Assembly (NCBI GenBank): GCA_025454255.1
Contig: JALOOU010000006.1
Location: forward strand, 1 to 64,000
Source: Desulfobacterales bacterium
GTDB lineage: Bacteria > Desulfobacterota > Desulfobacteria > Desulfobacterales > SpSt-501
Direction of reading: 5' to 3'
Length of the DNA: 64,000 nt
Shown in pieces: positions 1 to 64,000 of the stretch. The stretch's first letter is position 1; every line of letters begins with the position of its first letter. A model generated the notes under the pieces. That model searched no databases and was not told the DNA's origin. It saw only the letters and a program-made list of their open reading frames with translations. A program made the translations under genes and the position numbers.

Positions 1-78
1 CGTCTTCCCATGGTCGATGTGCCCAATCGTCCCCACATTCACGTGCGGCTTCGTTCGCTCAAACTTCTGCTTGGCCAT
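1..78 (-). CDS. tuf: Elongation factor Tu, N-terminal fragment running off the window edge
   Basis: Reverse complement translates [26 protein letters not shown]. Confidence 0.95.
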
Positions 79-159
79 CTCCTCTTCCCTCCGCAAAAAG
101 GTAACATGTGATTAACATTGGAACACCCATCCACGCCGCAAGCGACGGTCGGTCACAAG

Positions 160-236
160 TGGAGCCCACGACCGGAATCGAACCGGTGGACCTCTTCCTT
201 ACCAAGGAAGCGCTCTACCGACTGAGCTACGTGGGC
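160..236 (-). tRNA. tRNA-Thr(GGT), CCA encoded
   Basis: Reverse complement GCCCACGTAGCTCAG...CTTGGTAAG...GGTTCGATTCC...CGTGGGCTCCA; paired acceptor arms, TPsiC arm and GGT anticodon. Confidence 0.96.
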
Positions 237-284
237 CCAAGGCCTTTAAATGCACATCCGTTTTTCGGGCAGCTTCGATGCGTG

Positions 285-360
<76 letters not shown>

Positions 361-508
361 ATGGACACTAGGGTACCGCATGACGCCGAACCACACCGCG
401 CATGCGCGGGTCCAATCTGACACGAAGACCGATGCAGGACGTCCTGTAGTGACTATCGATCTCGAACGGCGCCGCCGAAATCTCCTACAAAAGACCGCTT
501 GTTGAGGC

Positions 509-593
509 TGGTGGTGGGGGGAGGATTCGAACCTCCGAAGGCATCGCCGACAGATTTACAGTCTGTTCCCTTTGACCGCTCGGGAACCCCACC
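509..593 (-). tRNA. tRNA-Tyr(GTA), long variable arm, CCA encoded
   Basis: Reverse complement GGTGGGGTTCCCGAGCGG...ACTGTAAAT...GGTTCGAATCC...CCCCACCACCA; class II variable arm. Confidence 0.96.
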
Positions 594-661
594 CTGACAA
601 CAATCGGTTCATCGGGTTTCAGGGGCCTCCCCGAAAAACCACGCCCCTCCCCGTCGATGCC

Positions 662-737
662 TGGAGCCAGCGGAGGGACTCGAACCCCCGACCCACTGAT
701 TACAAATCAGTAGCTCTACCAGCTGAGCTACGCTGGC
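662..737 (-). tRNA. tRNA-Thr(TGT), CCA encoded
   Basis: Reverse complement GCCAGCGTAGCTCAGCTGG...ATTTGTAAT...GGTTCGAGTCC...CGCTGGCTCCA. Confidence 0.96.
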
Positions 738-806
738 GTCAGAACACGCCCCCTGCAAGCCGGGGAATTCGCACCAAAGAGCTCCCCAAGGCTTACAAAA
801 AAGAAC

Positions 807-835
807 CTTTTAGAAGTTTTAGGAATGTGTGTCAA
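807..835 (-). promoter_or_regulatory. Putative sigma-70 promoter of the tRNA-tuf operon
   Basis: Minus strand: -35 TTGACA (830-835), 17-nt spacer, -10-like TAAAAG (807-812), about 70 nt upstream of tRNA-Thr(TGT). Confidence 0.55.
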
Positions 836-1156
836 GACAAATTTTCAGACAGTATAGATCCATCCGTTCAAAAAGCAATCTTTTTTTCGCGCTGGCGCCG
901 GAACCGGGGCAACGGTGGACTGCCCGCCGGCGGCCCCCCGTTGATCCCGCGAGGGGATCATGATATCGTCTGTTAACAAAAAGACGGCTCAACGCCTTCG
1001 ACCTTGCGGCAGGCGGATCCGGCGCGGGGGAACCCGGGTTGACATCCTCCGGGCTATTTGATCTATGGGGCCCCACGCCCCCCAGGGGCGATCGCTTCCC
1101 GGCGGGTCCGGCACCCGCATGCCGCCCCGCCGACGTAACCCTCAAGGAGCAAACGC

Positions 1157-3022
1157 ATGCATCTTCGCCGCTTTTTGACTGCCGCGGGCGCCATGGCCGC
1201 ACTGTTCGCGATGGGCTGCGCCCACGAGCCCCCCGATCGGTCGCCGAGCGCCTTCCCGGCCGCTGCGCCCGCTGCAGCACCGGCCCCCAAGCTGCCGGCG
1301 CAGGGCCCTCCCGGCACCCGCGCCGCAGAGGTCCCGCTCCCCAAAGCGCCGGCCGCCCTCCCGGCCCCCGCCGACCGCACGGCCGTCCCGCCGGGCAGCG
1401 GCGAGGAGTGCGCCGTCGAGGAGGAGGGCGAGTCGCAGGCCGAGGCGACCGGCGCGGAGGCGGCGTTGAACCAGGCCCTGGCCCTCTGTCAGCAGGCGCA
1501 GCAAAAATGGCAGGCGGGCGACCTGGACCAGGCCATCGGCCTGCTCGACGACGCCTATGCCCTCATCCTCGAGGTCGACCCGGGCAACGACGCCCTCTTG
1601 ACGCAGGAGAAGGAGGACCTGCGCTTCACCATTTCCAAGCGCATCATGGAGATCTACTCCTCGCGGCGCGTCGCGGTCAACGGCCAGCGCAATGCCATTC
1701 CCCTCACGCTGAACGTCCACGTCCAGAACGAAATCGACGCCTTCACCGTCGGCCGTGAACGGGAGTTCTTCGCGGAGGCCTACCGCCGCTCCGGAAAATA
1801 CCGCCCCAAGATCGAGGCCGCGTTCAAGGAGGCCGGCCTGCCGCCGGAGCTCTCCTGGCTGCCGCTGATCGAGAGCGGCTATAAGGTGACCGCCCTCTCG
1901 CCGGCACGGGCGCTGGGCCTGTGGCAGTTCATCCCCTCCACCGGCTACCGCTACAACCTCAACCGCGACGGCTACATCGACGAGCGCATGGACCCGGAAA
2001 AGGCCACGCAGGGAGCCATCGCCTATCTCAAGGACCTGCACGACATGTTCGGCGATTGGTCCACCGCCCTGGCGGCCTACAACTGCGGCGAGCACCGGGT
2101 CATGCGCACCATCCAGAGCCAGAACATAAACTACTTGGACGATTTCTGGGATCTTTACGAGCGCCTGCCGCGCGAGACCGCCCGCTACGTGCCGCGCTTT
2201 CTGGCAACCCTGCACATCGTGACCGCCCCCGAAAAATTCGGCCTGGACGCCGTCGCGCCGGAGCCGGAGCTGGCCTACGAGACGGTGACGGTGCCGCGGC
2301 AAGTGCCGCTTCAGAGCATCGCCCAGGCGACCGGCATCGAGGCCGGCCTGCTGCGCGAACTCAACGCCGAACTGCGGCAGGGCGTGCTGCCCGAGAACGG
2401 TTATGAGCTGCGGGTCCCCCCCGGCAGCGCCGAGCGCGTGACGGCCAAGATCGACGACATCGCGCCCTACCGCCCCAGACGCGTGACGACGATCCGCCAC
2501 ACCGTGCGCAAGCGCGAGACGATCGAGAGCGTGGCGCGGCGCTACGGCGCCGAGGTGCAGAGCCTTCTGGCCGCAAACAACCTGCGCCGGTCCCAGCCGC
2601 TTGCCGCCGGCCAAACGCTGCGGGTGCCTCTGGTCGATTGCCCCCCCGGCGAGCCGCCCGCGGCGGCCCCGGCGCTCGTCGGCAAACGCCAGCCCATCGA
2701 ACACACGGTGCGCGCAGGCGACTCCCTCTGGAACCTGGCCCAGCGCTACCACACCACCACGCAGGAGATCCAGCGCCTGAACCAGTTGAAGGGAACCTCC
2801 ATCACCGTCGGCCAGACCCTGAAAATCGCACCGGCCGCGCCGGCCGCACCCGCCAGGGCAGCGGCGGCGAAGCCCAAGCCCGTCACCTACGCCGTGCGCC
2901 GGGGCGACACGCTGCAGGGCATCGCCCGCAGCCACAACATGGCCCTGGAGCGGCTGCTGGCATTGAACAACCTCACCCCCCGCACCAAGATCATCCCGGG
3001 CCAAAAAATCCTCGTAGAATGA
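1157..3022 (+). CDS. mltD: Membrane-bound lytic murein transglycosylase, MltD-like, with LysM repeats
   Basis: Lipoprotein-like N-terminus (AMGCAHEPP), SLT motifs (LSWLPLIESGYKVTALSPARALGLWQFIPSTGYRYNL), C-terminal LysM repeats (HTVRAGDSLWNLAQRYHTT, YAVRRGDTLQGIARSHNM). Confidence 0.92.
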   Translation: MHLRRFLTAAGAMAALFAMGCAHEPPDRSPSAFPAAAPAAAPAPKLPAQGPPGTRAAEVPLPKAPAALPAPADRTAVPPGSGEECAVEEEGESQAEATGAEAALNQALALCQQAQQKWQAGDLDQAIGLLDDAYALILEVDPGNDALLTQEKEDLRFTISKRIMEIYSSRRVAVNGQRNAIPLTLNVHVQNEIDAFTVGREREFFAEAYRRSGKYRPKIEAAFKEAGLPPELSWLPLIESGYKVTALSPARALGLWQFIPSTGYRYNLNRDGYIDERMDPEKATQGAIAYLKDLHDMFGDWSTALAAYNCGEHRVMRTIQSQNINYLDDFWDLYERLPRETARYVPRFLATLHIVTAPEKFGLDAVAPEPELAYETVTVPRQVPLQSIAQATGIEAGLLRELNAELRQGVLPENGYELRVPPGSAERVTAKIDDIAPYRPRRVTTIRHTVRKRETIESVARRYGAEVQSLLAANNLRRSQPLAAGQTLRVPLVDCPPGEPPAAAPALVGKRQPIEHTVRAGDSLWNLAQRYHTTTQEIQRLNQLKGTSITVGQTLKIAPAAPAAPARAAAAKPKPVTYAVRRGDTLQGIARSHNMALERLLALNNLTPRTKIIPGQKILVE

Positions 3023-3552
3023 GCGCCGTCCGCAGGACCCAATGGCGCATCATCACCGGTGCGCCCTGCTCGGGCAAGACGGCGGTCATCGCGGAGCTCT
3101 CCCGCCGGGGGCACCCGGTGGTGGCCGAAACCGCCCGCGCCGTAATCGACCGGGAGCTGGCCCGGGGCCGGCGCCTGGAGGAGATCAAGGCGGACGCGGC
3201 CGCCTTCGAGGGGCAAATCTTCCGCACGAAGCTCGAACTGGAGAGCCGCCTGCCGGCGGAGGAGCCGCTTTTCCTCGACCGCGGGCTGCCCGACAGCATC
3301 GCCTACTACACGCTGGAGGGGCTGGACCCGCGGGAGCCCCTGCGCCACAGCCGCCGCATCGCGTACCGGCGCGTGTTCCTGTTCGAGCGCCTGGAGTTTC
3401 TGAAAGACCCGGTGCGCTCGGAAGACCCGCAGACGGCGGCGCGGATCGAACGGCTGATCGCGGAGGCCTACGGCCGCCTGGGGTACCCCATCGTGCGGGT
3501 GCCGGTGCTCTCGATCGCGGAGCGTGCGGAGTTCGTGCTGGCGCGGGCGTGA
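3019..3552 (+). CDS. AAA family ATPase/kinase-like protein (AAA_28 type)
   Basis: MSAVRRTQWRIITGAPCSGKTAVIAEL (Walker A GAPCSGKT); ATGA overlap with the preceding gene. Confidence 0.8.
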   Translation: MSAVRRTQWRIITGAPCSGKTAVIAELSRRGHPVVAETARAVIDRELARGRRLEEIKADAAAFEGQIFRTKLELESRLPAEEPLFLDRGLPDSIAYYTLEGLDPREPLRHSRRIAYRRVFLFERLEFLKDPVRSEDPQTAARIERLIAEAYGRLGYPIVRVPVLSIAERAEFVLARA

Positions 3553-3557
3553 AACGG

Positions 3558-4268
3558 TCAGCCGGCCGGCGCGTTGACCCAGAGCGCCGCCACCTCCGCC
3601 GCCGTGAGGTGCCGCCAGCGGCCCTCCGGCAGGTCGCCCAGCCGGATGCCGGCAACGCGAATGCGCGCCAGGCCCACGACCTCGTTTCCCACCCGCGCGA
3701 CCATGCGCCGGATCTGCCGGTTGCGGCCCTCCTTGAGAACGATGCGAAACCGGTTCGCGGCGATCCGGGCCACCTCCGCCGGCCGGGTGCGCGTGTTCAG
3801 AATCGGCAGCCCCCGAGCCATGCGCTGCAGCGCCCCGTCCGAAATGGGCCTCGCCACGGTGACCTCGTACTCCTTTTCATGGTCGAAGGAGGGGTGGGAC
3901 AAGCGGTGGTGGAGCCTGCCGTCGTTGGTGAGCAGCAAAAGGCCGGTGGAGTCCTTGTCGAGCCGGCCCACCGGAAAGACCCGCTGGGGGACCTGCACCA
4001 GCTCGAGAACGATGCGCTTGCCGGGGTGGCGGCAGCTGGTCACGTAGCCCGGCGGCTTGTGCAGGGCGATGTAGACCGCCGCCTGGCGCGCATCGACGGG
4101 GAGGCCGTCCACCGCCACCCGGTCGCGTTCCGGGTCGACCTTCGCCCCAAGCTCGGCAACGCTCGCTCCGTTGACCTGCACGCGCCCCGCGCGGATCAGC
4201 GCCTCGCCGTGGCGCCGGGAGCACACCCCGGCGGCGGAGAGGTATTTTTGAAGCCGCACCAGTGCCAT
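3558..4268 (-). CDS. rRNA pseudouridine synthase (RluB/RsuA family)
   Basis: MALVRLQKYLSAAGVCSRRHGEALIRAGRVQVNG (S4 domain), VGRLDKDSTGLLLLTNDG, EGRNRQIRRM. Confidence 0.93.
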   Translation of the reverse strand: MALVRLQKYLSAAGVCSRRHGEALIRAGRVQVNGASVAELGAKVDPERDRVAVDGLPVDARQAAVYIALHKPPGYVTSCRHPGKRIVLELVQVPQRVFPVGRLDKDSTGLLLLTNDGRLHHRLSHPSFDHEKEYEVTVARPISDGALQRMARGLPILNTRTRPAEVARIAANRFRIVLKEGRNRQIRRMVARVGNEVVGLARIRVAGIRLGDLPEGRWRHLTAAEVAALWVNAPAG

Positions 4269-4283
4269 CTGCGGGGCCCGGGG

Positions 4284-5468
4284 CTAGCTGCGGTAGTCCG
4301 CGTTGATCTTGACGTAGTCGATTGAAAAATCGCAGGTGTAGACCGCATCCCGGCCCGGGCCCATGTGCAGGTCGATGGCGATCCCGAACGCGTCGGTCTT
4401 CAGCACGCGGGCGGCCTCGGCCTCCACCGCCTTGCCGCAGCCGACGCCGCCGGCCACCATCTGAACCGCACCGATGAACACATCGACCCGGCTGGGATCG
4501 AAGGCCACGCCGGCCCGGCCTGCCGCCGCGAGGATCCGGCCCCAGTTGGCATCCTCCCCGAAGAGCGCGGTTTTCACCAGGGGCGAGTTGGCCACCGTGT
4601 CGGCGATGCGGTGGGCGTCGGCGTCGCTGGCCGCGCCGCGCACCTCGATCTGCACGAGCTTGTTGGCTCCTTCGGCGTCCTTCACCACCCAGGTGGCCAA
4701 GGCGAGCATCGTCTGATCCAGGAGCGCCTGAAACTGCGCCCGATCCTCGGCGGTCCGGACCGCAGCCCCGGAGACGCCGCTGGCCATCAGCAGGATGGTG
4801 TCGTTGGTGCTGGTGTCGCCGTCGACGGTGATGCGGTTGAAGGAGCGGTTCGCGCCGGCCGCCAGCAGCGCATGCAGGCTGGCGGCGTCCACGCGGGCGT
4901 CGGTCATGATGAAGCAGAGCATGGTGGCCACATCCGGCCGGATCATGCCGGCCCCCTTGGCCACCCCGGTCACGGTGACCGGCCTGCCGTCGATTCGGGC
5001 CTGCCGCGAGACCGCCTTCGGCACCCGGTCGGTGGTCATGATCGCCTCGGCGAAGTCCGCGACCCCTTCCGGTCGCAGCGCCGCCGCGAGACCGGGCAGC
5101 GCCCGCTCGATGGGCTCGATCGGCAGCGGCTCGCCGATGACCCCGGTGGATGCCACCAGCACCTGCTCCTCGGCGCCCTGGATCGCCTGCGCCGCCGCCC
5201 GCGCCATGCGGCGGGCATCCCGGTCGCCGGCATCGCCCGTGCAGCAGTTGGCATTGCCGCTGTTGGCGATCACGGCCCGGCAGAGCCCTCCCCGCACGCG
5301 CTCGCGATCGAGCCGCACCGGCGCCGCCTGCACCCGGTTGCGGGTGAAGAGCCCGGCCACGCTGGCCGCAGGATCGCAAACGATCAGGCCGAGGTCCTTG
5401 CGGCCGTTCTTTTTGATGCCGGCGGCGACTCCGGCCGCCGTGAACCCGGGGCAGGCAACGATCTGCAT
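4284..5468 (-). CDS. argJ: Bifunctional glutamate N-acetyltransferase/amino-acid acetyltransferase
   Basis: MQIVACPGFTAAGVAAGIKKNGRKDLGLIV..., VASTGVIGEPLP, KGAGMIRPDVATMLCF; AAAGGA Shine-Dalgarno about 9 nt before the chosen ATG. Confidence 0.94.
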   Translation of the reverse strand: MQIVACPGFTAAGVAAGIKKNGRKDLGLIVCDPAASVAGLFTRNRVQAAPVRLDRERVRGGLCRAVIANSGNANCCTGDAGDRDARRMARAAAQAIQGAEEQVLVASTGVIGEPLPIEPIERALPGLAAALRPEGVADFAEAIMTTDRVPKAVSRQARIDGRPVTVTGVAKGAGMIRPDVATMLCFIMTDARVDAASLHALLAAGANRSFNRITVDGDTSTNDTILLMASGVSGAAVRTAEDRAQFQALLDQTMLALATWVVKDAEGANKLVQIEVRGAASDADAHRIADTVANSPLVKTALFGEDANWGRILAAAGRAGVAFDPSRVDVFIGAVQMVAGGVGCGKAVEAEAARVLKTDAFGIAIDLHMGPGRDAVYTCDFSIDYVKINADYRS

Positions 5469-5634
5469 CGCGGTCATTCCTTTCGTGGCACGTTGCGTTC
5501 CTGCGGCGACGGGAGGCGGCAGTGAGGCCCCCGCCGGCCGCAGCAACCGGAACCGTTTGAATTAAATGTTAATTTGACAGAATCCCGATCGCTTGTCAAT
5601 CGGGGCGCGCGTGCGGCCGGCAACGCCTTCGTGT

Positions 5635-5663
5635 TTGACAGCCGACCTGGCTTGAGCTAATCA
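5635..5663 (+). promoter_or_regulatory. Possible sigma-70 promoter upstream of the putative selenoprotein gene
   Basis: -35 TTGACA (5635-5640), 17-nt spacer, weak -10 TAATCA (5658-5663). Confidence 0.4.
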
Positions 5664-5708
5664 GGCTCTCCACTGGCCGAACGCCCTCGGCCCGAAAGGA
5701 CCCTGGCC

Positions 5709-5891
5709 ATGCCGACCATCGACTGGAGCTGCAAACGCTGCCGCGCCCGCTTGGAGCTGCGGCGCACCTGAACCCGCGTCCGCGTGCGCTGCAGGGCCTG
5801 CGGCGCCGAATACCCCGTGGCCGACTTCCGGCAGGAGATCGACGCAGCCGCCGAGGAGGAGCTGGCCGACGTCCGCTGCGACCGACTCTGA
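5709..5891 (+). CDS. Putative small selenoprotein with two CxxC motifs; in-frame TGA (5769-5771) read as selenocysteine
   Basis: MPTIDWSCKRCRARLELRRT-U-TRVRVRCRACGAEYPVADFRQEIDAAAEEELADVRCDRL; AAAGGA Shine-Dalgarno upstream; SECIS-like hairpin after TGA; terminal TGA overlaps the next ATG (TGATG). Resembles, from memory, the 'dual CXXC motif small (seleno)protein' family. Confidence 0.75.
5786..5806 (+). promoter_or_regulatory. Candidate bacterial SECIS element
   Basis: GCGCTGCA-GGGCC-TGCGGCGC: 8-bp stem (one G-U) with GG-starting apical loop, 14 nt after the in-frame TGA. Confidence 0.65.
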
Positions 5892-6808
5892 TGGCACTCG
5901 TCCTCAACAGTCTGTTTCCCGTGTTTGCCCTGCTCGCCCTCGGCAGCCTCCTGCGGCGCCTCAACGCCACCACCGAGGCGTTCATCGCTGTCTCCGACCG
6001 GCTGGTTTACTACGTCTTCTTCCCGGCGATGCTCTTCTGGAAGCTCGGCGGATCGCCGCTGAAGCTCGCCGATGACCTGGGTCTCGCCTCGGCGGTGACC
6101 GCCGCCGTTCTGACGGTCTATGGGGCAAGCACCGCGTGCATCGTGCTGGGCAAAATCGATGCCTTCCAGGCCGGCGCGTTTTCCCAGAGCTGCTTTCGGA
6201 TCAACACCTACGTCGGCATGGCGGTTTCCATCAGCGCGTTCGGAGAAGCAGGGGGGCGGTATTTTGCCGTCCTGATCGGGCTCACCATCCCGACCCTCAA
6301 CCTGCTCTCCGTCGCCACGCTGATCTGGTTCGGTGCGCAGCGAACACCGGTGGCGAAGCGCATCGCTCAAACCGCCCGCGCGCTCCTGCTGAACCCGTTG
6401 ATCTTAGGCTGCCTGGCGGGGATCGGCTACGGTCAGACGGCGGCCGGTTTTCCGACGTTCATCGACCATACGCTGCGGCTGGCCTCCTCCGTCACCCTGC
6501 CGCTGGCGCTGCTTTCCATCGGCGGGAGCCTCACGCTCAAGGGGTTCAGGAGCCACTGGCGCCTGTCGCTGCTCGCGTCTTTTTTCAAACTGGCGGTCCT
6601 GCCCGCGGCGGGCTTCTGCTGGTTGCGCGCCGCCGGCCTCAACGGGCTGCCCTTCAGCGTCGGCATGTTGTACCTTGCCCTGCCGACCTCGACGGCGCTC
6701 TACCTTCTCTCGGCCCAGCTCAACAGCGACACGCAGCTGGCGGCGACCGCCATCGCCCTCTCGACCCTCCTGGCGTTCGGGCCGATGGCGGCGGTGTTGC
6801 TGCTGTAA
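5891..6808 (+). CDS. AEC family auxin efflux carrier-type transporter
   Basis: MALVLNSLFPVFALLALGSLLRRLNATTEAFIAVSDRLVYYVFFPAMLFWKL; about 10 hydrophobic segments. Confidence 0.88.
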   Translation: MALVLNSLFPVFALLALGSLLRRLNATTEAFIAVSDRLVYYVFFPAMLFWKLGGSPLKLADDLGLASAVTAAVLTVYGASTACIVLGKIDAFQAGAFSQSCFRINTYVGMAVSISAFGEAGGRYFAVLIGLTIPTLNLLSVATLIWFGAQRTPVAKRIAQTARALLLNPLILGCLAGIGYGQTAAGFPTFIDHTLRLASSVTLPLALLSIGGSLTLKGFRSHWRLSLLASFFKLAVLPAAGFCWLRAAGLNGLPFSVGMLYLALPTSTALYLLSAQLNSDTQLAATAIALSTLLAFGPMAAVLLL

Positions 6809-6827
6809 AACGGCGGGGCGGTGCGGC

Positions 6828-7571
6828 ATGCTCAACTTCCGGCTCACCATCGAGTACGACGGCAGCGATTACAGCGGCTGGCAGCGGCAATCTTCAAAAC
6901 CGACGGTCCAGGCTGAAATCGAAAAGGCCCTGGCCACCATGACCCGCTCGGCCGTCACCCTGCACGGGGCGGGCCGCACCGATGCCGGCGTGCACGCCCT
7001 GGGCCAGGTCGCCAGCTTCCGCTGCGACACGCGCCTGGCGCCCGATCAACTGCTCAAAGGCTTGAACAGCCTGCTGCCGCCGGACATCGCCATCCGCGAG
7101 TGCTGCCGTGCGCCGGAGGAGTTCCACGCCCGCTTCTCCGCCAAAAGCAAGCGCTACGGCTACCGGGTCCTGAACCGGGAGGTTCGCAGCGCCCTCGAAC
7201 GCCGCACCAGCTGGTTCCTCCACACGCCCCTGGACCTGGCCGCGATGCAGCAGGCGGCCGACCGGCTCTGCGGACGCCGCGATTTCAAGGCCTTCGAAAG
7301 CGCCGGCAGCCCCAGGGCCCACACGGTCCGGGAGGTCACCGCGGCCGAGTGGGTCTGCGACCGACAGCAGCCCGGCCTGCTCTTTTTCCAGATCGCGGCG
7401 GACGGATTCCTGCGCTGCATGGTGCGCAACATCGTGGGGACCTTGGTTGCCGTCGGCCGCGGAGCGCTCGCCCCGGCGGGCATCGACGCGATCCTGGACT
7501 CCCGCGACCGGCGGCGGGCCGGCCCGACCGCCCCGGCCCGCGGGCTCTTCCTCCTGGAGGTGCGGTATTGA
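6828..7571 (+). CDS. truA: tRNA pseudouridine(38-40) synthase
   Basis: MLNFRLTIEYDGSDYSGWQRQ...GAGRTDAGVHALGQVA; RFSAKSKRYGYRV. Confidence 0.96.
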   Translation: MLNFRLTIEYDGSDYSGWQRQSSKPTVQAEIEKALATMTRSAVTLHGAGRTDAGVHALGQVASFRCDTRLAPDQLLKGLNSLLPPDIAIRECCRAPEEFHARFSAKSKRYGYRVLNREVRSALERRTSWFLHTPLDLAAMQQAADRLCGRRDFKAFESAGSPRAHTVREVTAAEWVCDRQQPGLLFFQIAADGFLRCMVRNIVGTLVAVGRGALAPAGIDAILDSRDRRRAGPTAPARGLFLLEVRY

Positions 7572-7659
7572 AATCGACGCGAGGGGATGGTATAGGTGGC
7601 CCCCGCCTCTGATGGCAGGCCCGGCCGCCGCCGATATCAACGCTAAGGAGCATGCCGCC

Positions 7660-8922
7660 ATGACCGCCACGCAACGCGACACGACACCGGACGATCTGAC
7701 CCGACGCTACCGCGAGCTCCAGTCGCGGCGCATCAACCTGGACATGACCCGCGGCAAACCCTGCCCCGAGCAGCTCGATCTCTTCTCCGCCCTGTTGGAG
7801 GGGGTCGACCGCAGGGCCTACCGGGCCGCGGACGGCACCGACTGCCGCAACTACGGGGGGCTGGACGGAATCCCAGAGGCCAAGGCGCTTTTTGCGCAGT
7901 ACATGGGGGTGACGCCCGAGGAGCTGATCATCGGCGGCAGCTCCAGCCTCACCCTGATGCACGACGCCGTGACCTGGGCCATGGTGTTCGGGGCGGCCGC
8001 CGGATCCCCGCCCTGGGGCCGCCAGGGGCCCGTCAAGTTTCTCTGCCCCAGCCCGGGCTACGACCGCCACTTCTTCGTCTGCGAGCATCTGGGCATCGAG
8101 ATGATCCCGGTCGCGATGGCGACCGATGGGCCGGACATGGACGCGGTGGAGAGGCTCGCCGCCGCAGACGCGGGCATCAAGGGCATCTGGTGCGTGCCCA
8201 AGTACAGCAACCCCACCGGGGCGGTCTATTCGGAGGAGGTGGTCCTGCGGCTGGCCGCCATGCCGACCCGGGCGGCGGATTTCCGGATCTTCTGGGACAA
8301 CGCCTATGCCGTGCACCATCTGGGCGGGGGGCCCGCCCCGCTGGCGGACATCCTGGAAGCCTGCCGCCGGAGCGCTCACCCGGACCGGGTGCTGATGTTC
8401 GGCTCCACGTCGAAGATCTCCTTTGCCGGCAGCGGGATCGCCTTCATGGCCGCCAGCCGCGCGAACATGGCCTGGGCCCGGACCCACCTGGGATTTCAGA
8501 CGATCGGGCCCGACAAGCTCAACCAGCTCCGGCATGTGGCCGCGTTCAAGACCATGGGGGGGATCCTGGCGCAGATGCAGAAACACGCCGCCATCCTGGC
8601 CCCGAAGTTCGATGCGGTGTTCGACGTGCTGGAGCGCGAGATCGGCGCACGGGGGGTGGCGCAGTGGACGCATCCGACCGGCGGCTATTTCATCAGCCTC
8701 GACACGCTGCCGGGCCGCGCCCGCCGGGTCGTGCAGCTGGCGGCGGAGGCCGGGGTCAAGCTCACCCCGGCCGGCTCGACCTTTCCCCTCCAAAGCGACC
8801 CGGCCGATGCGAATATCCGCATCGCCCCGTCGTTTCCCTCGGTCGCCGACATCCGCACCGCGGTGGAGGTGCTCTGCGTGTGCATCCGCCTGGCCGACCA
8901 GGAGCACAGGGGCCGAACGTGA
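7660..8922 (+). CDS. Class I/II aminotransferase (aspartate aminotransferase subgroup Ic-like)
   Basis: NLDMTRGKPCPEQLDL, GGSSSLTLMHDAVTWAM, PKYSNPTGAVYS, FGSTSKISFAGSGIAF; TAAGGAG Shine-Dalgarno. Confidence 0.9.
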   Translation: MTATQRDTTPDDLTRRYRELQSRRINLDMTRGKPCPEQLDLFSALLEGVDRRAYRAADGTDCRNYGGLDGIPEAKALFAQYMGVTPEELIIGGSSSLTLMHDAVTWAMVFGAAAGSPPWGRQGPVKFLCPSPGYDRHFFVCEHLGIEMIPVAMATDGPDMDAVERLAAADAGIKGIWCVPKYSNPTGAVYSEEVVLRLAAMPTRAADFRIFWDNAYAVHHLGGGPAPLADILEACRRSAHPDRVLMFGSTSKISFAGSGIAFMAASRANMAWARTHLGFQTIGPDKLNQLRHVAAFKTMGGILAQMQKHAAILAPKFDAVFDVLEREIGARGVAQWTHPTGGYFISLDTLPGRARRVVQLAAEAGVKLTPAGSTFPLQSDPADANIRIAPSFPSVADIRTAVEVLCVCIRLADQEHRGRT

Positions 8923-9077
8923 CGGGCTCGAAAACGGTCCCTGACGCGGACGGCTTCGTAAAAAGCCCTCGATCAAGGCGCGCAAATCCCGCCTCGCAAG
9001 CGGTGCGTACCGCAGGCCGCGGCGACCGCGAGATGAAGCGCAATGCAGATCGGGGGGGTACGACCTCGCCAAACGCA

Positions 9078-9103
9078 GACACCCCGCCCGGGGGCGGGGT
9101 GTC
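9078..9103. terminator. GC-rich perfect hairpin between convergent genes
   Basis: GACACCCCGCCC-GG-GGGCGGGGTGTC, 12-bp arms; no good U-tract. Confidence 0.5.
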
Positions 9104-9123
9104 GCTGGCGGTTGGGGAAAAAC

Positions 9124-9411
9124 CTATTTGCCCGCGGCGCGCTTGGATGCCTTCAGCGGGTTGACCTTCTGCTTGGTCTCCGGCGCGGCCGTCGGGGCCG
9201 ACACGTGGGTGGCCAGGTTGCAGACGCCGGTGCGCCACTTGGTGGACGGCTCCGGGCACGCCGTGCAGTACCAGCCGGAGCCGTACTGCCCCTGGCGGCC
9301 GCAGCCGCTGCACTGCTCCACGATCTGATGGCAAAGCCCGCCTTTGTAGCCACATCCCTTGACCGTCATGAAAGGACACTCGACTCCCGGTTTGATGCTG
9401 GTGCATTGCAT
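9124..9411 (-). CDS. PxxKW family cysteine-rich protein
   Basis: MQCTSIKPGVECPFMTVKGCGYKGGLCHQIVEQCSGCGRQGQYGSGWYCTACPEPSTKW; 9 Cys in the first half and a PSTKW motif; GGAGGGAG Shine-Dalgarno. Confidence 0.85.
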   Translation of the reverse strand: MQCTSIKPGVECPFMTVKGCGYKGGLCHQIVEQCSGCGRQGQYGSGWYCTACPEPSTKWRTGVCNLATHVSAPTAAPETKQKVNPLKASKRAAGK

Positions 9412-9445
9412 AGCGACAATCTCCCTCCGAAGCGCTGGTTCAATT

Positions 9446-9473
9446 AAAAAAACCGGTTGGCCCGGTTTTTTTT
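9446..9473 (-). terminator. Terminator-like hairpin in the 5' leader of the PxxKW gene (candidate attenuator)
   Basis: AAAAAAACCGG-TTGGC-CCGGTTTTTTT; minus-strand U-tract lies just upstream of the Shine-Dalgarno/ATG. Confidence 0.6.
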
Positions 9474-9495
9474 AAACACATAAATTTAAACAGCA

Positions 9496-9524
9496 ATTGT
9501 ACTCGCCAAAAACGAGCTTGTCAA
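9496..9524 (-). promoter_or_regulatory. Sigma-70 promoter for the PxxKW gene
   Basis: Minus strand TTGACA (9519-9524), 17-nt spacer, TACAAT (9496-9501). Confidence 0.7.
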
Positions 9525-9546
9525 TCACTTTTTACGGGTGTAGAAT
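9518..9546 (+). promoter_or_regulatory. Sigma-70 promoter for the pfk gene, -35 box overlapping the divergent one
   Basis: TTGTCA (9518-9523), 17-nt spacer, TAGAAT (9541-9546). Confidence 0.7.
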
Positions 9547-9604
9547 ACCCCCCCGCGTGCGTGCATCTCACCGGTGCCGCGAAACCGACCGCAGGTAGAC
9601 AGAC

Positions 9605-10930
9605 ATGGACGAAGCCCAGCTGAACACGCAGATCACCGTCTTGGGAGAGCCCCGCATCCCCTCGCCCGTCCGCCGGCGGGACCGCGGGTCCAACCACGTC
9701 AGTTTCGTATCCGACGAGGACCGCGTCCTCGTCGATGTCACCGTAAGCCGCGCCTGCCGGCAGCTCCAGGATGGCACCATACCGGCCTCCTACGAGCCGG
9801 CCGGACCGCGCCAACGGATCTACTTCGACCCCAGCAAGCTCAAGTGCGCCCTGGTCACGTGCGGCGGGCTGTGCCCCGGGTTGAACGACATCATCCGCTC
9901 GATCGTGCTGGAGCTGCACTACGGCTACGGGGTGCGCAACATCTTCGGGGTGCGCTACGGCCTGCGCGGGTTCATCCCGCGCTATGGCTACGACATGCTG
10001 AATCTGACCCCCGCCGAGGTGGTCAACATCCACGAGCGCGGCGGCGTCCTGATCGGGTCCAGCCGCGGCCCGCAGGAGATCGACGAGATCGTGGACACCC
10101 TGGAGCGCATGAACATCGGCATCCTGTTCATGATCGGCGGCGACGGAACGTTGAAGGCCGCCACCCGCATCGTCGATACGGTCCTGCAGCGCGGGTTGCG
10201 GATCAGCATCGTCGGGGTCCCCAAGACGATCGACAACGACATCCACCTCGTGTCCCGCTCGTTCGGCTTCGACACCGCCGTGGAGGTCTCCACCCGCGCG
10301 ATCCTCAGCGCCAGCAACGAGGCCGAGGGCTACCCCAACGGCATCGGCCTCATCAAGCTCATGGGCCGCCACTCCGGGTTCATCGCCGCCACCGCGACCC
10401 TGGCCCAGCAGGATGTGAACTTCGTGCTGATCCCGGAGGTGGATTTCGACCTGGAGGGGCCGGGCGGGCTGCTGCAGGCGCTGGAGAGGCGCCTGGCCGA
10501 CCGCGGTCACGCCGTCATCGTCGCCGCCGAGGGCGCCGGCCAGAAGTTTTTCGAGGGGCAGGAGAAAGAGCTCGACCTCTCCGGCAACGTCAAGCTCAAG
10601 GACATCGGCATGTTTCTGAAGGAACAGATCATTGCGCACTTCAACCGGCGCGGCATCCAGATCTCGATCAAGTACGTCGACCCCAGCTACATGATCCGCA
10701 GCCTCCCGGCCAATGCCAACGACCGGGTGTTCTGCAACTTTTTAGGCCGCAACGCCGTGCACGCCGGCATGGCCGGAAAAACCGACCTGTTGATCGGCAA
10801 CTGGAACAACCACTTCGTGCATGTCCCCATGAAGCTTCTGGCAGGCAGGCGCCGCCACGTGAACCCGGGGGGCATGCTCTGGCGCAGCGCGCTGGAGGCG
10901 ACGGGGCAGCCCAGCCTCACGAACGATTGA
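9605..10930 (+). CDS. ATP-dependent 6-phosphofructokinase (long, plant/treponemal-type)
   Basis: CALVTCGGLCPGLNDIIRSIV, FMIGGDGTLKAA (GDGT as in ATP-type enzymes), VGVPKTIDNDI, GRHSGFIAA. Confidence 0.92.
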   Translation: MDEAQLNTQITVLGEPRIPSPVRRRDRGSNHVSFVSDEDRVLVDVTVSRACRQLQDGTIPASYEPAGPRQRIYFDPSKLKCALVTCGGLCPGLNDIIRSIVLELHYGYGVRNIFGVRYGLRGFIPRYGYDMLNLTPAEVVNIHERGGVLIGSSRGPQEIDEIVDTLERMNIGILFMIGGDGTLKAATRIVDTVLQRGLRISIVGVPKTIDNDIHLVSRSFGFDTAVEVSTRAILSASNEAEGYPNGIGLIKLMGRHSGFIAATATLAQQDVNFVLIPEVDFDLEGPGGLLQALERRLADRGHAVIVAAEGAGQKFFEGQEKELDLSGNVKLKDIGMFLKEQIIAHFNRRGIQISIKYVDPSYMIRSLPANANDRVFCNFLGRNAVHAGMAGKTDLLIGNWNNHFVHVPMKLLAGRRRHVNPGGMLWRSALEATGQPSLTND

Positions 10931-11014
10931 AGCACGCACGGCGGCTTCGCTGGGCGGCTCGGGGTCAACGGGTCGCGCGAAGGCAGCGGCCGGTCTGCGG
11001 CGGCCGGGGCGGGA

Positions 11015-12946
11015 TCAGTCGATCTCGACGAAGCGCTTGCCCCGCACCTGCAGGATGCGCAGCGTCTTCTCCACTTCGCCCGAGCCGTCGAAGCGCGTCA
11101 ACCCGGTGACCCCCGCAAAGCCCTCCGGCCGCCGCAGGAATGCCGCGACATCGCCCCGCAGCCGCACCTCGGGCCGCCCGGCCGCCTCGAGAACCATCCA
11201 CGCCGAATCGTAGACGATGGCCTCGATGATCCCCGGCTGCTCCTGGAAGGCCTCCTCGTAGGCGTGGATGAAGCGCACGGTGTGTGCCTCGCTGCTGCCG
11301 GCGAAAAACCCATCGGGCAGGATCGCCCCCTGAACGTAGGGTTCGGCCAGTCGGATCAGCGCCTCCGAGCTCCAGAGGTTGGTGCCCAGCAGCTGGACCC
11401 CCTTGATGTCGTGAAAGAACAGCTGCGGGACCAGCATTCCGGCCTTTTTCGGCTCGTCGGGGATGAAGAGGGCCTCGAATTCGAACTCCAGCTCGTAGTC
11501 TTTCGTCTCCGGCGCCCGTCTTCGCGGCTCCGGGGCCCGCGGCGCCGGCCGGTCCTCTTTGGGAATCCGGCGCGAGTGGTGCAGCAGCGGTTTGATGACG
11601 CCGGCAAAATCCACCGCCTCGGGGCTGTACCGCAGGGCCTCCAGTACCACCCCGCCGCGCGCCTGGAACTCCTCGCGAAACAGCGCCGCGAACGTGCGCC
11701 CGTAAGTGTCGTCGGGATAGAGGATGGCGGCCCGGCGGATGCCCAGACTGCCGACGGCAAACGCCGCCAGAGAGCGCACCTGCGCCTTGGGGGTGACAAA
11801 GTTGCGGAAGACATAGGGTCCGATGCCGACCAGCGCGTCGCGCTGGGTGATGGCGATCATCGGGATTGCCAGCCGCTGGGCCTCGCGCGCGGCCGCCTCC
11901 GCATGGACCAGGGGCCCGACCACCGCCGCCGCGTTTTCCCGGTCCAGCTCCCGCAGCCCCTGAAGGGTCGCGGCCTCCTCCGAGGCGGTGTCCTTGACGA
12001 CCAGGCGCACGAACGGGGGCGCCCCGCGGGCATTGTATTGGCTCACGGCCAGCTCGAGACCGCGCATCGCTTTCTGGCCGATGCCCTGGTAGGCTCCGCT
12101 GAGCGGCAGCAGGGCCCCCAGGGTGACCTCGCTGCGGGCTGCGGGCTTCTCGATTTCGGCCAGCACCTCGGCCGCCCGCGCCGCATAGCTGTGGTAGGGA
12201 TACCGCTCTTTGAAGGCGTTGAGCATGATCGCGGCATCCCCGCGGCGCCCTTCGCGCGCAAAGAGCATGCCGGCCTGAAACAAGAGGTAGTCCATGGGCA
12301 GGCTCTCGTCGCGGCGCGCGGCCAGGGCCCGCACCTCATCGGAATCCAGCCGCAGCAGCGCCGCCCGCAGCTTGGCGGCGACCGACTCTTGCTCGGCCGG
12401 CCCCGCCATGCGCATCGCACCGGTGTAGGCCGCGACCGCCTCCAGGGGGGCCTCCAGGGCCGTGTAGGAATCTCCGATCACCGACAGGGCGCGCAGACGC
12501 TGCCCGGGGGTGCTCATCATCGGCAAGGCGGCCGAGGCCCTGCCGACCACCTCGCGATGGTCCCCCTCGCGAAACAGCAGGGCCAGGATCTCCAGCATGG
12601 CCTCCGGGCGAAGCGCGCTCGCGGGGTGCTCCGAGACCAGCTGCGCGTAGGCCAGCCGGGCGCGCCCCGGATTGCCCTGCAGGCTGTGGATGCTGCCGAT
12701 CTTCATCAAGGCCGCGGGGGCCAGGGGTTCATCGGGGTAGCGGGCCAGGTAGTCGTTGTAGAGCGCCAGCGCCTCTTCGTAGGCGTTCTGCCCGAAGCTC
12801 CGCTCGGCCTTTTGAAACAGCTCATCGGCCGCGGCCCGGTGCTTGGGCAAAGACGCAATCCCCGGACGCGGCCGGGGTCCGCAGGCCGAGGCAAGGAGCG
12901 CCACGGCAACAGCGATGAAAAGCAGACGCTTCAGGGCGGTCTTCAT
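11015..12946 (-). CDS. Periplasmic binding/LpoA-like lipoprotein with N-terminal tetratricopeptide-type repeats
   Basis: MKTALKRLLFIAVAVALLASACGPRP lipobox; TPR-like AYEEALALYNDYLARYPDEPLAPAALMKIGSI; TLGALLPLSGAYQGIGQKAMRGLELAVSQYN (Peripla_BP). Confidence 0.85.
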   Translation of the reverse strand: MKTALKRLLFIAVAVALLASACGPRPRPGIASLPKHRAAADELFQKAERSFGQNAYEEALALYNDYLARYPDEPLAPAALMKIGSIHSLQGNPGRARLAYAQLVSEHPASALRPEAMLEILALLFREGDHREVVGRASAALPMMSTPGQRLRALSVIGDSYTALEAPLEAVAAYTGAMRMAGPAEQESVAAKLRAALLRLDSDEVRALAARRDESLPMDYLLFQAGMLFAREGRRGDAAIMLNAFKERYPYHSYAARAAEVLAEIEKPAARSEVTLGALLPLSGAYQGIGQKAMRGLELAVSQYNARGAPPFVRLVVKDTASEEAATLQGLRELDRENAAAVVGPLVHAEAAAREAQRLAIPMIAITQRDALVGIGPYVFRNFVTPKAQVRSLAAFAVGSLGIRRAAILYPDDTYGRTFAALFREEFQARGGVVLEALRYSPEAVDFAGVIKPLLHHSRRIPKEDRPAPRAPEPRRRAPETKDYELEFEFEALFIPDEPKKAGMLVPQLFFHDIKGVQLLGTNLWSSEALIRLAEPYVQGAILPDGFFAGSSEAHTVRFIHAYEEAFQEQPGIIEAIVYDSAWMVLEAAGRPEVRLRGDVAAFLRRPEGFAGVTGLTRFDGSGEVEKTLRILQVRGKRFVEID

Positions 12947-13262
12947 GCGAACCTCTTTACGGGCGGCCGCAGCCGACACCCCGACCCGGGTGTTTGGCGG
13001 AAAATTTCCGGCGCCGCTGCTGTCGTGTGTGCCGCCCGCGCGCAAACCGTGAACGGACGGATCCCCGCGCACGGTATGCCGTATTAGCGGATTGCAGCGT
13101 TTTTTTCAACCGCTGCTGCAATCGGTACGCCCCGCCGGCCGGCCGCCGGGCGCCCGTTGCCCCGCCCGCACACGGGCCTCGAACCCGCGCGCGCTAAAGT
13201 TTTCGCATGAATGGCGGATAGGATCAGAAGAGAAGTTCAATCCCCGCGTGAGGAGAAGGCGC

Positions 13263-13820
13263 ATGAAAGCGTGCATCGGTGTTATTCTGCTGGCCGTCCT
13301 GGTGTGGCCGAATCCGGCGTTGGCGCAGTTTTACAAGTACCTCGACCAACGCGGAAACGTCCGCTTCACCGACGACATCAACCAGGTACCCGAATCCCAA
13401 CGCGCGACGGCGAAGCGCTATGCCGAATCGCAAAGCGCCGACCCTGCGCCCGGCCCGCCCCCCCCCGCCCCCCGGAGCGGTGACGCCGAGGCTGCGGCGA
13501 AGGCGGACTCCCTCCCGCCGGCGGCCGCTGCCGCACAGGGGGAGAGCTCTCTGGACGAGGCCCGGGTGAGCCTGGACGCTCAGAAACGGGAGGTCGAGGC
13601 GGAATACGCGGCCTTGGTAAAGGAGAAGGAGCGCCTGGCGACGGAGAAGGAAAAGACCAAAACCCGCGCGGAGGTGACGGCCTACAACCAGGCGGTCGAA
13701 GCCTTCAACCAGCGCGCCGTGCACTACGAAAAAAAGAGCGAAGAGGTGCGCAAGCTCATCGAGGCCTACAACGCCCGGGTGGCCGAAGCCAACAGCAAGA
13801 CGGCCTCCGCCCTCAAATAG
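13263..13820 (+). CDS. DUF4124 domain-containing secreted protein
   Basis: Signal peptide MKACIGVILLAVLVWPNPALA then QFYKYLDQRGNVRFTDDINQVP, and a charged coiled-coil C-terminus. Confidence 0.8.
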   Translation: MKACIGVILLAVLVWPNPALAQFYKYLDQRGNVRFTDDINQVPESQRATAKRYAESQSADPAPGPPPPAPRSGDAEAAAKADSLPPAAAAAQGESSLDEARVSLDAQKREVEAEYAALVKEKERLATEKEKTKTRAEVTAYNQAVEAFNQRAVHYEKKSEEVRKLIEAYNARVAEANSKTASALK

Positions 13821-13830
13821 CGCCCCTGCA

Positions 13831-13929
13831 TGAACGGAATCTTTCGGCCCGTGCCGGCGTGCTCGCTCTTCGCAGTCCTCGGCGCAGATGGACTACGCCA
13901 CCGGCTGCAAAACCACTGCGGCCGTTGCG
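13831..13929 (+). repeat. Interspersed noncoding repeat, copy A
   Basis: tgaacggaatctttcggcccgtgccggcgtgctcgctcttcgcagtcctcggcgc...; aligns with 48901-49000 and the reverse complement of 19672-19762. Confidence 0.7.
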
Positions 13930-14435
13930 TATGTGAAGAAAAAACCCAGCCCTCAGCCCACCGATTCTTGACCCGGCTGCCAGCCATGATCCGATAGGAG
14001 CCCCTCCGTCCCGGCCGCAGCCGGCCGGAGGCAGAACGGCGGGTTCCGGAAGAGCAGCCGAAGAAATCGCTTGCAACATCGCCTTATTGCGGGTAATATT
14101 ATCCATTGCGATTATGGGGAGCGCGCTTCGATCGGGATGCCGCGCCGGCTCCCTACCCGACGTATGGCAATATCTTCTGAATACAGCCTGGTCCCCTACG
14201 AGCATTCCGGCGCTCCCGGATGGCTCCGGCGCGCGGCGCCGCCTGCGCCCGCGACGACGGATCTTTATGCGGGGTCCCGGCACCGGGGGGCTGAGATCCC
14301 CGCGGTTTCCGGCCCAAAGGGGCTCCAGTCCCTGCCGGCCTATGGCAGCGGACGAACGGCGTTGGGTTCGCCCGCTGCGGCCATCGGTTCACGGATCGAC
14401 GTTTTTGCCTGATTGCCGCAGATAGGAGGTTTTTT

Positions 14436-15731
14436 ATGGCCGCCCCCGCCTCCCGCGCTTCCAGAGGGTTCAAGAAGGCACTCGAGATCGGCCGCCCGCC
14501 GAACATCCGCACGCTCTTTCCCAACTCCAGGGCGCTTCTGGTCAGCGGCAAGGTGATCGACCGCGCCATGCTGGCCAAAGGCCGTGCCGTCGCACTGGCC
14601 GCCAACGGCCGCAGCATCTTCGTCATCCGGGGGGCGTTGCGCGCGGCGCAGCGCGCCAACGCCGCCGTCCTGATCGAAATTGCCAAATCCGAGGGGGGCG
14701 CCGGCGCCTACTGCGCCGTCAACTTCTGGAACATCGCCCGCATCGTCGACGCCTGCTGCAACGAAATGGGCATCACGGTCCCGGTGGCCGTTCATGCCGA
14801 CCACTACGGCATCAAGGGCGCCAAGGACGTGGAGACGGCCAAAACCGAGATCCCCTCCATGTTCGAAGCCGGCATCACCTCCATCGCCATCGACGCCTCC
14901 CACCTGCCGGACGAACAGAACCTGCTGGCCAGCATCGAGCTCAACCCGCTCGTGCCCCGCTGGGCGGGATTGGAAACCGAAGTCGGTGAGATCAAAGGCA
15001 AAGAGGGGCTCTCCACCCCGCAGGAGGCGCTGTTTCTCATCCAGGGGCTGAACGCCCATGGGATCTACCCGGACTGGATCGCATTGAACAACGGCACCAC
15101 CCATGGGATCGAAGCCAGCGACTCCGGCATCCAGGTCGGTTTGACCCGTCAGATCCACGATGCCATCGCCGCCTACAAGGTCTCCGGGGCCCAGCACGGC
15201 ACTTCGGGCAACAGCACGCAGCGGTTGAAGCACATCGCCGGCCAGACGCGCACCACCAAGGCCAATGTCGCCACGGCGCTGCAGATGATCGCATGGGGCA
15301 TCGAGGTCAACGACTACGGCAACGCCATCCTCGATGCGAACGGGCGCTTCATCAAGGTCCCCGGCGCGGGAGTCACCGAGCCGATGTGGGCCGAAATGGA
15401 AGCCTACGCCCAGGCGCACAACCTGAAAGCCGGCGACTACAAGAAACTCAACCTGCCCTTCGAGAACAAGCTGCTGGGCCAGCCCCGGGGGGTTCGGCAG
15501 CGCATGGCCAGGCGCGTCGAAGAGTTCGCCCACCGGATGATCGTCGACGTATTCAACGCCCGCGACACGGCCCCGCTCGCCATGGAGATCCTGCTGGCCG
15601 CCGGCTCCCACCATCTGCGCCCCAAGGCCAGGCGGATCGAAAAACCGGCCGAGTGGAGCCCCGAGAAAATACGGCAGAAGGCCGCCGCCCTGGCCACCGA
15701 CAAGGGGCCCCAGGGCGATTTCGAAGACTGA
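14436..15731 (+). CDS. fba: Class II fructose-bisphosphate aldolase
   Basis: VPVAVHADHYGIKG, SIAIDASHLPDEQNL, EVGEIKGKEG, SGAQHGTSGNS; AGGAGG Shine-Dalgarno. Confidence 0.9.
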   Translation: MAAPASRASRGFKKALEIGRPPNIRTLFPNSRALLVSGKVIDRAMLAKGRAVALAANGRSIFVIRGALRAAQRANAAVLIEIAKSEGGAGAYCAVNFWNIARIVDACCNEMGITVPVAVHADHYGIKGAKDVETAKTEIPSMFEAGITSIAIDASHLPDEQNLLASIELNPLVPRWAGLETEVGEIKGKEGLSTPQEALFLIQGLNAHGIYPDWIALNNGTTHGIEASDSGIQVGLTRQIHDAIAAYKVSGAQHGTSGNSTQRLKHIAGQTRTTKANVATALQMIAWGIEVNDYGNAILDANGRFIKVPGAGVTEPMWAEMEAYAQAHNLKAGDYKKLNLPFENKLLGQPRGVRQRMARRVEEFAHRMIVDVFNARDTAPLAMEILLAAGSHHLRPKARRIEKPAEWSPEKIRQKAAALATDKGPQGDFED

Positions 15732-15995
15732 CGGCGCGCGTTCGAAGTCGACCCTGCCGGGGCGCCGCCGTTCCCCCCCCCGCCGCCGGCCGCTCTTTAG
15801 AAACCACTCCGCATACCGCCACGCCCCGGCGGCGGGGCGGCCCGCCGGGAGCCAGGCCCCCTGCCGCACGCGACCGTTGCTTGCCGAACACCCCATGCAC
15901 CCCCGCCGCCCGACCGGGCAATTGCGGGCGCCAACGCATTTTTCGCTAAAGTCTCGGGAGCCGGCTGCCGATAGTGGGACCAGGAGGACCCCGAG

Positions 15996-16388
15996 ATGCA
16001 AATCACCACCTACCAGATGCACAACGTTTTGGAGTGCTTTTGCAGGCGATTGAGCAAAAACCGTGAGCCTGAAAAAGCGCATGGGGGGCCCGCCCGCAGC
16101 GCGCCGGATCCGACGGCAGCGGCGCCGGAGATCAGCCGCCGCGCCGCCATGGACAAGATATCGGAACAGGTGTTGCACACCATCGCCCAGGCCGCGGATG
16201 AGGCCGGCGAGAGTCCCGGCGGCAAAACGCCCCCGCCGGTCGAGAGCAGCTTCACGTTCAACATCATCGATGCCATCAACCGCAAACAAACCGCCACTCT
16301 GGCCGCAGGGGATGCCGGCGCGTTGATCAAGCGCCTGGGCCAGATGGCGGAGAACCGGAGAGGACGCACCTCGGAGTCGTGGGGGTAG
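15996..16388 (+). CDS. DVU0524 family (FlgM-associated) protein
   Basis: MQITTYQMHNVLECFCRRLSKNR... and FTFNIIDAINRKQT match the family as I recall it. Confidence 0.65.
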   Translation: MQITTYQMHNVLECFCRRLSKNREPEKAHGGPARSAPDPTAAAPEISRRAAMDKISEQVLHTIAQAADEAGESPGGKTPPPVESSFTFNIIDAINRKQTATLAAGDAGALIKRLGQMAENRRGRTSESWG

Positions 16389-16558
16389 CGCTTCGGTGCC
16401 CCGGCCTCGCGCTGAAGCCAGGCGCCGGGCCGGGAAGCGTCGTGTGCGCAGCCCTGGCCCACGCCGCCGGCATCCAGCCGGCGGGGTGCGGGACCGCACG
16501 CCGCAACGCCTCGCAGGGCCGGCAGAACGCCGTCCCGGGAACGGAAAGGAGAATCACC

Positions 16559-16855
16559 ATGTTCGAGGTCATCGGAGAGACCGCGGTGCAGCAGTTGCCC
16601 CGCGGAGGGGGTTTCTCAAGCGGCATAGAGACGGAGGGGGCCGTAAAAAAGGCCGAGCACATCCGGCAGGTGCGGCCGGTCGAGCACGCGACCGAGTCCG
16701 AGCGCCCCAAGCCGCAGGGCAAGGGCGAGGAGCACCTGCAGACCCGCAACCGGCTGGAAGACGGCAAGATCGTCGTCGAAAAGTACGACGAGGACGGCAA
16801 GCTGGTCAAGAAAACACCGCCCGGATACCTGCCTTTGGGCGGTGAATTTGCCTGA
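16559..16855 (+). CDS. Conserved hypothetical small protein
   Basis: MFEVIGETAVQQLPRGGG...LEDGKIVVEKYDEDGKLVKKTPPGYLPLG; GAAAGGAG Shine-Dalgarno. Confidence 0.7.
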   Translation: MFEVIGETAVQQLPRGGGFSSGIETEGAVKKAEHIRQVRPVEHATESERPKPQGKGEEHLQTRNRLEDGKIVVEKYDEDGKLVKKTPPGYLPLGGEFA

Positions 16856-16864
16856 CGCGGGCGG

Positions 16865-17644
16865 CTACCAGCTCTGCCGCACCGGGATGCCGCAACCGCT
16901 GAGGTAAGACTTCAGCTCGGCAATGGTGGTGGTCCCGAAGTGGACCATCGAGGCGACGAGGGCGGCGTCCGCGCGCCCCTCGGTGAACGCAGCGCGCAGG
17001 TGCTGCGGTTCGCCGGCGCCGCCGGAGGCGATCACCGGGATGGTGACGTTTGCTGAAATCAAGGCGGTGAGCGTCAACTCGTACCCCTGCCGGGTGCCGT
17101 CGGCATCGATGGAGTTGAGGCAGATTTCGCCGGCCCCCAGCGCCTGGGCCCTGAGCGCCCACTGCAGGGCGTCCATCCCCGTGGCGGTCCGACCGCCGTT
17201 GATCACCACCTCATACCCCGATGGGACCCCCGGCGTTGGGCCCACGCGTTTCACATCCATCCCCAGCACGATGCACTGGCTGCCGAACGCGTCGGCGCCG
17301 CGGGCGATGATCTCGGGGGCCCGCACGGCGGCCGAGTTGACGCTCACCTTTTCGGCGCCCGCCAGCAGCACCGCGCGCATCTGCTCAATGGTGCCGATCC
17401 CGCCGCCGACCGAAAAGGGGATGAAAATGGTCTCCGCCACCCGCCGGACCACATCCAGCATGATGGAGCGCCGCTCGTGCGAGGCCGTGATGTCGTAGAA
17501 CACGATTTCGTCGGCGCCCTGCTCGTAGTAGCGGCGCGCCATCTCCACCGGGTCGCCGATGTCGACATTGCCCTCGAAGCGGACCCCCTTGGTGGTCTTT
17601 CCGTCGCGGACATCCAGGCAGGGGATGATGCGTTTGCTCAGCAT
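16865..17644 (-). CDS. hisF: Imidazole glycerol phosphate synthase subunit HisF
   Basis: [55 protein letters not shown]. Confidence 0.97.
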
Positions 17645-18279
17645 GTCGTCTCCACCCACGGCCCGCGGCAGAAGTTGTGCAGCATCCGCAAGCCGGGCCG
17701 GCCGCTCTTCTCCAGGTGGAACTGGGTCGCCACCAGGTTGCGATACCCGATCACCGAGGCGAACTCCACTCCGTACTCGGTCACGGCCAGCACATCCGCC
17801 GCGCGCTCCGGCTGCGGGAAAAACCCGTGGACGAAGTAGAATTCATCCCTCGGCCCGATGCCCGCAAAGAGCGGATGCTGCCGGCGGGGGTGAATCCGGT
17901 TCCAGCCCATGTGGGGGATCTTGAGCGGCCGACCGTCCGCTCCGGTCATGGAGGCTGAAAAGGCGCGGGCCCGACCCGCCACCAGCCCCAGGCAGGCGGT
18001 GTCGTTCTCCTCGCTGTGGCCCAGGATGACCTGGCAGCCCAGACAGATTCCCAGCACGGGTTTGCCGGCCGCGGCCTGATCCACCAAGACGCGGTCCAAC
18101 CCCATGCGGCGCAGGCTCTCCATGGCGGCGCCGGCCGCCCCCACCCCGGGAAAAATAATGCGCTCCGCCCGGCGGATCCGGTCCGCGTCATGGGTGACCG
18201 CGCACTCCACGCCCAGATGCGCAACCGCCCGGGCCACGCTGGTGAGGTTGCCGGCATTGTAGTCGATGATCGCGATCAT
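17638..18279 (-). CDS. hisH: Imidazole glycerol phosphate synthase subunit HisH
   Basis: [38 protein letters not shown]. Confidence 0.96.
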
Positions 18280-19070
18280 GATTTGACGGTCTCCCAGATC
18301 CGGTCCTTTTCCGACTGGGAAACCGCGGAGAGCTCCCGGCCGGTGGCCGCGACGGCCTGCTCCATGCGGCGGAAGCGCTCCTCGAACTTGCGGACCGCGC
18401 CGGAGAGCGCCGTCTCGGGGTGATGGCCCGCCAGCCGGGCCACGTTGACCAGGCTGAAGAGCGCATCGCCGATCTCCTCGGCCACCTGCTGCGGCGCGCC
18501 CGCCCGCAGCGCCGCGCGCAGCTCCGCCAGCTCCTCCTCCAGCTTCGCCAGCGCCCCGGCCGCATCGTCCCAGTCGAACCGCGCGCGCGCGGCCTTCTCG
18601 GACACCGCCAGCGCCCGCAGCAGCGCCGGCGCAGCGCGCGGCACCCCCGCCAGCACCGACTGCCCGGGGGCATGGTTCTTCTCCGCCTGTTTGATCCGCC
18701 TCCAGTTGGCCACGACCTCCCCGCTGTCGGCGACGCGGGTCGCGCCGAACACATGCGGGTGGCGCCGAATCATCTTTTCGCAGATGGCGCGGCAGACGTC
18801 AGCCAGCGTGAAGGCCGCCAGCTCCTCGTGCATCCGGGCAAGGAAGAGCACGTGGAACAGCACGTCCCCGAGCTCCTCGCAGCTGTTTTCGACATCCTCC
18901 GTCTCGACGGCCTCGGCCAGCTCGTAGGCCTCCTCGAGCATGAAGCGAACCATGGTGCGGGGGCTCTGCTCCCGGTCCCAGGGGCAGCCGGCCGGCCCCC
19001 GCAGGGTGGCGATGATGCGCATCAGCTCGGCCAGCGCCGCGGGCGCAGGGTCTATTTCGGAAGCTGCCAC
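18276..19070 (-). CDS. mazG: Nucleoside triphosphate pyrophosphohydrolase, GTG start inferred
   Basis: LRGPAGCPWDREQSPRTMVRFMLEEAYELAEAVE..EELGDVLFHVLFLARM; overlaps the hisH start. Confidence 0.93.
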   Translation of the reverse strand: MAASEIDPAPAALAELMRIIATLRGPAGCPWDREQSPRTMVRFMLEEAYELAEAVETEDVENSCEELGDVLFHVLFLARMHEELAAFTLADVCRAICEKMIRRHPHVFGATRVADSGEVVANWRRIKQAEKNHAPGQSVLAGVPRAAPALLRALAVSEKAARARFDWDDAAGALAKLEEELAELRAALRAGAPQQVAEEIGDALFSLVNVARLAGHHPETALSGAVRKFEERFRRMEQAVAATGRELSAVSQSEKDRIWETVKS

Positions 19071-19585
19071 GCTTTTTTCAACTCCCCCAGTTTCGAGGCG
19101 AACTCGCGCTTGACGTCGCTTGAGACGAGCGCGGCGATTTTTTCCGACACCAGGGCCACGTAGGGGGCGCACACGGAGTCTTTGATGAGGGGGGCCCCTT
19201 TGGGCAGAAAGGCCGTGAGCACCATGAACAGGACCGAGACGATCAAGACACCCTTGACCAGGCCGAACCCGGCTCCGCCCAGCCGGTCGAGCCAGCCCAG
19301 GAAGACCAGGTTCAAGAGATATTTGAGGACGATGGCGATCACGTTGACCACGATCACCACGCCGCAGAAGAGGGCCAGGAAGGCGAGGATGTTGCGGTAG
19401 GCCGGATTGGAGACCAGCCCCGTCAGCCAGCCGGCGACGGTGCCGTAGTAGAGGTAGGCCGCAACGACACCGCCGGCCACGCCGATGATCGAGGAGACCT
19501 CCTTGACCAGGCCCCGGAAAATCCCCCAGATCAGCCCGTAGCTCACAATCACGACGATGAGGATGTCGAATGCGTTCATGCGCAC
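19052..19585 (-). CDS. CvpA family membrane protein
   Basis: MRMNAFDILIVVIVSYGLIWGIFRGLVKEVSSIIGVAGGVVAAYLYY. Confidence 0.88.
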   Translation of the reverse strand: MRMNAFDILIVVIVSYGLIWGIFRGLVKEVSSIIGVAGGVVAAYLYYGTVAGWLTGLVSNPAYRNILAFLALFCGVVIVVNVIAIVLKYLLNLVFLGWLDRLGGAGFGLVKGVLIVSVLFMVLTAFLPKGAPLIKDSVCAPYVALVSEKIAALVSSDVKREFASKLGELKKAWQLPK

Positions 19586-19671
19586 CGCCTGTGTGCCGCC
19601 CGAAAACCGGCGGTTGAGGTGGAACCGCCCCGCGGTTCATCCGCAAACGGTTGATTCCGGCTCCGGCCGAG

Positions 19672-19762
19672 GCCCGATCGATTGCCGCAACCGGAGCGGG
19701 AGCCGCCCCTGTTGCGGACTGCGAAGCGCGAGAAGGCCGGCAGGGGCCGAAAGACGCCGCTT
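19672..19762 (-). repeat. Interspersed noncoding repeat, copy C (inverted)
   Basis: Reverse complement gcggcgtctttcggcccctgccggccttctcgcgcttcgcagtccgc...ctccggttgcgg matches copies A and B. Confidence 0.6.
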
Positions 19763-19864
19763 AAAGATGCAGACGAACTAACAGCGGCCGCCCCGTGAAG
19801 TCAAGCCAAAACTCGCCCGTCGTTTGCATTCGCCGCCGCAGGTATGCTAAACAAATGGGTTAAT

Positions 19865-20855
<991 letters not shown>

Positions 20856-20875
<20 letters not shown>

Positions 20876-23270
20876 ATCGGGGCTTCGCGCCTCCGGACAC
20901 CTTCTGCCCGGCTTTCGGCTGGCTCTGCTGATAGCCGTGATCCTGCTCTTTGCGCTCATCCTGCACCCCAACCTGCTGGTCTCCAAGCTCGCCTACACCT
21001 CAGGGGACGTCGCCGAAAAGGACATCAAAGCCCCCAAGGATCTGCTGGTGGAGGACCAGACGGCCACCGACATCAAACGCCAGCAGGCCCTCCAGGAGGT
21101 GCTCACCGTCTACGATTTCGACCTGGACCTTTCCGGCCGCCTGACCCAGCTGGTGGAGCAGGCCTTCGCCGACATGCGTGCCCTGCGCCAGGCCGCGCAC
21201 GAGAGCCGCGGCCATTGGCTGGAGGCCGAGGCCGGCCAGCCCGCGGATGGCCGACGGCAGCCACCCGCTTACTCCGCCGAGGATCTGCGCAAACTCTTCG
21301 AAGACAAGCTCGGCGTGCGCATCGGCAAGGGCCCCTATGCGGCGCTGGAGGCCGAAGGGTTTCCCAGACGCATCGCGGAGGCCGTCGCGGAGATTTTACA
21401 GAAGCTCCTGGAAACCGGCGTCGTCGCCAGCAAGGAGGCCATGCTCAAGGACCTCGAAAAGGGCATCGTGCTGCGGGATGTCCGCACGAAGGCGGAGCGC
21501 GTCGTCCGCGACGCCCGGCAGTTCTACAGCGTCGACCAGGCCCGCGGCATGGTGCGCACCGTCGGCCAGCCGTGGCTGCGCGACCAGGACTATGCCGCCG
21601 GCAACCTGGTGGTGGATCTGGCCCAGCGGCTGATTCAGCCCAACATCACGCTCAACCGCAACGAGACCGAGGAGCGCAAGGCGAAGGCCGCGGCGGAGGT
21701 CAAACCCGTCCTCTACCGCATCAAGGCCGGAGAGATGCTGCTGCGGGAGGGGGAGCGGGTCACCGAGCTGCACCTGCTCAAGCTCAAGGCGCTGGAGAGC
21801 GAGGCCAAGCCCAAGCAGTTCATCTTGGCCTTGATCGGCGCCTCGGCGGTGATGCTCGCCGTGATCGCCGTGGTCTATCGCCTGTTTCTGGGCGGCCGCG
21901 TCGACCGGTCCCGAACCCCGGCCCGGGACCTCCTGCTCATGGCGGCGCTCTTCATCCTTTTCCTGGTGATGGCCCAGGGCCTGGGCAACCTGCTGGAGCT
22001 GACGGCCCGCAATTCGCCCTATCCCATCCCCAGCTGGGCCGTGGCGTTCGCCGTGCCGATGGCCGCCGCCCCGATGATCGTCTGCGTCTTTTTGGGGCTC
22101 GCGGCCGCGGTGCCCTTCGCCCTGGTGACGGCCTTCGGGGCCGCCCTCATGAGCGCTCAAAGCCTGGTTATGTGCATGAACTATCTGGTCGTCGGCGGCA
22201 TGGGGGCCTACTGGATCCGCAGCTGCCGGGAGCGCAAAGTGTTCGTCGCCGCCGGTTTCAAAACCGGCCTCGTGAGCGTCCTGCTGGCTGCGGGGGTCGG
22301 GCTGACGACCGGCGAGCTCTCGTGGGCGGGCATGCTCTGGGGGGCCGGCCTCGCCTTCCTGGGCGGCTTCGGTGCGGGAATCATGGCGGCCGGCATCGTG
22401 CCGCTGTTGGAATCGTTTTTCGACTACACCACGGACATCACGCTGCTGGAGCTCGCCAACCTGGACCGCCCCATCCTGCGCCGGCTGATGATCGAGGCGC
22501 CGGGCACCTACCACCACTCGGTGATCGTGGGCTCCATGGCGGAGGCGGCGGCGGCCGGCATCGACGCCAACCCCCTGCTGGCCAAGGTGACCGGCTATTA
22601 TCACGACATCGGCAAAATCCGAAAACCGCTCTACTTCATCGAAAATCAACGCAGCGGCAAAAACCGGCACGACCGGCTGGCCCCCTCGATGTCGAGCCTC
22701 ATCCTGATCGCCCATGTCCGCGACGGGGTGGAGATCGCCCGCGAAAACCGGCTGAGCCCGGTGATCGTCGACGGGATTCGCCAGCACCACGGGACGAGCC
22801 TGATCCGCTATTTTTATGAAAAGGCCCGCCAGGCCAAGGGGGAGTCCCAGGTGAAGGAGGAAGATTTCCGCTATCCCGGCCCCAAGCCCCGCTCGCGCGA
22901 GGCCGCCCTGGTCATGCTGGCGGATGTGGTGGAGGCCGCCTCGCGGACTCTGGAGAACCCCACCCCGGCCCGGATCAAGGGACACGTCCAGGCGCTGATC
23001 AACCGCCTGCTCGAGGACGGCCAGCTCGACGAGTGCGACCTCACGCTCAAGGACATCCATAAGATCGCCGTCAGCTTCAACACGATCCTCAACGGCATCC
23101 ATCACAACCGCATCGAATACCTCGAGCAGCGGCTGCCCAACGGGCAAAAGGACAAGGCCAGACCCCGCCATGAACATCCACATCGCCAACCGCCAGCGGC
23201 GGCATCGGATCCGTCTGCGAACGTTCCGGACGGCGGCCCGGACCCTGCTGACCGCGCTCGGGCGTCCTGA
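20856..23270 (+). CDS. HD-domain transmembrane phosphohydrolase (PgpH/YqfF, 7TM-HD)
   Basis: Extracellular domain, membrane segments, then LMIEAPGTYHHSVIVGSMAEAAAAGIDANPLLAKVTGYYHDIGKIRKP. Confidence 0.93.
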
Positions 23271-23616
23271 CGCCGAGCTCTCCATCCTGTTCGTCGGCGA
23301 CCGCCGGATCGCCGCGCTGAACGCGTCGTTCCTGGGCCGCCAAGGCCCGACCAACGTGATCGCGTTCCCGATGCGCGACGGCCCGTTCGGCGATCTCTCC
23401 CCCCACCTGCTGGGCGATGTGGTGATCTCGGTCGACACGGCCTGCCGCGAGGCGGAGCGGGCGGGCATCGAGATCGATGCGCGGCTGACCCAGCTCCTGG
23501 TCCACGGTGTGCTCCACCTCTGCGGCTACGACCACGAGCGCGACCGCCGCGCGGCCCGGCGCATGGCGGCCAAAAGCCGGCAGCTGCTGAAAGCGATTGA
23601 AAGGGGCCCGACATGA
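23170..23616 (+). CDS. ybeY: rRNA maturation endoribonuclease
   Basis: LSILFVGDRRIAALNASFLG, LLVHGVLHLCGYDHERD. Confidence 0.94.
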   Translation: MNIHIANRQRRHRIRLRTFRTAARTLLTALGRPDAELSILFVGDRRIAALNASFLGRQGPTNVIAFPMRDGPFGDLSPHLLGDVVISVDTACREAERAGIEIDARLTQLLVHGVLHLCGYDHERDRRAARRMAAKSRQLLKAIERGPT

Positions 23617-25172
23617 TCCTGGTCACCTCCGCCGAGATGCAGACCCTGGACCGTTTGACCATCGAAGTCTTCGGCCTGCCGGGCCGCGTGCTCATGGAGA
23701 ATGCCGGCCGCGAGGCCGCGCGGGTGCTGCTGGCGAACTTTGCGGAGGCTGCCCGCGGGGGGGTGGGCATCGCGGCCGGCTGCGGCAACAACGGCGGCGA
23801 CGGGTTCGTCGTGGCGCGCTGCCTGGCCCAGCAGGGTTATCCGGTGCAGGTGTTCCTCCTGGGGGCCGCCGAACGCCTGCAGGGCGATGCCGCCGCCAAC
23901 CTGGCGCTGCTGAGGCCGCTGGGGGTACCGGTGGCCGAGATCCGCGAGGCCGCGACGCTGCAGGCGCTCCAGCAAGAGACGGACCGCCCGGCGCTCTGGG
24001 TGGACGCCCTGCTCGGCACCGGGTTGAACGCCGACGTGCGCGGAGTCTACCGCGACCTCATCGAGCGCATCAACCGCTCCGGCCGGCCGGTTCTCTCCGT
24101 CGACATCCCCTCGGGGGTGAGCGCCGACACCGGCCGGGTCTGCGGCGCCGCCGTCCGGGCGACCGTCACGGTCGCCTTCGGCTTTGCGAAAATCGGCCAT
24201 GCCCTCTTGCCAGGGGCCGAACTGGCCGGACGGCTGGAGGTCGTCGACATCGGCATCCCTGCGCACCTTCTGCCCCAGGCCGCCCCGCGCCACCAGCTGC
24301 TGACCGACGCGCTGGCCCGCGCGGCGCTTACGCGGCGCCCGGCCGATGCGCACAAAGGCCTCACCGGGCACCTGCTGCTGCTGGCGGGCGCGCCGGGCAA
24401 AACCGGGGCGGCGGCGCTGGCGGCCGAGTCCGCCCTGCGGGTCGGCGCCGGCTTGGTGACCCTGGGAGTCGGGGCCAGCCTGAACCCGGTCATGGAGACC
24501 GCAACGCTCGAGGCCATGACCGCGCCCCTGGCCGAAGCCGCACCCGGCATCCTGGGCCCCGCTGCGCTCGAGGAGACCCTCGCCCTCGCCCGGGGCAAGA
24601 GTTGCCTCGCCATCGGCCCCGGTCTCGGGCCGGCGGACGCCACCGGCGAGCTGGTCCGCGCAGCCGTGCGCAAAAGCCCCTGCCCGCTCGTGATCGATGC
24701 GGACGGTTTGAACCACCTGGCAGGCCGCCTGGAGTGCCTGGAGAACCTCTCGGTGCCGGCCGTGATCACCCCGCACCCCGGCGAGATGGCGCGCCTGCTG
24801 GGCGTGACGACGGAGGCCGTGCAGCAGGACCGCATCGGCTGCGCCCGCAACCTGGCAGCCTCCCTCAAAATCCACGTGGTCCTCAAAGGCGCCCGCACCG
24901 TCATCGCGCAGCCGGACGCAGCGGTGTTCGTCAACCCCACTGGCAACCCCGGGATGGCGTCCGGCGGCATGGGCGATGTCCTGACCGGCGCCGTGGCCGG
25001 CCTCATCAGCCAGGGGGTGGCACCCGGTCGCGCCGCCTGCACCGCGGTCTATCTGCACGGAGCGGCCGCCGATTGGCTGGCGCAGAATGTCGGCCCCCGG
25101 GGATTTCTGGCGGCGGAGGTCATGCGCCGCCTGCCCGCCGAAATCGCCCGGCTCCAGGGGGAGGGGCGCTAG
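23613..25172 (+). CDS. nnr: Bifunctional ADP-dependent NAD(P)H-hydrate dehydratase/epimerase
   Basis: MILVTSAEMQTLDRLTIEVFGLPGRVLMENAGREAA; GNNGGDGFVVAR; NPTGNPGMASGGMGDVLTG. Confidence 0.95.
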   Translation: MILVTSAEMQTLDRLTIEVFGLPGRVLMENAGREAARVLLANFAEAARGGVGIAAGCGNNGGDGFVVARCLAQQGYPVQVFLLGAAERLQGDAAANLALLRPLGVPVAEIREAATLQALQQETDRPALWVDALLGTGLNADVRGVYRDLIERINRSGRPVLSVDIPSGVSADTGRVCGAAVRATVTVAFGFAKIGHALLPGAELAGRLEVVDIGIPAHLLPQAAPRHQLLTDALARAALTRRPADAHKGLTGHLLLLAGAPGKTGAAALAAESALRVGAGLVTLGVGASLNPVMETATLEAMTAPLAEAAPGILGPAALEETLALARGKSCLAIGPGLGPADATGELVRAAVRKSPCPLVIDADGLNHLAGRLECLENLSVPAVITPHPGEMARLLGVTTEAVQQDRIGCARNLAASLKIHVVLKGARTVIAQPDAAVFVNPTGNPGMASGGMGDVLTGAVAGLISQGVAPGRAACTAVYLHGAAADWLAQNVGPRGFLAAEVMRRLPAEIARLQGEGR

Positions 25173-25700
25173 GTGGTCGCCCGAGAAGCGCCCCTGGGCC
25201 GCCTGCGCCTGGCGACCGGCTCCGCGGCTGAGACCCGCGCGGTGGGCGCACGCTGCGGCAGGCTCCTCGCGGCGCCGGCGGCGCTCTTTCTCAGCGGGGA
25301 CCTGGGCAGCGGCAAGACGGTGTTCGTTCAAGGGTTGGCGCGCGGCCTCGGCGTGCCCGAGACCTGGGTCGTCGCCAGCCCCACCTTCACCCTCGTCAAC
25401 GAGTACCCGGGCCGCCTGCGCCTGTTTCACATCGACCTCTACCGGCTGGTCGACGGCGGTGCGGCCGTCGCAGAGCTGGGTTTGGACGAGATCCTCGATG
25501 GCCCCGGCGTGGTCGCCGTGGAGTGGGCCGAGAAGCTTCCCCCCGGGGAGGCCCGCGGGCGGCTGGAGATCCGGTTTGCGCTCGGCGCCGGCGAGAACGA
25601 GCGCACCTTGGACCTGACGGCGTATGGACAAGCCGCACTGAGTCTGTTAAAGGCCTTGGATCCGCAAACGGCAGAAAAGGGAAGCTGCCCGGAGCGCTGA
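25173..25700 (+). CDS. tsaE: tRNA threonylcarbamoyladenosine biosynthesis protein TsaE
   Basis: [48 protein letters not shown] start. Confidence 0.93.
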
Positions 25701-25747
25701 TCCATCGATGGCATCCTGCCCAAACGGCGAAACCGCGGAGGCGCTGC

Positions 25748-26968
25748 ATGGGGGTGATCGTTCAAAAATTCGGCGGGACGTCGGTGGCCGACATCGACCG
25801 GATCCGCAACGTGGCCCGGCGCGTGGCCGGAACCTACACCCGCGGCGACGAGGTCGTCGTCATCGTTTCGGCCATGTCCGGGGTGACCGACGGGCTGATC
25901 GGGCTGGCGCACAAGGTCAACGAAAACCCGGACAAGCGCGAGCTGGACGCATTGCTCGCCACCGGGGAGCAGACCACGGCCTCCCTGCTCGCCATGACGC
26001 TTAAATCCATGAACTTCCCGGCCCAGTCGCTCATGGGGTTTCAGGTGGAGGTGCGCACCGACCACTGCTTCGGCAACGCCCGGATCCAGGACATTCGCGT
26101 CGACCGGGTCCGCCGCCTGCTCCAGGAGCGCACCATCGTCGTGGTGGCCGGCTTCCAGGGCTGCGACGACCAGGGCAACATCACCACCCTGGGCCGGGGC
26201 GGCTCGGACACCTCGGCCGTCGCCATCGCCGCCGCGCTCAAGGCCGACGCCTGCGAAATCTACACGGATGTCACCGGCGTGTTCACGGCCGACCCCAACC
26301 TGGTGCCCAAGGCGCGCAAAATCGACCGGATCTGCTTCGAGGAGATGCTGGAAATGGCGAGCATCGGGGCCAAGGTGCTTCAGATCCGCTCGGTGGAGTT
26401 CGCCATGAAGTACAACGTGCCCGTGCACGTGCGATCGTCTTTTTCGGATGAGGAGGGGACCATGGTCGTTCAGGAGGACAACGGGATGGAGCGAGTGGCG
26501 GTCTCGGCGGTGACCATGAACAAAAACGACGCCCGTATCACCCTGCGCAAAGTCCCGGACACGCCCGGCATCGCCGCCCGGATCTTCACACCGGTGGCCG
26601 AAGCCGGCATCTGCGTCGACATGATCATCCAGAACACCCGCGCCAGCGGCAAGACCGACCTGACCTTCACCGTGCCGAAGGCCGACTACCGGACGGCGCT
26701 CGCCATCGGGAAAAAGGTGGCCGGCGAGATCGGGGCAGAGGATGTTTTCGGCGACGACACGATCGCCAAGGTCTCGGTCACGGGGGTGGGCATGCGCAGC
26801 CACCCGGGCGTCGCGGCGCGCATGTTCGCCTGCCTGGCGCGCGAGGGCATCAACATCATGATGATCAGCACCTCCGAGATCCGGATCTCCTGCCTGATCG
26901 AGCAGAAATACGCCGAGCTGGCGGTCCAGGCGCTGCACACCGAGTTCGGACTCGACGCCCAGCCCTGA
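25748..26968 (+). CDS. lysC: Aspartate kinase
   Basis: [41 protein letters not shown]; paired ACT domains. Confidence 0.97.
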
Positions 26969-26979
26969 GGGCCTCACCC

Positions 26980-27075
26980 ATGCGGCGATTCAGCCCCGGC
27001 CAGCTGCTCTTCGCGGCGGCCCTCGCGGCCCTCCTGCTCGGGGTGGCACTGACGCGCAGCCTCTATCCGTTCTGA
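26980..27075 (+). CDS. Putative 31-residue membrane miniprotein
   Basis: MRRFSPGQLLFAAALAALLLGVALTRSLYPF; one hydrophobic helix, just downstream of lysC; no strong Shine-Dalgarno. Confidence 0.35.
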   Translation: MRRFSPGQLLFAAALAALLLGVALTRSLYPF

Positions 27076-27089
27076 CGCACCGATCCGGT

Positions 27090-27791
27090 TTAGTAGCAGT
27101 GGTATTTGGCGCCGACCGCAAAACGGCGGCTGCGCGGCTGGCACCATTTGACATCCGCCACCACGTTGGAGCGCAGGTACTCCGGCGCCGCCTCCCCCGC
27201 CCCGGCCGCTGCCCCTTCCAGCCGGATCAGCAGCGTTGCGCCGGCGGCCACCGGGTGCGTCGTTTCAAAATTGCAGCCGGCCGGGCTGCAGTTGAGCATC
27301 CGCGCCGCCACCGAGCCGCTCTTGTTGAAATAGGCCCAGGCAACGATGAAATCGCAGGCCTGGCGCAGCTCCCGGCGCCGCTCGTGGGGGTAGTTCACGC
27401 CGGACCGGGAGACATAGCGGATCCCCGCAAGCACCGTCTCGATGGCGTGGATCAGCTCCTGGCTGCCGACATCTTTGAAGCAGTACCCGTCGGCGCCCGC
27501 CTCCAGCGCCGCCCGAATGGTGTGGTCCGATTCGAGAATGGTCAGGACCAGTATTTTCGCCGCCACGCTGCCGGAGAGCTCGGGCAGCACCGCATACCCG
27601 CTGCCCCCCGGGAGCCTGAGATCCAGCAGCACCAAATCGGCGGGGACCTCCTTGGCGACCCGCAGCGCCTCCGCCCCGCTGCTCGCCTCCGCCACCACCT
27701 CCAGGTGCGCCTGCGCGTTGATCAGCTCCTTCAGCGCGGCGCGATAAAGATCGTTGTCCTCGACGATGATGAGTCTCTTTTTCGATTCCAT
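27090..27791 (-). CDS. Response regulator with receiver domain and PilZ-like C-terminal domain (no HTH)
   Basis: MESKKRLIIVEDNDLYRAALKELINA...DLVLLDLRLPGGSG...ILVLTI...YCFKDVG; C-terminal RRELRQACDFIVAWAYF..LNCSPAGCNFETTHPVAAGATLLIRLEG. Confidence 0.8.
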   Translation of the reverse strand: MESKKRLIIVEDNDLYRAALKELINAQAHLEVVAEASSGAEALRVAKEVPADLVLLDLRLPGGSGYAVLPELSGSVAAKILVLTILESDHTIRAALEAGADGYCFKDVGSQELIHAIETVLAGIRYVSRSGVNYPHERRRELRQACDFIVAWAYFNKSGSVAARMLNCSPAGCNFETTHPVAAGATLLIRLEGAAAGAGEAAPEYLRSNVVADVKWCQPRSRRFAVGAKYHCY

Positions 27792-27837
27792 CGGCTCCCC
27801 GCTAAGTGCGTGGCGGCCCCACGCGACGCCTGCCGGT

Positions 27838-29055
27838 TCAAGGCGAAACGGACGGCGCATCGGACAACGGAAAGGTGAAACGAACGCTCGTGCCCGTCCC
27901 GGGCAGCGAGTTCACGCAGAACGACCCCCCGATGATTTCGACCCGCTCGCGCATGCTCTTCAGGCCGAAGCCGCTCATGCGGTCTGCGCGGCGGCTGACC
28001 TCGCTGAAATCGAAACCGCGGCCGTTGTCCTCCACCTCCACCACCAGCTCACGGCCGAATTTTTTGAGCCGAACGAAAATCGCATCGGCGCCGCTGTGCA
28101 TGGCGGCATTGTTCAGCGCCTCCTGGATGACGCGGTAGACCACGATTTTGAGCACCTCCGGCACGTCCGGCTCCGCGACGTCGATCTGCCGGATGATTCG
28201 AATGTGGCCGTGGCGCTGTCCGAATTGGCGGATGTGCCAGTCGACGGTCGGCAGCAGCCCCCGGTCATCGATGATCTCCGGCCGCAGGTTCGCGGACATC
28301 CGCTTGCACTCTTTGATGGTGTCCGCCAGATGCGAAATGGCCTTCTTCAGGCTGGCGCCCGCGGCCTCCGGGTTCTCGGCCATTTTCGCAGCGGCCGACT
28401 CCAGGGAGAACTTGATCGCCGCTAGATTTCCCCCGATGCTGTCGTGCAGCTCGCGGGAGACCGCCTTGCGGTCGGCCTCCAGGGCTTCGATGCTCTTGCG
28501 CGAGAACTCCTTCAGCCGGTGTTGCGACTCGCGCAGCTCCAGCTCCAGCTTTTTCAGGGTGGAGATGTCCTTGGTGATCGTGGCCACGAATTCGATCCGG
28601 CCGCTCTCGTCCGTCAGGGGAAAGGCCGTCAGCAGCGTGGGGAAAACCCGGCCGTACTTGTCGACCCGGTACCCCTCCCAGTTGCGCACCTCGCGGCCCT
28701 CCAGGCATTGCTGGCGCAGCTGCCAGGCCAGTTGATAGCGCTCCGGCAGCATCAGCAGTTTGATCGACCGGCCGATCAGCTCTTCCCGGCTCCAGCCGTA
28801 GGATTTCTCCGCCTCCCGGTTCATCTCGATGATGGTCCCGGACAGGTCCTCGATGAGAATCGCATCGGCGGCGTCCCGAAACACCCGCGAGAGCTGGTGC
28901 AGCTTGGCGTGGAAGCTCTCGCGCGCGCAAATCTCATCCTCCAGCCTCCTCACCGCCGCCTCGAGCGCGACCGTGCGCTCCTGCGCCGGCGGCTCCTGGC
29001 CGGCCGCGGGCCCGTGGCGAGCCCCCCCGGGTGTGATGCGCTCGGCCGCGGACAT
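27838..29055 (-). CDS. PAS-domain sensor histidine kinase (HisKA_3/NarX type)
   Basis: PAS IIEMNREAEKSYGWSREELIG; SRELHDSIGGNLAAIKFSLE (HisKA_3 H-box); VVEVEDNGRGFDF, GFGLKSMRERVEIIGG. Confidence 0.92.
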   Translation of the reverse strand: MSAAERITPGGARHGPAAGQEPPAQERTVALEAAVRRLEDEICARESFHAKLHQLSRVFRDAADAILIEDLSGTIIEMNREAEKSYGWSREELIGRSIKLLMLPERYQLAWQLRQQCLEGREVRNWEGYRVDKYGRVFPTLLTAFPLTDESGRIEFVATITKDISTLKKLELELRESQHRLKEFSRKSIEALEADRKAVSRELHDSIGGNLAAIKFSLESAAAKMAENPEAAGASLKKAISHLADTIKECKRMSANLRPEIIDDRGLLPTVDWHIRQFGQRHGHIRIIRQIDVAEPDVPEVLKIVVYRVIQEALNNAAMHSGADAIFVRLKKFGRELVVEVEDNGRGFDFSEVSRRADRMSGFGLKSMRERVEIIGGSFCVNSLPGTGTSVRFTFPLSDAPSVSP

Positions 29056-29064
29056 GTTTCCCGC

Positions 29065-29502
29065 TCAGCGGACCACCAGCACCGGCAACCGCGAATGGGT
29101 CAACACCTTCTGGGTCTCGCTGCCGAGCAGCAGGCTGGCGACGCCCTTGCGGCCATGGGAGGCCATCAGGATCAGGTCGCAGCCGTGCGCCTCCGCCGCC
29201 GCGACGATCGACGCATGGGGCTGATCGCCGGTCTCGCAGAGGGTCTCGCACGGAACCCCGGCGTCGGCCGCCGCCTTTGCGACAAATGCCAGGTTCCGCT
29301 CGGCCTCCTGTTTGTGATGACGGGCCGACTCCTCTTTGAGCTGCTCGGTGATCTCGGTCATGTAGAGAAAATATTTCTGCGTCGGGACCACGCATACGCC
29401 GGTGACCTTCGCCCCTATGCTCTTGGCGAACCGCACCCCTTTGCGAATGGCCACCTGCGAAAGATCCGAACCGTCCGTCGGCAACAAAATATGCTTGAAC
29501 AT
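29065..29502 (-). CDS. Universal stress protein (UspA family)
   Basis: MFKHILLPTDGSDLSQVAIRKGVRFAKSIGAKVTGVCVV; LILMASHGRKGVASLLLGSETQKVLTHSRLPVLVVR. Confidence 0.94.
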   Translation of the reverse strand: MFKHILLPTDGSDLSQVAIRKGVRFAKSIGAKVTGVCVVPTQKYFLYMTEITEQLKEESARHHKQEAERNLAFVAKAAADAGVPCETLCETGDQPHASIVAAAEAHGCDLILMASHGRKGVASLLLGSETQKVLTHSRLPVLVVR

Positions 29503-29553
29503 CTCCGCCTCCTTGCTGTTAGCGTGAACGTTTCGCCCGCCGGGCCGGCCCCC

Positions 29554-29841
29554 TCAGTCGACCCGCTCCCAGTTGGCCTCGAAAGTGTTGTCGTGCAGCG
29601 AGTAAGCGTAGCCCAGCATCTTGCCGAAACCGGGGGGCTGGTTTTCCTTGACCCGCCAGTAGCACAGGTAGATGGCCGGAATCGCGCGGTACTCCCCCGT
29701 CGGCGGATCCTCGCTGGTGTTGAGCCAGATCTCCCGTTTTTCGATGACCCGCCACAGAGTACCGTATTTCCTGCTGCGCACCGTGTCGCCGACTCTCGGC
29801 AGCTGCTTTTCGCGGATGACCTCGTTGTGGGTCTCGATCAT
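29554..29841 (-). CDS. Conserved hypothetical protein
   Basis: MIETHNEVIREKQLPRVGDTVRSRKYGTLWRVIEKREIW...; AAAGGAGG Shine-Dalgarno before ATG. Confidence 0.7.
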   Translation of the reverse strand: MIETHNEVIREKQLPRVGDTVRSRKYGTLWRVIEKREIWLNTSEDPPTGEYRAIPAIYLCYWRVKENQPPGFGKMLGYAYSLHDNTFEANWERVD

Positions 29842-30161
29842 GGCAGCCTCCTTTCTCCCGAATTTTGCCATGCTTTCTTTTCCAACAATTCAGATTGCTT
29901 GTCCATAAGGGGATCACCTTATTTGTGAAGGACGAATGCTTGGCACCATGGTTTTTTCCCGATGCCCCCCGCTTGTCGGGCGCCAGCACCATCCAAATTC
30001 TGCAAACCCTTGCATCCATGGCCCGACAACCTAAGATGCCGCAACGAGGTCCACTTCCAGCGCCACCCATCGGCCAAGAGAAGCGTCCGGGCATGAAAGG
30101 CTCCGGCCGCCGCCGACGGGTCTGACCCGCCCAGGTTAGCTGTGGGGGTGGCTGTCGGACG

Positions 30162-30231
30162 GGTTCTATCTCTCCGCCAACCTCTTCGGCCTGAGCCTCT
30201 CCGCCATTCCGGCGATCATGGCGGCCGCCCC
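30162..30231 (+). pseudogene. Relic of an MFS transporter
   Basis: GFYLSANLFGLSLSAIPAIMAAA, close to GFYLSAVLFGLSAWSIPTIMAAA of the intact MFS gene at 32410..33672. Confidence 0.7.
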
Positions 30232-30708
30232 GAAGCCGCACCAGCGGCCGGTCGAGAAGGTCTACAGGGTGGCGGGGTTGCGCGCGGCAGCGGCCCGCAC
30301 GGAGACCTCATACCCGATCACGAGTGCGGCCAGCAGGTCGCGGCCGCCGGAGTTCAGGGATTGGCCCACGGCCAGCGCCGCGGGAATGAGGGCGGCCCCC
30401 GGGTGCCCGCCGGCGGCGCGGTGTCCGTCGTCCAGGTCCAGGGCGCTGCCGGCGGCCGCATTGCAGAAAGCGGCGCCTGCCGGCGAGAGGCGCTCCCGGG
30501 TCAACCAGACGTCGGACGGTCCGCCGGGGAAAAAACGGCGCGCGAACCCCCGCGCCGCCTGCGCGGACGCCTGGTGGAAACCCGCCATGGCCGCGCCCAG
30601 CAGGTCCAGCAGGCACCCGGCTCCGCGGTCCAGCGCCGCCTCCGGGAGGTCCTTCGCCCGCAGGGCGCATACCCTCCGCGCAACCTGTTCCACCGTGGTG
30701 GTTTCCAT
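30217..30708 (-). pseudogene. MmgE/PrpD family protein, N-terminal remnant
   Basis: METTTVEQVARRVCALRAKDLPEAALDRGAGCLLDLLGAAMAGF...LDLDDGHRAAGGHPGAALIPAALAV...RNPATL*TFSTGRWCGFGAAA; TAG then abrupt loss of homology. Confidence 0.8.
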
Positions 30709-30734
30709 GCATGCTCCTTCAAACGGATGGCAGA

Positions 30735-32203
<1,469 letters not shown>

Positions 32204-32207
<4 letters not shown>

Positions 32208-32395
32208 CGATCGTTTTCTCCTGTCGGGCGAAACGCATGCGCCGGCTCGGGCTCCCGTTGATCGAAACTGCCCAGCTCCTCGAGGCTGGCCGCGACGCCG
32301 GCCGCCTTGAGCGCGAGGGCCGCGGGATCCGTGCCGCGCGGCAGGCCGTAGAGGGGGATTTCCAGGCGCAGGGGCAGGTCGTCGGGGTGTGCCAT
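32204..32395 (-). CDS. AtzG-like small amidase partner (DUF4089)
   Basis: MAHPDDLPLRLEIPLYGLPRGTDPAALALKAAGVAASLEELGSFDQREPEPAHAFRPTGENDR; overlaps the amidase start by 4 nt. Confidence 0.7.
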
Positions 32396-32409
32396 GTGAA
32401 CTCCTGTGA

Positions 32410-33672
32410 TCAGCTGGTGCCGGAATCTGTTTGCAGGCCGGCCGGCTTTTTCAGAAACAGGGAAGCCGCCGTCCCCGCGAGCGAGATCCCCGCCGCCACG
32501 AGAAACGGCAGCGTGAAGGAGCCGCTGAGGTCGGCCAGGTAGCCCCCGAACGCGGGCGCCAGCGCCTGGCCGATCCCGAAGAAGAGCGTGATGAACCCGA
32601 GGCCTGCGGGCGCCAGTCGCGGGCCGACGAAATCCCCCGCGGCCGCCGCCATGATGGTCGGGATGCTCCAGGCGCTCAGGCCGAAGAGGACGGCGGAGAG
32701 ATAAAAACCGGGGGGCGCTTTGACCAGGGCGAAGACGGCGTAGGCGGCCGCCAGCACGAAATAGGCCAGCGCCGCGCCGCGGCTGCGGCCGAGGCGGTCG
32801 GAGATCGCGCCCCAGATCACGCCGCAGAAGGTGCTGAGCGCGCCCACCATGGCCCACAGCCCGCCGGCATAGGCCGGGGTGGCGCCCATCTCCTTCACGA
32901 GGTAGGCGGCGAAAAAGGTCATGTAGATGATGTAGGAGGCGCCGTAGAAGAAATAGACCAGGCCCAGGTACCACACCGCGCCTTTGCGATAGACGCTGGA
33001 CCACTGCAGGGCGGAGACCTTGGGCCCGGCGGGGCCTGCGGGCAGCGCGGCGGTGTTCTGGGCCCCGACGGGCGCAAGCCCCTTCTCCTCCGGCCGGCTG
33101 CGGACCAAAACACACACGACGGCGGCGATCACCAGCGCGATGCCCCCCAGGATGAACCACGCGTGGCGCCAGCCCTCCGCCCCGTAGGCGGTGAGAATCG
33201 GGGGCACCAGCAGCCCGGAGATGAGGGTGCCGGCGCCGATCCCCCCGGAGACGATGCCGGTGGCGAACCCCCTGCGGTTCATGGCGAACCAGGCCGACCC
33301 CAAGGCCATGGCGGGGACGTAGGCGGCCCCGTTGCCCAGGCCGGTCAGAAAGCGCATGCCGAGGGCGAAATGGAAGGAGTGCGCCAGGCCGGTCAGGATG
33401 AGGGTGGCGCCCAGCAGGACGAGGGCCAGGGTGATGACGATGCGCGTGCCGAAACGGGCCGCGAGAAACCCCCCGATGATGGCCATGCTCAGGTAGCCGA
33501 CGAAATTGCCGGTGCCGAGCAGGCCCAGCTGGGTGTAGTCGAAGGAGAGCCCGTCCTTCATGGCCGGCAGCAGCAGCGTGTAGGCCATGCGCCCGAAGCC
33601 GTGGGCGGCGATGGTCGTCAGCATGCCCATGAAGATGACGATCCAGCCGTAGTGGAGGTTGCCAGGCTTCAT
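32410..33672 (-). CDS. MFS transporter (YbfB/YjiJ-like)
   Basis: MKPGNLHYGWIVIFMGMLTTIAAHGFGRMAYTLLLPAMKDGLSFDYTQLGLLGTGNFVGYL; 12 hydrophobic segments. Confidence 0.9.
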   Translation of the reverse strand: MKPGNLHYGWIVIFMGMLTTIAAHGFGRMAYTLLLPAMKDGLSFDYTQLGLLGTGNFVGYLSMAIIGGFLAARFGTRIVITLALVLLGATLILTGLAHSFHFALGMRFLTGLGNGAAYVPAMALGSAWFAMNRRGFATGIVSGGIGAGTLISGLLVPPILTAYGAEGWRHAWFILGGIALVIAAVVCVLVRSRPEEKGLAPVGAQNTAALPAGPAGPKVSALQWSSVYRKGAVWYLGLVYFFYGASYIIYMTFFAAYLVKEMGATPAYAGGLWAMVGALSTFCGVIWGAISDRLGRSRGAALAYFVLAAAYAVFALVKAPPGFYLSAVLFGLSAWSIPTIMAAAAGDFVGPRLAPAGLGFITLFFGIGQALAPAFGGYLADLSGSFTLPFLVAAGISLAGTAASLFLKKPAGLQTDSGTS

Positions 33673-33760
33673 CGCATCCGTCTTTCCGTGGGCGGCCGGC
33701 GGGGGGCCGGCGCCCGTTGGGGGTGGCCCCGTCCGTCGGAGGCCATTGCGCATCTTCCGG

Positions 33761-35059
33761 TCAATCCGGAAGCAGGTCGTAGAAGTAGCGCATCACGTCC
33801 GAGCGCGTGACGATGCCGATCAACTGCCCGTTGTCCACCACCGGCAGGCGGCCCACGTCGTGCTTGACCATGATCTGCGCGGCCTGCATCGGGCTCTTGC
33901 CCGGCTCGATCGTGCGCACCTCGGCCGACATGTAGGCCTTGACCGGCGAGTCGAGCTGGGACTCCTTGCGCACCCGCCTGAAATCGCGGCGCGAGATCAT
34001 GCCCACGATCCGGCCCTCGTCGATGACGGGAAGCCCCGTGATGCCCTTCTGGCGCAGGAGCATGGCCACCTCCGCCATGCGGGCGGCCGGGCCGACCGAG
34101 CTGACCGGAAAGGACATGAGGTCGCTCACCTGCACCGACGCCTGCTGGTTGCCCTGGATCAGCTCCAGGATCCATTGCTCCACGGCGTCCGGGTGGGCGC
34201 CCTTGATCTGGGCCGCGCCGGCCCGGGGGTGGCCGCCCCCGCCCATGCTGCGCATGACCGCCCCCACGTCGAGCGCCTCCGAGAGGCTGCGGCCGATGAC
34301 CATGCAGCGGCCCTTGGCGGGGTCGGAAAAAACCCCGAAGGCGGCATCGACGTTGAGGATCTCCGTGTACATGCGCACCACCACCGCCAGGTTGTCGATG
34401 TGGCCGTCGACGGCCAGCTTGTTGATGCTGATGCGGTGCCCCTTGACCTTGGTGCGCCGTGCGTGCTGGAGCATCCGAAAGAGGATCGCCTTGTGTTTCT
34501 CGCTGTAGGCCGGCTTGAGAAAGGTGTTCAGGATGTTGAGGTCCGCCCGGCGTTCGAGCAGCCACCCCGCCGCGTGGGCATCGGCGGCGGTGGTGGCCGG
34601 AAAGGTGAGGTTGCCGGTGTCCTCGTAGATGCCGGCCAAGAGCAGGGTCGCCTGCATGGGGGTGAGCTGCCGGCGCTTGCGCTTGAGCTCGCGCACCAGC
34701 AGGGTGGTCGTCGCCCCGACCGCTTCCCGGCAGCCTCCGGCGGCGGCGATCGACCCCTTCTCGAGGTGGTGGTCCCAGACCAGGATCTCGAGCCCCTTGC
34801 GCTCCTTGAGCGCCTCCATCCGGTCCAGACGGCTCCAGCTGCCGGCGTCGACGACGATGAGCCGGCTCACCGCCCCCAGGTCCACCTCGGCCGGCGTGTG
34901 CGTCGGGAAGAGCTCCTTGTGGATGGACAGGAAGGCCTTGACGTTGGGGTTGAGGGTCTTAGGCAGAACGGCCAGTGCGCCCGGAAACAGCAGGGTGGCG
35001 GCAATGACCGAAGCGAAGGCGTCGAAGTCGGCGTTCTTGTGGGTCGTGGCGATCTGCAT
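33761..35059 (-). CDS. DHH phosphoesterase domain protein with tandem CBS domains
   Basis: MQIATTHKNADFDAFASV; LVWDHHLEKGS; GGGGHPRAGAAQ; two CBS domains (GITGLPVIDEGRIVGMISRRDF, GRLPVVDNGQLIGIVTRSDV). Confidence 0.9.
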   Translation of the reverse strand: MQIATTHKNADFDAFASVIAATLLFPGALAVLPKTLNPNVKAFLSIHKELFPTHTPAEVDLGAVSRLIVVDAGSWSRLDRMEALKERKGLEILVWDHHLEKGSIAAAGGCREAVGATTTLLVRELKRKRRQLTPMQATLLLAGIYEDTGNLTFPATTAADAHAAGWLLERRADLNILNTFLKPAYSEKHKAILFRMLQHARRTKVKGHRISINKLAVDGHIDNLAVVVRMYTEILNVDAAFGVFSDPAKGRCMVIGRSLSEALDVGAVMRSMGGGGHPRAGAAQIKGAHPDAVEQWILELIQGNQQASVQVSDLMSFPVSSVGPAARMAEVAMLLRQKGITGLPVIDEGRIVGMISRRDFRRVRKESQLDSPVKAYMSAEVRTIEPGKSPMQAAQIMVKHDVGRLPVVDNGQLIGIVTRSDVMRYFYDLLPD

Positions 35060-35417
35060 CCAACATGAGCTCCCGAGGTCGGCCGGGCGCAGGCAGGTCC
35101 CCTGCGCACGCAAGGGCGAAGCTTACCACAGGCGCCGTGCGGCATTCAAGGGCCGGCAGCAGCCGGGGGGGCCACCCGGCACTGGCGGGCGGTTGACAGC
35201 CGGAGGATGTTGGATAATAGTGGGCTGCCGGCCTCGCCCGGGCCGCCCGCCGCGGCAACCGCCCGGCCGGTGCTGCGGCCCGGCGCGCAGTTCGACGCCG
35301 GCGTCCGCATGCGGGTCGCCGCGGCCGTTGCGGGGACCGAAAAAGGCAGGCAGCACCGAAAGGGTTTCCGGCAATGGCCGGGAGGGTGCCCGGGGAGGAG
35401 CCGCTGAGGAAACGCGT

Positions 35418-35972
35418 ATGAGCAAGGCCATCCTGTCGGTGTTGGGGCGCGACCGCCCCGGGATCGTTGCCGCCGTCTCGCGCGCGCTGTGCGAGCAGAG
35501 CTGCAACATCGAGAACGTCAGCCAGACCATGCTGCAGAACGAGTTTGCCGGCATTTTCATCGTCTCCATGCCGAACGGGATGGGCGCCGGCGAGCTGCAC
35601 CGGGGTCTCGAGGCGCGCCTGCTGCCCCTGGCCCTGACGGTGCTCACCAAGCCCTGCGAGGCCGGGGAGGAGGCCTGCACCGCCAAAGCATGCGAGCCCT
35701 TCGTGATCACCACGCGCGGCCCGGACCGCAAGGGGCTCGTGGCCGACATCTCGGAGGTGATCGCCCGGCACGGGGTCAACATCACCCGCCTGCAGGCGGT
35801 CTTCAAGGGCGGCGAGGATCCCGGCGACAACATCATGATCTACGAGGTGGATGTGCCCAAGAGCGTCGACGCGCAGGCGCTGGCGGCGGACCTGCGCGAC
35901 CGGGCCGCGGCGCTGCGGCTGGACCTGATCTTTCAGCACCGCAACATCTTCGAGGCCCTGCACCGCATCTGA
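35418..35972 (+). CDS. ACT domain protein (GcvR-like)
   Basis: MSKAILSVLGRDRPGIVAAVSRALCEQSCNIENVSQTML; second ACT FVITTRGPDRKGLVADISEVIARHGVNI. Confidence 0.9.
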   Translation: MSKAILSVLGRDRPGIVAAVSRALCEQSCNIENVSQTMLQNEFAGIFIVSMPNGMGAGELHRGLEARLLPLALTVLTKPCEAGEEACTAKACEPFVITTRGPDRKGLVADISEVIARHGVNITRLQAVFKGGEDPGDNIMIYEVDVPKSVDAQALAADLRDRAAALRLDLIFQHRNIFEALHRI

Positions 35973-35992
35973 GCCGAGGAGGAAGCGCCGCC

Positions 35993-37366
35993 ATGCTGAC
36001 GCAACGCGAAATCATCTCCACCCTGGAGATGCTCCGAAACGAGCACCTCGACGTGCGCACCGTCACGCTCGGGGTCAACTTGCTGGACTGCGCCGGGGGG
36101 GGGCTGCCGCAGGTGCAGCGGCGGGTGGCCGAGCGGCTGCTGGGCCTGGCCGGCAACCTGGTCCCGGTCTGCGAGCGCATCGGCCAGAAATACGGGATCC
36201 CGGTGGTCAACAAGCGCATCGCCGTGAGCCCCCTGGCCGTGGTCGGGGCGGCCCTGGCCCCGGCGGAGCTGGTGGAGCTGGCCCGCACGCTGGATGCGGT
36301 CGCACGCGAGGTCCATGTGGACTTCATCGGCGGTTTTACCGCCCTGGTGGAGAAGGGGCTCGCCCGCGGGGACCGGGCGCTGATCGAGGCCATCCCCGAG
36401 GCGCTCACCGTCACCGAGCGGGTCTGCGCCTCGGTCAACGTGGCCTCGACCCGCGCCGGTATCAACATGGACGCGGTGCTCAGCATGGGCCGCACGGTGA
36501 AGCGCGCGGCCGAGCTGACCGCGGAGCGCGACGGGGTGGCCTGCACCAAGCTGTGCGTCTTCGCCAACATCCCGGAGGACATCCCCTTCATGGCCGGCGC
36601 CTACCTCGGCATCGGCGAGGCGGATGCCGTCATCAACGTGGGGGTGAGCGGCCCGGGCGTCGTCAGGAAGGCCATCGACCGCGCCCTGCAGGCCGACCCG
36701 GCCATGGACCTGGGCCACCTCTCGGAGCTGATCAAAAAAACCTCCTACCGCGTCACGCGCGTCGGCGAGCTGATCGGCCGGGAGGTGGCCGAGAACCTGG
36801 GCATCCGCTTCGGGGTGGTCGACCTCTCCCTGGCCCCCACCCCCAACGTCGGCGACAGCGTGGGGGAGATCTTCCAGAGCCTGGGGCTGCGCGCCATCGG
36901 GGTGCCGGGCACCACCGCCGCCCTGGCCCTGCTGAACGACGCCGTCAAAAAAGGCGGGGCGTTCGCCAGTTCGCGGGTGGGGGGGCTGAGCGGGGCCTTC
37001 ATCCCCGTCAGCGAGGACGTGAACATCTCCGCGGCCGCGGCCGCGGGCCATCTGTGCCTGGAGAAGCTCGAAGCCATCACGAGCGTCTGCTCGGTCGGTC
37101 TGGACATGGTGGCCATCCCCGGCGACACCAGCGCGGAGACGATTGCAGCCATCATCGCCGACGAGATGGCCATCGGGGTCACCAACAACAAGACCACGGC
37201 CGCGCGCCTGATTCCGGTGCCCGGAAAGCAGGCGGGGGAGCATGCCGTCTTCGGCGGACTGATGGGCCAGTCCACCATCATCCCCGTCAACAACGGCGCC
37301 GGGGAGAACGCCTTCATCCGCCGCGGCGGCCTGATCCCGGCCCCCATCCACAGTCTGCGAAACTGA
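35993..37366 (+). CDS. PFL family protein (DUF711/UPF0210)
   Basis: MLTQREIISTLEMLRNEHLDVRTVTLGVNLLDCAGG; adjacent to the ACT gene, a known synteny. Confidence 0.92.
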   Translation: MLTQREIISTLEMLRNEHLDVRTVTLGVNLLDCAGGGLPQVQRRVAERLLGLAGNLVPVCERIGQKYGIPVVNKRIAVSPLAVVGAALAPAELVELARTLDAVAREVHVDFIGGFTALVEKGLARGDRALIEAIPEALTVTERVCASVNVASTRAGINMDAVLSMGRTVKRAAELTAERDGVACTKLCVFANIPEDIPFMAGAYLGIGEADAVINVGVSGPGVVRKAIDRALQADPAMDLGHLSELIKKTSYRVTRVGELIGREVAENLGIRFGVVDLSLAPTPNVGDSVGEIFQSLGLRAIGVPGTTAALALLNDAVKKGGAFASSRVGGLSGAFIPVSEDVNISAAAAAGHLCLEKLEAITSVCSVGLDMVAIPGDTSAETIAAIIADEMAIGVTNNKTTAARLIPVPGKQAGEHAVFGGLMGQSTIIPVNNGAGENAFIRRGGLIPAPIHSLRN

Positions 37367-37403
37367 CCGCCGCCGCGGCCGCCCGGGGGGACGAAACCCC
37401 ATC

Positions 37404-38219
37404 ATGAACACCCCAACCGACAGGCTCCCGCCGCTAAGGGTGCGGCGCTGGCGGCCGCTGCTGGCGGACGGGCTGAAATTCGCGCTCCTCGCCGGCGCCC
37501 TCACCTGGCTGCTGGCGCGGGCGACCGCGGACCTCGGCTACCACTGGCAGTGGTTCCGGGTCCCGCGCTACCTGTTCGCGGCCACCGAGGCCGGAATCGT
37601 GCTCGGCCCCCTGCTGCGCGGACTGGGCGTCACGTTTCAGATCACCAGCATCAGCCTCGTGCTGGCCTTCGCGCTGGGGCTGGCGACCGCGCTGCTGCGC
37701 CTGTCGGGCTCGCCGCTCGGCCGGCTGACCGCCCGGGGCTATCTGGAGCTGATCCGCAACACGCCGCTGCTGGTCCAGCTTTTTTTCATCTACTTCGTGC
37801 TCGCCCCCGTGCTCCAGATAAACGCCTTCACCTCCGCGGTCCTGGCCTTGAGCCTCTTCGAGGGGGCCTACGCCTCGGAGATTTTCCGCGCCGGCATCCT
37901 CGCCATCCACCGCAGCCAGTGGGAGGCCGCCTACAGCCTGGGGCTGAGCACCTGGCGCACCTACCGGCGGGTCATCCTGCCCCAGGCCGTGCGGCAGATC
38001 CTGCCGCCGTTGACCAGCCAGGCGGTCTCTCTCGTCAAGGACTCCGCCCTGGTCAGCACGATCGCGATCTACGATCTCACCATGCAGGGCCAGGCCATCG
38101 TGGCCGAGACCTTTCTGGTATTTGAAATCTGGTTCACCATCGCCGCCATCTACCTGGTCGTCACCCTGGGGCTCTCCGTCACGGTGGCGACCCTGGAGCG
38201 GCGGCGCAGGTGGTCGTGA
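37404..38219 (+). CDS. Amino acid ABC transporter permease
   Basis: LGVTFQITSISLVLAFALGLATALLRLSGSPLG..YLELIRNTPLLVQLFFIYFV; EAAYSLGLSTWRTYRRVILPQAVRQILPP. Confidence 0.93.
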   Translation: MNTPTDRLPPLRVRRWRPLLADGLKFALLAGALTWLLARATADLGYHWQWFRVPRYLFAATEAGIVLGPLLRGLGVTFQITSISLVLAFALGLATALLRLSGSPLGRLTARGYLELIRNTPLLVQLFFIYFVLAPVLQINAFTSAVLALSLFEGAYASEIFRAGILAIHRSQWEAAYSLGLSTWRTYRRVILPQAVRQILPPLTSQAVSLVKDSALVSTIAIYDLTMQGQAIVAETFLVFEIWFTIAAIYLVVTLGLSVTVATLERRRRWS

Positions 38220-38267
38220 ACATGCAACCGCCCCTGCCATCCACACCGCAACGCTGAAGGAGGAGCC

Positions 38268-39101
38268 ATGAACCCATCACCGTGCCGCATCGCTGCCGTC
38301 ATCGCCGCCGCCCTCGCTCTGATCCTGCCGGCTGCGGCGCAGAGCGGGGAGCTTCAACGCAAGCTGATCGAGGAGAGCACGATCGAACAGGTGGTCAAGC
38401 GCGGCGTGCTGCGCGTCGGCATGTCGACCTTCGTCCCCTGGGCCATGACCGACAAGACCGGCCAGCTGATCGGGTTTGAAATCGATGTGGCCACCCGCCT
38501 GGCCAAGGACATGGGGGTCAAGGTCGAATTCGTGCCCACCAAGTGGGCGGGCATCATTCCGGCGCTGTTGACCGGCAAGTTCGATGTGATCATCGGCGGC
38601 ATGGGCATTCTGCCGCAGCGCAACCTGAAGGTGAATTTCAGCGTCCCCTACGACCACTCCGGGGTCGGCATCGTCGCCCACCGGCAGATGGCCGCCGGAT
38701 TCGGCCGCCTGGAGGACTTCAACCGGCCGGAGGTGATCGTGACCGCCCGGCTGGGCTCGACCGCCGCCATGGCCGCGGACAAACTCCTGCCCAAGGCCCA
38801 GAAACGCTTTTTCGACGACGAGTCCCAGGTGCTCCAGGAGCTGGCCAACGGCCGGGTGCACGCCATGCTGGCCGGCATCCCGCTGCCGACGGAGCAGGCG
38901 CTGACCCAGCCCGAAAAGTTCTTTCTGCCCGTCGCCGGCACGATCACGCGCGAGCCGATCGGCTTCGCGCTGCGCAAGGGCGATGTCGACACCCTGAATT
39001 TCGTCGACAGCTGGATCCGCGTCGTCGAGGCCGAGGGCTGGCTGGCCGAGCGCAAGCACTACTGGTTCGACACCCAAGAGTGGAAGCAGCTGCTGAAGTG
39101 A
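38268..39101 (+). CDS. Amino acid ABC transporter substrate-binding protein (family 3)
   Basis: Signal peptide; RGVLRVGMSTFVPWAMTDKTGQLIGFEIDVATRLAKDMGVKVEFV. Confidence 0.93.
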   Translation: MNPSPCRIAAVIAAALALILPAAAQSGELQRKLIEESTIEQVVKRGVLRVGMSTFVPWAMTDKTGQLIGFEIDVATRLAKDMGVKVEFVPTKWAGIIPALLTGKFDVIIGGMGILPQRNLKVNFSVPYDHSGVGIVAHRQMAAGFGRLEDFNRPEVIVTARLGSTAAMAADKLLPKAQKRFFDDESQVLQELANGRVHAMLAGIPLPTEQALTQPEKFFLPVAGTITREPIGFALRKGDVDTLNFVDSWIRVVEAEGWLAERKHYWFDTQEWKQLLK

Positions 39102-40000
39102 CCGCGCGCAGACCCTCTCTCGGATGGCTGGACGCCCTGATCGCCGCGCTGCTGGCCGCCGGGGCGGCCTACCTGGTCTACCGCGTCCGGGTGGGCTTGA
39201 ACTATCAGTGGGAGTGGGGGGCGATCCCCCAGTACCTGTTCCGCTACGACCCCGCGCAGGGCGGCTGGGTGCCGAACGTGATCATGTCCGGCTTCTTCAT
39301 GACCATCCGCCTGAGCATCTGGGCCACGCTGATCGCAACCCTGATCGGCGTGGTCATGGGGCTGCTGCGGGTCAGCCGCAGCCGGTTCCGGCGCATGGCC
39401 GCCGCCGCCTATGTCGAATTGACCCGCAACACCCCGCCCCTGGTGCTCATTTTCATCTTCTATTTTTTCATCGGCGATCAGCTGCTGCCCACGACCGGCC
39501 TTGAGATCATCATCCGCGAGCAGTCGGCCGAGCTCCAGGCCCTCTTCGCCACGCTCCTCGCCCCCCCCGGCCGCCTCACCGTCTTTATTTCAGCGGTGCT
39601 GACGCTCTCCATCTTCGAAGGGGCCTACATCACCGAGATCGTGCGGGCGGGCATCCAGTCGATCGAGAAGGGCCAGCGCGAAGCCGCGGCGGCCCTGGGG
39701 TTCACACGCTGGCAGCGCATGCGGCATGTCATCCTGCCCCAGGCGGTGCAGCGCATTCTGCCGCCCCTGGGGGGCCAGTTCATCTCCACCATCAAGGACT
39801 CGGCGATCGTCGCCGTGATCTCCATCCCGGAGCTGACCTTCCGGGGCATGGAACTCATGGCGGCCACCTACCTGACGTTTGAGACCTGGATCACGATCAC
39901 CGGGCTTTATTTCGTGTTGACCTTCGGCTGCTCGCTGGCCATCCGGCGCCTGGAGCTCGGGCTGAGGCACCCGCACCCGCTGCGCGAGCCGTTTTACTAA
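39098..40000 (+). CDS. Amino acid ABC transporter permease, GTG start overlapping the preceding stop
   Basis: YVELTRNTPPLVLIFIFYFFIGDQ; EAAAALGFTRWQRMRHVILPQAVQRILPPLGGQFISTIKDSAI. Confidence 0.93.
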   Translation: MTARRPSLGWLDALIAALLAAGAAYLVYRVRVGLNYQWEWGAIPQYLFRYDPAQGGWVPNVIMSGFFMTIRLSIWATLIATLIGVVMGLLRVSRSRFRRMAAAAYVELTRNTPPLVLIFIFYFFIGDQLLPTTGLEIIIREQSAELQALFATLLAPPGRLTVFISAVLTLSIFEGAYITEIVRAGIQSIEKGQREAAAALGFTRWQRMRHVILPQAVQRILPPLGGQFISTIKDSAIVAVISIPELTFRGMELMAATYLTFETWITITGLYFVLTFGCSLAIRRLELGLRHPHPLREPFY

Positions 40001-40030
40001 TATTCGCGAAATTGAATTGACATCGTTCCC

Positions 40031-40112
40031 AGAATCTCCCCTGGCCCCTCTTTGTCAAAGAGGGGTGATCCCTCCCTTTGGCAAAGGGGGGTAAGGAGGG
40101 ATTTTTGGGGAA
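40031..40112. repeat. Interspersed palindromic repeat of the 'AATCCCTCCTTACCCCCCTTTG' type
   Basis: atctcccctggcccctctttgtcaaagaggggtgatccctccctttggcaaaggggggtaaggagggattttt; nested inverted repeats. Confidence 0.65.
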
Positions 40113-40249
40113 TATCCTGACAATTTCGAGACCCTTGATAACCGTCGTTGGCCGCCGCATCCGCCGACCGCAGAGACGGCTATCGCGGCCCCGGATACCA
40201 AGGGCAAGAGCGCCGGCCCGGGTCGCAAGCGGCCGTTTGGGGCCGGACG

Positions 40250-40642
40250 CTACTTCACCGACACCACCGGGCAGTGCGCCTGCAGCACCACATATTGGGC
40301 CGTGGAGCCCATGAGGATTTTTTCAACCTTGGAGCGCCGCTTGACGCCGACGACGATTTCATCCACCTGGTGTTCCCGCGCGAATTGAACCAGGTCCTCC
40401 CCCGGGGACATGCCGCGGATCAGCAGATGGGTCTTGCAGGCAACGCCTTTTTCCTCGAACAGGGTCCTGGCCCAGTCCAGACCGCGCTCGGCATCGTCGA
40501 TGGCGTTTTGTTCACCTTCGGAGCCGCTCTCCATGGAGGTGACGATCTCGACACTTGCACCGAAGGCCTGCGCGTGCCTGCAGGCAAGCCGGAGCGCCTC
40601 CTTTGCCACGTTGCTGCCGTCATAGCCGACCAAAATCTTCAT
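40250..40642 (-). CDS. Universal stress protein (UspA family)
   Basis: MKILVGYDGSNVAKEALRLACRHAQAFGASVEIV; DEIVVGVKRRSKVEKILMGSTAQYVVLQAHCPVVSVK. Confidence 0.93.
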   Translation of the reverse strand: MKILVGYDGSNVAKEALRLACRHAQAFGASVEIVTSMESGSEGEQNAIDDAERGLDWARTLFEEKGVACKTHLLIRGMSPGEDLVQFAREHQVDEIVVGVKRRSKVEKILMGSTAQYVVLQAHCPVVSVK

Positions 40643-40828
40643 GCACCGCTCCTTGCGAAAAAAGTTGACATCCGGTGGGCGCCGCGCGAACGCAGGCGCC
40701 CCGGGCCGCCGGATTCATAGCGGACAATCGCGTGGCTGTCAAACCCGGGCAGCGGGAGCGGGCTCCCGCGCAGCGCCGCACATGACCACCGTTGGGGTTG
40801 ATATTGCTCCAAAAACACCATACCGTGT

Positions 40829-40844
40829 GTTTCCACGTGGAACA
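40829..40844. promoter_or_regulatory. Candidate parS-like ParB-binding palindrome
   Basis: GTTTCCACGTGGAACA, 14/16 match to TGTTCCACGTGGAACA; intergenic, near rsmG. Confidence 0.45.
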
Positions 40845-40922
40845 CCGCCTGGCCTGCGGCAGGGGCGCGCCGCACCCGCCGATTGACAGCGGCGACCGGG
40901 ATCGGGTAAACCAAGGCTGCGT

Positions 40923-41405
40923 ATGGAACTGCCGCCCAAACCCGCTTACCGGCTCGGCCTCATCTCCGACACGCACGGCTATCTGCCCCCGGGGGTGGCG
41001 GAGATCTTTCGCGACGTCGATCTCATTCTGCATGCCGGCGACATCGGCTCGGCCGCCGTCGTCGACCACCTCGAGGCCATTGCGCCGCTCCTCGCCGTGC
41101 GCGGCAACATGGACCACGGGCCGTGGGCCGAAGGCCTCCCCCAGCGGCTCTGCGTGCGGGCCGGCGCCATGGAGATCCATCTGATCCACGACCGGGAGCA
41201 CCTGCGGCCGCAGCCGCCGGGGGGCGATCATGTGGCGGTCGTCGCCGGCCACACCCACCGCTTTCTCTCCGAACAAGCCAACGGGGTCCTGCATGTCAAC
41301 CCGGGCAGCGCCTCCGCACCGCGCCACGGGCAAAAGGCCAGCGTGGCGATTCTGGTCGTCAGAGGGACGGCGGCGACGGTGGAACTCGTCAGTCTCACGG
41401 AGTGA
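40923..41405 (+). CDS. YfcE/MJ0936-type metallophosphoesterase
   Basis: YRLGLISDTHGYLPPGV, ILHAGDIGSAAVV, VRGNMDHG, VVAGHTHRFL, VNPGSAS. Confidence 0.93.
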   Translation: MELPPKPAYRLGLISDTHGYLPPGVAEIFRDVDLILHAGDIGSAAVVDHLEAIAPLLAVRGNMDHGPWAEGLPQRLCVRAGAMEIHLIHDREHLRPQPPGGDHVAVVAGHTHRFLSEQANGVLHVNPGSASAPRHGQKASVAILVVRGTAATVELVSLTE

Positions 41406-41501
41406 GCGGCGTGCGTGACCCCGCTGTTCGGCCCCGCCGGCAGATCCTGCCGGGCCGCGCGGCCGAAGCGCGTCGCCCGATCTGCAGCGGCACCCTCCCC
41501 T

Positions 41502-42185
41502 TCAGGCGGCGACCCGTTCGAAAACCAGCAGGCAGCGCTCGGCCGCAAGACCCGGGATGCGATAGCCCCGGCGGCTGAACCGCAGACGCGCCCCCCAGCC
41601 GCCGCTCTCCGCCGCATGCGCCAGGGCCCGGAGGTCGCCCGGGTCGGTCCGGCCGCGCATGGCCACGATGCGGCCCTCGGCTGCCAGCAGCGGCAGCGCC
41701 ATGCGCACGAAGGCCTCGACGGGCCCGAGCGCGCGGCTGACGATCACCCCGAAGCGGGGCGGACCGCCGGGGCGGGCGGCCAGCTCCTCCGCCCGGCTGT
41801 GGAGCGCGGTGATGCCCGTCAGCCCCAACTCGCGGATGACATGCTTGAGAAAGCTCGCCTTTTTGCGCGAGGCATCAATCAGGGTGGTGAGGCCGGCGGG
41901 CCGGACCAGGTGCAGGGGCAGACCCGGGAAGCCGCCGCCGGCGCCGATGTCGAGCAGAGCGGCCGCCGGCGGGATGAGGGGGGCCACGCTGAGCGAGTCG
42001 AGGTAGTGGCTGCGGGCCATCGCCTGCGGCTCGGTGACCGCGGTCAGGTTGGTCACCCGGTTCCATGCCAGCAGGAGCTGCGCGTGGCGGGCCATCTGCA
42101 CCGCTTGTGCGGCCGTCAGCGCGACGCCGAAGGCGCCGGCGCCGGCGGCGATCAGCGCCGCCCACTCCTCCGATCCGATGTCCAT
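41502..42185 (-). CDS. rsmG: 16S rRNA (guanine527-N7)-methyltransferase
   Basis: LLLAWNRVTNLTAVTEPQAMARSHYLDSLSVAPLIPPAAALLDIGAGGGFPGLPLHL. Confidence 0.95.
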   Translation of the reverse strand: MDIGSEEWAALIAAGAGAFGVALTAAQAVQMARHAQLLLAWNRVTNLTAVTEPQAMARSHYLDSLSVAPLIPPAAALLDIGAGGGFPGLPLHLVRPAGLTTLIDASRKKASFLKHVIRELGLTGITALHSRAEELAARPGGPPRFGVIVSRALGPVEAFVRMALPLLAAEGRIVAMRGRTDPGDLRALAHAAESGGWGARLRFSRRGYRIPGLAAERCLLVFERVAA

Positions 42186-42187
42186 CG

Positions 42188-44545
42188 CTACATGATGCAG
42201 ACGCGCCGCACCTCGGAGATATCGGTGATGCCCTTGAAGACTTTCATGATGCCGTCCTGCTTGAGGGTCGACATCCCCTGCTGCATGGCCGCGTTGAATA
42301 TCTCCTCGGTGTTGGCCTGCTTCTTGATCATCAGCTTTATGTCCGGGGTCCCCTCCATCAGCTCATGGATCCCCATGCGCCCGCGGTAGCCGGTGCCGGA
42401 GCAGCTCTCGCAGCCCACCGGCCGGTAGATCGCGAGGTTCTCGGCGTACTCGATCCCCGTGGCGGGGAACCACTGCCGGCCGTAGTCGTTTTGCAGCTCT
42501 TCGAACTCATCCCGGCCGAGGACGTTGGGCTTGCGGCAGTTCTCGCACAGCCGACGGGTCAGCCGCTGGGCCAGTACGCCGAGAAAGGCATCGGAGAAGT
42601 TCAAGGCGTTCAGGCCCATGTCGAGCAGGCGCGTGACGGTCTCCGGGGCGCTGTTGGTGTGCAGGGTGGAGAACACCAGGTGCCCGGTGAGCGAGGCCTC
42701 GATGCCGATGGAGGCGGTCTCCTCGTCGCGCATTTCACCGATCATGATGATGTCCGGGTCCGCCCGCAGGAACGCCCGCATCACCCGGGCGAAGTCCAGG
42801 CCGATCTTGGGCTTGACCTCGACCTGCCGCAGGCCCTGCTGGGTGATTTCGATGGGGTCCTCGGCAGTCCAGATCTTGACCCCCGGCTTGTTGATGTGGC
42901 CGAGCAGGCCGTGGAGGGTCGTCGTTTTGCCCGACCCGGTCGGCCCGACGGCCAGGATCAACCCGTAGGGGTTGACCACGATGCGCTTGATCACCTCCAG
43001 GTTGCGGGGGGTCAGACCCATCTCGTCGATTTTCATGGCGCCGGCCGAGGCGAGGATGCGCATCACCACGTCCTCGAACCCGCCGGCCGTGGGCAAGGTC
43101 GCCACGCGCATTTCGAAGCCCGGCACTCCCTTGCGGCGGAACTTGATCTTGCCGTCCTGCGGCAGGCGCCGCTCGGCGATGTCCAGATTCGACATGATCT
43201 TGATGCGGGAGACGATGCCGCGCACCATGGAGTTGGGGACCTTCATGTACTCCTGGCAGACCCCGTCCAGGCGGAAGCGGATCGAGGTCGACTTGCTCAC
43301 CACGGAGGGCTCGATGTGGATGTCGGAAGCGTTCTTGCGGTAGGCGGCGATGATGATCTGGTCGACCAGCTTGACGACCTGGCTGGAGCTCTCGTCCGCG
43401 TCGTCGACGACGACATCCTCCTTCTCCTCCTCGAAGGTGACGTCGATGATGTCCAGGTCCGGCATCTGTTCCTCCGCCGGGGCCTGCTCCCCGGCGCGCT
43501 CCTTGTCGAAGAAGTGGCGGATGAACTGCTGGATGTCCTCCCGGGTCGCCACCGAGAAGTTGATCTTGCCGGTTTTCATCAGGGCTTTGATGTTGTCGGT
43601 CTTGTTGAGGTTGCGCGGGTCGTCGACCAGCACCTCGATGCCCTCCTTGCTCCAGCTGATGGGAATCCACAGCTCGTTGAGCAGAAAGGCCATCTTCAGG
43701 TTGGCGAGCAGCTCCACCGGGGCGGGCAGGTTGGGGTCGAAGGAGCGGAACCGGCAGCCGTAGAAGAGGCTGAAGGATTTGGCGATGGCCTCCTTCCGGA
43801 TCTTGTGCTGTTCGATCAGCACGTGCTCGACGCTCTTGTTGATCTTCTTGGAGGTGCCGAAGGCCTTCTGCAGCTGGTCGGTCGTCACCAGCCTCTCCCG
43901 CAGCAGGTAGTCGTAGCGGGAGCCCGCGGCGAACGAGGCGGCCACGGAGGCGAGCTGCTTTTTGATCTCCGCGTCGGCGGGGTTGATCTCGTGCGCGGAC
44001 TTGTAGAGGTCGTGGGCCTGGTCGCGATGGTCGCGCTTTTCCATTTCCAGGCCGAGCAGGTAGCGGATCCGCGCGGCCTTGACCTTGTCGAAGCCCTCGC
44101 CCGGGATGAGGCCGATCAGCTCACCGACCGCGCTGGAGGGCGGATGCACCTTCAGCAGGCTCTCCGCCAAGAGCGGCATCAGCTTCTCCAGCGGGTAGGT
44201 CTCGCCGAACAGCTTGGCGAATTCGACCACCGCCTCGCTGTGCAGGCCCATCTCCTGGAAGGCGGTGGCGCTGTCCATGATCGCATTCACATCGCCCGCA
44301 GCGGAGATGGCCCCGCGGATAAAGGAGATGTCGCGCGCCGAGACACCGGGCAGGGAGGCGGCCTCCTCCTTGTCGATCTCCTGTCGCAGCAGCTGCATGC
44401 GGTCGCGGATGGTCTGCTGGACCTCGGGCTGGTGGGCCGGCACCAGCGGCAGGATTTTCTCGTAGATCGCCAGCGATTCGGCAAACAGCCCCATGGACCG
44501 GCAGACTTCCGCTTCGTTGATTCGAGTGTCGATGTCGGTTCTCAT
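42188..44545 (-). CDS. GspE/PilB-type secretion/pilus ATPase with extended TPR-like N-terminus
   Basis: LILAVGPTGSGKTTTLHGLLGHIN, EDPIEITQQGLRQVEV, CENCRKPN/CESCSGTGYRGRMGIHELME; TPR-like MGLFAESLAIYEKILPLVPAHQPEVQQ. Confidence 0.93.
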   Translation of the reverse strand: MRTDIDTRINEAEVCRSMGLFAESLAIYEKILPLVPAHQPEVQQTIRDRMQLLRQEIDKEEAASLPGVSARDISFIRGAISAAGDVNAIMDSATAFQEMGLHSEAVVEFAKLFGETYPLEKLMPLLAESLLKVHPPSSAVGELIGLIPGEGFDKVKAARIRYLLGLEMEKRDHRDQAHDLYKSAHEINPADAEIKKQLASVAASFAAGSRYDYLLRERLVTTDQLQKAFGTSKKINKSVEHVLIEQHKIRKEAIAKSFSLFYGCRFRSFDPNLPAPVELLANLKMAFLLNELWIPISWSKEGIEVLVDDPRNLNKTDNIKALMKTGKINFSVATREDIQQFIRHFFDKERAGEQAPAEEQMPDLDIIDVTFEEEKEDVVVDDADESSSQVVKLVDQIIIAAYRKNASDIHIEPSVVSKSTSIRFRLDGVCQEYMKVPNSMVRGIVSRIKIMSNLDIAERRLPQDGKIKFRRKGVPGFEMRVATLPTAGGFEDVVMRILASAGAMKIDEMGLTPRNLEVIKRIVVNPYGLILAVGPTGSGKTTTLHGLLGHINKPGVKIWTAEDPIEITQQGLRQVEVKPKIGLDFARVMRAFLRADPDIIMIGEMRDEETASIGIEASLTGHLVFSTLHTNSAPETVTRLLDMGLNALNFSDAFLGVLAQRLTRRLCENCRKPNVLGRDEFEELQNDYGRQWFPATGIEYAENLAIYRPVGCESCSGTGYRGRMGIHELMEGTPDIKLMIKKQANTEEIFNAAMQQGMSTLKQDGIMKVFKGITDISEVRRVCIM

Positions 44546-44589
44546 CTCGGTTCGACCCCTTGTGACGGGGGGGCTTGCCCCCCGGTGAT

Positions 44590-44937
44590 TCAGCGGCTGA
44601 AAAACCGCCGCAACCCCTTGGCGGGTTTCAGCCGCGCAAGCGACGGCATCAGGATGTCGCACGTGAGCCGGATCAGGGCGCCCGGCGCGATGCGGCCGGT
44701 GGCCACGATCAGCGTGCCCTCCGGCGCAGCGCGGATGTAGATCCGCCCCTTTTCGAACAACAGCTCCGCCTCCCTGAACCCGGCGACGGTGCCGAGCAGC
44801 GCCCGCCACCGTCCGACCGGCGGGCGGGACGCCGCGTTGATCGGAAACTCCTCGAACAGCAGATCGCCCGCGGCCGAAAAGAAGACAACCCCTTTGACCC
44901 CGTCGACCGCCAGCAGGTCTGCGAACACCTCGCGCAT
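44590..44937 (-). CDS. Small Roadblock/LC7-like protein
   Basis: MREVFADLLAVDGVKGVVFFSAAGDLLFEEFPINAASRPPVGRWRALLGTVAGFREAELLFEKGRIYIRAAPEGTLIVAT. Confidence 0.6.
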   Translation of the reverse strand: MREVFADLLAVDGVKGVVFFSAAGDLLFEEFPINAASRPPVGRWRALLGTVAGFREAELLFEKGRIYIRAAPEGTLIVATGRIAPGALIRLTCDILMPSLARLKPAKGLRRFFSR

Positions 44938-44951
44938 CCGGCCTCCGCCTC

Positions 44952-45959
44952 TCACTCCGCGAGCAGCCCCAGCAGCGCGTCCCGGGGGCATCCGGGGCTC
45001 ACGGCGACAACGGCGCCCTCCGCGGAGGCCAACAGGACGAGGTTGCGGCCATCGTCCTTGACGACATAGCCCAACGCCAAAGGGCCCAGGTTCAAGCGTT
45101 CGCCGCAGGCCGAGATGCGTTTGATCCGCCCGCTCCAATCCCGGCCTTGGATCAGATCCTCGACCTGGCAATGAGCGCCCAGCGCGGATTGGACCCTCGC
45201 CCGCAGCCGCTCAAGGGGCCTCTCTTCCGCCGGCGGCGGGGCGGGCGCCCCGCCCGGGGCGGCGGCGGCCTCATCCTTGCGGCGCATGGCTTCCAAGATG
45301 AGCTGGTTCAGCTCCGGCCGGATCCGCCTTTCCCGGACCGCACAGCCGTTTTGAATCGAGAGGCTGACGTCCTCCCAGCCCACCATCTTCAAGGCGGCGG
45401 CCGCGCCCTTGACCTCGCCTAAGCGGGCATCGACCAGCCCCCCCTCCACGAAGAACAAAACCCCCCTCTCCCCGGAGGCGCGGTGGGCCAGCCGGATCGT
45501 GCAGGTCTTCTGCTCCATCTCGATCAGCTGCAGAAACATGGCGGTGGAGACGTTGTGCAGGCTGCCGCCCTCGGCCTGCCGTTGCAGCAGGTCCAGAATC
45601 TGCTGCGCGAGGACATCGATCCCGAAGGGCTTGACGATGAACCCGACCGCCCCTGCGCGGCGGACCATGCTCTCGATGCCGGGCGCGTGGAACCCTGTCA
45701 TGACGATGACCGGTATGTCCGGGTAGCCGTCCATGACGGCCGCCAGCAACTCGAACCCATCCATGCGCGGCATCTTGAGGTCGGTCACCACGAGCGCAAC
45801 CTCCTGGCGCTGGATGCACCCCAACGCCTCGGCGCCGTCTGCGGCCGTCAGCACTCCGAAGGCGTGGGCATAGCCCGAGAAGCCCTCCTGCAGCAGCTGC
45901 AGCATCGCGCCATCGTCATCCACCAGAAGGACCTTCTTGACCACGGTTGCGCCCACCAT
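44952..45959 (-). CDS. Response regulator with receiver and DUF4388/PATAN-like domain
   Basis: VKKVLLVDDDGAMLQLLQEGFSG..LVVTDLKMPRMDGFELL..FIVKPF; LHNVSTAMFLQLIEMEQKTCTIRLAHRASGERGVLFFVEGGLVDARLGEVKGAAAALKMVGWEDV. Confidence 0.85.
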   Translation of the reverse strand: MVGATVVKKVLLVDDDGAMLQLLQEGFSGYAHAFGVLTAADGAEALGCIQRQEVALVVTDLKMPRMDGFELLAAVMDGYPDIPVIVMTGFHAPGIESMVRRAGAVGFIVKPFGIDVLAQQILDLLQRQAEGGSLHNVSTAMFLQLIEMEQKTCTIRLAHRASGERGVLFFVEGGLVDARLGEVKGAAAALKMVGWEDVSLSIQNGCAVRERRIRPELNQLILEAMRRKDEAAAAPGGAPAPPPAEERPLERLRARVQSALGAHCQVEDLIQGRDWSGRIKRISACGERLNLGPLALGYVVKDDGRNLVLLASAEGAVVAVSPGCPRDALLGLLAE

Positions 45960-46111
45960 CGGTTGGAACTGGGTTCACGAGCCCGTTTGACGGCTGGGGG
46001 CCGAGGCCCGGGCGGGGGATCGCAGGCCGCTCCGCGGCGGTGAAACCGCTCCCGGCGGAAACCGCCGCAGCCGCGTGTCGTCGAAGCGGCGCGAACCTCG
46101 ACCCGCGTGCC

Positions 46112-47152
46112 CTACCGCCTCCGGCCGCCGCCTTGCACGGGCCGGGCCGGCCGCAGCGTTCCCAGCACCGCCGTGAGCGCCAGTGCGGCCGCCGTGCCGG
46201 CCAGCAGGCCCGCCGCGCTCACACCCATCTCCCGGATCAGATCGGCCGCCTCCCGCTGCAGGCGGACCACCGGCCCGGCAAGCCCCTCCACCGGCCCCGC
46301 CGCCGCCAGCGCATAGCCCGTGCCCACCACCGGTCGGCAGGCCACCGCCTGGTGCTCCCATCTGCCGTCGGCGGCCGGCACCCGGTACCGGCCGGATGCC
46401 GGCGCGCCACCCGCCGCGCCGGTGAGCAGTGCGAAGACCTCCGGAAAGTCGGGCCCCACCTGCACGGCCAGCGCACGCAGGTCCGCACCGGTCAGGCCCG
46501 GATCGGAGTGCAGCCAAATCCGCCACACGCCGTCCGAATCGGACGGCCCGTACAGCAGGGCCCACGCGGCGGCGCCGGCCTCCGGCGCCACTATGGCGCG
46601 CAGCTCCGGGCGGCCGGCCAGCTCGCGGCGGTCGAGGTCCGGATGCGCGGACAGCTGACGCTGGAGCGCATCGGCCGCGGCGGCGACCCGCATCTCAATC
46701 CGCTGCCGGGCCAGTTCATGGGCAGCCGCGCGGCCGAGCCCTTCGAGCTCCTCCAGCAGCTCCTGCGAGCGCACCTGGAAAAAGCCGGCGGCTACGGCGA
46801 TGGCCGCCGCCATGACCCAGCCGAACACGGCCAGCAGCCCGAGCCTGCGGTCCGGCGCAGCGTCGGGCGGCAGCGGCACGTCGGCAAGCTCCTCCGCTGC
46901 CGCGGGCGGCGGCGCCGGCCAGGGGCGGGTCTCGACCTGCGCGAGCCCCCTCGTCTTGGCCACCACGATGCGATGCCCGCAGTCGCGGCAGGTGAACACG
47001 GCCGCGGATCCCCGGATTTTCGACGGCAACACGCGGTACTTGCGGCCGCATTCCTCGCAGATGACGATCGGGCGGATTTCCGTCGTCGCCGCGGCGGGGT
47101 CGCACGGGGGCCGCGCCGCCGAGGGGTGCTCAGCGGGGCGTGGGGTGCTCAT
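46112..47152 (-). CDS. Zinc-ribbon (MJ0042-like) membrane protein with putative extracytoplasmic sensory domain
   Basis: IVICEECGRKYRVLPSKIRGSAAVFTCRDCGHRI; TM LGLLAVFGWVMAAAIAVAAGF; second TM near the C-terminus. Confidence 0.75.
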   Translation of the reverse strand: MSTPRPAEHPSAARPPCDPAAATTEIRPIVICEECGRKYRVLPSKIRGSAAVFTCRDCGHRIVVAKTRGLAQVETRPWPAPPPAAAEELADVPLPPDAAPDRRLGLLAVFGWVMAAAIAVAAGFFQVRSQELLEELEGLGRAAAHELARQRIEMRVAAAADALQRQLSAHPDLDRRELAGRPELRAIVAPEAGAAAWALLYGPSDSDGVWRIWLHSDPGLTGADLRALAVQVGPDFPEVFALLTGAAGGAPASGRYRVPAADGRWEHQAVACRPVVGTGYALAAAGPVEGLAGPVVRLQREAADLIREMGVSAAGLLAGTAAALALTAVLGTLRPARPVQGGGRRR

Positions 47153-47194
47153 GGGGCTCCTTTCGCATTCGACGAAGCCGCCCCCCCGGGATCG

Positions 47195-47827
47195 TTACCT
47201 GCGCCGGGTGGCGGCCCGCAGCTCCTCCCTGAGACGGTTGAGCTCCGCGTGGATGAAGAGTTTGAGCTCGTGCACCGCCTGCGCCAGGATTTCCGGCGAG
47301 ACCCCCGCGGAGGCGGGGGGCGCCTTCGGCAGAGCGCTCGTTGCGGCTACCGGAGCCCGTTCGGGTTTGCGGCGCTGGATGATCTTCTCGCGCAGCTGCT
47401 GGTAGCCGGCCATCTCCGTTTGGAGCAGCTTGCGCTTCAGGTTCTCCGGCATGGCCGGCGTGGAGACGACCTCATCGAGCCGGGCGAACACCGAGTTGAG
47501 CACGGTAAAGGTGCTCGGATGCACCTGGCTGCGGCTGGTCTTGATGTAGGCGCCGAGCGCCTCCAGGATCTGCAAAAACCGGCTGGCCACCGCGTCGCGC
47601 CGATAGGCCGCCTGCAGCTGCCGGATCTGCACCAGGAAGCTCGCCAGCGCATCGGCGGTGATTTCCCAATCGATGGAGAGAACCGTCTTCTTCAACTCCT
47701 CGAGGGGCGGGGCGGCGGCCGGCTTCGGGGCAATGGGCGCTACCGGGGCCTCGGTCTCCCGAAACAGCTCATCCAGGCGGTTCTCCAGTTCGGAGTCGAG
47801 CTTGCGGAACTTGGATGCAGAGTCCAC
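47195..47827 (-). CDS. Conserved hypothetical protein, helical
   Basis: ORF lying between the MglA-like GTPase and zinc-ribbon genes, same strand; no domain recognised. Confidence 0.75.
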   Translation of the reverse strand: MDSASKFRKLDSELENRLDELFRETEAPVAPIAPKPAAAPPLEELKKTVLSIDWEITADALASFLVQIRQLQAAYRRDAVASRFLQILEALGAYIKTSRSQVHPSTFTVLNSVFARLDEVVSTPAMPENLKRKLLQTEMAGYQQLREKIIQRRKPERAPVAATSALPKAPPASAGVSPEILAQAVHELKLFIHAELNRLREELRAATRRR

Positions 47828-47838
47828 GGGGCGGCCTC

Positions 47839-48444
47839 CTATAGAAATTCTTTTCTGACGGCGGCGACGCTCAGGGAGATGATCTTCTTGAGCGTCGCCA
47901 CCACGTTGGTGCCCCTGGAGGCGCTGGCCGGAAAATGAGGCGCCCTCAGCTCCCGGTTGAGATCGTGCTCCAGCACCTCCGTGCCCAGCAGGGGGATCCC
48001 CTGCTCCGCCAAATCCATCTTGTTGTACTGCATCACCAGCGGCAGGGCGGCGAGGTTTTTCTTGTAGATCGCCAGGTTTTCCTGGAGATTCCGCAGTGCC
48101 TGGATATTTTTCTCGCGCCGCACGGTCATGGCGTCGGCGACGAACACCACCCCGTCCACCCCGCGCAGCACCAGCCGGCGGGTGGCGTTGTATTTGACCT
48201 GGCCGGGCACCGTGTAGATCTGGATCTTGATGTGGTAGCCGTTGATCAGCCCGATGTCGAAGGGCAGAAAATCAAAAAAGAGCGTGCGGTCCCCGTGCGT
48301 CTTGATGGTCACCATTTCGGCCTGGATCCGCTGTTGGAGCCTGCGGTAGATGTACTCCAGGTTCGTCGTCTTGCCGCCGCGGCCGGGGCCGTAATAGACG
48401 ATCTTGACTTGGATCACCTTGGATTTGAGATTGATGAATGCCAT
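47839..48444 (-). CDS. mglA: MglA-type small Ras-like GTPase
   Basis: MAFINLKSKVIQVKIVYYGPGRGGKTTNLEYIYRRL; DRTLFFDFLPFDIG; TVPGQVKYNATRRLVLRGVDGVVFVAD; MQYNKMDL. Confidence 0.95.
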   Translation of the reverse strand: MAFINLKSKVIQVKIVYYGPGRGGKTTNLEYIYRRLQQRIQAEMVTIKTHGDRTLFFDFLPFDIGLINGYHIKIQIYTVPGQVKYNATRRLVLRGVDGVVFVADAMTVRREKNIQALRNLQENLAIYKKNLAALPLVMQYNKMDLAEQGIPLLGTEVLEHDLNRELRAPHFPASASRGTNVVATLKKIISLSVAAVRKEFL

Positions 48445-48450
48445 TGGAGC

Positions 48451-48861
48451 TCATGAGGCGGACGCGGCCAGCGGTTCCAGGATTTTTTTCAGCCGATCGA
48501 CCGACTCCGCAACTTTCAGGCGCAGAAACCCAAGGGAGATGTCGTTGCCGAAGATCGTGATCAAAAGGAATTCGGTGGTGATCTTGTTGAAGTGGATGTT
48601 CTCCTTGGTGCCCTTGTGAAACAGCAGCGAAAACTCGTTTTCGCCGATGATTTTGGCCATGGCGCTCACGGCGCCGAAATTTCCGGCCGCCAGGGCTGCC
48701 AGCGAGTAGATGTCATGCTGCTTTTCGCCGTTGTCGAGGTTGGTCACGATGTTGCCGGCCATGTCGATCAGGAAAACGCAGCGCACTCCGTTGTCAACCA
48801 GCTCGGTTTTGAGAATCTCCTCAATCCGGTCCAGCTGTCTTTGATCAAGCGTGTATGACAC
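48451..48861 (-). CDS. Roadblock/LC7 (MglB-like) protein, GTG start
   Basis: (V)SYTLDQRQLDRIEEILKTELVDNGVRCVFLIDMAGNIVTNLDNGEKQHDIYSLAALAAGNFGAVSAMAKIIGENEFSLLFHKG. Confidence 0.88.
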   Translation of the reverse strand: MSYTLDQRQLDRIEEILKTELVDNGVRCVFLIDMAGNIVTNLDNGEKQHDIYSLAALAAGNFGAVSAMAKIIGENEFSLLFHKGTKENIHFNKITTEFLLITIFGNDISLGFLRLKVAESVDRLKKILEPLAASAS

Positions 48862-48900
48862 CTGCCCACCCCTTTCGTGCGTGTTGGTTGGTGCCCGTCC

Positions 48901-49000
48901 TGAAACGGCGTCTTTCGGCCCAGGCCGGCGTGCTCGCTTCTCGCACTCCTCGGCGCTGGCCACCTGCGCCTCCGGTTGCGAAATCGCTGCGGCCTTGGCC
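48901..49000 (+). repeat. Interspersed noncoding repeat, copy B
   Basis: tgaaacggcgtctttcggcccaggccggcgtgctcgcttctcgcactcctcggcgc...ctccggttgcgaaatcgctgcggcc; aligned with copies A and C. Confidence 0.7.
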
Positions 49001-49264
49001 TGAACCGAAATCCACCCGACGGAAACCGAGCGCAAAACGAGCCGGATATCCCTTTGGGTCTATTTCGACCGTAACGGCCTATACTTGAGCCGAACGGCGC
49101 CGCCGCCCCCGTGCGCCGGATGCCCTGCCGCGGCCTGGCGCCCGAAGCGCAGGCGCGTTCGCTTCAGCGTATATTTCTCAAATTACACTAAATTTCGATT
49201 TTTGGCAAGCACTATCGACCCGCCCCCCGAGCGTTGCGGGCCCCGGGAAGAGGCCGCGGCGGGA

Positions 49265-51220
49265 TCAGTGGGGAGCCGGGGCGAACCGCTGGCCGTCAGG
49301 GGAATCCTGGGTGCGGGGGGCGGCGTCATCGAAGCGCATGTCGACCAGCACTTCGCTGCCGCCGGAGAAGGTCACCTTGGCATTGGGGTAGCGGTTCTTG
49401 AAAACCCTCAGCATGGAGGCGTTTTCGCGCAGCACGGTGGCGCAGAATCCCTTGTAGCCGTTTTGGGCGGCGATCGTTTCGAGCAGCTCCAGCAGATAGG
49501 AGCCGATCCCCTGGCCCTGGTAGTCCTCGCGCACCACAAACGCCACCTCGGCGCGATCCTCGCTCTCCTTGGCATAGGAGCCGATCGCCAGGATCTCCTT
49601 GTGGCCGCCTTTCTGGACCAGGCCGACGATGGAGATGTTGTTGCGGTAGTCGAGGCTGGCCCACTGCTTCTGGGCCACCTCGTGGGTGAAGGTGCGCATT
49701 TTGTAGAAAAAGCGCATGTAAATGGTCTTCTCCTGCAGCGAATAGAAGAAGTTGCGGTAGGCGAATTCGTCGGATGGCAGCAGCGGCCGCAGCTCGAGCG
49801 TCTTGCCGTTTTTGAGGCTGAAGGAGCGCTTGTAGCCCTCGATGAAGATCAAGTCGTCGGTGGACGGCGGCATCTGGTCGGGGAAGATGTAGCGGCGCTT
49901 CTTGGCCGTCTCGACCAGCTCCTCGCGGAATTTAGGGTGCGCGATCTGGGCGAGCTCCATCACGCGCTGGTAGATGCCCTTGCCCATGAGCTCGGCGATG
50001 CCGTACTCGGTCACGACAAAATTGACGTCCCCGCGGGTGGTCGCCACCCCGGCACCCTCGCTGAGGTGAGAGACGATGCGCGAGAGCTTGCCGCCCTGGG
50101 CCGTGGAGGGCATCACCACAATGGAGAACCCGCCCTTGGACATGGCGCTGCCGCGCATGAAATCCACCTGGTCCCCGATGCCGCTGTAGAAGAGCGAGCC
50201 CATGCTGTCGGTGCACACCTGCCCGGTCAGGTCCACCTCCAGCGCCGGGCTGATGGAGACCAGGTTGTCGTTGCGCGCGACCACCAGAGGGTCGTTGACG
50301 AAGTCCGATGCCCGGAAATAGAAGGCGGGGTTGTTGTCGACAAAGTCGTAAAGGCGCTGGGAGCCCATGCACAGCGAGGTGACGATGCGGTCGGGCAGCA
50401 GGGATTTCTTGCGGTTGGTGATGTTTTTGCGCTCGAACAGCGGCAGGTACCCGTCGGTGATCACGTGCGTGTGCAGGCCGAGGTCCTTCTTCTCGTCGAG
50501 GTACTTCAGGATGTGGAACGGCAGGTTGCCGAAGCCCACCTGGATGGTGGCCCCGTCATCCACCAGCTGGGAGACGTAGTGGCCGATCCGGCGCGACACC
50601 TCGTTGTCCTGCAGCGTGGGGAAGGACTGCACCAGCGCTTCGTCGAAGGGCACCAGCCAGTCGAGGTCGTCCACGTGCACGAAGCTGTCGCCCCAGGTGC
50701 GGGGCATGCGTTCGTTGACCTGGGCGATCACGACGCGCGCGTTTTCGAGGCCCGCGCGGGTGATGTCCACCGACACCCCCAGGCTGCAGTACCCGAATTT
50801 GTCCGGCGGGCTGACCTGGACCAAGGCCACGTCCAGGCCGATGCGGTTGCTGTCGAAAAGCCCCGGGATCTGGGAGAGGTAGCAGGGCAGATAGTCGATC
50901 CGGCCTTCGAAGGCCGCGCGGCGCATGGAGCGGCTGATGAAGAAGAGCTTGAGCGAAAAGCGCTTTTGAAAGGAAGGGTGGTCCACGAAATGGGACAGGG
51001 TGAAGGAGAGCATCTGGTAAATCATGATGTCGTAGAGCCCCTGGTCCGACACCATGGCCTTGATCAGGTGCTGGGGCTCGCCGCAGCCGGTCCCGATGAA
51101 CACCCGGCTGCCGCGCTTGATCTTGGTCATGGCCTCCTGGGCGGAAACCACTTTGGCGCTATAGGCGCTCTGCCACTCCATACCGTCCTCCATCGAAAGC
51201 GATGCGTGAATGTTTTTCAT
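49265..51220 (-). CDS. Acetyl-CoA hydrolase/CoA-transferase fused to a C-terminal GNAT acetyltransferase domain
   Basis: AMTKIKRGSRVFIGTGCGEPQHLIKAM...VQVGFGNLPFHIL...GDVNFVVTEYGIAELMGKG; C-terminal VAFVVREDYQGQGIGSYLLELLETIAAQNGYKGF. Confidence 0.93.
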   Translation of the reverse strand: MKNIHASLSMEDGMEWQSAYSAKVVSAQEAMTKIKRGSRVFIGTGCGEPQHLIKAMVSDQGLYDIMIYQMLSFTLSHFVDHPSFQKRFSLKLFFISRSMRRAAFEGRIDYLPCYLSQIPGLFDSNRIGLDVALVQVSPPDKFGYCSLGVSVDITRAGLENARVVIAQVNERMPRTWGDSFVHVDDLDWLVPFDEALVQSFPTLQDNEVSRRIGHYVSQLVDDGATIQVGFGNLPFHILKYLDEKKDLGLHTHVITDGYLPLFERKNITNRKKSLLPDRIVTSLCMGSQRLYDFVDNNPAFYFRASDFVNDPLVVARNDNLVSISPALEVDLTGQVCTDSMGSLFYSGIGDQVDFMRGSAMSKGGFSIVVMPSTAQGGKLSRIVSHLSEGAGVATTRGDVNFVVTEYGIAELMGKGIYQRVMELAQIAHPKFREELVETAKKRRYIFPDQMPPSTDDLIFIEGYKRSFSLKNGKTLELRPLLPSDEFAYRNFFYSLQEKTIYMRFFYKMRTFTHEVAQKQWASLDYRNNISIVGLVQKGGHKEILAIGSYAKESEDRAEVAFVVREDYQGQGIGSYLLELLETIAAQNGYKGFCATVLRENASMLRVFKNRYPNAKVTFSGGSEVLVDMRFDDAAPRTQDSPDGQRFAPAPH

Positions 51221-51333
51221 ACCAGAATCGCCGACGCAGCGCGAGCAAAATATCGCTGCGGTTCCGCCGCCGGGGCGCGGCCGATACCCGTTGACCTTCC
51301 CGGCCTGCGCGGGTAGGATTCGGCCGAAGCGCC

Positions 51334-52053
51334 ATGAAGCCGACCCCATCCGAATCCATCCACCGGCCCTTCGAGCGCCTGGCGAAGCTGCTCCGCGAGC
51401 GGCCGCTCGCCCCGGGCCCGGCGCCCGCCGCGGGTCCACCCGCCCCCGCCGCGCCGCCGCGGCCGGAGCCGACCGAAATGGAGCTCTTCGCCCGGGCCAT
51501 GGCGGGGGTCGCGCCCCTGTGCGCCGGCGGGCGCGACCGCCCCCCGCCGCAGCCGGCACCGGCGCGCGAACCGCCGCCCGCCGAGGCGGACGCACTCGAC
51601 CGCCTGGCCCAGCTCGTGGCCTGCGGCGAAGGGTTCAGGGTGGCCGACACCCCCGAGTACATGGAGGGCGTCGGCTGCCAGGCGCCGCCCGGGATCACCC
51701 GTCGTCTTCACCGCGGGGACTTCGCCGTGCAGGCCCACCTGGACCTGCACGGGTTGAACGCGGGCGAGGCCCAGGCGGCCTTCGAGTCCTTCGTGCGGCA
51801 GAGCCTGCTCGCCGGCAAGCGCTCCCTGCTGGTGATCCACGGCCGCGGCCTCTCCTCGCCGGCCGACCCCGTCCTTAAATCCAAGCTCATCCAGTGGCTG
51901 ACCCGCGGCCCGTGGCGCAAGTGGGTCATCGCCTTCACCAGCGCGCGCCTGTGCGACGGCGGCGTGGGGGCGAGCTATGTCCTGCTGCGGCGCCGGCCCC
52001 TGACCAAGCGCCACCGCCGGCAGGACCCCCAAAAAAAATCATTGACAAGCTGA
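51334..52053 (+). CDS. Smr/MutS2-type endonuclease domain protein
   Basis: [23 protein letters not shown]...[29 protein letters not shown]. Confidence 0.9.
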
Positions 52054-52069
52054 CCGGCATCGATATATT
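52042..52069 (+). promoter_or_regulatory. Putative sigma-70 promoter for fusA, overlapping the smr 3' end
   Basis: TTGACA (52042-52047), 16-nt spacer, TATATT (52064-52069). Confidence 0.65.
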
Positions 52070-52115
52070 TTATATGTTTACAAAAAAAATAGTTACAGCC
52101 GTTCGGGTCTGAACG

Positions 52116-52151
52116 TCCCGTTTCGGGAACTCCGAGACGGGAATTTTTTTT
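52116..52151 (+). terminator. Intrinsic terminator/attenuator in the fusA leader
   Basis: CCCGTTTCGG-GAACT-CCGAGACGGG followed by AATTTTTTTT; 26 nt before the fusA ATG. Confidence 0.75.
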
Positions 52152-52177
52152 CAAAACACAACCTAGGGCCATTTCCC

Positions 52178-54265
<2,088 letters not shown>

Positions 54266-54287
54266 CCCGCGGCCGAACCGGACTGCC

Positions 54288-55082
54288 GTGCGAAACGACT
54301 CGGTTCAGATCAGCACCTCCGACGCCGCATGGAGCTCCCCGGCGGAGGTCATCTTCATCAAGGAGAAATTTTTCGCCATGCTCAAGACCGATCTCACCCT
54401 GCGCAACCCGCTGCGCTGCCTCGGCGGTTCCTCCGAGGAGATCCTCGCCCCCGGGCAGTTCGGCGGCATCCTCGCCCGGGCCGGCGTCGGCAAAACGGCG
54501 CTCATGGTCCAGATCGCGCTCAACGCCATGCTCAACGAGCGCAACGTGCTGCACGTCAGCTTGAACCAGCCGGTGAACAAGGCCGGTCTCTGGTACCAGG
54601 ACATCTTCAACCACATCGCCGCCGGCCTGGGTGGCTCCCAAAGCGGCCAGGTTTGGGAATCGCTCCTGCCCCACCGCTTCATCATGACCTTTCGCACCGA
54701 CAGCTTCAGCGTCCCCCGGCTGGAGGAGCGCCTGGGGGACCTGATCGAGCAGCGGATCTTCGTCCCGCGCATGCTCATCGTGGACGGCCTTTCCTTCGAC
54801 GAGCCGGTGCGGGAGATGCTCTCCGAGCTCAAGAAGATCGCCCGCCTGCACGGCCTGCACGTCTGGTTCAGCATCCGCACCCATCGCCACGAGGACCCGG
54901 GCCCCGGCGGGGTGCCCAAGCAGCTGGCCGACGTGGACGACCTGTTTGCGGTGGCGCTGCAGCTGATGCCGGTCGGAGAGGAGATCCACGTGGTCCCGCT
55001 CAAGGGAGTGACCCTCACCCCGGAGCACTCCCGCCTGGTCCTGGACCCCACCACGATGCTGGTGAAGAACACCGCCTCCTGA
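54288..55082 (+). CDS. RecA/RadA-like P-loop ATPase, unknown function (start uncertain: GTG 54288 or ATG 54378)
   Basis: LAPGQFGGILARAGVGKTALMVQIALNAMLNERNVLHVSLNQPVNKAGLWYQDIF...MLIVDGLSFDEP. Confidence 0.75.
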   Translation: MRNDSVQISTSDAAWSSPAEVIFIKEKFFAMLKTDLTLRNPLRCLGGSSEEILAPGQFGGILARAGVGKTALMVQIALNAMLNERNVLHVSLNQPVNKAGLWYQDIFNHIAAGLGGSQSGQVWESLLPHRFIMTFRTDSFSVPRLEERLGDLIEQRIFVPRMLIVDGLSFDEPVREMLSELKKIARLHGLHVWFSIRTHRHEDPGPGGVPKQLADVDDLFAVALQLMPVGEEIHVVPLKGVTLTPEHSRLVLDPTTMLVKNTAS

Positions 55083-55310
55083 CCTGCAGGCGCAGGCGCG
55101 GCCGCCCCCCCCCTCGCCCGGGTCCGACCCGGGGCCGGGCGGGGGCCGGGCGGGGGCCGCCCCGCCCGCTGCCCGGCCGGCCCCCGCGGATGAATCCCGG
55201 CGGCCTCGACTGAGCCCTCCTGCGGGGGGCGGCGGTCTGCCGCCCCAGCGGGCCTGGCTGCGCCGGGCGCCGATGCAGCGGGCGGGCTCCGCGCCGTGCA
55301 CCCAACGACC

Positions 55311-56348
55311 ATGACGAAACGTTCGATCCATGTTGCCGCCGGGCTGATCATCGGCGCGGGCTGCGTCTGGCTGGCGCTGCGGGGGGTCGATTTCCGGGAA
55401 GTGGGCCGGGCGCTCGGCGCGGCGCGCTACGGGTATGTGGCGGCGGCACTGGCGGCGATGATGCTGGGCCACTACCTGCGCGCCCTGCGCTGGCGCTGCC
55501 TGCTCGTCCCGGTGCGGCCCGTCGCCACCGGCCGCCTCTTTTCCGCCCTGATGATCGGCTACGCCGCGAACAGCTTCGTGCCCGCCCACCTGGGCGAGCT
55601 CCTGCGCGCCTTCGTGATCGGCAAAACCTCGCGGATTTCCGCCGGCGCCGCCTTTGCCTCCATCGTGGTCGAACGCATCATCGACGTCATCTCCCTCATC
55701 GGCCTGATGGCGCTGGTGGTGATCGTGCACCCCTTTCCGCCCTGGGTGGAGGCGAGCGGGGTCCTGATGCTCGCCGGGGCCCTGCTGCTGCTGGCGGTGC
55801 TGATCGGCAGCAAGCGGTTTGCGGCGCAGACCATCGCCCTGCTGCGGCTGGCGCTCAAGCCCCTGCCGGAGCGCCTCGGGCGGCGGGTCGAATCCCTCGC
55901 CCTCAATTTCCTGGACGGCATTCAACCGCTGCCGTCCGCCGGCCACTACCTGGCGGTCGGACTGCTCTCGGCCGCCATCTGGACCTGCTACGCCGCCGTC
56001 TACTACCTGTGCCTTGCGGCCTTCGATCTCACGGGCCCCCATGCCCTGCCCTGGCACGCCGGCATGGTCGTGCTCGTGCTCACGACCGTGAGCGTGGTGG
56101 TGCCCTCCACCCCGGGCTATGTCGGCACGTTCCATTACCTCTGCCAGGTGGCGCTCGCCATGTTCGGCGTGCCCGCCTCCGAGGGGCTCTCCTACGCGAT
56201 CGTGGCGCACGCGGTCGGGATCCTGCCGGTGACGCTGCTGGGCCTCGTGGCGGCGCAGCTGGAGGGGGTGGCGATCGTGCGCACCGCCCATGCCATCCAA
56301 AAAGAGCCGCCGGGTGGCGGCGGGGAGGCGGGAGGCCCGGCGCCTTGA
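55311..56348 (+). CDS. Lysylphosphatidylglycerol synthase TM region/UPF0104 family flippase-like protein
   Basis: LGHYLRALRWRCLLVP, IGYAANSFVPAHLGELLRAFVIGKTSRISAGAAFASIVVERIIDVISLI, STPGYVGTFHYL. Confidence 0.9.
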   Translation: MTKRSIHVAAGLIIGAGCVWLALRGVDFREVGRALGAARYGYVAAALAAMMLGHYLRALRWRCLLVPVRPVATGRLFSALMIGYAANSFVPAHLGELLRAFVIGKTSRISAGAAFASIVVERIIDVISLIGLMALVVIVHPFPPWVEASGVLMLAGALLLLAVLIGSKRFAAQTIALLRLALKPLPERLGRRVESLALNFLDGIQPLPSAGHYLAVGLLSAAIWTCYAAVYYLCLAAFDLTGPHALPWHAGMVVLVLTTVSVVVPSTPGYVGTFHYLCQVALAMFGVPASEGLSYAIVAHAVGILPVTLLGLVAAQLEGVAIVRTAHAIQKEPPGGGGEAGGPAP

Positions 56349-56685
56349 CCGGCCTGCGTTTCTCGCTCCCGGCCATGCGCCGCGCCGGCGCCGAGCTTCG
56401 CAGCCGGTGGCAGCGGCAGCCGGCCCCTCCGGCGCAAAAGATGCGCCGGGCAACCGCGTCGGGGCGCGACCGCCGCTTGAATAAAAGCCGATACCTCGAT
56501 AAAATGGACTTCACGTAGCGACCGTCGGCCCGGAAGCGGGGGGGCCTCCTGCCGGCCGTCCGTGGCGGCCCCGCGCCCGCCGTTCGAAGGCCGGGACGAA
56601 CGGAGCCGACCGAGGCATGTTCTGTGGCCGCTGCGGCCGGCCGATGACGCCGCGCGCCTTCCCCGCCCCCTGAAAGGACAAGACG

Positions 56686-57243
56686 ATGGGTCTCATGACG
56701 GCAGTGATCGCGGTGCTGGTGGTGGCCGCCCTGATCGTGGTCCAGCTTTACAACCGGCTGGTGCGGCTGCGGGCCACCTCCGCGTCGGCCTGGTCCGACA
56801 TCGACGTGCACCTGAAAAAGCGCTACGACCTGGTCCCCAATCTCGTGGAGACGGTCAAGGGGTATGCCGCGCACGAGCAGGGCCTGTTCGTCAAGGTCAC
56901 CGAGGCCCGCACCCGGGCGATGAGCGCCTCGGGCCCGGCGGAGGCCGCCCGGGCGGAGAACATGCTGCGCGACAGCCTCAAGAGCCTGTTCGCCGTGGCC
57001 GAGGCCTACCCGGAGCTCAAGGCCAACCAGAACTTCATCCAGCTCCAGGGCCATCTCAAGGAGATCGAGGACGCCATCGAGGCCGCGCGGCGCTACTACA
57101 ACGCCGTGGTGCGCGACTTGAACACCGTGATCGAGCAGTTTCCCTCGAATCTGGTGGCCGCCCGCTTCAAGTTCGCAAAAAGGGACTTCTTCGAACTCGA
57201 GTCGCCGGCCGAGGAGCGCCGGCCGGCCCCGGTCAAGTTCTGA
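56686..57243 (+). CDS. LemA family protein
   Basis: NRLVRLRATSASAWSDIDVHLKKRYDLVPNLVETVKGYAAHEQGLFVKVTEARTRAM. Confidence 0.95.
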   Translation: MGLMTAVIAVLVVAALIVVQLYNRLVRLRATSASAWSDIDVHLKKRYDLVPNLVETVKGYAAHEQGLFVKVTEARTRAMSASGPAEAARAENMLRDSLKSLFAVAEAYPELKANQNFIQLQGHLKEIEDAIEAARRYYNAVVRDLNTVIEQFPSNLVAARFKFAKRDFFELESPAEERRPAPVKF

Positions 57244-59177
57244 TGGGCTGGCGCACCCGCGCGGCCGCGGTTGTTGTCCTGATCGCCGCCTTGGCGGCGG
57301 CCGCCGCGTCCGCCCCGCCGGCCGAGCGGATCACCCGTTTTGCCAGCGCGATCCGCATCGCCCCCGACGCCGGCCTGCGGGTCGAGGAGACCATCCGCGT
57401 CGCGAGCAGGGGCGAGCGGATCCAGCGCGGGATCTACCGCGACTTCCCGACCCGCTACACGGACCGTGCCGGCAACCGCTTCACGGTGGGCTTTCGCATC
57501 GAGTCGGTCGCCCGCAACGGCAGCCCGGAGCCCTTCCACACCGAAGCTCGCGCCAACGGCATCCGCGTTTACATCGGCCGCAAGGATCTGCGGCTGCCCC
57601 CCGGAGAGCACACCTACACCCTCACCTACACGACCGAACGCCAGCTCGGCTTCTTCGAACGCCACGACGAGCTCTACTGGAACGTGACCGGAAACGGGTG
57701 GGAGTTCCAGATCGACGCGGCCGAGGCCCTCGTCGTTCCGCCGCCCGGGGTGCCGGCCGAGGCGCTCGCCCTGGAGGCCTACACCGGCCCCGCGGGCGCG
57801 CAGGGCCGCGACTTCAGCGCCCGGGTGACCGCCGCGGGGCATGCGCTTTTCACGACCACCCGGGCGCTGGCCCCGGGCGAGGGGCTCACCCTCGTCCTCG
57901 GCTGGCCCAAGGGGTTTGTGGCCGAGCCGACGCTGGCCGCGAAAAGCGCCCATCTCCTCAGGGACAACCTCACGCTGCTGGTCGCCGCGGCCGGGATCCT
58001 GTTTCTGCTCGGCTACTACCTGCTCGTATGGGCGGCGGTGGGCAAGGACCCCGCCAGGGGCGTCATCATGCCGATCTACACCCCGCCCGACAACCTCTCG
58101 CCCGCGGCCATGCGCTTCATCGCGCAGATGGGCTACGACCACCGCGTCTTCGCCGCCGCGGTGATCGACATGGCGGTCAAGGGGGCCCTCGCCATCGAGG
58201 AGAAAGGCGGCACCACCACGCTGCGCAGGAAAGAGGGCGGCCCCGTCGCGCTCAGCGCCGAGGAACAGAAGATCGCAGCCCATCTGTTCCGGTCGGCCAA
58301 GGCGCTGGCGCTCGAGCGCAGCCGCCACGCCGCCGTCGCCGCCGCGGTCAACGCCCTGCGGACCTCGCTCGCCTTCACCTTCGAGAAGACCCATTTCGTC
58401 ACCAACCGCAGGGCCTTCTTCACCGGGGCGGCCGTCTCCGCCGCGGTGGTGGCCGCCGCCTTCCTCTCGGCGCTCGACCAGGCAGAGGCGGTGTTTCTGG
58501 GGATCTGGCTCACCGGCTGGAGCATCGGGGTGGTCTTTCTGGCCGTCATGGTCGCCAAGCTCTGGGGGCAGGTATTCACGGGCATGCGCCACCTGAACTC
58601 CTGGGTCGGAAGCCTCGGGGCCGCGCTCTTCATGTCGGCCTTCGCCCTGCCCTTCTTCGGTGCGGAGGTTTTCGCGCTGGTCATGCTGGCCCGGGAGTCG
58701 CCGGGCCTGGCGGCGCTCCTGGCGACGGTGGTGCTCGCCAATGTCCTCTTCTACCACCTGCTCAAGGCGCCCACCCTGCTCGGCCGCAGGCTGCTCGACC
58801 GCATCGAGGGGTTCAAGATGTTTCTGGCCGCAACCGAGGCCGACCGCCTCCAGCGCATGCTGCCGGCCGCGCGCACGCCGGAGCTTTTCGAGAGGTTTCT
58901 GCCCTATGCGCTGGCCTTGGGCGTCGAGCAGCAGTGGGCCGAGCAGTTCGCCGGCGAGCTCGCCGCCGCCCGGCCCGGCGGAGACGGCTACCAGCCGGCC
59001 TGGTATTCCGGTGCGGGCTGGAACCCAAGCCGCATCGGGGCCTTTACGACCTCGCTCGGCGCCTCCCTCACCGGCGCCATCTCCTCCTCCGCGACCGCCC
59101 CGGGCTCGCGCTCCGGCGGGGGCGGGGGCGGCTCCTCCGGCGGCGGCGGCGGGGGCGGCGGCGGGGGCGGCTGGTGA
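57243..59177 (+). CDS. DUF2207 domain membrane protein with Gly-rich C-terminus
   Basis: IAPDAGLRVEETIRVASRGERIQRGIYRDFPTRY; TM segments; terminal GGGGGGSSGGGGGGGGGGGW; coupled to lemA. Confidence 0.9.
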   Translation: MGWRTRAAAVVVLIAALAAAAASAPPAERITRFASAIRIAPDAGLRVEETIRVASRGERIQRGIYRDFPTRYTDRAGNRFTVGFRIESVARNGSPEPFHTEARANGIRVYIGRKDLRLPPGEHTYTLTYTTERQLGFFERHDELYWNVTGNGWEFQIDAAEALVVPPPGVPAEALALEAYTGPAGAQGRDFSARVTAAGHALFTTTRALAPGEGLTLVLGWPKGFVAEPTLAAKSAHLLRDNLTLLVAAAGILFLLGYYLLVWAAVGKDPARGVIMPIYTPPDNLSPAAMRFIAQMGYDHRVFAAAVIDMAVKGALAIEEKGGTTTLRRKEGGPVALSAEEQKIAAHLFRSAKALALERSRHAAVAAAVNALRTSLAFTFEKTHFVTNRRAFFTGAAVSAAVVAAAFLSALDQAEAVFLGIWLTGWSIGVVFLAVMVAKLWGQVFTGMRHLNSWVGSLGAALFMSAFALPFFGAEVFALVMLARESPGLAALLATVVLANVLFYHLLKAPTLLGRRLLDRIEGFKMFLAATEADRLQRMLPAARTPELFERFLPYALALGVEQQWAEQFAGELAAARPGGDGYQPAWYSGAGWNPSRIGAFTTSLGASLTGAISSSATAPGSRSGGGGGGSSGGGGGGGGGGGW

Positions 59178-59197
59178 CCCCCGGCGCGCCGCCGTCA

Positions 59198-60922
59198 TCA
59201 CCCCGCGCAGAGCGCCTGCAGGAAGACCCCGACGACCACGATTAGAAAGAGCAGGCCCGACACCTGCCAGCTCCCGAGGGCGGACTCGGCGGCGGCCGCC
59301 ATCGCCGCGCTTTGCCGGCGCAGCCGCTGCGGTAGCCGCACCCGCGGGACCCAGCCGGAGAGGCTGTTTGCAACAGCCGCCGCCGCCCGGGCCGCAAGGC
59401 GGATCAGCGCCGCGTAAGCCACGACCACGTCGCCCGCGGGCACCTGCGCCGACACGATGCGCCGGCTGCTGCGGCCGGCCGCCCACGCGAGCCCCGCCAG
59501 CGCTCCGCCCGCGGCCAGGGGCCAGGCGGCCGCGCCGATCGCCGCCCACGAAAGCGCCTCGTCGGCGGGGGCCGCATATGCAAGCAGTGCGGCCGGCGCC
59601 AGCATCATCAACCAGGCGATCCACATGCCCGCCCCCGGCCGGCCGCAGCCGGGGGCGCGGCCGGCCATGAGGTAGGCCAGGCGTCCCATCAGCACGGTGG
59701 TCGCAACCGAGGCCAGCGGCAGCAGCATGAAGAGCGCGGCGGCCCACCCCTGCGGCGCCAGCGCAACGGCGGCCTTCAAGGCGCCTTTGGCGACCGCCCC
59801 GCCCGTCAGCGGAGCGCCGGCCAACGAGAGCGCCGCCAGGAGGAGACCGGCCCACGCCAGCCGGGATGCGCGCGTTCCGGGCGCAGCGTTCTGAAGGAGG
59901 CCCACCGCCAGAAACAGCGCCCCCTTGGCGAAGCCGTGGTGCAGGGCGTAGAGCGCGACGGCGGGAAGTCCGGCGGCGGCCGCGGCGGGGCTGAAAAGCG
60001 AGATCCCGACGCCGATCGTGATCAGCCCCATCTGGCTGATGCTGGAGTAGGCCAGCACGGTCTTGGGGTGCGATTGGGTGCAGCCCGCGGCCACCGCGTA
60101 AAACGCGGCCGCCGCGCCGGCTGCGACGAACCAAGGCCCCCAGGAGGCCGAGACCGCCGCCTCGATCGGGACGAACCGCAGCCACCCCAGAAGGCCCGCC
60201 TTGATCATGGCGCCGCTCAGGACGGCGCTGGCGGGGGTGGGGGCGGCCGAGTGGGCCAGGGGCAGCCACACGTGCAGGGGCAGCGCGCCGGCTTTGATGC
60301 CGAACCCCGCGCAGATGAGCAGCATGGCCACGCTCGGGACGGCCCCCGCTCCGAGGTCCCCTATCGCCAGGGAGCCGGCGGCGGCGAGCAGGGCCAGGCC
60401 GGAAAAGAGGGCGATCTCCCCGACGACCACCAGGGTGAGGTAGATCCGGCCTGCCCGCAGCGCCTCGGGATCGCCGGTGTGCACCACCAGGCCGTAGGCG
60501 GCAAAGCTCATCAAGGCGAAAAAGGCGTAAAACCCGACCATGTCCTGCGCCAGGACCACTCCCAGGTTGCCGCTCATTGCCAGGCCGTAGAAAAAAAAGA
60601 ACCGGGCGCGGCGCCGGTCGGCCTTGAGATAGCCCGTGCCGTAGACCCCCGCGAGCAGCCACAGGGCGCTGGTGAAAAAAAGGAAGATCCGCCCGGTGGC
60701 ATCCAGGCCCAGCCGGGCCGAAAGCAGCAGCCACCCGAAGACGGCCGTGGTGCCCTCGGGCAGAAGCCAAGCGGCCATGACGGCGGGCAGCGCCGCCCAT
60801 GCCACGAGCTGCGGCGGCACCCGGCGCCGGCCGGGGAGCGCCAGCGCCGCCGCGCACAGCAGCGGCAGGCCGACCGCGGCCGCCGTCAGCCACTGCGGCG
60901 CTATGCCCAAAAGCTCCGTCAC
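59198..60922 (-). CDS. Proton-conducting antiporter-like membrane subunit (NuoL/N, MrpD-type), GTG start
   Basis: GIKAGALPLHVWLPLAHSAAPTPASAVLSGAMIKAGLLGWLRF; TVLAYSSISQMGLITIGVG. Confidence 0.88.
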   Translation of the reverse strand: MTELLGIAPQWLTAAAVGLPLLCAAALALPGRRRVPPQLVAWAALPAVMAAWLLPEGTTAVFGWLLLSARLGLDATGRIFLFFTSALWLLAGVYGTGYLKADRRRARFFFFYGLAMSGNLGVVLAQDMVGFYAFFALMSFAAYGLVVHTGDPEALRAGRIYLTLVVVGEIALFSGLALLAAAGSLAIGDLGAGAVPSVAMLLICAGFGIKAGALPLHVWLPLAHSAAPTPASAVLSGAMIKAGLLGWLRFVPIEAAVSASWGPWFVAAGAAAAFYAVAAGCTQSHPKTVLAYSSISQMGLITIGVGISLFSPAAAAAGLPAVALYALHHGFAKGALFLAVGLLQNAAPGTRASRLAWAGLLLAALSLAGAPLTGGAVAKGALKAAVALAPQGWAAALFMLLPLASVATTVLMGRLAYLMAGRAPGCGRPGAGMWIAWLMMLAPAALLAYAAPADEALSWAAIGAAAWPLAAGGALAGLAWAAGRSSRRIVSAQVPAGDVVVAYAALIRLAARAAAAVANSLSGWVPRVRLPQRLRRQSAAMAAAAESALGSWQVSGLLFLIVVVGVFLQALCAG

Positions 60923-62424
60923 GGCAGGTACTCCCGGTCGACGATCAGGCGGGTCCACCACAGGGGGCTCAGGTAGGCGTCCGCCAGCAGCCCGGAGGTC
61001 AGCGCCAGGAGGGCGGTCACGGCCGGCGGCGCGAGCAGCATCCAGCCGATCTCAAGCCGCCCCCGGGGGGTGGGGCCTGCGGCCGGCGGCGGCCCCTCGG
61101 GCGGCTTGAACCAGACGGTGTGGAGGATGGGCAGAAAATAGGCGGCGTTCAACGCCGAGCTCGCCGCCAGCACCCCGATCACCCAGCCCTCCCCGGCCGC
61201 CAGCGCCCCGGCGGCCAGAAACCACTTGCTGATGAAGCCGGCCATCGGCGGCACGCCGATCATGCCGAAGGCCGCCAGGCTGAAGGCCGCCATGGTCACC
61301 GGAAAGCGCCGGCCGATCCCGGCCATGCGGCTGATCCGGTGAATGCCGGCCCCCTCGGCCACATTCCCGGCGCAGAAGAACAGGGTGATCTTCATCAGCC
61401 CCTGGTGCACGAGGTGGACCATTCCCCCCAGGGTCGCAAGCGGCCCCAGAATGCCCGCCCCCAGCGCGATGTAGGAGACCTGGCTGACCGTGGAGTAGGC
61501 CAGCCGCTTCTTCAGGTCGTCCTGGAAGAGAGCGCGCACCGAGCCGTAGACGATGGTCACGGCCGCCAGCACGGCGAGCGGCCGGAGCACCCCGAGCTCT
61601 GCGGCGAACTGGATCCCGTAGACGTCGTAGACGACCCGCACGATCCCGAAGGCGCCCGCCTTGACGACCGCGACCGCGTGCAGCAGCGCGCTCACCGGGG
61701 CGGGCGCGACCATGGCCTGGGGCAGCCACCCGTGCAGGGGGACCAGCGCGGCCTTGACCCCCAGCCCGGCGATTAGCAGGAAGAAGATGACCCGCAGCTC
61801 ACCCGCGTGGGGGTCCGCGAAACGCCGCAGCACCCCCCCGCCGGTGAAGTCCAGGGGGCCGGTCAGCGCCGTGAGCCAGGCCACCGCCAGCAGGAAGAGG
61901 GCCCCGCCGCCGATCGTGTAGGCCAGATAGATCTTTCCGGCGCGCATGCTCGCGGGCGTGCCGCGGTGCACCACCAGGGGATAGGTGGTCAGGGTGAGCA
62001 TTTCGTAAAACAGCAGGAAGGTGATTAAGTTGCCCGCCAGCGCGATGCCCAGCGTCGAGCTCACGCACAGGCTGAAAAAGCCGAAAAAGCGGCTGCGGGA
62101 CTGGGGCGAGTGCTCCAGGTAGGCGATGGCGTAGAGCGTGGTGACGAACCACAGCACGCTGGAGAGCGCCGCCAGCAGGACCGAGAGCGCATCGGCCGCC
62201 AGCACCAGCTGCAGGCCGGCCGCCAGCGGCAGCCGGGTTTCGTACACGTGCTCGTGCCGGACCCCCCAGACCATGAGCGCGACCAGGGCCAGCTTGAGCA
62301 CCGCGGCCCCCATGTTGAGGCTCGTGCGCAGGCCGCGGCGCTCCTCCGGGATCATGAAGATGAGCGCCCCGGGGATGAGCGAGGTGAGCAGGATCGACAG
62401 CGGCAGCCAGTTGTCGAAGGTCAT
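60919..62424 (-). CDS. Proton-conducting antiporter-like membrane subunit (NuoM/MrpD-type)
   Basis: GVKAALVPLHGWLPQAMVAPAPVSALLHAVAVVKAGAFGIVRVVYDVYG; RLAYSTVSQVSYIALG. Confidence 0.9.
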   Translation of the reverse strand: MTFDNWLPLSILLTSLIPGALIFMIPEERRGLRTSLNMGAAVLKLALVALMVWGVRHEHVYETRLPLAAGLQLVLAADALSVLLAALSSVLWFVTTLYAIAYLEHSPQSRSRFFGFFSLCVSSTLGIALAGNLITFLLFYEMLTLTTYPLVVHRGTPASMRAGKIYLAYTIGGGALFLLAVAWLTALTGPLDFTGGGVLRRFADPHAGELRVIFFLLIAGLGVKAALVPLHGWLPQAMVAPAPVSALLHAVAVVKAGAFGIVRVVYDVYGIQFAAELGVLRPLAVLAAVTIVYGSVRALFQDDLKKRLAYSTVSQVSYIALGAGILGPLATLGGMVHLVHQGLMKITLFFCAGNVAEGAGIHRISRMAGIGRRFPVTMAAFSLAAFGMIGVPPMAGFISKWFLAAGALAAGEGWVIGVLAASSALNAAYFLPILHTVWFKPPEGPPPAAGPTPRGRLEIGWMLLAPPAVTALLALTSGLLADAYLSPLWWTRLIVDREYLP

Positions 62425-63911
62425 GGCGCACCTCCCGCCCCGGCGGCGCCCGTCTCCGGCAGGCCGATCTGCAGCAGGGCGAGAATGGGGTCGGCCGCCA
62501 GCCCGAGGGCCATGGAGCCGAGGGCGAGCAGCAGGGCGCAGCCCTCCATGCGGCGGGGGAGGCCGCAGCAGAGCACGCTCTCCGGAACGAAGCGGAAGGC
62601 GTGCGAAAAGAAGCGGAAGATGTAGGCGGTCGCGAGCAGGCCGCCGCCGACCAGCACCCCCGCGTACCCCCAGCGTCCCGCCTCCAGGGCTGCCGCCAGC
62701 AACAGCCACTTGGCGATGAAGCCGCCGCTGGGCGGCAGCCCGACGAGACTCACCCCCGCCACGGCAAAGGCGAACATGGAGACGGGCAGCTGCTGCACCG
62801 CGCCGCCCAGATCCGCAATGCGGTCGTGGCCGAAGGCTTTGAGGACGTTGCCGGCGGCGAGGAATACGGCGGCCTTGGCCAGGGCATGGGCCAGGATGAA
62901 AAAGAGCACCGCACCCCACGCCGGCCGCAGGGAGCCGCCCGCCAGGCCCAGCGGAAACACCAGGAAGAGATAGCCGACCTGGGCCACCGTGCTGTAAGCG
63001 ATGAGCTGCTTCAACCGCCTGGCCGCGAGGGCCTGCAGCGACCCCCAGAGGATCGCCGCCGCCGCGAGCACCCCCGGCAGGTGCGCCGTGGCGGGGCCGA
63101 TCAGGGGCGCGAAGAGCTCGAACCACAGCCGGAGCATGACGTAGAAGGAGGCCTTGACCACCAGGGCCGAGAGCAGCGCGCTGACCGGGGCCGGGGCGTT
63201 GGCGTGGGCCGGCGGCAGCCAGCCGTGCAGCGGGAAGAGCGCTGTCTTCATCAGCAGCCCCGCGCTCATCAGGGCCAGGGCGGCGTAGCCGACGGGCGCT
63301 GCCGCCACGCCGCGAAGCTCGAGGGTGCCGGTCGCCGCATACACCAGGGCCACCCCCATGAGGTAGGCCAGGGAGCCCAGCAAGCTCACCAGCAGATAGC
63401 GCAGCGCGGCGGCCACCGCGGCCGCCGTGCGAGCGAGCGCCGCGAGGCCGACCGAAGCGAGCCCGACGACCTCGAGGGTCACGTAGAGGTTGAACAGGTC
63501 GTCCGCGAGATAGAGCGCGTTCAAACCGGCCCACAGGAACATCCACAAGGGCCAGAAGAGCCGCTCGCCGTGCGGCGGGGAGGCCGCCAGCGGCCGCAGG
63601 TAGGCCGTTGCATAGATCCCGACGAAAAGGCCGATCAGCCCGGTGATCCCCGCCATGCCGACCGCCGGCCCGTCGGCGCGCAGCCGGATGCCCAGGGGCG
63701 GGTCCCAGCCGCCGACGACGAGCTGCTGCGGCCCGAGGAGGAGCAGCTGGTGGGCCAGGCCGGCCACCGCCCCGAGGATGACGAGGCTGCCGAGCACGCC
63801 CAGCGCGGCGGCCCAGCGCCGCAGGACCAGCATCGCGCAGGCCGCCGCCAGCGGCGAGGCGACGGCCGCCGCGATCCAGACGTCGGCTGCGATCGTCTCA
63901 ATGCCCGTCAT
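62421..63911 (-). CDS. Proton-conducting antiporter-like membrane subunit (MrpD-type)
   Basis: LMKTALFPLHGWLPPAHANAPAPVSALLSALVVKASFYVMLRLWFELF; LIAYSTVAQVGYLFLVFP. Confidence 0.9.
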   Translation of the reverse strand: MTGIETIAADVWIAAAVASPLAAACAMLVLRRWAAALGVLGSLVILGAVAGLAHQLLLLGPQQLVVGGWDPPLGIRLRADGPAVGMAGITGLIGLFVGIYATAYLRPLAASPPHGERLFWPLWMFLWAGLNALYLADDLFNLYVTLEVVGLASVGLAALARTAAAVAAALRYLLVSLLGSLAYLMGVALVYAATGTLELRGVAAAPVGYAALALMSAGLLMKTALFPLHGWLPPAHANAPAPVSALLSALVVKASFYVMLRLWFELFAPLIGPATAHLPGVLAAAAILWGSLQALAARRLKQLIAYSTVAQVGYLFLVFPLGLAGGSLRPAWGAVLFFILAHALAKAAVFLAAGNVLKAFGHDRIADLGGAVQQLPVSMFAFAVAGVSLVGLPPSGGFIAKWLLLAAALEAGRWGYAGVLVGGGLLATAYIFRFFSHAFRFVPESVLCCGLPRRMEGCALLLALGSMALGLAADPILALLQIGLPETGAAGAGGAP

Positions 63912-64000
63912 CGGCCGCTTCCCGGGGGCGGTCCGAGAGTTCGCGCAGCAGGCAGATCAGAAGCAACGCCAGGGCCGTCGCGCTCACCGCCACCACGATG
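63898..64000 (-). CDS. C-terminus of a NuoK/MnhC-like subunit, truncated by the window edge
   Basis: ...IVVAVSATALALLLICLLRELSDRPREAADDGH*, overlapping the next start. Confidence 0.55.
   Translation of the reverse strand, partial: IVVAVSATALALLLICLLRELSDRPREAADDGH

Follow-up and report, generated by a model that had tools for sequence, protein, structure and literature searches.

A conserved mglA/TPR-PilB gene cluster in Desulfobacterota: a putative MglA/MglB switch for a type IV pilus motor

The seven-gene block described here probably encodes an MglA/MglB switch that has the extension motor of a type IVa pilus as its dedicated target, with a PATAN response regulator as second input. The motor is a PilB-type ATPase that carries an additional N-terminal TPR-like region (here TPR-PilB). 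The block lies in the window, i.e. the whole 64,000-nucleotide stretch of Desulfobacterales DNA that was analysed, and was initially seen as seven co-directional genes; all of these open reading frames are present as predicted, tightly packed on the minus strand from 48861 to 42188 (Table 1). Intergenic gaps are, in order, 6, 11, 42, 152, 14 and 44 bases, and because they are short, a single transcript for the seven genes is likely. The housekeeping gene rsmG starts 2 bases downstream of the TPR-PilB gene and is probably co-transcribed with it; rsmG also follows the ATPase gene in a locus from another family (L047).

Table 1. Genes of the cluster in order of transcription, followed by rsmG (matches with E-values where given)
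Gene product	Coordinates	Strand	Basis
MglB-like; Roadblock/LC7 protein, predicted MglA GAP, GTG start	48451..48861	-	Pfam Robl_LC7 3e-6; PDB match
MglA-like; small Ras-like GTPase, Group 1 MglA by motifs	47839..48444	-	PDB matches and motifs
Conserved helical protein, third gene of the mglB-mglA triad	47195..47827	-	Position and predicted fold
MJ0042 zinc-ribbon membrane protein, shortened Cache/HAMP-type sensor	46112..47152	-	Pfam Zn_ribbon_4 1e-7
Response regulator, REC + DUF4388/PATAN	44952..45959	-	Response_reg 5e-22; DUF4388 8e-13
Second Roadblock protein, predicted MglC-like fold	44590..44937	-	AlphaFold and Foldseek
TPR-PilB; TPR-like region, MshEN-like domain, PilB-type T2SSE ATPase	42188..44545	-	T2SSE 2e-118; MshEN 8e-13
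rsmG (gidB), housekeeping	41502..42185	-	GidB 3.5e-40

The gene neighbourhood is phylogenetically conserved. All six congeners carry the block (G006 at a contig end), as do 14 other families of the order and, among named genomes, uncultured Desulfobacterales (L087, L089, L091, L092, L095, L096, L100, L127 and L150). A draw of 247 genomes from the phylum yielded 20 TPR-PilBs in 19 genomes outside the order, and 19 of these proteins had enough flanking sequence to be evaluated; L186 lies at a contig edge. An mglA gene lies within about 10 kb of 16 of the 19; the others are those of L174 and of L171 and L188, the latter two with a REC-type gene next to that of the ATPase. Family f93 (L169, L173, L175) has the same content as the window in a different gene order, and L176 to L185 share a core consisting of mglB, mglA, the helical protein and TPR-PilB, where in L176, L177 and L179 it was position and an L(E/D)WE motif, not the profile, that identified the third gene. 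The mglB-mglA-helical triad also occurs in Desulfobulbales with no ATPase gene nearby. G048 is a reduced case of the cluster; in this genome, which is 99% complete, TPR-PilB is the sole recognised PilB-type ATPase besides GspE, one divergent ATPase and PilT/U.

Could the clustering reflect co-inheritance or co-expression without a common pathway? The adjacent and probably co-transcribed housekeeping gene speaks for this, but many families retain the set despite changes in gene order, and the TPR form of PilB is at its centre, which makes this explanation highly improbable. By the synteny counts, the clustering exceeds chance. An absence of conserved clustering, which would have spoken against the original prediction, is clearly contradicted by the six congeners, the 14 families and the 16 of 19 proteins elsewhere. 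The proposal of an uncharacterised spatial-control system is thereby well supported, and it is the best reading of a conserved cluster of MglA, MglB, Roadblock, PATAN and motor genes.

The MglB-like, MglA-like and REC-DUF4388/PATAN assignments are all confirmed by Pfam or PDB matches. The best PDB match of the first is Myxococcus MglB (3e-21), and those of the GTPase are the MglA proteins of Thermus and Myxococcus (E about 1e-50). The GTPase carries the motifs GPGRGGKT, GDRT (the arginine finger), TVPGQ and NKMD. According to PMC4316618, Group 1 MglA proteins are marked by a TVPGQ G3 motif and by an intrinsic arginine finger that adjoins the G2 threonine. Both R53-T54 and TVPGQ are invariant in 15 MglA orthologues, the window copy included, and the coupled mglB, expected within four genes for Group 1, ends 6 bases before mglA. 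By its motifs, the window GTPase is a Group 1 MglA. In nearly every locus compared, mglB precedes mglA. The response regulator has a TDLKMP phospho-acceptor motif and KPF.

The second Roadblock-like protein of the original prediction has no Pfam or NCBIfam match. Its predicted structure nevertheless bears out the label: an AlphaFold model built from 19 orthologues (pLDDT 86) displays the Roadblock order of elements, and the top Foldseek match in the PDB is Myxococcus MglC (7ct3, E 2e-5, prob 1.00), followed by MglB. The protein is thus predicted to have a Roadblock fold closest to MglC, the MglB-binding Roadblock protein of the Myxococcus polarity module (PMC7949163). The third-gene product is all-helical (model pLDDT 83), and its place in the cluster is kept even where identity falls to 23-30%, while its sequence is not conserved, with 23-65% identity among orthologues. 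A weak Foldseek match relates its core to CheA P1/HPt (E 0.015), and no invariant histidine occurs across 19 orthologues, nor was a phospho-histidine recognised. It may be a phospho-dead HPt-like scaffold, which we take as no more than a lead. Of the Zn-ribbon sensor that was also predicted, the MJ0042-type zinc ribbon stands; its role as a constant part of the system does not. The gene was not detected in four congeners and the window copy is shortened, with no HAMP domain found in it, so that a core sensor is rejected; the protein is here a truncated, variable sensor. The relative in L047 has a HAMP domain (4e-10) and a weak, sub-threshold Cache match.

Prominent among the cluster genes is the ATPase. 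The original label of a PilB-like motor holds, as T2SSE and MshEN domains are present and PilBs match best, and to these is added a TPR-like region at the N-terminus (residues about 1-205), assigned from TPR homology. The Walker A sequence is GPTGSGKTTT. Among equivalog models PilB scores best, ahead of GspE, and the best PDB matches are solved PilBs, again ahead of GspE. The protein scores 510 bits against a cut-off of 675.65 bits for the NCBIfam PilB model (TIGR02538) and is therefore named PilB-type, not a PilB equivalog; it is also under the GspE equivalog cut-off. A T2SS GspE identity was rejected, as the scores favour PilB and a separate GspF is encoded elsewhere in the genome, next to pseudopilins.

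The window's contig bears no gene for a pilin, PilC/GspF or secretin, as originally noted for the vicinity, and the TPR-PilB gene adjoins neither pilC nor any pil operon. Pilus parts are, however, scattered elsewhere in the genome, which is 87% complete. A solitary pilC is on contig C22, and C146 carries a strong PilM match and a secretin (a pilM-pilQ locus) beside a sensor kinase and a sigma-54-type regulator, both judged from sequence. PilT and PilU are on C52, GspF and pseudopilins on C116, and there are 17 pilin-type signal matches in the genome. The T2SSE ATPases are those of the window, a TPR-PilB paralogue on C70, an MshE-like protein on C151, two on C52 and a fragment on C95; no PilB adjoins PilC or PilQ in this genome. 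The platform proteins are two, the solitary PilC and the GspF beside pseudopilins. G034 (97% complete) also has two platform proteins, and its recognised ATPases are GspE, two TPR-PilBs and PilT/U. By elimination among ATPases against platform proteins, in which family searches served to exclude other PilBs, at least one TPR-PilB (window or C70) would serve PilC. We infer that the window TPR-PilB is probably the extension motor of the scattered type IV pilus, although the C70 paralogue could be the main PilB, which counts against this best explanation. The hint that the motor might work without a type IV pilus is not supported, given a PilB-type ATPase in a genome that holds pilC, pilM-pilQ, pilT/pilU and the pilin-type signals.

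TPR-PilB might still drive a device other than a type IVa pilus (a pseudopilus, adhesin secretion or a sensory ATPase) that the polarity module positions. Scores under both the PilB and GspE equivalog cut-offs and the absence of a platform protein encoded nearby are compatible with such a device. That PilB matches exceed GspE matches, that only the two platform proteins named above are found in the genome, and that the recognised extension-type ATPases of G034 are GspE and the two TPR-PilBs all point the other way, and we consider it quite unlikely.

How would MglA act on the motor? The TPR region of the ATPase and mglA tend to occur together. A tree of 55 ATPases, which came from a quick search and has several long branches, sets the TPR-PilBs apart from a clade with seven other ATPases. 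These sister proteins are without this TPR region, and GAF takes its place in the one tested with Pfam; mglA is nearby in one of the seven. In the order, most genomes with the cluster seem to encode a further PilB-type ATPase that matches only residues 200-786; the tree and Pfam put such proteins in a separate clade and they were rejected as orthologues. A profile of the TPR region finds more than 20 stand-alone proteins of about 300 residues directly upstream of a second mglA type, which is then followed by a gene for a PATAN plus cyclic-nucleotide-binding protein. This search set is biased toward mglA neighbourhoods, as its loci were fetched by MglA. Repeats of the TPR type also match one another readily, so that homologous TPR regions are no proof of a common partner.

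SgmX, a protein of 14 TPRs, is recruited by MglA-GTP in Myxococcus and is required there for PilB recruitment (PMC11580455). A specific proposal, put forward tentatively and with somewhat less than even confidence, is that TPR-PilB is itself the MglA-GTP effector, an SgmX-like module fused to PilB that also receives PATAN-REC and pseudo-HPt input, in much of Desulfobacterota. MglA might instead be linked to the motor only via the response regulator, with the TPR region binding PATAN-REC and MglA polarising a different protein; this would still be type IV pilus control. PATAN regulators interact with PilB1 in Synechocystis (PMC7690835, PMC12288463), only the last three of the 14 SgmX TPRs bind MglA while the N-terminal eight activate motility, and the C70 paralogue keeps its TPR region beside a REC-PAS gene with no mglA. 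These points suit a link through the regulator. The phylum-wide core, however, often has no PATAN gene in between (e.g. L178, L182 and L184), mglA directly precedes TPR-PilB in G048 and L143, and a stand-alone TPR relative adjoins the second mglA, so that this route appears rather unlikely.

For the preferred MglA/MglB switch, the most economical view has MglA-GTP and PATAN-REC meet at TPR-PilB, and here we infer every contact. MglA-GTP would recruit or activate TPR-PilB at a single site, probably a cell pole, and might do so by binding the N-terminal TPR region directly; control would run from the switch to the motor. MglB, as GAP, would time MglA-GTP, and together with the MglC-like protein it would set the nucleotide state of MglA. 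The MglC-like Roadblock and the helical protein are perhaps MglB partners or a scaffold. The PATAN response regulator would be a second, phosphorylation-dependent input on TPR-PilB, as for PilB1 in Synechocystis. Besides the C70 paralogue and the easy matching of TPR-type repeats, points that weigh against this explanation are the further PilB-type ATPase in most cluster-bearing genomes, the score below the NCBIfam PilB cut-off and the Desulfobulbales triads with no ATPase gene close by.

The closest known system is that of Myxococcus xanthus (MglA, MglB, MglC, RomR, SgmX and PilB), with which the cluster shares a Group 1 MglA, an MglB, an MglC-like Roadblock, a response regulator, TPRs and a PilB. 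In the window, however, all genes are in one cluster, PilB and the TPR region form one fusion protein, a REC-PATAN protein takes the place of the response regulator, and none of the genes was identified as RomR, RomX or FrzS; the mglA of Myxococcus lies apart from the genes for its response-regulator partners (PMC4316618). One polypeptide would thus cover the job of a separate SgmX plus PilB. The Synechocystis PATAN-REC regulators PixE, PixG and LsiR, which act on PilB1, present the same pairing of a REC + PATAN regulator with a PilB motor. That pathway, as reviewed, is without MglA/MglB, and the window has no adjoining photoreceptor or histidine kinase gene. The same paper, PMC4316618 (Wuichet and Sogaard-Andersen, 2014, citing Makarova, 2006), places some mglA genes of Groups 1 and 5, as well as some mglB genes, near PATAN genes and describes Group 1 neighbourhoods as otherwise widely variable; its passages on these loci make no mention of PilB, TPR-PilB, an MglC-like gene or a conserved cluster. 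No description of a conserved mglA/PilB cluster or of TPR-PilB was found in the open-access literature searched, and we regard the mglA/TPR-PilB cluster as a form of the MglA polarity module.

The route by which MglA and SgmX deliver PilB to the pilus machine is still a question for Myxococcus, where direct SgmX-PilB or SgmX-PilM contacts were not detected (PMC11580455). With a natural TPR-PilB fusion whose gene is locked to mglA, it could be tested on two purified proteins. The Ras-like switch known from slime bacteria is here probably wired straight to the motor, perhaps via the TPR domain. The cluster also unites on one motor two steering systems that have been studied separately, MglA/MglB of Myxococcus and PATAN-REC of cyanobacteria, and it suggests a regulated, perhaps polar, pilus activity in relatives of sulfate reducers.

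An MshEN-like domain before the T2SSE domain is also a property of the c-di-GMP-activated extension ATPases of the MshE/PilB2 type. The c-di-GMP motif of the window protein differs in that it looks degenerate, R/K-Y/F-D (RYD/KYD where matched) replacing RLG, and the NCBIfam motif model NF053729 gives 21.5 bits against a cut-off of 38; control by c-di-GMP through MshEN was rejected on account of this degenerate motif. In several other families a PilZ protein gene follows the ATPase gene, and c-di-GMP could therefore act there through PilZ.

In several other families the ATPase gene is followed directly by a gene for a small protein (see table), and the one tested among these small proteins, from L055, has a PilZ domain. 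It is possible that this small PilZ-type protein constitutes a c-di-GMP input there; the window, in contrast, lacks such a candidate. In three triad-only loci, two from Desulfobulbales (L098 and L126) and L129, the product of the third gene is long (568-860 aa) and appears to contain the helical domain in tandem copies.

Coordinates of the features (G000, the window's own genome; C, its contigs; L, fetched loci)
Feature	Locus	Coordinates
Small-protein gene 3' of ATPase	L055	2841-3308
Small-protein gene 3' of ATPase	L059	4122-4589
Small-protein gene 3' of ATPase	L062	11163-11672
Long third gene	L098	10578-13004
Long third gene	L126	10889-13471
Long third gene	L129	10616-12322
TPR-PilB paralogue	L037	G000:C70:106133-108502
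Stand-alone TPR-region relative	L167	G000:C31:52343-52927
Second-kind mglA	L079	G000:C169:5760-6356
Sensor-adjoining gene	L149	6366-8750
Sensor-adjoining gene	L162	15740-16813
Zinc ribbon-receiver fusion	L039	G000:C52, 12035-12679

In the window's own genome there is also a paralogue of TPR-PilB, with a REC-PAS gene after it. The pair is kept in congeners, and in G009 (L052) MCP, CheW-like and CheA-like genes come next. The same genome encodes a stand-alone protein that strongly resembles TPR-PilB in its TPR region (1e-32); no mglA is present around its gene in the fetched stretch.

An mglA of a second kind, found in this genome and likewise in L134, L059 and others, is followed by a gene for a single protein that joins DUF4388 to a cyclic-nucleotide-binding part and by one for a short protein; in many cases a stand-alone TPR protein is encoded upstream. 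This is another conserved MglA locus, separate from the window's cluster.

Genes adjoining the cluster's Cache-type sensor in Ca. Desulfofervidaceae and Desulfohalobiaceae (L149 and L162) look, from sequence, as if they encode periplasmic substrate-binding proteins. A zinc ribbon of the same MJ0042 type as in the cluster's zinc-ribbon protein is fused to a weak receiver domain 3' of pilT/pilU in the window's own genome.
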